DNA of 21,640 bases, taken from positions 1 through 21,640 of the IMG/VR virus record IMGVR_UViG_3300009601_000015. The stretch is one strand, 5' to 3'. Position numbers and translations under genes: made by a program. Within the stretch, counting starts at the first letter, position 1. Every line of letters starts with the position of its first letter. Shown here piece after piece: positions 1 through 21,640 of this stretch. Source of the stretch: a virus. The notes under the pieces are model-generated. The model ran no database searches. It was not told where the DNA came from and saw only the letters and a list, made by a program, of their open reading frames with translations.

Positions 1-158
1 GTCATTCCTAATTCTTTGGCGGTCTTTATATCATCTACGCCAGTTCGTGCCTCTGTTATCTTCCTTGACTTATCATGCATCATTTCTTCATTACGTTTAA
101 TCACTTCTTTGGCTTCATGTGCCGAGTATAAAGTTCTGCGGTAATGTTCATTAGTCAT
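1..158 (-). CDS. Hypothetical phage protein, C-terminus cut by the window edge
   Basis: This frame opens at an ATG at 158 and stays open to the left edge, so only the first 52 residues are visible (MTNEHYRRTLYSAHEAKEV...). The visible part is charged and mostly helical by composition, and ends in DDIKTAKELGM, which could be the start of a helix-turn-helix, though too little is seen to say. The ATG overlaps the stop of the upstream 47-aa gene in an ATGA junction, so it is probably translated by coupling; no good SD of its own is visible. I do not recognise a family. It is the most downstream visible gene of the leftward accessory operon. Confidence 0.6.
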   Translation of the reverse strand, partial: MTNEHYRRTLYSAHEAKEVIKRNEEMMHDKSRKITEARTGVDDIKTAKELGM

Positions 159-298
159 GCAATCAAACCGTTTATAAACCATACCCAACAAATTAACCCG
201 ATTACTGCGCCAATACAACTGAGTATGCGTGTGGTGTAGTCACGCCTAACTTTCTTAGTGACTAAATGGCTAGATGCCAAATATTTATAATCTTTCAT
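155..298 (-). CDS. Small single-pass membrane protein, 47 aa
   Basis: The short frame encodes a basic N-terminus (MKDYKYLASSHLVTKKVRRDY, residues 1-21) followed by a hydrophobic stretch at about residues 25-47 (ILSCIGAVIGLICWVWFING). This predicts one inner-membrane helix with the positive end in the cytoplasm. AGGA about ten bases upstream serves as SD. Its ATG overlaps the upstream stop and its own TGA overlaps the next ATG, both as ATGA, so it sits in a coupled chain and is very likely real despite its length. Function is unknown. Small membrane peptides in phage early or accessory operons can be superinfection-exclusion or lysis accessories, but nothing here decides between these. Confidence 0.65.
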   Translation of the reverse strand: MKDYKYLASSHLVTKKVRRDYTTRILSCIGAVIGLICWVWFINGLIA

Positions 299-507
299 TG
301 TTCGCTATCCTCTTCACCAAAATGATGCTGCCATTGCTCAGGCGTTAAATTATCTTCCCAAGCCTGCCTGCGGTCATTCTCAATTTTAAATTTAGCCGCC
401 ATCCTAGCGTTATCAATCGCAGCTTGTGGGCTGGCTTCGTAAGCAATGCTTTTAGCCTCAAGCTCTGATTCATACTCTAAGAATAATTCATCCATATATT
501 GAACCAT
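295..507 (-). CDS. Hypothetical acidic helical protein, 70 aa
   Basis: I place the start at the ATG at 507 (MVQYMDELFLEYESELEAK), because a near-perfect GGAGGG SD lies seven bases before it. The frame is open about 20 codons further upstream, but that part lies inside the preceding gene. The protein is rich in Glu and Gln and probably all alpha-helical, ending EQWQHHFGEEDSEQ. The gap to the preceding gene's stop is only one base, and the end overlaps the next start by ATGA, so it is firmly inside the leftward operon. No family is recognised. Confidence 0.7.
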   Translation of the reverse strand: MVQYMDELFLEYESELEAKSIAYEASPQAAIDNARMAAKFKIENDRRQAWEDNLTPEQWQHHFGEEDSEQ

Positions 508-508
508 A

Positions 509-709
509 TCAAGCCCTCCCCATAATTTCATCATGTGCCATTTCTTGCACAAACTCTGGGTTATCATCAGTTAACGCTTCTAGCTGTTCATCTGTTAAAG
601 CATTACCATTAGCATCGTCTGCGCTTTCAATGTAAGCGTCCACAAAGTCTGGGTAATCGTTTAAACAAATACCATCAATAACTACGTTTTTTAATTCTTT
701 AATGTTCAT
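509..709 (-). CDS. Hypothetical strongly acidic protein, 66 aa
   Basis: The protein starts MNIKELKNVVIDGICLNDYP and is dominated by Asp and Glu (motifs such as ESADDANG and TDEQLEALTDDNPE). A TTG-initiated extension to 730 is possible, but the ATG at 709 is preferred. The SD is weak here. A perfect 7-bp stem-loop (738-757) lies just upstream. The high acidity and small size resemble phage inhibitors or DNA-mimic proteins, but no family is recognised and this is only a compositional remark. Confidence 0.6.
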   Translation of the reverse strand: MNIKELKNVVIDGICLNDYPDFVDAYIESADDANGNALTDEQLEALTDDNPEFVQEMAHDEIMGRA

Positions 710-737
710 AATTATACCATTTTTAACCAATTAGTTA

Positions 738-757
738 CACCCATTTTATTATGGGTG
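738..757 (-). other. Intercistronic stem-loop
   Basis: CACCCAT pairs with ATGGGTG around a six-base loop, a perfect 7-bp stem between the 73-aa gene and the acidic 66-aa gene. No run of T follows on either strand, so it does not look like a normal intrinsic terminator. It may act as an RNA-processing or 3'-end-protecting hairpin, as may the GC-rich hairpins further upstream in the operon. Confidence 0.55.
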
Positions 758-782
758 CATTGTTCTAAACTAATTTCTCATG

Positions 783-1004
783 TTATAAAATATTATAGTA
801 TGCTGATTCTTCTATAAGATCATTTTCTTCTAGCCACTCTAAGCATAAATCCATAACCATCTTATCGTTCCGCACATCAAAAAACTCTATGCGGTCAGCA
901 CTAAACTCACGACCATCATCACATATAAAAATAATGTTTATTACCGTACCACCAGCCCATGTAAACCGATGATCAGCACATTCAAATACTCGATAAGTTT
1001 TCAT
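783..1004 (-). CDS. Hypothetical protein, 73 aa
   Basis: The ATG at 1004 (MKTYRVFECADHRFTWAGG) is preferred over the in-frame TTG at 1019, because that TTG overlaps the GGAG that forms the SD, nine bases upstream of the ATG. The N-terminal half looks like a small beta-rich unit (VINIIFICDDGREFSADRIEFFDV), followed by an acidic helix (MDLCLEWLEENDLIEES). No recognised family. It lies four bases after the stop of the 28-aa membrane peptide, and that gene's last codons carry its SD, so the two are probably co-translated. Confidence 0.65.
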   Translation of the reverse strand: MKTYRVFECADHRFTWAGGTVINIIFICDDGREFSADRIEFFDVRNDKMVMDLCLEWLEENDLIEESAYYNIL

Positions 1005-1008
1005 AATG

Positions 1009-1095
1009 TTATACTCCAATTAATAGTAATAAAGGCGACAAAAGCAAAGCACCCGCCATAAAAATCCCGCTATATAGTGTTAGATAATCTTTCAT
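1009..1095 (-). CDS. Very small membrane peptide, 28 aa
   Basis: This is too short for most gene callers, but it has the best SD in the neighbourhood (TAAGGAGG, five bases before ATG). It encodes MKDYLTLYSGIFMAGALLLS followed by PLLLLIGV, that is, a short polar N-terminus and one uninterrupted hydrophobic helix ending at the C-terminus. The preceding gene's stop codon is the TAA of its SD, and its own 3' end supplies the SD of the next gene, so it fills the gap between two genes exactly. Function unknown. The first residues (MKDY) match those of the 47-aa membrane protein downstream. Confidence 0.6.
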   Translation of the reverse strand: MKDYLTLYSGIFMAGALLLSPLLLLIGV

Positions 1096-1105
1096 AATAA
1101 CCTCC

Positions 1106-1291
1106 TTATGCTTTAAAATTTGTTATTGTTTCGTTTGCTCCAAAATGGAACCATATTCGGCATGTAATATATTCTGCTGAATCTACAGTATACTTTTCCA
1201 ATAGATATGCAGTCCTACTGCTTTTTTTCTTCCATTGGGAACCGTTACTATTAAAAGCCTCACCTATTGCTAAATCTTTAAAAGTTTTCAT
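1106..1291 (-). CDS. Hypothetical conserved-type phage protein, 61 aa
   Basis: The sequence MKTFKDLAIGEAFNSNGSQW followed by KKKSSRTAYLL has a layout I associate with many tiny phage proteins: F-x-D-L-x-x-G-x-x-F, then W-x-K-x-S-x-x-T-A, suggesting a small beta-barrel-like fold. This is a pattern match from memory, not a search result, and no function is known to me. The start overlaps the preceding stop by ATGA; the stop merges with the SD of the 28-aa gene. It lies within the leftward unit driven by the promoter near 1609-1636. Confidence 0.65.
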   Translation of the reverse strand: MKTFKDLAIGEAFNSNGSQWKKKSSRTAYLLEKYTVDSAEYITCRIWFHFGANETITNFKA

Positions 1292-1569
1292 AGTGTCACA
1301 CCGTCAATGGTTGCTGCAAAATTCTTAATGCTTGCATTAACACCTAATGCGCGTAATCTGCTGCGTGTGGTAGATGTGGGCCAATCTCTGAACGTATCAG
1401 TGTTAGGTATTATGCTATCTGTAGTATGTACAAATGTGGCTATGTGATGCCCATGCAAGTAGATTGCGCTTGAGTTTACTTCTGGTGCATACCTAACAGA
1501 TGTATTAGCAAAACTAAAATCATCTTTGTTTACTACTGCTGCGTTCATTTGCTTTTCAATTTTTCTCAT
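1288..1569 (-). CDS. Hypothetical protein, 93 aa, first gene after a leftward promoter
   Basis: The protein starts MRKIEKQMNAAVVNKDDFSF; its start is supported by a GGAGC SD nine bases upstream and by a shared leader sequence. The middle (SSAIYLHGHHIATFVHT) looks like a beta hairpin, and the C-terminal half contains a basic segment (TRSRLRALGVNASIKNF) that could be a helical DNA- or RNA-contacting part, though this is not diagnostic. No family is recognised. It is promoter-proximal in its unit: a strong -10/-35 pair with two operator-like sites lies 40-75 bases upstream. Confidence 0.65.
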   Translation of the reverse strand: MRKIEKQMNAAVVNKDDFSFANTSVRYAPEVNSSAIYLHGHHIATFVHTTDSIIPNTDTFRDWPTSTTRSRLRALGVNASIKNFAATIDGVTL

Positions 1570-1608
1570 TTTTATTGCTCCGTTTGTTTATTTACTTAAC
1601 TTGGAACT

Positions 1609-1646
1609 ATTATAACACTTCTGTTGATATGTGCAACACTTTTGTT
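1609..1646 (-). promoter_or_regulatory. Leftward promoter with two operator-like sites
   Basis: Reading leftward, TTGCAC (1636-1631) and a perfect TATAAT (1614-1609) are separated by 16 bp. Two copies of a 12-bp site lie on it: AACACTTCTGTT at 1614-1625 (spacer and edge of the -10) and AACACTTTTGTT at 1635-1646 (edge of the -35). Their starts are exactly 21 bp apart, two helical turns, as expected for cooperative repressor binding. The leader that follows (AAGTTAAGTAAATAAAC then ACGGAGC) is shared with other promoters in the window. Confidence 0.75.
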
Positions 1647-1655
1647 TAATAAAAG

Positions 1656-1961
1656 TTAAAAAACTTTATTGGTGAGAATACAAAACCCCCAAGCATCTAA
1701 ATTTTCTTCGTTAATGGTCTTTTCATCCCAAAGTAAGGCAGCATCAAAACCGTTTTGTTTGACTATCTGTAATCCAGCCAATGCATTTATATAACTATCA
1801 CCTAACCAGTACATATAATGATCTTCAAGAAAATTAAACGATTCTAAATCGTCACCTTTAATAAAATCAAATGCAGAAAGATCATCTGCACTCATTTGCC
1901 CAATATTGCAGGCCGTATGCCACAACATTTTAAAATCTTCTATTTCAATTTCAATTTTCAT
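1656..1961 (-). CDS. Hypothetical acidic protein, 101 aa
   Basis: The ATG at 1961 (MKIEIEIEDFKMLWHTACNI) is chosen because the in-frame TTG at 1973 is part of the TTGGAGC SD that serves this ATG. The protein is acidic and helical, with aromatic-rich stretches (FLEDHYMYWLGDSYINALAG, ENLDAWGFCIL). It resembles small phage or plasmid proteins of unknown function, and I cannot assign it. It is the last gene of its unit; its stop is immediately followed by an AT-rich imperfect palindrome (AATAAAGTT, four T, AACTTTTATT) that may be a weak terminator, and then by the next leftward promoter. Confidence 0.65.
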   Translation of the reverse strand: MKIEIEIEDFKMLWHTACNIGQMSADDLSAFDFIKGDDLESFNFLEDHYMYWLGDSYINALAGLQIVKQNGFDAALLWDEKTINEENLDAWGFCILTNKVF

Positions 1962-1992
1962 TTTTAGCTCCAAGGGCTTAACCCTGTTATTG

Positions 1993-2184
1993 TTATGCTT
2001 TTAAAGAAAAAACACCTTCACGTAACATAAAATTAAACTTAGTTGTATAGCTTTTAACTTTTTCGCCAGTTTCTAAATTAATGTATCGAACATTTTTAGC
2101 ACCAATATCTCTAATTTCAATATCAAAACCGTGATTATTATTAGTTAAAATGTCACCTTTTTTTAATTCATTTGCATTTTTCAT
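1993..2184 (-). CDS. Hypothetical small beta-barrel-like protein, 63 aa
   Basis: The sequence MKNANELKKGDILTNNNHGF has the K-K-G-D-I-L pattern seen at the start of SH3/KOW-like barrels, and the rest alternates hydrophobic strands with turns (DIEIRDIGAKNVRYINLETG). The fold is inferred from pattern only and the function is unknown. The SD is a modest AGGA about nine bases upstream of the ATG. A GC hairpin (2221-2233) lies between it and the preceding gene. Confidence 0.62.
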   Translation of the reverse strand: MKNANELKKGDILTNNNHGFDIEIRDIGAKNVRYINLETGEKVKSYTTKFNFMLREGVFSLKA

Positions 2185-2220
2185 AATCTAATCCTAGTAC
2201 CAAGTACCGCTTTGTCAGTG

Positions 2221-2233
2221 GGGGCGTAGCCCC
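2221..2233 (-). other. Intercistronic GC hairpin
   Basis: On the minus strand GGGGC-TAC-GCCCC can form a compact 5-bp all-GC stem between two leftward genes. No T-run follows. It belongs to a set with 3172-3185 and 3380-3393, which share the stem GGGGC/GCCCC. Confidence 0.5.
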
Positions 2234-2259
2234 TATTAGTAATTAAGCTAATTTCATAT

Positions 2260-2538
2260 TCATCTAAGAGCATTAACATATAGATCTTCGTCTATATCAA
2301 TTAGCTGTAGAGCACAGGTCTGTAAACAACGCATCATAGACCTTTGACTGAAAGTAGTATTACGACCATCAGGATAAAAAGCTTTTACTAAAGGCTCAAG
2401 CTCCATATCTAACATTACAGACAAGGTAACACGATCAGCGTGATCGCCTATATCCAATGGTTGAATTGCCTGATTCTTAGCAGTATTCTTATTATTAACA
2501 TATTCCTTTAGATTCTGTGGGAACTTTATATTCATCAT
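2260..2538 (-). CDS. Hypothetical protein, 92 aa, possible small DNA-binding protein
   Basis: The protein starts MMNIKFPQNLKEYVNNKNTA. A short strand-like segment (DRVTLSVMLDMELEPLVKAF) is followed by helices (SQRSMMRCLQTCALQLIDID). One strand then two helices is loosely like a ribbon-helix-helix protein, but the match is weak. It is the first gene behind the promoter at 2584-2612, preceded by GAG about eight bases before the ATG. Being promoter-proximal behind a duplicated operator would suit a self-regulator, but this is speculative. Confidence 0.62.
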   Translation of the reverse strand: MMNIKFPQNLKEYVNNKNTAKNQAIQPLDIGDHADRVTLSVMLDMELEPLVKAFYPDGRNTTFSQRSMMRCLQTCALQLIDIDEDLYVNALR

Positions 2539-2583
2539 AATATTTTCTCTTTATTAATTTATTTACTTACTTAACTTATGTCC

Positions 2584-2622
2584 ATCTTATACAATTATGT
2601 TTATAGTGTCAACACTTTTGTT
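2584..2622 (-). promoter_or_regulatory. Leftward promoter with paired operator-like sites
   Basis: A perfect TTGACA (2612-2607) and TAAGAT (2589-2584) are 17 bp apart; TATAAG two bases upstream of that is an alternative -10. The 16-bp palindrome TCAACACTTTTGTTGA covers the -35 and holds the 12-bp site at 2611-2622. A relaxed copy (TACAATTATGTT, nine of twelve bases) begins exactly 21 bp away at 2590. The leader downstream again reads AAGTTAAGTAAGTAAATAAA. Confidence 0.7.
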
Positions 2623-2635
2623 GAAGAAATATTAA

Positions 2636-2833
2636 TTACATAATCCCGCTTTCATTTTGTTCATCAAAAGAATCCCAAAACGATTTCTTTTTAAGAGTGT
2701 TTATTTTTTTTGTTTCTGATTCTAGTCGTTCAGCTATTTCTCTTTCAGTTTTATTATTTCTAAGCATTGCATTTGTTATAGTAATAATCTGCATTTTGTT
2801 TAGTGTTTTATTTTCTTTTTGTGATTGGTTCAT
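2636..2833 (-). CDS. Hypothetical basic helical protein, 65 aa
   Basis: The protein starts MNQSQKENKTLNKMQIITIT; it is Lys/Glu/Asn-rich and probably helical, with a segment REIAERLESETKKI that could be half of a helix-turn-helix or a coiled coil. The SD GGTGAG lies seven bases upstream of the ATG, near the preceding gene's 3' end. No family is recognised. It ends just before the promoter at 2584-2612, so it is the last gene of the unit begun at the promoter near 3575-3603. Confidence 0.6.
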   Translation of the reverse strand: MNQSQKENKTLNKMQIITITNAMLRNNKTEREIAERLESETKKINTLKKKSFWDSFDEQNESGIM

Positions 2834-2845
2834 GCTAACTCACCA

Positions 2846-3154
2846 TTAATATATAAATTCATGTTCAAATTGAAGTTGATTTAGCTCAATCAATATGTCG
2901 TTACACCAATCCCAACGATCAATGACAACCGCTTCTGCACCGTGACGCTTTCTAATGCTTGGGTATGTTTTATTAGTGCCTAAAGCAATATTAGCTTGAT
3001 TATGTTTTAAGATAACGTAGGTCAATTCAGTGCGAGTTAGTTTAAACCCTCCCATCATAGCCTTAGCCATTTCCAATGGTGACTGATTCTTTTCAGTCTC
3101 GCTGTACGCTTCCCATAAAAAACACGATGCTGCTTTTTGATTAACTATATACAT
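2846..3154 (-). CDS. Hypothetical protein, 102 aa
   Basis: The protein starts MYIVNQKAASCFLWEAYSET and is preceded by a clear CTGGAGC SD nine bases upstream. Features seen: a helix with KAMMGGFKLTRTELTYVILK, an alternating basic stretch (NKTYPSIRKRHGAEAVVIDR), and an acidic C-terminal helix (WCNDILIELNQLQFEHEF). I do not recognise a family. The GC hairpin at 3172-3185, with a UACG loop in RNA, separates it from the preceding gene. Confidence 0.68.
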   Translation of the reverse strand: MYIVNQKAASCFLWEAYSETEKNQSPLEMAKAMMGGFKLTRTELTYVILKHNQANIALGTNKTYPSIRKRHGAEAVVIDRWDWCNDILIELNQLQFEHEFIY

Positions 3155-3171
3155 GGTTCTGCTCCAGTGTT

Positions 3172-3185
3172 GGGGCCGTAGCCCC
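3172..3185 (-). other. Intercistronic GC hairpin with UACG tetraloop
   Basis: The minus-strand sequence GGGGCTACGGCCCC folds into a 5-bp all-GC stem closed by C(UACG)G, a member of the extra-stable UNCG tetraloop class. It lies between the stop of the 58-aa gene and the SD of the 102-aa gene. The lack of a T-run argues against termination. Confidence 0.6.
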
Positions 3186-3190
3186 TAATG

Positions 3191-3367
3191 TTAGTTTAAG
3201 TATTCTTCGTACTGACTTTTACTTTTTGCTTCCGATATATATTCGGAAGATGCACATACTCGATCATTGTTTTGCAAAACACAGATATCGTAAGGCTCAA
3301 TATCAGTAACTTCCAACCAATGCTTTGATTCGTGTAAACGAACAAAATCACCTATAAATAAAATCAT
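3191..3367 (-). CDS. Hypothetical small beta-barrel-like protein, 58 aa
   Basis: The ATG at 3367 (MILFIGDFVRLHESKHWLEV) is preferred; the in-frame TTG at 3379 belongs to the TTGGAGC SD. The pattern G-D-F-V-R, then W-L-E-V-T-D-I, then a final strand with YI resembles small SH3/KOW-like barrels and is similar in layout to the 63-aa protein at 1993-2184. Function is unknown. It is the second gene after the promoter at 3575-3603 and is flanked on both sides by GC hairpins. Confidence 0.65.
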   Translation of the reverse strand: MILFIGDFVRLHESKHWLEVTDIEPYDICVLQNNDRVCASSEYISEAKSKSQYEEYLN

Positions 3368-3379
3368 GTGATGCTCCAA

Positions 3380-3393
3380 GGGGCCACGGCCCC
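3380..3393 (-). other. Intercistronic GC hairpin
   Basis: The minus-strand sequence GGGGCCGTGGCCCC gives the same 5-bp GGGGC/GCCCC stem with a CGTG loop. It sits directly before the TTGGAGC SD of the 58-aa gene, the same position relative to the next gene as the hairpin at 3172-3185. Confidence 0.55.
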
Positions 3394-3401
3394 GTTTATT
3401 G

Positions 3402-3542
3402 TTATTTGACTGCTTCGATTAATCGGTTAACTGCTTCTAATGCCCTCTTAAAAGCATCTTCTTGACTCATGCCTTGAGAGATTAAGTCATTGGTAAAAAA
3501 ATCCAACATCTGCATGGCTTTAATTTTTTGTGCTTGGTTCAT
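3402..3542 (-). CDS. Hypothetical small helical protein, 46 aa
   Basis: This short gene encodes MNQAQKIKAMQMLDFFTNDL, continuing ISQGMSQEDAFKRALEAVNR. It is amphipathic and probably two helices. It has a CGGAG SD seven bases before the ATG, and the shared promoter leader lies immediately upstream, so it is the first gene of a leftward unit and very likely expressed. No family is recognised. Its opening MNQxQK resembles that of the 65-aa protein at 2636-2833 (MNQSQK). Confidence 0.65.
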   Translation of the reverse strand: MNQAQKIKAMQMLDFFTNDLISQGMSQEDAFKRALEAVNRLIEAVK

Positions 3543-3574
3543 GTTTTCTCCGTTTATTTACTTAACTTGCAGGC

Positions 3575-3613
3575 ATGGTAAACCCTTGTGTTTAATATGT
3601 CAACACTTTTGTT
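3575..3613 (-). promoter_or_regulatory. Leftward promoter with paired operator-like sites
   Basis: TTGACA (3603-3598) and TACCAT (3580-3575) are spaced by 17 bp. The palindrome TCAACACTTTTGTTGA again covers the -35 with the 12-bp core at 3602-3613, and a ten-of-twelve match (AACCCTTGTGTT) begins exactly 21 bp away at 3581. The leader AAGTTAAGTAAATAAACGGAG follows the start point. The -35 is consensus and the -10 is poor. Confidence 0.7.
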
Positions 3614-3643
3614 GAAGAAAGTTAAATAAATACTCGGATAGTT

Positions 3644-4228
3644 CTAGAACTGTTCAGATAGTTTGATCGACAGGCGTAGTTTAGCCTTAAAAATTTGCTT
3701 GATTCTTCGCAGGTATTTAATGTCATGCTTAACAATAGCATTGTTATTTTCTAAAGCTTCGACTTTTTCTAGCCCAATTAGCTTAACTAAATTAATACGA
3801 TACTCAACGACATTACCACTCAAATAGCGGTTGCAGCGGTGACACTGTTTAGCGCAGTTGTGTAAATTAAAACTAAGGTGCTTTGCGCTGCCTCTGCTTC
3901 TATAATGGCCTGCGTCCCAGTACCCACCCAAGCCATGATGTTCACCCATTGAATCGCAACTTATACAAGATAAGTGCCTGTCCCTGTGTCTGACGTATGC
4001 ATTAAACGCGCTTTGAGCTTCTACGCGCCATTGTGATGCTGTTTTAAGCGTGTCCTTTAGTTTTGTAAGGTTTTCACGCTTGCGCTTCTCTGAGGTGTAC
4101 ACAGCAGCCTTTTTGCCATGTTGCAACACGCAATCCATAGAGCAGAAAAAACCTAGAGGCACTTTAACGCCAGAGTCAGGGGCAGCGTATACCTTGCAGT
4201 GGCGACACTTCTTTTTAGCGTTAGGCAT
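3644..4228 (-). CDS. ninG: NinG/Rap-type recombination protein
   Basis: The 194-aa protein fits the lambda NinG (Rap) family, structure-specific HNH-like endonucleases that act on branched recombination intermediates (D-loops, Holliday-like structures). An N-terminal zinc knuckle is visible (CRHCK at about 8-12, FFCSMDC at about 28-34), followed by a basic helical region. A second Cys/His cluster, CISCDS at about 108-113, HYRSRGSAKHLSFNLHNCAK and QCHRCNRYLSGN, is characteristic of the family. The length matches lambda NinG (about 200 aa). It overlaps the DUF551 gene by 8 bp and belongs to the ERF-SSB-NinB module. The start has a poor SD but gives the expected family N-terminus. Confidence 0.92.
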   Translation of the reverse strand: MPNAKKKCRHCKVYAAPDSGVKVPLGFFCSMDCVLQHGKKAAVYTSEKRKRENLTKLKDTLKTASQWRVEAQSAFNAYVRHRDRHLSCISCDSMGEHHGLGGYWDAGHYRSRGSAKHLSFNLHNCAKQCHRCNRYLSGNVVEYRINLVKLIGLEKVEALENNNAIVKHDIKYLRRIKQIFKAKLRLSIKLSEQF

Positions 4229-4406
4229 AAGTAGGCGGTTTTGGCAAAGGTTGCCAATGAGTTATATTTTCCATGCCTGCGCCAGTATCATCAAATGGCA
4301 AGCCTTTAGTTATAAAGCCAATAAAAAACTCTTCATTTTCATCAATTAACAATACATCACCATTATGGTTGGGGTGCTTATTTTCTATGTTAATCCATTT
4401 ACTCAT
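4221..4406 (-). CDS. DUF551-family protein, 61 aa
   Basis: MSKWINIENKHPNHNGDVLL opens with the W-I-x(n)-P-x(n)-G-x-V-L-L pattern, and the end carries ITHWQPLPKPP; both are hallmarks of DUF551, a small domain common in phage and prophage genomes and of unknown function. Its start overlaps the ninB stop (ATGA) and its end overlaps the ninG start, so it is translationally coupled inside the recombination module. This is recognition from memory of the family pattern. Confidence 0.85.
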   Translation of the reverse strand: MSKWINIENKHPNHNGDVLLIDENEEFFIGFITKGLPFDDTGAGMENITHWQPLPKPPTYA

Positions 4407-4867
4407 TTCTGTGATTCCCTATAAGTTTCGTAATCAGATAAAGTTTTGTCGGTAAACTCAACACCGTATTCAGAGCCTTTAACGTGCAGAAATTCGATAA
4501 ACTCGCTACCGTTAACTTTGCTAAAAGTTTTAACGCTTGGTCGTATGCAGACCATGTGCGTCCCACACAGGCTAGTTACCCATTTATTACCTTTCCGTAA
4601 CGGCTCACCCATTTGCTGTTTCTCTGTAGCAAAGTTAGAAACTAGCAACGCTTTCCATGTATCACGGTCATAATCAAGATCAACCTGTTTAGCTATGTCT
4701 CCAATCATTGCGTGGTAACATTTGTCTTGCAGATCAGTTGTACCCTCACGGCCTAGCGTCACTATTACTGGTGCGCCACTTCTCAAACCCTTGTTAGCCA
4801 TTTCCCAGACCTTGCTCATCTCTTCTTTTACGTTATCACTTGTGACCGTAAAATTTATATCAGCCAT
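4403..4867 (-). CDS. ninB: NinB (Orf-like) recombination mediator
   Basis: I place the start at the ATG at 4867 (MADINFTVTSDNVKEEMSKV), giving 154 aa, close to lambda NinB/Orf (146 aa). Family features: a central TDLQDKCYHAMIGDIAKQVD segment where relatives have the Q-N-x-x-x-H/W-x-x-L-x-D-I-A motif, followed by DTWKALLVSNF, and a C-terminal SEFIEFLHVKGSEYGVEF. Lambda Orf binds ssDNA and helps load recombinase in place of RecFOR, which fits placement after ERF and an SSB-like protein. The start lies inside the 3' end of the HTH gene (8-bp overlap), suggesting coupling. Confidence 0.9.
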   Translation of the reverse strand: MADINFTVTSDNVKEEMSKVWEMANKGLRSGAPVIVTLGREGTTDLQDKCYHAMIGDIAKQVDLDYDRDTWKALLVSNFATEKQQMGEPLRKGNKWVTSLCGTHMVCIRPSVKTFSKVNGSEFIEFLHVKGSEYGVEFTDKTLSDYETYRESQK

Positions 4868-5075
4868 GATTTTCACCCAATCCGACAAATTCACCTAAAG
4901 TAATTTCAAAATAATGAGCAAATTTTATTGCTAGCGATACTTTCATATCATTACCGTTACGCCAGCGCATTACTTGCTGCGGATGTACGCCAAAATCTCT
5001 AGCTAATTGTGACCCACTGATTTTAGACCGCGCTTGTGCTACTCTTAAAGCAGTTCCAGTATTAGATATTTCCAT
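4860..5075 (-). CDS. Cro/CI-type helix-turn-helix protein, 71 aa
   Basis: This small protein contains one HTH_3-like domain: ISGSQLARDFGVHPQQVMRW at about residues 19-38, with the conserved Gln after the first helix, Ala-x-x-F/L-G-V in the turn and a following W-R-N-G. Helices on either side (ALRVAQARS, LAIKFAHYFEITLGEFVGL) complete the five-helix fold, and there is no oligomerisation domain, as in Cro-like proteins. A good AAGGGG SD precedes the ATG. It lies between the SSB-like gene and ninB. It is the only clear Cro/CI-type regulator in the window and hence a candidate ligand for the repeated 12-bp operators; that link is inference. Confidence 0.85.
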   Translation of the reverse strand: MEISNTGTALRVAQARSKISGSQLARDFGVHPQQVMRWRNGNDMKVSLAIKFAHYFEITLGEFVGLGENHG

Positions 5076-5129
5076 GTTTATTTCCCCTTAATGTGGTATA
5101 TTTAATTCGCTCCAGTAGTAAGAAGCTTA

Positions 5130-5158
5130 CCCCACCCTAAAAAAGTGGGGCTTTTTTT
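5130..5158 (+). terminator. Intrinsic terminator-like hairpin facing right
   Basis: CCCCAC and GTGGGG form a 6-bp stem around a nine-base loop, followed on the plus strand by seven T. An outer AGTAAG/CTTACT pair flanks it. The orientation is rightward, opposite to the surrounding genes; on the minus strand there is no T-run after the stem. It would stop antisense transcripts, or it may simply be a structured leader ahead of the HTH gene. Confidence 0.6.
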
Positions 5159-5163
5159 GCTTA

Positions 5164-5433
5164 CTAAAAAGGTATGTCGTCTGCCTCATCAAAGACATTA
5201 TCAGCTTTTGGTGCTGCTGTTGGCTGTGATTGTGTTTGCTGAGTGTCTTTTAATGTAACGCTCAAACTCAATGCTGGTGATTTAGGATTAGCACCTTCCT
5301 TGCGCTTCCAACCACTTAGCCAGTAATCTTTACCGTCAACCATAATAGAGCCTGTCAAATCTGGATGGTTATCCGTCATCTTCTTACTATTGCCCCAAAC
5401 TGCCCCACGATTGTTGTTATCAAAGTCACTCAT
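5164..5433 (-). CDS. Single-stranded DNA-binding protein-like, 89 aa
   Basis: The start is taken at the ATG at 5433 (MSDFDNNNRGAVWGNSKKMT), which has an AAGGGG SD; the longer frame would run into ERF. The N-terminal part (NRGAVWGN, HPDLTGSIMVDGKDYWLSGW) looks like a small OB-type strand set. A flexible Gln/Pro/Ala linker follows, then an acidic tip DEADDIPF, nearly identical to the C-terminal tip by which bacterial SSBs recruit partners. The protein is shorter than E. coli SSB (178 aa). It lies just after ERF, so it probably coats ssDNA during annealing recombination or replication. The OB fold is inferred; the tip is seen directly. Confidence 0.8.
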   Translation of the reverse strand: MSDFDNNNRGAVWGNSKKMTDNHPDLTGSIMVDGKDYWLSGWKRKEGANPKSPALSLSVTLKDTQQTQSQPTAAPKADNVFDEADDIPF

Positions 5434-5435
5434 AA

Positions 5436-6044
5436 TTACATCCCCTTTTTGCTGCGAATAAATTCTTGCTGTTTGCCAGTACATTGACTCCACAGTTTTT
5501 GTTTCTCGTTTTCATCTAATTCAGCTAGTGCCTCGTTCATCATCGTATGCTCACCCGTAGCCTCACTTTCAATGACTAACGCCACTAAGTCTTGCATTAG
5601 CTTTTTGCTCACACGTTTAACAGGTGGTGCTACTGGCTCTGGTTCATTGCGATACATAGCCATTTCGCTATCATCATCGACACTTGGAATACCTGCCAGT
5701 GATTGCAAAGCATAACGCCTTGCGTAAGTAATCGCTGAACCTGCGCCTTGCGGTGTCACTTTATCCATAGGTAATAAGTATTCGTTTTGCAGCCATTGTC
5801 CAGATTTGTGCATGAGCATAGTAGATACACCAATGCCGTTACCGCCAGCAGATGTAACTGGTAATTGAACAAACGATAAACCATATTTAGCAAACGGTTC
5901 TTTGATTACTTTTATTACACTGGTCAAATCAGCGTAGCTACTTTTAAAGAAAGGGTTGTTGCTGTCTTTAATAGCCCCGCCCATTTCTGCCTGCGCCAAG
6001 CATAACGCTGTGGCTAGGTCTGTGATTGATTCTGATTGCTTCAT
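5436..6044 (-). CDS. erf: ERF-family single-strand annealing protein
   Basis: The 202-aa protein carries the ERF signature from its N-terminus: ALCLAQAEMGGAIKDSNNPF with FKSSYADLTSVI, then KYGLSFVQLPVTSAGGNGIG, and the core GAGSAITYARRYALQSLAGI with the acidic VDDDSEMA after it. ERF proteins (P22 Erf and relatives) form rings that anneal complementary ssDNA for circularisation and recombination of phage DNA. The length is typical. The SD GGAGC lies nine bases before the ATG. It is the first gene of the leftward block, behind the promoter at 6078-6106, and the SSB-like gene starts two bases after its stop. Confidence 0.95.
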   Translation of the reverse strand: MKQSESITDLATALCLAQAEMGGAIKDSNNPFFKSSYADLTSVIKVIKEPFAKYGLSFVQLPVTSAGGNGIGVSTMLMHKSGQWLQNEYLLPMDKVTPQGAGSAITYARRYALQSLAGIPSVDDDSEMAMYRNEPEPVAPPVKRVSKKLMQDLVALVIESEATGEHTMMNEALAELDENEKQKLWSQCTGKQQEFIRSKKGM

Positions 6045-6077
6045 TATTATTGCTCCAATTTATTAACGTACCAGTAC

Positions 6078-6106
6078 AGTTTAACACACTTATGTAGTGA
6101 TTGCAA
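6078..6106 (-). promoter_or_regulatory. Leftward promoter for the recombination operon
   Basis: TTGCAA (6106-6101) and TAAACT (6083-6078) are 17 bp apart and point at erf, about 34 bases upstream of its ATG. A relaxed version of the operator (CACACTTATGTA, 6085-6096, nine of twelve) lies in the spacer. It is back to back with the rightward promoter at 6160-6188. Confidence 0.65.
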
Positions 6107-6159
6107 ACATCAATAACACCTTTTAACACAACGATGAATAAATTAAATACAAATAGGTG

Positions 6160-6188
6160 TTGCAAAGCATAAACACTTCTGTTATAAT
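6160..6188 (+). promoter_or_regulatory. Rightward early promoter with operator-like site
   Basis: TTGCAA (6160-6165), a 17-bp spacer and a perfect TATAAT (6183-6188) make one of the best sigma70 promoters in the window. The spacer contains AACACTTCTGTT (6172-6183), identical to the proximal operator of the promoter at 1609, although it reads opposite relative to transcription, as a near-palindrome can. The leader AAGTTAATAAATAAACAAAC before GGAGC matches the leaders of the leftward promoters. Confidence 0.8.
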
Positions 6189-6230
6189 GTTTGTAAGTTA
6201 ATAAATAAACAAACAAACGGAGCAACTAGA

Positions 6231-6524
6231 ATGAACGCAAACAATCCAGCCAATGACGTATATATGTATGAGACTGAAATTGCAGACAAACGTGATGATT
6301 TGTTTTATGAGATTACCAGAACTGGTTCTGCTGCTGGCTATTCATTGCACGACTTGATTGAGACAGTTGACGATGAATATAAAGACAACATCATTGCTAT
6401 GTTAATGGTAGGTAATGACGATGTAAAAGAATACGCCAAAGAGCATTTGCTAGAATCGTTTAAAGAAATGCTTGACGATGATGCAATCTTAGAAATTTAC
6501 ATAGACGATAACTCAGAATTTTAA
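6231..6524 (+). CDS. Hypothetical acidic protein, 97 aa, first rightward gene
   Basis: The protein starts MNANNPANDVYMYETEIADK; a GGAGC SD lies nine bases upstream. It is very acidic, with helical segments (SLHDLIETVDDEYKDNIIAM, YAKEHLLESFKEMLDDDAIL) and an acidic C-terminus. No family is recognised. As the first gene behind the strong divergent promoter it is probably made early and in quantity, which fits a host-takeover, anti-defence or regulatory role, but nothing in the sequence identifies a target. Confidence 0.75.
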   Translation: MNANNPANDVYMYETEIADKRDDLFYEITRTGSAAGYSLHDLIETVDDEYKDNIIAMLMVGNDDVKEYAKEHLLESFKEMLDDDAILEIYIDDNSEF

Positions 6525-6557
6525 ACGTAGTTAAATTAATAAACTGGAGCATTAATA

Positions 6558-6914
6558 ATGATTAAAAAATCAAATCAACATTATCAACCTTGGTCAACAG
6601 ATGATACTTCATTCGCTTGGGATTCATTTGCAAAAGGAAAATCGCATGGATGGATAGCTAAAAAGCTAGGTAGAACTGTTAAATCTGTTGAGATAAACAT
6701 TAGTAAGACTAGAGTAAGTTTAAAGACTGTACCGTTTAAGCTAGATAACTTTGGCCCATCACCAGCTATCGGGCCAGCAGTAGTAAAGCATACTCGTAAA
6801 TCTAAAGCTAAAAAGAATGAAGTAGTTGATAATAACCAGAGGTATTGGCTTATGTTCTTTACTGGCTTTGCTGGTGGTATTTTTGGAGGCGTAGTTACAG
6901 CCTTTATACTTTAG
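6558..6914 (+). CDS. HTH protein with C-terminal membrane anchor, 118 aa
   Basis: The N-terminal segment (about residues 8-50) reads PWSTDDTSFAWDSFAKGKSH, then GWIAKKLGRTVKSVEINISK. This is a Myb/SANT- or GcrA-like helix-turn-helix layout: W-x-x-x-D/E at the start, then G-x-x-x-x-W-I-A-x-x-L-G-R-T-x-x-S-V. A basic linker (HTRKSKAKKNE) follows, and the final 24 residues form one glycine-rich hydrophobic helix (FFTGFAGGIFGGVVTAFIL), so it should be tail-anchored in the inner membrane with its DNA-binding domain in the cytoplasm. The SD GGAGC lies nine bases upstream of the ATG. Function is unknown. Confidence 0.75.
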   Translation: MIKKSNQHYQPWSTDDTSFAWDSFAKGKSHGWIAKKLGRTVKSVEINISKTRVSLKTVPFKLDNFGPSPAIGPAVVKHTRKSKAKKNEVVDNNQRYWLMFFTGFAGGIFGGVVTAFIL

Positions 6915-6915
6915 C

Positions 6916-6948
6916 AAAAAAAACGGGCTTGCAATTAAGTAAGCCCGT
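6916..6948 (-). terminator. Strong intrinsic terminator facing left
   Basis: On the minus strand ACGGGCTT and AAGCCCGT form a perfect 8-bp stem with a ten-base loop, followed at once by eight T (6923-6916). On the plus strand no T-run follows. It starts two bases after the stop of a rightward gene, yet it terminates leftward RNA, and no leftward protein gene lies between it and 11549. Confidence 0.8.
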
Positions 6949-7412
6949 CTATAGAATGAATGTGTTGGTGAAGACGTTGAAGCGTCATTCGAGCCAGCGA
7001 GATTAGCGGGAAAGAACCAGCGCCAACACAATTGTAGTCTATCTTACGCGTTTGGACGTTACAAGACCTTTCCTAAATTTCGCAGTTTGAATCCGACATA
7101 TTATGTGGGTTTCTTTAGCGTTGCCACGATAAAAAACAACTCTCATGTCACCAAGACTTTAAACTGGGATAGCACTTACCGCACAGGATTGATGGGACTG
7201 ACCGAAGCAGCAGCAATGCCAAGGTACAAACATAGTTAGCGGATACACAATAGGGGGCAGACCAGCCAATCACGGATGATAAACGGTTTATGTAAATTGT
7301 GGTGAGTGGATTAGCAAATAGCATATCGTTGGTAAAGGCTACTAGTAAAAACTACTAGGTATCCCAAACCATCTAAATGACTACTATGCCTAAAAAAAGT
7401 GGAGCAATAATA
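6949..7412. other. Noncoding region; candidate structured RNA or replication control site
   Basis: About 460 bases carry no open frame with a convincing start and SD on either strand, in a phage otherwise packed with overlapping genes. Visible structure: a 10-bp inverted repeat (TGTGTTGGTG at 6961-6970 with CGCCAACACA at 7021-7030, one G-T pair) enclosing a second hairpin GACG-TTGAAG-CGTC (6973-6986); and CTAGTA-AAAAC-TACTAG (near 7341-7357), just upstream of the nuclease-like gene. The left end is a leftward terminator, so a minus-strand noncoding RNA is one explanation; a replication origin or a rightward structured leader are alternatives. TTGCTA and TTTAAT with 17-bp spacing, reading leftward inside the next gene's 5' end, is a possible but unproven promoter. 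Confidence 0.5.
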
Positions 7413-7883
7413 ATGAAAATAACATTAAACGAAGCAGAGCAGAAGTTAGCAAAATTCTTAGCCAGAAAGCGTTATGAAGATAACAGGGCTAAAGGCAATC
7501 CAGACGGTAAGGTAGGTGAACAGACTAATGAGCAAGTTGACCTTGAGGGTATATCTGGTGAAATGGTTGTATGTAAGATGTTTAATGTATACCCAGACAC
7601 AGAAACTAATTATGAAGAATTACCAAAGTATGATTTGAAAACGCCTAAAGGTAGTCGTGTAGATGTTAAAACGACAAGATACTCATCTGGCAGAATGTTA
7701 GCCACCATGAAGAAAAAAGTTGAAGATTGTGATATTTATGTTTTGGTTGTTGGTGAGTTTCCATCATACAAAGCGGCTGGATGGTGCAATGCTAAAGAAC
7801 TTCTAAAGCCAGAGAATATAATTGATCTAGGTCATGGTGATGTTTATGCTTTAGATCAAAATAAGTTGAGGGCTTTCAAATGA
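7413..7883 (+). CDS. PD-(D/E)XK nuclease-like protein, 156 aa
   Basis: The ATG at 7413 (MKITLNEAEQKLAKFLARKR) is chosen for its GTGGAGC SD; in-frame Met codons at 7377 and 7386 lack one. The arrangement of acidic and Lys residues fits a PD-(D/E)XK fold: Glu in GISGEMVV (about residue 50), Asp in PKYDLKT (about 74), and the D-x-K motif in RVDVKTTRY (about 84-86), followed by a beta-strand (CDIYVLVVGEF). Such proteins include phage Holliday-junction resolvases and restriction-like nucleases. It overlaps the helicase start by ATGA, so the two probably cooperate in replication or recombination. The fold is inferred from motifs. Confidence 0.7.
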   Translation: MKITLNEAEQKLAKFLARKRYEDNRAKGNPDGKVGEQTNEQVDLEGISGEMVVCKMFNVYPDTETNYEELPKYDLKTPKGSRVDVKTTRYSSGRMLATMKKKVEDCDIYVLVVGEFPSYKAAGWCNAKELLKPENIIDLGHGDVYALDQNKLRAFK

Positions 7884-9358
7884 TGAATTTAAGGCCGCAT
7901 CAAGAACGCGCTATTGATATGCTACGCACATCGTTACGAAATGGTAACAAGCGACCAATACTAGCCGCGCCATGTTCGTTTGGTAAAACAATTACAGCAG
8001 CGTACCTACTTCAATCAGCAGCAGCTAAAGGCAAACGCAGTATCTTTATCTGTGACCGTATCAAATTAATTCAGCAGAGCCTAGAAGCGTTTAGTAGTGC
8101 TGGCATGAACTTTGGTGTTATCCAAGGTAATCACGAACTAACAAATTATGCAGCACCAATACAAATAGCCAGTACCCAGACACTAGCCAGAAGAAAGCGC
8201 ATACCTGAGTTTGACTTAGCTATAGTTGATGAATGTCATACGCACTACGCTAGTTTAGGCAAGATCATGGATAGCTATAATAACGTGCCATTCATTGGCT
8301 TATCTGCTACCCCATATTCTAAAGGTTTAGGTCAGCACTACGATGATCTTATTGTACCGATTACACCGCGCGAGTTATTAGAGCAAGGATACTTATGCCC
8401 TGTAGACTACTATGGTGGACGAAAAGTGGCACTAAAAGGTATTAAAACAAAACAGCTATCTACTGGTGGAAGTGATTATGACCCTGCTAGTTTAGCAGCA
8501 GCTACGGAAGATGATACAGGTTTGGTAGGTGACATTGTACGGAACTGGCTTGAGCATGGTGAAAACGGACAGACTATTGCCTTTGCACCTAGCATCAAAC
8601 ATAGCAAGCACTTGGTTGAGACATTCAATAACGCAGGCATTACAGCAGAACATATAGACGGATACATGGACGCAGACGAGCGAGACATTATTTATGCTGC
8701 CCACACTAGGGGCGAGTTTAAGATTCTGTCATGCAGCCGATTGTTAAACACTGGCTATGATGAACCTACCGTATCTTGCTTAATTGATTGCTTTCCAACC
8801 AAGTCATTGATTACTTTTGTGCAACGCGCTGGCCGTATTATGCGTACAGCAGAAGGTAAAGACAAAGCGATTTACCTAGACCATGCTGGCAATGTAGATC
8901 GTCATGGATTTGCAGAGGATATTATTCCAGAATCATTAGACGATGGTATTCAGAAGTTTAACGAAAAGAAGCTAGTTAAAAAGAAAAAAGAATCAAAGGT
9001 TAAAGAGTGTCCACAGTGTACACAACAGATGGTTGGATTACGCTGCAAGTGTGGTTACGAAATACCATTGACTGAGCAGATAGAAACCACAGATGAAATT
9101 CTACAACGATTAACACCAGACCAAAGAAACAGAAAAGACACAAAGCAAGACAAAAGTGTTTTCTATTCAGAGTTATTGTTGTACACTCGTAGTAAGGGCT
9201 ATAAGACTAGTTGGGCTAGTCATAAGTACCGTGAGCGATACGGTGTATGGCCTAACATGATTAAACCTCAGATGCTTTCCAATGGAATATCTGATGAAAC
9301 AAGAAAATACATAACAAGTACCCAGATAAGGTACGCAAAACGGAGCAATGCAGCATGA
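7880..9358 (+). CDS. Superfamily 2 DEAD/DEAH-type helicase, 492 aa
   Basis: All main SF2 motifs are visible. An N-terminal RPHQ Q-motif-like segment; Walker A APCSFGKT (about 30-37); motif Ia area FICDRIKLI; motif II DECH (117-120); motif III GLSATP (140-145); motif IV AFAPSIKHSKHL; motif V area LNTGYDEP; motif VI QRAGRIMR (about 315-322). After the two RecA-like domains comes a small zinc ribbon (CPQC near 377, CKCGY near 389) and a C-terminal basic helical domain. Phage helicases of this RadD/UvsW-like kind remodel forks and recombination intermediates. It is coupled to the nuclease-like gene upstream and the zinc-ribbon gene downstream by ATGA overlaps. Confidence 0.93.
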   Translation: MMNLRPHQERAIDMLRTSLRNGNKRPILAAPCSFGKTITAAYLLQSAAAKGKRSIFICDRIKLIQQSLEAFSSAGMNFGVIQGNHELTNYAAPIQIASTQTLARRKRIPEFDLAIVDECHTHYASLGKIMDSYNNVPFIGLSATPYSKGLGQHYDDLIVPITPRELLEQGYLCPVDYYGGRKVALKGIKTKQLSTGGSDYDPASLAAATEDDTGLVGDIVRNWLEHGENGQTIAFAPSIKHSKHLVETFNNAGITAEHIDGYMDADERDIIYAAHTRGEFKILSCSRLLNTGYDEPTVSCLIDCFPTKSLITFVQRAGRIMRTAEGKDKAIYLDHAGNVDRHGFAEDIIPESLDDGIQKFNEKKLVKKKKESKVKECPQCTQQMVGLRCKCGYEIPLTEQIETTDEILQRLTPDQRNRKDTKQDKSVFYSELLLYTRSKGYKTSWASHKYRERYGVWPNMIKPQMLSNGISDETRKYITSTQIRYAKRSNAA

Positions 9359-9738
9359 ACATACCATATATTGCAGAAGGATTAGGTTTAAAAAAGATGG
9401 GTGGTGAGTATAAAGGCCCATGCCCATGCTGTGGTGGTGATGATAGGTTCCACATCAAAGAAGGTAATGGTGGAGTTATGTTACTTCACTGTCGCTACTT
9501 ATGTTCTTACGCTTCAATAATGCAAGACCTAAGAAATCGTGGCTTAGTTGAGAATGAGCCATTTGAACGCGTAGGGCCAACAAACAGTCAACGCGCTACG
9601 ATAGAAACAGACAAAGTTGTAATGATGATCTACGAGGCTGACAAGCGTGGTGGTAGGGAGCAATCACTGGCTGACTACCGTAGGTATAAGCTGGCTAAAG
9701 AACGTCACACCGCAATGACTGCCAGCCCATCTTATTAA
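9355..9738 (+). CDS. Stand-alone primase-type zinc-ribbon protein, 127 aa
   Basis: The N-terminal half (MNIPYIAEGLGLKKMGGEYK, then GPCPCCGGDDRFHIKE, and LHCRYLCSYASIMQDLRNRG) is the CHC2/gp4-like zinc-binding domain of phage and plasmid primases, which reads the priming site. The metal ligands would be Cys in CPCC and CRYLC. The usual catalytic TOPRIM or AEP part is missing: the protein stops after a basic helical tail (ADYRRYKLAKERHTAM), and no continuation is visible in other frames before the next promoter. It overlaps the helicase stop by ATGA. It could supply DNA recognition to a separately encoded primase or to the helicase. Confidence 0.8.
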   Translation: MNIPYIAEGLGLKKMGGEYKGPCPCCGGDDRFHIKEGNGGVMLLHCRYLCSYASIMQDLRNRGLVENEPFERVGPTNSQRATIETDKVVMMIYEADKRGGREQSLADYRRYKLAKERHTAMTASPSY

Positions 9739-9780
9739 AGAATTAATTACACTTTAATTGTTTATCTATACAATAAGGTG

Positions 9781-9808
9781 TTGCATAAGACACATGACTG
9801 TGTATAAT
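9781..9808 (+). promoter_or_regulatory. Rightward promoter
   Basis: TTGCAT (9781-9786) and TATAAT (9803-9808) are spaced by 16 bp, downstream of the zinc-ribbon gene and 34 bases before the next ATG. AAGGTGTT lies over the -35, as in the other promoters, and a small palindrome (ACACA-TGAC-TGTGT) fills the spacer. The leader again has GGTTAATAATAAAACGGAGC. Confidence 0.7.
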
Positions 9809-9841
9809 TAGTTTTAGGTTAATAATAAAACGGAGCATAAC

Positions 9842-10015
9842 ATGAGCAGAATTGGAAATTACCTTGTCGGTAAAAACGAAGAAAATGAAGACGATTACAT
9901 GGCATCAATTATTAATAAAGAAAGTGACTACACATTTAATGAAGTGCAAGAAATGTCTAGCAATCAGTTTAGTGATTACTTTTACAGATGGATGGATGAA
10001 AATACTAACGATTAA
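9842..10015 (+). CDS. Hypothetical acidic protein, 57 aa
   Basis: This gene, just below usual length cut-offs, starts MSRIGNYLVGKNEENEDDYM and ends FYRWMDENTND. A GGAGC SD lies eight bases upstream of the ATG, and a good promoter lies immediately before it. It is acidic and helical, with no recognised family. It is followed after ten bases by the 71-aa gene, whose SD overlaps its stop codon. The longer frame that overlaps it (from 9852) has no SD and is a shadow. Confidence 0.7.
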   Translation: MSRIGNYLVGKNEENEDDYMASIINKESDYTFNEVQEMSSNQFSDYFYRWMDENTND

Positions 10016-10025
10016 GGAGTTTTTT

Positions 10026-10241
10026 ATGAATGTTTTAAGAATGACTAAGAAAAACAGTTTGGAAGAAAACCCAGAATTAAGCCGCATAGCTACTGAATGG
10101 AACGATAAGTTTGAAGTGACTCGAACCATTAGAAGGGAAATAACTGACGCAGAAGCTAAATTGGTTGTAGCGAATGAGGATTTTCTTAAAATTAACAAAG
10201 AATGGGAAGATTACGAAAAACTAAACGGTACGCCTAAATGA
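10026..10241 (+). CDS. Hypothetical coiled-coil-like protein, 71 aa
   Basis: The start at 10026 (MNVLRMTKKNSLEENPELSR) is fixed by an AAGGAG SD six bases upstream. The body is heptad-like and highly charged (REITDAEAKLVVANEDFLKI, NKEWEDYEKLNG), so a coiled coil is likely. No transmembrane or enzyme motif is seen. Its stop overlaps the start of the SleB hydrolase gene (ATGA). Coupling to a lysis enzyme might suggest an accessory role, but that is only context. Confidence 0.7.
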   Translation: MNVLRMTKKNSLEENPELSRIATEWNDKFEVTRTIRREITDAEAKLVVANEDFLKINKEWEDYEKLNGTPK

Positions 10242-10651
10242 TTAGTGCAGCCGTAATGTGTTTGGCTCTTAACCTCTACTTTGAGGCTAGGAGCGAATCA
10301 ATCGCAGGTCAGCTTATGGTTGGCTTTTCTACAATGAATAGAGTTGCAGATAGCAGATACCCTGATACAGTATGTGAAGTGGTAAAACAAGCTCGGTACA
10401 ATGCTTGGAGCAAAGACCCTATTAGACACAAGTGCCAATATAGCTGGTTTTGTGATGGAATGTCTGACAAGCCAAAAAATGAAAAGGCTATGTTAGAGGC
10501 TACAATACTAGCTCAACATATTTATCACAAGACGGTAACTGATATATCACAGGGAGCAACACACTATTTTGCAGATTGGATTGAACCGCCAAAATGGTCT
10601 GCTAATATGACATTAGTTAACCATATAGACCAACATTTATTCTATCGCTAG
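10238..10651 (+). CDS. SleB-type cell-wall hydrolase (endolysin-like), 137 aa
   Basis: The whole protein is one Hydrolase_2/SleB domain: CLALNLYFEARSESIAGQLM, with the proposed catalytic Glu in YFEARSE; then STMNRVADSRYPDTVCEVVK and CQYSWFCDG, which match the family's N-R-V-x(n)-P-x-T-V-C and F-S-W-x-C-D-G blocks. The C-terminal GATHYFADW is also typical. The family cleaves peptidoglycan glycan strands. There is no clear cleavable signal peptide beyond a short hydrophobic start, so it probably needs a holin to reach the wall. It lies on the rightward strand, apart from the other lysis genes (M15 peptidase, holin-like). Confidence 0.9.
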   Translation: MISAAVMCLALNLYFEARSESIAGQLMVGFSTMNRVADSRYPDTVCEVVKQARYNAWSKDPIRHKCQYSWFCDGMSDKPKNEKAMLEATILAQHIYHKTVTDISQGATHYFADWIEPPKWSANMTLVNHIDQHLFYR

Positions 10652-10660
10652 AGGTATGAA

Positions 10661-10846
10661 ATGAGTGCAAAAGACAAACCAGTAAGCAAACCAATGAGCC
10701 AGCAATTTGCTGATAACTATGATCGCATTTTTGGCAAAGAAGATATGCCGCTAGGTCAATCAAAAAAACCTAAAGATCGTGTTGATCTTGGGTTAAGTCC
10801 CAGCACCATAATTGAAGAGATTGACTGCACAGGCAAAGACAAATGA
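10661..10846 (+). CDS. Hypothetical protein, 61 aa
   Basis: The protein starts MSAKDKPVSKPMSQQFADNY and continues DRIFGKEDMPLGQSKKPKDR. It is polar and probably partly disordered, with GAGG seven bases before the ATG. The D-x-Y-D-x-I-F-G-K pattern is one I associate with small phage proteins of unknown role, without a name. It starts nine bases after the SleB stop and overlaps the next start by ATGA. Confidence 0.7.
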   Translation: MSAKDKPVSKPMSQQFADNYDRIFGKEDMPLGQSKKPKDRVDLGLSPSTIIEEIDCTGKDK

Positions 10847-11133
10847 TCTGGAGTTACACTCAGACAAAGTTACTTAAAGATCAGTACGGTAAGTTGCCAG
10901 TAGCGGCCTTATCGTCACTGCTCAATAAATCACCAAACGCTGTGCGTATAAAGGCTAATAAAATGGGCTTAAAGTCCAAGCTGCAACACAAGGTCAAAAT
11001 ACCATTAAACACGATTATTAACTTTAGGAACATGGGCTACAGCGCAAGAAAAATAGGCCGTCTAATCGGCTACACACATCATGGCGTATTATACGCTGAA
11101 CGGAATCATTACATAGGAAGGGATAAAGGATGA
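10843..11133 (+). CDS. Small double-HTH DNA-binding-like protein, 96 aa
   Basis: The N-terminal half (MIWSYTQTKLLKDQYGKLPV, then AALSSLLNKSPNAVRIKANK and MGLKS) is a Myb/SANT-like or sigma-like HTH: W at the start, then L-S-x-x-L-x-K-S-x-x-A-V-R-x-K-A-x-x-M-G-L, a pattern common in phage HTH proteins. The second half (NFRNMGYSARKIGRLIGYTH, then HGVLYAERNHY) looks like another HTH of the G-x-S-x-x-x-I-G-x-x-x-G type. Both starts and ends are ATGA overlaps with neighbours. It probably binds DNA, possibly as a late regulator or small terminase-like protein; the latter is unproven. Confidence 0.75.
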   Translation: MIWSYTQTKLLKDQYGKLPVAALSSLLNKSPNAVRIKANKMGLKSKLQHKVKIPLNTIINFRNMGYSARKIGRLIGYTHHGVLYAERNHYIGRDKG

Positions 11134-11441
11134 GCATTGTATTTAAACCAAAACTAACTTTTAATTTTGCTAGCGGTAAAATGCAACCAAAAACTAAGAC
11201 ATTTTCACGCTCAAACATTTATTGGAAAACTACTGAACTAACTAATCTGGTAGAATTACGCTCCATTGGATTGTCGTACAAAGACTGCGCTAAACTTCTA
11301 GGTAGGTCACAATCATCTTGTGTAGCAGCAGCAGATGCTAATGATTTGCACTCTAGGATAGCCAAAAAACGACAACAACTAATAAATCAGGCATTAAACA
11401 ATGACTTTGAAACAAAAAATAGCGCAACAGCAGCAAATTAA
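11130..11441 (+). CDS. Small HTH protein, 103 aa
   Basis: After a basic N-terminus (KLTFNFASGKMQPKTKTFSR), residues about 31-75 read YWKTTELTNLVELRSIGLSY and KDCAKLLGRSQSSCVAAADA. This is a GcrA/SANT-like HTH with W-x-x-x-E-L-x-x-L-x-x-L-x-x-x-G-L-S-x-x-x-x-A-x-x-L-G-R-S. The C-terminus is Gln/Asn-rich. It resembles the HTH parts of the proteins at 10843 and 6558. AGGG lies in the overlap with the preceding gene. Its last 41 bases overlap the next small gene. Confidence 0.72.
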   Translation: MSIVFKPKLTFNFASGKMQPKTKTFSRSNIYWKTTELTNLVELRSIGLSYKDCAKLLGRSQSSCVAAADANDLHSRIAKKRQQLINQALNNDFETKNSATAAN

Positions 11442-11562
11442 TCAATTAAAGATTGAAATGGAGGCTTATGATGATGCGGTTAAAGGTGGAAGTAAATTTA
11501 GCAAGTATTACGAAACTAAATCTGCCGCTATTAAAGCCAAGATAGAATCTATTTCAACTTAA
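11401..11562 (+). CDS. Hypothetical small basic coiled-coil protein, 53 aa
   Basis: The frame starts at an ATG inside the preceding gene (MTLKQKIAQQQQINQLKIEM) and continues as a charged helix ending TKSAAIKAKIESIST. A later Met (residue 20, position 11458) is another possible start, just after the preceding gene; neither has a strong SD. The pattern looks like a coiled coil. The 3' end overlaps the end of the convergent holin-like gene by 14 bp. The length and lack of SD make it less certain than its neighbours, but it fills the rightward operon exactly to its end. Confidence 0.5.
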   Translation: MTLKQKIAQQQQINQLKIEMEAYDDAVKGGSKFSKYYETKSAAIKAKIESIST

Positions 11563-11989
11563 TCCCACCTAGCTTGCCAGACATTAGTTTGGTGAGCAAT
11601 CCACGCATACCGAATTTCACGATATACACACCCAATACTAGGTATTGATACCAATCAGGCATAGCAGAAAATGATTCAAATGCTGCTGAAACTTCTGCTT
11701 GATAGCCTAAAAAAGAAGCTGCTATAGGAACCAGTAACAAAGCAATCATTATTTCATCTAAAAATGATTTATCCATTTGTTGCATTGCCACTAAGTCAAG
11801 ATTAAAGTCTTGTGTCTGACCATCATCAGCTAGCTTGTTAGCTGCTCTAGCACCTGCTGTCTTAACGTCTGCTTCTGCTTGTAAACCTACAATAGCTGCT
11901 GCTGACTTAGCCTTTGCGACTTGGTTCTTACCTTCTAAATATGTCTTACCAATACTTGCTATTGGATTTAAAAAGCTTAGAAAACTCAT
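11549..11989 (-). CDS. Holin-like membrane protein, 146 aa
   Basis: The N-terminal half is a charged, Ala-rich helix (KNQVAKAKSAAAIVGLQAEA). After DKSFLDE come two hydrophobic segments, about 79-97 (EIMIALLLVPIAASFLGY) and about 112-132 (DWYQYLVLGVYIVKFGMRGL), with a basic C-terminus. The layout, including the D-E-x(n)-L-L-x-x-P pattern and M-P-x-W-Y-Q-Y, matches what I know of the GTA_holin_3TM-type holins, which open the inner membrane at lysis. The gene starts at the stop of the M15 peptidase gene, as expected for an endolysin-holin cassette. The family assignment is from memory of the pattern. Confidence 0.7.
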   Translation of the reverse strand: MSFLSFLNPIASIGKTYLEGKNQVAKAKSAAAIVGLQAEADVKTAGARAANKLADDGQTQDFNLDLVAMQQMDKSFLDEIMIALLLVPIAASFLGYQAEVSAAFESFSAMPDWYQYLVLGVYIVKFGMRGLLTKLMSGKLGGIKLK

Positions 11990-12354
11990 TAGTAACTCCA
12001 GACAGTGGGCCGTGAATAGCCACTGGCTTTGTCTAGATCATCTAAGTGAATAAATCTTGAACTGCCCTTCTGAGCAACGCCTATACCTGTAATGCCATAA
12101 GCTAGTGCCACTTCAATAAGTTTGTGAGCCTTATCACCTCGTACAGCAATGTCAATAGCCCTTCCTGACGCGTGTGAGCCTGCTTTAGCCTTCTTTTCTT
12201 CAATGGGGTGTGTAGGGTGTCTGTATGCAGAAGTCACCGTGAACGGGAAATCACACACCTTCCTAATGGTATTTATTTTATACATAAAAGAATCATCCAT
12301 TTTGCACTCACCAGTGTGGCTGCATTTTAATTCATCTTCTGTAAAATAATTCAT
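11989..12354 (-). CDS. M15-type peptidase, endolysin (L-Ala-D-Glu/D-Ala-D-Ala type), 121 aa
   Basis: The protein is a single Peptidase_M15_3-like domain: MNYFTEDELKCSHTGECKMD, then FTVTSAYRHPTHPIE and the zinc motif GSHASGRAIDIAV (H-x-x-G-x-A-x-D), and the C-terminal third ligand FIHLDD. These metallopeptidases cut stem peptides or crosslinks of peptidoglycan. The length (121 aa) is that of phage endolysins of this family. There is no signal peptide, so release through the adjacent holin-like protein is expected. The start and end share bases with both neighbours. Confidence 0.92.
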   Translation of the reverse strand: MNYFTEDELKCSHTGECKMDDSFMYKINTIRKVCDFPFTVTSAYRHPTHPIEEKKAKAGSHASGRAIDIAVRGDKAHKLIEVALAYGITGIGVAQKGSSRFIHLDDLDKASGYSRPTVWSY

Positions 12355-12638
12355 TAGTAATTACCTTCCCAGACCCTTAACTTATCAAATTCACCTGACA
12401 ACATTTTACGCTTAACTACGTCTTGTGCGGCAGGATCATCCCATTTAACGCCAGCCTCTTTGAGCCATTCACCCATTAATGCCCTATCAATTACACCAAC
12501 ACATACAGATTCACCAAAATGAGCATTTCCATTCTGTCGCATTGCTTCGGCTTGATTTAATGCCGAACTGTAATCTTGCTGTTTAACGTGGATTAACTTA
12601 TCCCCGTCTTTATAAAATTGTTCGCTAATCTTAGCCAT
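12354..12638 (-). CDS. Hypothetical protein between capsid and lysis genes, 94 aa
   Basis: The protein starts MAKISEQFYKDGDKLIHVKQ, with an AAGGA SD placed directly after the T-run of the capsid-gene terminator. It contains QDYSSALNQAEAMRQNGNAH and ends DKLRVWEGNY. The fold is probably helical. I recall similar short proteins following capsid genes in podoviruses but know no function. Expression would need read-through of the terminator at 12649-12679, as no promoter is seen in the gap. Confidence 0.7.
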   Translation of the reverse strand: MAKISEQFYKDGDKLIHVKQQDYSSALNQAEAMRQNGNAHFGESVCVGVIDRALMGEWLKEAGVKWDDPAAQDVVKRKMLSGEFDKLRVWEGNY

Positions 12639-12648
12639 AATAATTCCT

Positions 12649-12679
12649 TAAAAAAAAGGGGCGCAAAAGCACCCCCTTT
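12649..12679 (-). terminator. Intrinsic terminator after the major capsid gene
   Basis: On the minus strand AAAGGGGGTGC pairs with GCGCCCCTTTT (two G-T pairs) around a TTTT loop, and the stem runs straight into a T-run. It lies 20 bases after the capsid stop, so it would give a strong capsid mRNA end with partial read-through into the lysis genes, as in T7 after gene 10. Confidence 0.85.
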
Positions 12680-12698
12680 GTGCATAACTAAATTATGT

Positions 12699-13652
12699 TT
12701 AGCTATCGGTACAATCAGCAACTAGGCCCAATGCAGCTTGTGAACGAACAACCAAAGTTGCTTCACAGACTACTTGACGATGCTCGTTGTCACCTGTTTT
12801 AGCAAGTGCTTCGTTTTTCATTGGACGTAGAGTAGCCAATGCTAGCTTATCGTTTTCGATAATCCAAACATCACGCGAGCGACTTTCACGAACTGGCTGG
12901 AACGAAACGCTGCCCCAAGGTGTTAGATAGACCGCAATATTGTTGTCTACTGAACCTGTAGCTCCATTCTGACGCTGGTTGTTATTACCAACAAATCCCA
13001 ATGCTTTGTTCATTTGGAAAGCTGAAAGGTAAACAGTATCAGGCTTGCCGCCAGAAGCCCAAACTTGCTGCATACAAGAATCAAACTTAGCTTGGTTGAA
13101 TACTGACTTAGTACCATCTGTACGAGCAGTAGCACCAGCTACAGCACCAGAAGGGTTAGCCCCGTTTGCACCAATGTTTACTACGTTGGTCTTTAGCCAA
13201 GCACCAAGGCCAGCCAATTTTCGTGGAGTAGTAGCATTACCAGCTACGCGAGCAATGTTTTCAAACAAAGCTTTTTCCATATCTAGCTTTTGCTCTGTAG
13301 CAACACGAATGATATTGTAGCTCATTTCTGAGTTACTACGTCCAGCCGCTTCAACAACATCGTTTGTGCCAGAAGTAATCACAGAATTTTTGAAAATCTG
13401 TGTGTAGTTACCAATCCTATCGGTAGCTGTTACAGCTTGTGCGCCAGTATCTCCACCTTCTACATGGTGGTTAGCTGCTGCTGCGCGTAATGCGTTTGTT
13501 TGCCATTCATGGAAAGTATTAGTTGCCTTTACTTTGGCGATTGCGCTAAGTAATGGAGTTTCTTCGGGTGATACGTCATAGATTACATTAGACAAGTCTT
13601 CACGAATACCTTTGGTATCGTATGTGTCAAATGTGTGAGTTGGTTGTGCCAT
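12699..13652 (-). CDS. Major capsid protein, SU10/DUF5309 type, 317 aa
   Basis: The protein starts MAQPTHTFDTYDTKGIREDL and continues SNVIYDVSPEETPLLSAIAK, the characteristic opening of the DUF5309 family, now called SU10 major capsid protein, an HK97-like fold. Further family features are WQTNALRAAAANHHVEGGDT, GNYTQIFKNSVITSGTNDVV and the C-terminal HRQVVCEATLVVRSQAALGL. The length is typical (about 310-350 aa). It has an AGGAAG SD eight bases before the ATG and a strong terminator after it. The scaffold-like gene lies immediately upstream and the portal gene two genes upstream, the standard head-gene order. Confidence 0.92.
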   Translation of the reverse strand: MAQPTHTFDTYDTKGIREDLSNVIYDVSPEETPLLSAIAKVKATNTFHEWQTNALRAAAANHHVEGGDTGAQAVTATDRIGNYTQIFKNSVITSGTNDVVEAAGRSNSEMSYNIIRVATEQKLDMEKALFENIARVAGNATTPRKLAGLGAWLKTNVVNIGANGANPSGAVAGATARTDGTKSVFNQAKFDSCMQQVWASGGKPDTVYLSAFQMNKALGFVGNNNQRQNGATGSVDNNIAVYLTPWGSVSFQPVRESRSRDVWIIENDKLALATLRPMKNEALAKTGDNEHRQVVCEATLVVRSQAALGLVADCTDS

Positions 13653-13679
13653 GATAATTTCTTCCTAAATAATTTAAGT

Positions 13680-14660
13680 TTAACTTTCAAACAATAATGC
13701 GGCAGCGTCATGTATACTGCCTGACTTTTTCAACTGAGACATTTTTTTAACGCGCATTTTAGCCATACTATCAGGTTGTTTTTTAGCACCAGCTTTCATT
13801 AACGGTCTAGCTTTTTTGAGTTTGGATTGTACATTTCCTTCCCCTTTAAGCATTTGATCGTATAGCATTGCTTTATGTAGAACTTTCATTGCTCGGTGGT
13901 CAATAATTGACGACATTTCTTCTGAACTGTAGCCCTCACTCATACCTTGCTTTAATAAGCTTTCTTTCATTTTGGCTGCTTTAGTAGCGTCACCAAATTC
14001 TGGGATTGCTTTAGTAAGTTCTGACATTTGCTCCTGCAAGTGGACTTTACTAGCCTGTCCTTGCGCTTGCTGCATTGCTTCATTTTGCTGGTTTAATTGC
14101 TGCTGCTGGACTTGGAACTTACCCATATCTTCACGATAAGTAGCGTCTGCTTCAATGTACCCTAGTGGGTCATTTTGCAATAACTCTTTCGCGGGTGGAG
14201 TAGGCTGTACCATAACCCCCTGCTGCTGCACCTGTTGCATTAGCTGATTAAGACTTTCACGCTGCTGATTTAGGCCATTATAGGCTTCTTCCGCTTGCTT
14301 TCTAGCCTCTGCTGCTTGTTTCATGCCCTTTTGAATATATTGCTGGCCTGAATAGTCTCGCTTTAGATCATCTAGAGTTACTTCTACATTTTCCCCATCA
14401 ACTTTAATGGAGTAAGTATTAGGCTCAACTTGATCGGCTTCCTGTTCGTCCGATGCTTCATATTCACCTTCATTTTCATCTTCTAATTCTGCGTATTCTG
14501 CATCATCATCAGATTCCAATTCAGATTCTTGCTCAACCTCTGTATCTTCAACATCTACCATTTCGGTTTCAGTATTATTTACTTCGGTTGTTTCTGGCTC
14601 TACTTGAACCAATAGTGCATTTGCTGCACTTTCTAAACTTACTGGGTTAGTCGTTTCCAC
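13680..14660 (-). CDS. Scaffold-like head assembly protein, 326 aa, GTG start
   Basis: The start is a GTG at 14660 with AAAGGA seven bases upstream; no ATG fits better. The first 100 residues are extremely acidic (VDVEDTEVEQESELESDDDA), followed by a Gln-rich helical part (about 115-215, QAEEAYNGLNQQRESLNQLM, QVQQQQLNQQNEAMQQAQGQ) and a basic C-terminus (KKARPLMKAGAKKQ). An acidic, coiled-coil protein with a basic C-terminal capsid-binding end, encoded directly upstream of the capsid gene, is the standard profile of a phage scaffolding protein. The call rests on composition and position rather than motif. Confidence 0.8.
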   Translation of the reverse strand: METTNPVSLESAANALLVQVEPETTEVNNTETEMVDVEDTEVEQESELESDDDAEYAELEDENEGEYEASDEQEADQVEPNTYSIKVDGENVEVTLDDLKRDYSGQQYIQKGMKQAAEARKQAEEAYNGLNQQRESLNQLMQQVQQQGVMVQPTPPAKELLQNDPLGYIEADATYREDMGKFQVQQQQLNQQNEAMQQAQGQASKVHLQEQMSELTKAIPEFGDATKAAKMKESLLKQGMSEGYSSEEMSSIIDHRAMKVLHKAMLYDQMLKGEGNVQSKLKKARPLMKAGAKKQPDSMAKMRVKKMSQLKKSGSIHDAAALLFES

Positions 14661-14671
14661 GGTGCTATCCT

Positions 14672-14896
14672 TTATTTGCTGCGTTTGTCTTTCATATCCT
14701 GATTAGTAACTGCATTTTTCAAAATATGTTCAAACTGGTTTAATGCCTGCGTCATTGCATAAGCATCTTCTCTAGTTTCCGTGTCGGATTTGCTAGACTT
14801 TAAAAACTTTTTTATCTGTTCTTGTCGGATTATATCAAATACTGTAGTAAATGTATCATCTTTGAGTAAATGTTCTGCTTGAGCTTTTAAGATCAT
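14672..14896 (-). CDS. Hypothetical small helical protein between portal and scaffold, 74 aa
   Basis: The protein starts MILKAQAEHLLKDDTFTTVF and continues DIIRQEQIKKFLKSSKSDTE; it is helical, charged and cysteine-free. The start overlaps the portal stop by ATGA. I recall similar small genes at this place in other portal-scaffold-capsid clusters, with no established function. A head-assembly cofactor is plausible only from position. Confidence 0.75.
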   Translation of the reverse strand: MILKAQAEHLLKDDTFTTVFDIIRQEQIKKFLKSSKSDTETREDAYAMTQALNQFEHILKNAVTNQDMKDKRSK

Positions 14897-17064
14897 AGCA
14901 TATTGCCCATTTCATCTCGTGGAGAATTCTGCATCACCCTGACACGTTCAACGTCAACTGCTGTACCGTACTGGCCTAGAATCTTAGCAGCCTCCACAAG
15001 AAGGTCTTGGTTCATCTGGTCACGCTCTAAGTCATTAGACGACTGCAATTCACGATACTTTAGTTGCAATTCAGCCAATTCTTGACCTTGTTTAGATTGC
15101 ATTTCAGCAGCTTTAACTTGCATATTCGCTTGCATCTTGATCTGATCGCCCTGCATCTTGCCCTGCAACTTCATTTGCTGTCCCTGCATACTGGCCTGTG
15201 CTTTAATTTGTTCAGCTTGAATCAATGCTTGTGCCATTGGGTCGCCCTGCTCACCTTGCTCGGCTTGTGCGGCTTGCTCTGCCATTTGTGCCATTAGCTG
15301 TTGCTCGGTTGCATCATCCATAGGTGCATAATAACGATCTGCATTATTGAACCCAGATAATGCCAAAGTATCTGCTAAAGTGTTACGCATTTGTGTCATT
15401 GAAACTAAGCCATTTTGTGGCCCGTAAGTCTGCCAAATCTGCTGTTGAGTTTGGAATGTCTGCATTAGTGCGGCTGCTTTAGCATCTGCTTGACCAGTTC
15501 CTAATCCAACATTAATTTCCATATCCATAGTTGCATCCCAAACACTTGGGTCAACAGGTACAAATTGCCCGTTTAAGCGCATCATTTGCTCGTCTGGGGA
15601 GTTTTGTATTGCAACGTGTAGCATTAGTTGAAATAGCTTCTTAGTCCCTTCTGCAAGGTTTCTAGCCATAACTTCTACTTGTCCAGCACCAGCTTGGGCC
15701 GTAAGTGCTGCGGCTGTAGCAGACGTATTTTGAAGCATATCAGGGTTTAATCCCATGCTCATTTTGCTAATGCCCGTTTTCTCTTCAACTAACATATCTA
15801 AATACTGTAACGCTGGAAGCGTAGAACCTGCCACAAATGGAACCGTTAATGGATTAACAGAACCAATTTGCTCACTACGAATGATTGCACCAATCTCGTT
15901 GTTAAGCACATCGTCCATTTCCACCATATCTTCATTAACTTCAAGTCGTGGCGTGTTTACCAATGCTACGTTATCTAGTATTCCGCGTAGTACGCTAGTA
16001 GTAGTGTCTTGATCGTTAATAACCAATTCCGCTAATGAACGACCATAAAATGCGTGTGGTTCTGGGTCTACATGAAAATCAGCAAATGGTGCTTTATCCC
16101 AAGGCTCCATTTCAAGCACTTCATAACCAGTACCACCACAAACAAATTTATGAAGGGTAGGTATCCCGTCACCTTCTGCATCTATTCTTAGGTAAGCTTC
16201 TGTGACTAAAACTAATCTCATTGAAGGGTCATTATCAACTGTTTCATCATCTTGGATTGCATCACCAAAACGCTGTATTTTTTCTACACTTCCAATTAAA
16301 GTGTTTTCATCTGAACCACTTAGATTATCAACTACATCTTGGTCAAATCCCATTGCTACAAGGTCGCCAGCGCGTTTCTCGCTTCTGTGACAAACAATGT
16401 AAGCATCCTCAATGGATTTAGCTGAACCGTCAATGAAAAACTCTTCTGGGGGAATACCTTCAATGACCATTTCCCCCTCTTCATACTTGTGAGAAATAAC
16501 CATACTATGAACATTTCGCTCAATTTCTAAGCCAAATTCATCCATTTCCATTTCAATGTCTTGTCGATGCTTTACAACCTCAACACCTTCTTTGTTAACC
16601 AAAACCTGCATTTCTTGATCTGATAGATTCTCATAAGTGTAAGATTTAGCAATAGTCTCAGTATTCCACCAGACCTTAACCAGACCTACTTTTTTTACTA
16701 AAGAATCATGTATGGCGTTACTAAGTACGTTATAACCGCCCACTTTGTTAAATACCCAGTGGCAATAAGCCGTTGCTTGTTCAGCATTAGCCACATCTTC
16801 TGGGCCTTTAGGCGTAAACTCAACAAACTTATTGTTAGACATAAAGATACGCATAAGGCTTGGTTTAGCACCCCGAACCACATCACGAACTTTGGTAGAA
16901 ACTACCCTTGAGCGACCCTCTTCATGCTCTAGGTCTACATTTCCGTCAAAATAACTTTGTGCGCGTTCACGTTGGCTTGCTATATCTGAATCAACGTAAT
17001 CAATGGCAGATTGAATAGCTGTCGTGATTGCACTTTGAATATCCTGCTCTGACATTTTTGGCAT
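14893..17064 (-). CDS. Portal protein, P22/SU10-like, 723 aa
   Basis: This long protein has portal features: N-terminal DYVDSDIASQRERAQSYFDG, then VVSTKVRDVVRGAKPSLMRI and FVEFTPKGPEDVANAEQATA; the core IEGIPPEEFFIDGSAKSIED; the clip/stem region FYGRSLAELVINDQDTTTSV and SMGLNPDMLQNTSATAAAL. The C-terminal 150 residues are Gln/Met-rich helix (MKLQGKMQGDQIKMQANMQV), like the long helical barrel of the P22 portal, whose length (725 aa) it nearly equals. The portal forms the dodecameric DNA gate and nucleates head assembly. It starts on the last base of the preceding stop (TAATG) with an AAAGGAAC SD. Confidence 0.93.
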   Translation of the reverse strand: MPKMSEQDIQSAITTAIQSAIDYVDSDIASQRERAQSYFDGNVDLEHEEGRSRVVSTKVRDVVRGAKPSLMRIFMSNNKFVEFTPKGPEDVANAEQATAYCHWVFNKVGGYNVLSNAIHDSLVKKVGLVKVWWNTETIAKSYTYENLSDQEMQVLVNKEGVEVVKHRQDIEMEMDEFGLEIERNVHSMVISHKYEEGEMVIEGIPPEEFFIDGSAKSIEDAYIVCHRSEKRAGDLVAMGFDQDVVDNLSGSDENTLIGSVEKIQRFGDAIQDDETVDNDPSMRLVLVTEAYLRIDAEGDGIPTLHKFVCGGTGYEVLEMEPWDKAPFADFHVDPEPHAFYGRSLAELVINDQDTTTSVLRGILDNVALVNTPRLEVNEDMVEMDDVLNNEIGAIIRSEQIGSVNPLTVPFVAGSTLPALQYLDMLVEEKTGISKMSMGLNPDMLQNTSATAAALTAQAGAGQVEVMARNLAEGTKKLFQLMLHVAIQNSPDEQMMRLNGQFVPVDPSVWDATMDMEINVGLGTGQADAKAAALMQTFQTQQQIWQTYGPQNGLVSMTQMRNTLADTLALSGFNNADRYYAPMDDATEQQLMAQMAEQAAQAEQGEQGDPMAQALIQAEQIKAQASMQGQQMKLQGKMQGDQIKMQANMQVKAAEMQSKQGQELAELQLKYRELQSSNDLERDQMNQDLLVEAAKILGQYGTAVDVERVRVMQNSPRDEMGNML

Positions 17065-18725
17065 TACTGCTGTTCCTTTGGCTGCTGTGATTGGTAAATC
17101 AAGTTCAAAGCCTGACCTACATTAACGTCTGGTGCTAATCCTAGCAATCCCTGTGTAGCCCTACTTAACTGTCCTGCTTTAAATGCGGCTTCACCAACAA
17201 ATCTTGGAGAAGAAGCAGCTACGTTAGCAAGCATTAAAGGTATTCCACCAACACTATTAGCAACAAATGCGGCTGGTACTGCTGTAGCACCTTGTATTCC
17301 TCTTGGTACAGGACTATTTAAAGAACTACCAGCAGCCATTGGCAATACATTACTTCCACCAGCACTATCTAAGTTTTCAGCTAATTGTTTTTTCATGCCA
17401 AAACCAGTGTTAAGATTATTTCTTACAGATTGCTGCAAAGCCCTAATAGCAGCTTCTTGACTAGCTTTATCACCTAATTTAAATGCTTTTTCTAGTTGCT
17501 CTACTAATCCAGCCTGCCTAGAATAATCTTCCATCATTTTTGAGTAGCTTGGTGATTGTATCTTAATCTCTTTATCAATGCCGTTTCTTATTTGATTAAC
17601 TGCTAGTCTTGCTTGACTTCCATACTCTTGCTTTTCAACAATAGAATATATTTTTTGTTTTAACTGATCTATATCTACTGGAGTGTGAAAATCAGATGGG
17701 TTTTTTGCTTTCCAATCATTAACAAGTTTTTGGGCAGCTTTAACGGCCTTAAATCCTGCTTCATTTATTACTTCACCTTTGTAAACAACCATATTCAATG
17801 CTTTAGTTACCGCATCATCAATGCCAGAAAAGGTAATTATCTGTTTGTTTGCTGAAAGAGCTTTTTGATTTGCTTTGTATTGATTGTTTTTTGCTATTTT
17901 CATGTTTAAAAGAGCATCTTTTGCCTGAGTAAGAATAGTTTGAACATCTATATTTCCACGCATTGCTCCTGTAAATGCTTCTGCTGACGCTCCACCTTCT
18001 GCACCAGACTTATATGCTTGCTCAACAGCGTCTACGCCTGCGCCACTAGCAGTTCCAGTATAAAACTTAGTTCCAAAGCCACCCACTTTTCCTGTAGCAG
18101 CTACACCTTTACCTAGCAACATTATTGGGTCTACATAAGACGCAGTTTTAGCTAATGTTTCCGTTGCTTTTAATGGTAGTCCAACCTTAGAACCAAGCCC
18201 TGCGCCAGTAGAAAGTACCGTAGCAGCATCAGCCATAACCGAAGCTGGGTCTTCTGCAACAGCTTTCTTTAAACCTTCAAGGGAACCATACCGTTCTGCA
18301 TAAAATTCAGCTATAGCACTTGAGGCTTGTATTGATTCTTCTGTTGATTGATTATCAAATAAAGTTTCACTAACATCTTCTGCAATGTCTGAATCTATGC
18401 TTCCAAGAATTAATTTATTCTTTGCTGCACCAGCCCCATAAACTGCTTTTAATATTCCATTTAAAGTATCAGATGGATTTGTTATGGCTGTGTATATATC
18501 ACTAACTACACCAGCAAATGAAGATGGAAAGTTAGTAAAAGCACGACCAGCTACATCAATAGCAGACATTTCTTCATAGTTATCATTTGTCTGTTGACTA
18601 GCAATGTTAACTTGATCTGGTGTCATATTTGACGGATGAATTTTACTTAAATCAGCAGGGATATTAGCTATGTTTAAATCTGCTGAACTTTCCATATCCC
18701 AAGGATTAACGGTTGTATCTGCCAT
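17064..18725 (-). CDS. Putative virion/ejection protein, 553 aa
   Basis: The protein starts MADTTVNPWDMESSADLNIA. It is Ala/Gly-rich with amphipathic helices and few cysteines. A central block, YGSLEGLKKAVAEDPASVMA followed by DAATVLSTGAGLG, resembles a segment I associate with internal virion (ejection-type) proteins of podoviruses, and the Lys-rich helical middle (DVQTILTQAKDALLNMKIAK) fits a rod-like particle component. There is no transmembrane helix or enzyme motif. It lies between a 368-aa protein and the portal in one tightly spaced leftward unit. Role inferred from context; no family named with confidence. Confidence 0.7.
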   Translation of the reverse strand: MADTTVNPWDMESSADLNIANIPADLSKIHPSNMTPDQVNIASQQTNDNYEEMSAIDVAGRAFTNFPSSFAGVVSDIYTAITNPSDTLNGILKAVYGAGAAKNKLILGSIDSDIAEDVSETLFDNQSTEESIQASSAIAEFYAERYGSLEGLKKAVAEDPASVMADAATVLSTGAGLGSKVGLPLKATETLAKTASYVDPIMLLGKGVAATGKVGGFGTKFYTGTASGAGVDAVEQAYKSGAEGGASAEAFTGAMRGNIDVQTILTQAKDALLNMKIAKNNQYKANQKALSANKQIITFSGIDDAVTKALNMVVYKGEVINEAGFKAVKAAQKLVNDWKAKNPSDFHTPVDIDQLKQKIYSIVEKQEYGSQARLAVNQIRNGIDKEIKIQSPSYSKMMEDYSRQAGLVEQLEKAFKLGDKASQEAAIRALQQSVRNNLNTGFGMKKQLAENLDSAGGSNVLPMAAGSSLNSPVPRGIQGATAVPAAFVANSVGGIPLMLANVAASSPRFVGEAAFKAGQLSRATQGLLGLAPDVNVGQALNLIYQSQQPKEQQ

Positions 18726-18733
18726 AACTATTC

Positions 18734-19840
18734 CTATACTTTTTCCCAGTTTGATCTAACCTTATGGTCGCCACCAAGGTATCTAAATCCATTAACTACC
18801 TGTCCTTTTGTAAAGCCACTCATTGCCTCAAAAAAATTATTTACTGTAGGACGTTGGCCCTTATACCCAGTTAAAGTACCATTCTTCTCAAAAAAAGCTG
18901 ACATTGCATTTTTTTGTTGAACAGCGTTTTGCATTTGCAAAATAAGTTTTCTAAGTCTTGCAGCGTTTTGTTCTGGTGGTAAAGTCTCGTTGTATGCCCT
19001 AGAAATAAGCAATTCACCTTCTTTAGCGGTAAACTGTGCGCCTAATATAATTCTTAGGTTACGCTGAACAACTTCTTGAACTTTTTCTTTAGCGTTAGCT
19101 GCTTTAGGATTAAAAATAGATAATGCAAAATTACCCCATTGACCTAATGCACCAACTGTAGGGCCAGTTAAAGGTACGCCAGCTTCTAAGTCCGTCAATA
19201 CTGAGCCTACTTGAGCCAACTGGCCTGACATATCAGCACCACCACCTTGCGTCCAAAGAATATAATCATCTGCGTATGCTTCATCCACTTTTTTCTGACC
19301 AGCCGTTTGTGCGTTAGCATCACTGGTTACGGTTGTAGTTGCCATACGCATAGCATCTTCATCAGAATAATTCTGAGATTTAAAGAAATCAAACTTTTTT
19401 TCTACAGACGATTTAGTTGGAGGCGTAACAGTTTTTTCAACACCAGATAATACACGATCACCTGTGTCAATATAGTAATTATACCCATCAGCACCTTTAA
19501 TGGTTTTTCTTTCTTTTTCTGGTAAATTTCTGCGCCTCATTACCTCTGCCATACCCTCATTAGGTGTCATAAAGCCACCCTGTATAGCTTGTGCTACATC
19601 TGAGTATTCATCACCTATTAACTGTAAGGCTCGCGAGGTTTGAAGCTGTAACTTACTATCTGCTAATTCTTGAGCAGTTTTTAGCTTTCGATCTTCTCTT
19701 AAATCACCCAATCGGTTCTGAAAACCCTGTTGAATATTAGCGGCATTGGGATTCATACTTAAACCTTGAAACCCAGAAGCTAATCTTAGGCGATTTTCTT
19801 CATCACCCAAATATGTACCAATGCTGTCTAAAATTCCCAT
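18734..19840 (-). CDS. Putative virion-associated protein, 368 aa
   Basis: The protein starts MGILDSIGTYLGDEENRLRL and continues ASGFQGLSMNPNAANIQQGF, a style of N-terminus (small amphipathic helix, then LASGFQGL and N-P-N-x-A) that I associate with podoviral internal or head-tail proteins. The middle includes YNYYIDTGDRVLSGVEKTV; the C-terminal third (AQFTAKEGELLISRAYNETL) is helical and ends HKVRSNWEKV. It is two bases from the preceding gene's stop and eight from the next start. Function unknown; probably an ejected or connector protein. Confidence 0.7.
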   Translation of the reverse strand: MGILDSIGTYLGDEENRLRLASGFQGLSMNPNAANIQQGFQNRLGDLREDRKLKTAQELADSKLQLQTSRALQLIGDEYSDVAQAIQGGFMTPNEGMAEVMRRRNLPEKERKTIKGADGYNYYIDTGDRVLSGVEKTVTPPTKSSVEKKFDFFKSQNYSDEDAMRMATTTVTSDANAQTAGQKKVDEAYADDYILWTQGGGADMSGQLAQVGSVLTDLEAGVPLTGPTVGALGQWGNFALSIFNPKAANAKEKVQEVVQRNLRIILGAQFTAKEGELLISRAYNETLPPEQNAARLRKLILQMQNAVQQKNAMSAFFEKNGTLTGYKGQRPTVNNFFEAMSGFTKGQVVNGFRYLGGDHKVRSNWEKV

Positions 19841-19842
19841 AA

Positions 19843-21096
19843 TTACCTGCCCAATCCTAGTGATAAATAGTCAAATAATCCAGGCTCAAAGCCTTTCTCT
19901 ACGCTACCTACGGCTGGTGCGCCACCAACGGCCTGTAACAAATACTGCAATGATTGTGCTGGTGCGCCAGTGTAGCCAGCGTACTGCTGTTTACCTGCAT
20001 TAATCAACTGCTGCTGTAGTGCTTGTTGCATTGCACCCTGCTGATCCATGCGGCCCTGTATGGTCTGTCCCATACCAAAGCCTAAGTTAGATAAGTTACC
20101 TAGCTGTGAGCCTGATGATAGACGCTGTTGTGAGCCTGATAGGCCTGCTGCTTGGTTGGCAAGTTGTGCCTGCATATTTTGAGTAGAGCCAAACTGACGC
20201 GCCTGATTAATCGCTGCTTGGTTAGATAATGACGCTTGATTAGAAGCACCTGCACCATACTGTCGGGCTTGGTTTAATGCAGCAATGTCTTGTCCTGCTA
20301 ATTGAGTGGAACGATCATACCCTGCCTGCCGCAATCCTGACGCTGTACGAGCTGCTTGGTCTGCAAATGCACGATTAGTCTCTGATTCTGCAATACCTTG
20401 TCGTGAGCCACCATAAGCGTTAGCTGCGCCTGCTTGTGCGCCACCCACGTTCTGAGCCATTAATCGACTGCGTTCTAAATCATCAAGTGATTGCTGAACC
20501 ACCTGATTCTCGTAAGGATTCATGTAAGGGTCTAAATTAGCACCAGCCATTTGAGCCGCATTATAACCTGTCTGGCCTACTTGAGTAGAGCCATAGCCGC
20601 TAGAATTAACAGCCATAGGTCGATAGCCCATTTCTGCTGCCGCGCCTTGTTGAGACTGTTGTAGACCTTTTGCTGATGCTGCGTTGACGTTATAGCCGCC
20701 CTGCTGTGGTGCTGCCATTTGCTGCACTCCTGAGTTAATAGGTTGTGGCTGGGGTATAGTGGCATCACGAAAAAACTTAACCCTTGGATCGTCACCCTGT
20801 AATGCATCGGGAGAAAGCTCTCTGCCAAGTCCACGATCATTATAATTTGAAGCCACATTCATTCTAGGCATCCCATAGCTATCGTAAGTAAAATTATTGT
20901 TACGCTGTGGGCCTGTATCTACCATTGAATTAGCGGAGGTATTACCCATGTTAAACATATCGCCTTGCTGTGGCCCACCAAAAACACCCACAGAAGCCAT
21001 AGGTTGATACCCACCACCCATAGGAAGTTTTATATCTTCATTAAGGCTAAAGTTGCTTGCGTTAGCTGTTGTGCCGCCTTGTGGTGCGCCTGCCAT
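19843..21096 (-). CDS. Putative virion-associated Gln/Gly/Asn-rich protein, 417 aa
   Basis: The protein starts MAGAPQGGTTANASNFSLNE. The N-terminal half is low-complexity (Gly, Gln, Asn, Pro), and the second half carries repeated Q-A-R-Q-Y/F-G and N-Q-A units (LNQARQYGAGASNQASLSNQ, AAINQARQFGSTQNMQAQLA), which look like helical repeats of a fibrous or membrane-penetrating particle protein. The C-terminus is VEKGFEPGLFDYLSLGLGR. AAGGAA serves as SD. I recall similar proteins with these repeats in marine and enteric podoviruses, as internal virion or DNA-ejection components, but cannot name one. Confidence 0.68.
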   Translation of the reverse strand: MAGAPQGGTTANASNFSLNEDIKLPMGGGYQPMASVGVFGGPQQGDMFNMGNTSANSMVDTGPQRNNNFTYDSYGMPRMNVASNYNDRGLGRELSPDALQGDDPRVKFFRDATIPQPQPINSGVQQMAAPQQGGYNVNAASAKGLQQSQQGAAAEMGYRPMAVNSSGYGSTQVGQTGYNAAQMAGANLDPYMNPYENQVVQQSLDDLERSRLMAQNVGGAQAGAANAYGGSRQGIAESETNRAFADQAARTASGLRQAGYDRSTQLAGQDIAALNQARQYGAGASNQASLSNQAAINQARQFGSTQNMQAQLANQAAGLSGSQQRLSSGSQLGNLSNLGFGMGQTIQGRMDQQGAMQQALQQQLINAGKQQYAGYTGAPAQSLQYLLQAVGGAPAVGSVEKGFEPGLFDYLSLGLGR

Positions 21097-21120
21097 AATC
21101 TTATTCCTTAACTTGTTATT

Positions 21121-21640
21121 TTAACGACCAAACCTAATAGCATTGCCATTTCCACTTCTAATAGCGTTGCCATTTCCACTTCCAACTGTGCCACGGCTTT
21201 GGCCGCCTGTAGTCGCTCTTTGACTTGCGCCTCGACCATCACCGCCACCATTAACTGTGCTTCTTTGCGCTGCTGCTATTCTTGCTTGCTCTGCTGCTGC
21301 GGCTCTTGCGGCTTCTATGGCTGCTTCTTGTGCTGCTGCTATATTTCTCTGATTTTCTGCCTGCGCTCTTTCGTTTGCTTCTACCGCTAATCTTGCAGTT
21401 AAAGTATTTTGTTGAATTAAATTAGCCTTTTCTTGTTCAGATAATTGATCTACAAATTGTTGTCCAGATTCTAAGAACCCAACACTTGTATCATTACCTA
21501 AAAGACCGCCACTAGAGTAAATATCATCTCGTAACATATCGTTTTGAAGTCTGTTTTGACTAAGTTCATTTGCTTGTCGATTTGCTGCATCAGCTATCGC
21601 CCTAGCATTTTCTTGTTCATAACCAATTAATCCACCAAAC
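21121..21640 (-). CDS. Putative virion protein, N-terminus beyond the window
   Basis: The frame is open through the right edge, so the visible 172 residues are a C-terminal part; the Met at 21537 is internal or an alternative start without support. The sequence is a long Ala/Gln/Glu-rich helix (LIQQNTLTARLAVEANERAQ, AAQEAAIEAARAAAAEQARI) followed by a Gly/Ser/Arg tail with a duplicated SGNGNAIR unit. A long coiled coil ahead of the other virion genes suits an internal virion or tail component. No family is recognised. Confidence 0.65.
   Translation of the reverse strand, partial: FGGLIGYEQENARAIADAANRQANELSQNRLQNDMLRDDIYSSGGLLGNDTSVGFLESGQQFVDQLSEQEKANLIQQNTLTARLAVEANERAQAENQRNIAAAQEAAIEAARAAAAEQARIAAAQRSTVNGGGDGRGASQRATTGGQSRGTVGSGNGNAIRSGNGNAIRFGR
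21134..21181. repeat. 24-bp tandem repeat, two copies
   Basis: A 24-bp unit (starting CTAATAGC on the plus strand) is present twice in a row with one A/G difference. It encodes the eight-residue unit SGNGNAIR at the C-terminus of the virion protein, probably by slippage duplication; the reading frame is kept. Confidence 0.8.

Follow-up and report, generated by a model that had tools for sequence, protein, structure and literature searches.

Paired operator-like sites in an apparently portable promoter cassette of an uncultured phage group

Three leftward promoters of the virus record analyzed here, P1 to P3, carry a shared regulatory cassette in which a 12-bp dyad (AACA-N4-TGTT) at the −35 edge, O1, is accompanied by a second copy, O2, in the spacer between the −35 and −10 boxes. 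Judged from the sequence and its relatives, this paired operator in a mobile promoter cassette is real and conserved. We give about even odds (roughly 50%) to the reading that the pairs are operators within a portable sigma-70 promoter cassette, bound cooperatively and repressed by a phage Cro-like dimer. The pairs precede assorted small genes, and their shared purpose is most likely that one small phage-encoded protein shuts off all cassette genes together. In this way, sequence alone supplies an uncultured phage group with a regulon that can be defined and with a strong candidate for its regulator.

The cassette in the window

The window, meaning the whole 21,640-base virus record under analysis, contains the following cassette elements.

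1635..1646, minus strand: P1 operator O1, AACAAAAGTGTT, overlapping the −35 box TTGCAC
1614..1625, minus strand: P1 operator O2, AACAGAAGTGTT, 21 bp from O1 and abutting the −10 box
1609..1614, minus strand: P1 −10 box TATAAT
1570..1602, minus strand: P1 leader AAGTTAAGTAAATAAACAAACGGAGCAATAAAA, unstructured, predicted +1 at 1602
1288..1569, minus strand: P1 cargo gene, 93 aa, Kyano_Gp96 family (Pfam PF23790)
2611..2622, minus strand: P2 operator O1, AACAAAAGTGTT, overlapping the −35 box TTGACA
2590..2601, minus strand: P2 operator O2, AACATAATTGTA
2584..2589, minus strand: P2 −10 box TAAGAT
2539..2577, minus strand: P2 leader, beginning AAGTTAAGTAAGTAAATAAA, predicted +1 at 2577
2260..2538, minus strand: P2 cargo gene, 92 aa, no family match
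3602..3613, minus strand: P3 operator O1, AACAAAAGTGTT, overlapping the −35 box TTGACA
3581..3592, minus strand: P3 operator O2, AACACAAGGGTT
3575..3580, minus strand: P3 −10 box TACCAT
3543..3568, minus strand: P3 leader AAGTTAAGTAAATAAACGGAG, predicted +1 at 3568
3402..3542, minus strand: P3 cargo gene, 46 aa

The initial annotation had described a 12-bp near-palindrome on the −35 edge with a second copy exactly 21 bp away, and this arrangement is indeed present at all three leftward promoters. Its match counts for the second copy were right for P2 (9/12) and P3 (10/12), whereas the P1 copy, given as 12/12, matches at 11/12 positions. The leaders are similar, as it had stated, each opening with AAGTTAAGTAA exactly 6 nt past the −10 hexamer. 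Conservation of the transcribed leader, AAGTTAAG(T/A)AAATAA, starts at its predicted first nucleotide. No RNA structure was found in the cassette leaders, and no Rfam family matched in the window. The Kyano_Gp96 family of the P1 cargo gene was named from cyanophages and has relatives in 126 viral loci.

Exact AACACTTTTGTT occurs only three times in the window, each time with a partner at exactly 21 bp, and no pairs at other spacings (range, 12 to 59) were found. By comparison, 100 dinucleotide shuffles of the window produced 0 exact sites and 0 pairs. The loose 12-mer (≤3 mismatches) showed no clear enrichment, with 57 occurrences versus 47 ± 7 expected, so that the signal lies in the exact copies, their pairing, and their position. 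A chance origin of the pairs is ruled out by the shuffles and by the conservation in relatives described below. One further copy, at 9149-9160, was rejected as an operator, being inside a helicase gene and conserved together with that gene.

Conservation and geometry of the operator pair

A scan of relatives, as the initial annotation had proposed, found the 21-bp pairing conserved; Erf relatives likewise retain operator pairs. When O1 plus leader served as the query against 2.9 million viral contigs and the second site was ignored (the O2-blind scan), 37 distinct sequences were retrieved, 2 of them attributable to chance and 35 real promoters, in which the second site lay at 21 bp (30 promoters) or 20 bp (5 promoters) and nowhere else. 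The leader-blind scan of the 2.9 million viral contigs, with pairs of AACAnAAGTGTT sites at distances of 12 to 42 bp as the query, yielded 40 pairs: 17 at 21 bp, 10 at 15 bp, 4 at 30 bp, 8 at 19 to 20 bp, and 1 at 22 bp. A −10 box and the AAGTTAAG leader follow all of the 21-bp pairs but one, which reaches the contig end. The pairs at 19 to 20 bp lie mostly upstream of hicA-like genes, while the 15- and 30-bp pairs in other viruses were set aside because, where inspected by eye, they resemble coding repeats (NTSVD codons). Moreover, AACA-N4-TGTT ranked first among 2816 dyads in the intergenic DNA of the group (23 versus 0.65 expected), followed in second place by TGTT-N9-AACA, which is the pairing itself (16 versus 0.65 expected). 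Two other candidates were also discarded: the likeness of P1 to Enterococcus phage phiSHEF2, since sites matching at 10 to 11 of 11 positions were equally numerous in the reversed and the real genome, and a possible equivalent operator of phages further removed, TGTTGCAnTGCA pairs, which were found in two loci only.

The distance to the −10 box was analyzed in a set of 48 promoters. With O1 and O2 at 21 bp, the −10 box started 11, 12, or 13 bp past the start of O2 in 7, 21, and 11 promoters, respectively. The operator spacing is thus constant although the position of the −10 box varies by 2 bp, which argues that the operator pair is under a constraint of its own, separate from the geometry of RNA polymerase. 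This amounts to a natural experiment and suggests that the distance follows protein-protein rather than polymerase geometry. No −10 box was imposed in the O2-blind set, in which the hexamer located 6 nt ahead of AAGTTAA matched TATAAT at no fewer than 4 positions in 34 of 37 sequences, placing the predicted transcription start at or near the leader's first A. On this numbering, O1 spans about −45 to −34, with its centre near −39.5, and O2 about −24 to −13.

Weaker or variant sites, some single and some paired, were observed at the two divergent early promoters, pL (the promoter of the erf-HTH operon) and pR, and at a rightward promoter near 9800.

6085..6096, minus strand: weak operator-like site TACATAAGTGTG in the pL spacer
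6078-6083: pL −10 box TAAACT
6148..6161, plus strand: variant O1 element TACAAATAGGTGTT at the pR −35 box
6160-6165, plus strand: pR −35 box TTGCAA
6172..6183, plus strand: operator AACACTTCTGTT in the pR spacer
6183-6188, plus strand: pR −10 box TATAAT
From 6195, plus strand: pR leader AAGTTAATAAATAAA
9769..9802, plus strand: variant O1 TACAATAAGGTGTT and CACATGACTGTG (ACA-N4-TGT) at the rightward promoter
9803-9808, plus strand: −10 box TATAAT of the rightward promoter

At pR the asymmetry of the core is reversed and its position is unchanged, indicating that the site behaves as a dyad. The variant O1 and O2 centres at pR are 23 bp apart, an exception to 21 bp, and those at the rightward promoter are 21 bp apart (centres counted by hand in both cases). 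A second conserved element, TACAAA(n)AGGTGTTGCA, occupies the −35 region of the rightward promoters (6148-6161 and 9769-9782), and a similar element replaces O1 in the cassettes of three loci (L166, L170, and L016). The first pR gene (6231-6524) encodes an acidic 97-aa protein that, among the loci examined, occurs in the operator-bearing group only.

A single phage repressor acting cooperatively on a dispersed regulon had been suggested in the initial annotation. One binding protein does best explain the dispersed promoters and conserved two-turn pairs, as indicated by the invariant spacing in relatives and by the top two intergenic dyads being the site and its pairing, whereas a repressor of the lysogenic type was not supported. 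A small dimeric phage HTH protein would bind the 12-bp dyad at both O1 and O2. With centres 21 bp apart, the two dimers would sit on the same face of the DNA, able to aid each other's binding, and together they would block RNA polymerase at each cassette promoter. Cooperativity and repression are both read from this geometry. In many promoters a relaxed O2 accompanies a near-perfect O1, the pattern to be expected if cooperativity fills O2, and the good −35 and −10 boxes of most promoters appear to suit repressed rather than activator-dependent promoters.

The difference between O1 and O2 would also suit a controller-protein-like switch, in which high-affinity O1 is bound first and activates, and low-affinity O2 in the spacer is then filled and represses, giving a pulse of early expression. 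The O1 centre at about −39.5, near sigma region 4, suits an activator; several −35 boxes match at just 3/6 positions, which leaves room for activation; and the candidate HTH protein introduced below has a predicted fold like those of C.BclI and C.AhdI. Nevertheless, basal activity is expected from the good core boxes of most promoters, and one subgroup has both sites perfect, so we regard this switch as unlikely.

The candidate binding protein and its rivals

Given that a protein binds the sites, the odds somewhat favor a 71-aa Cro-like HTH protein encoded in the early erf-ssb-HTH-ninB operon, which has the weaker site at its own promoter.

4860..5075, minus strand: 71-aa Cro/C1-type HTH protein (HTH_26), the best candidate operator-binding protein
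3644..6044, minus strand: early leftward operon erf - ssb - HTH - ninB - (4221-4406) - ninG

The protein scores above the Pfam cutoff for HTH_26. Its AlphaFold model, built from 27 sequences, has five helices in a Cro/CI-type fold (pLDDT 90.7; a single-sequence model was poor, at pLDDT 69) and resembles lambda repressor, C proteins, HigA, and ClgR with TM scores of about 0.65 to 0.8, these PDB fold matches being weak by E-value (best, 0.0057). A sequence search of the PDB with the protein gave no match. In 36 loci whose HTH protein shares at least 58% identity (327 kb, some loci possibly being near-duplicates), 38 perfect sites and 39 pairs were counted, versus 0 and 0 in reversed sequence. 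After redundancy was removed, AACA-N4-TGTT was still the most enriched intergenic dyad in this group and was absent or at chance level in the others. The motif VHPQQ(V/I)xRWR is almost invariant across the HTH proteins of the operator-bearing group. No perfect sites were found in 44 loci with HTH relatives of 32 to 50% identity (the 42 to 50% and 32 to 38% groups), although these relatives have nearly the same PQQVIRWR helix and often lie beside erf, ssb, or ninB. The HTH family is therefore not tied to this operator, and with relatives in operator-less phages the 71-aa protein stays a candidate reader of the sites. In the loci of distant HTH relatives, one intergenic region per locus contains, beside promoter-like sequence, dyads of the form ATCA-N4-TGAT with a separation of 41 bp, or about four turns (L202:8019-8071, L206:10845-10897, L224:15514-15566, and similar); with the same 4-N4-4 geometry, ATCA-N4-TGAT is possibly the operator of those relatives.

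Homologues of the proteins at 6231, 6558, and 11130 are group specific and track the operators at least as well as the 71-aa HTH. Another phage protein might read the pair, for example a homeodomain-like/D5-like HTH at 6558 or 11130 or a protein encoded outside the 21.6-kb record. Whereas the 71-aa HTH family extends beyond the operator-bearing group, homologues of 6558 and 11130 are confined to it, and 6558 matches phrog_323, a D5-like "transcriptional regulator." The dyad symmetry, however, would suit a symmetric XRE dimer better than a single homeodomain-like HTH. Furthermore, 6558 was not found in L178, which has the 6231 protein and two perfect sites, and the 10843 protein was not found in G001 beside its neighbor 11130. 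We rate such a reader as rather improbable and retain the Cro-like 71-aa HTH as the preferred candidate. Its autoregulation through the weak pL site is predicted, and its accumulation would turn off accessory and early genes in a lytic early-to-late switch. The binding, the identity of the protein, and the timing of the switch are what we infer from these patterns.

A lytic role also agrees with gene content. Neither a tyrosine integrase (PF00589) nor a CI-like protein or second HTH_3 protein was found in nine records, which are possibly incomplete; HTH_3 matches there, where found, were the 71-aa HTH alone. These results thus favor shutoff of early genes during lytic growth over lysogenic immunity, and a Cro-like repressor of the lytic type over a lysogenic one; the phage group is apparently non-integrating. 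One relative, G001 (34 kb), appears near-complete, since one and the same gene region seems to be present at both of its ends. By portal protein, the nearest isolate is Octadecabacter Antarctic DB virus 2 (44% identity). Neither the cassette nor an HTH relative was found in GTDB genomes covering 85,000 bacterial and archaeal species, for which reason a prophage origin was rejected. The same survey bears on the idea that a host regulator reads the sites and that the phage copied a host operator. The identical 12-mer, in pairs 19 to 20 bp apart, precedes hicA in unrelated records, so the word is used elsewhere; yet the cassette is in none of the bacterial genomes among these species, and the 12 pair hits in GTDB genomes have other layouts, making a host reader very unlikely.

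The cassette also appears to move. The MTNTYPL... gene (or its relative MNSTYPL...) was found behind four different promoter cores and a gp96-like gene behind two core types; since one gene can follow different cores and one core different genes, the cassette is portable. Between the P1 region of the window and L083:2187, the upstream 45 bp are 98% identical and the proteins 88%, whereas the core from O1 to leader shares 34% identity, and the exchange seems to have its joints at O1 and the leader. Erf anneals single strands, so exchange at short homologies could plausibly account for this. Such swapping of cores between identical upstream flanks and the same gene would even fit repeats that are mere short homologies for Erf-driven reshuffling of small genes, read by no protein. 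Recombination, though, would not hold a 21-bp distance or a dyad while the spacer and the −10 distance vary, and we consider unread repeats highly improbable. With operators that are read, we tentatively envisage, at well under even odds, a plug-in regulon of modular design. Its unit would be a self-contained cassette comprising the operator pair at two turns, the promoter, the leader with its fixed +1, and the ribosome site. Recombination would carry this unit from one accessory gene to another, so that any newly acquired gene would at once come under the Cro-like switch of a phage in which no lysogeny genes were detected. Cassette shuffling suggests how phages bring new genes under existing control.

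Comparison with known regulatory systems

The closest parallels are the Cro/CI operators of lambda, P22, and 434, which are likewise dyads over the −35 box and spacer of early promoters, served by a small Cro/C1-type HTH protein. In lambda-type operators adjacent sites lie about two turns apart, and the recombination genes erf, ninB, and ninG are near the HTH gene here. Here, however, the operators are distributed among several promoters and not gathered in a single OR and a single OL region, each promoter has one fixed pair, the HTH gene lies between ssb and ninB, and neither a CI-like protein nor a tyrosine integrase was found in the nine records mentioned above. The stoperators of mycobacteriophage cluster A (L5) share the principle of one repressor (here putative) with many copies of its site dispersed over the genome. 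An L5 site is an asymmetric 13-mer that stands alone, is bound by a monomer, and also stops elongation (PMC9283540). Stoperators are oriented with transcription, whereas the present sites are dyads, paired at 21 bp, at promoters, and in reversed orientation at pR.

Restriction-modification C proteins are comparable in that a small XRE protein uses a pair of dyad operators, OL and OR, within a single promoter, and for C.Csp231I operator spacing matters for the second dimer (PMC4321490). They differ in serving one promoter per system with both activation and repression, whereas the present system belongs to a phage and involves several promoters whose core boxes are good; no restriction-modification genes were found among the window proteins searched (a subset of the ORFs). 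At hicAB loci, the 12-mer AACAnAAGTGTT is identical to the phage site and is paired ahead of hicA, as observed 19 to 20 bp apart before hicA-like genes in L046, L049, L051, L054, L073, L076, and L077, where the pairs are probably the HicB operator. By contrast, the cassettes have other small genes and no hicA beside them, the spacing differs, and the hicAB pairs are without the AAGTTAAG leader; the likeness of the cassette to these presumed HicB operators is likely convergence. A limited literature search found no paper describing a paired-operator cassette. The design is of a known kind, that of phage repressor operators; what is new is the dispersed, fixed two-turn pairs, the fixed-start leader, and the portability.
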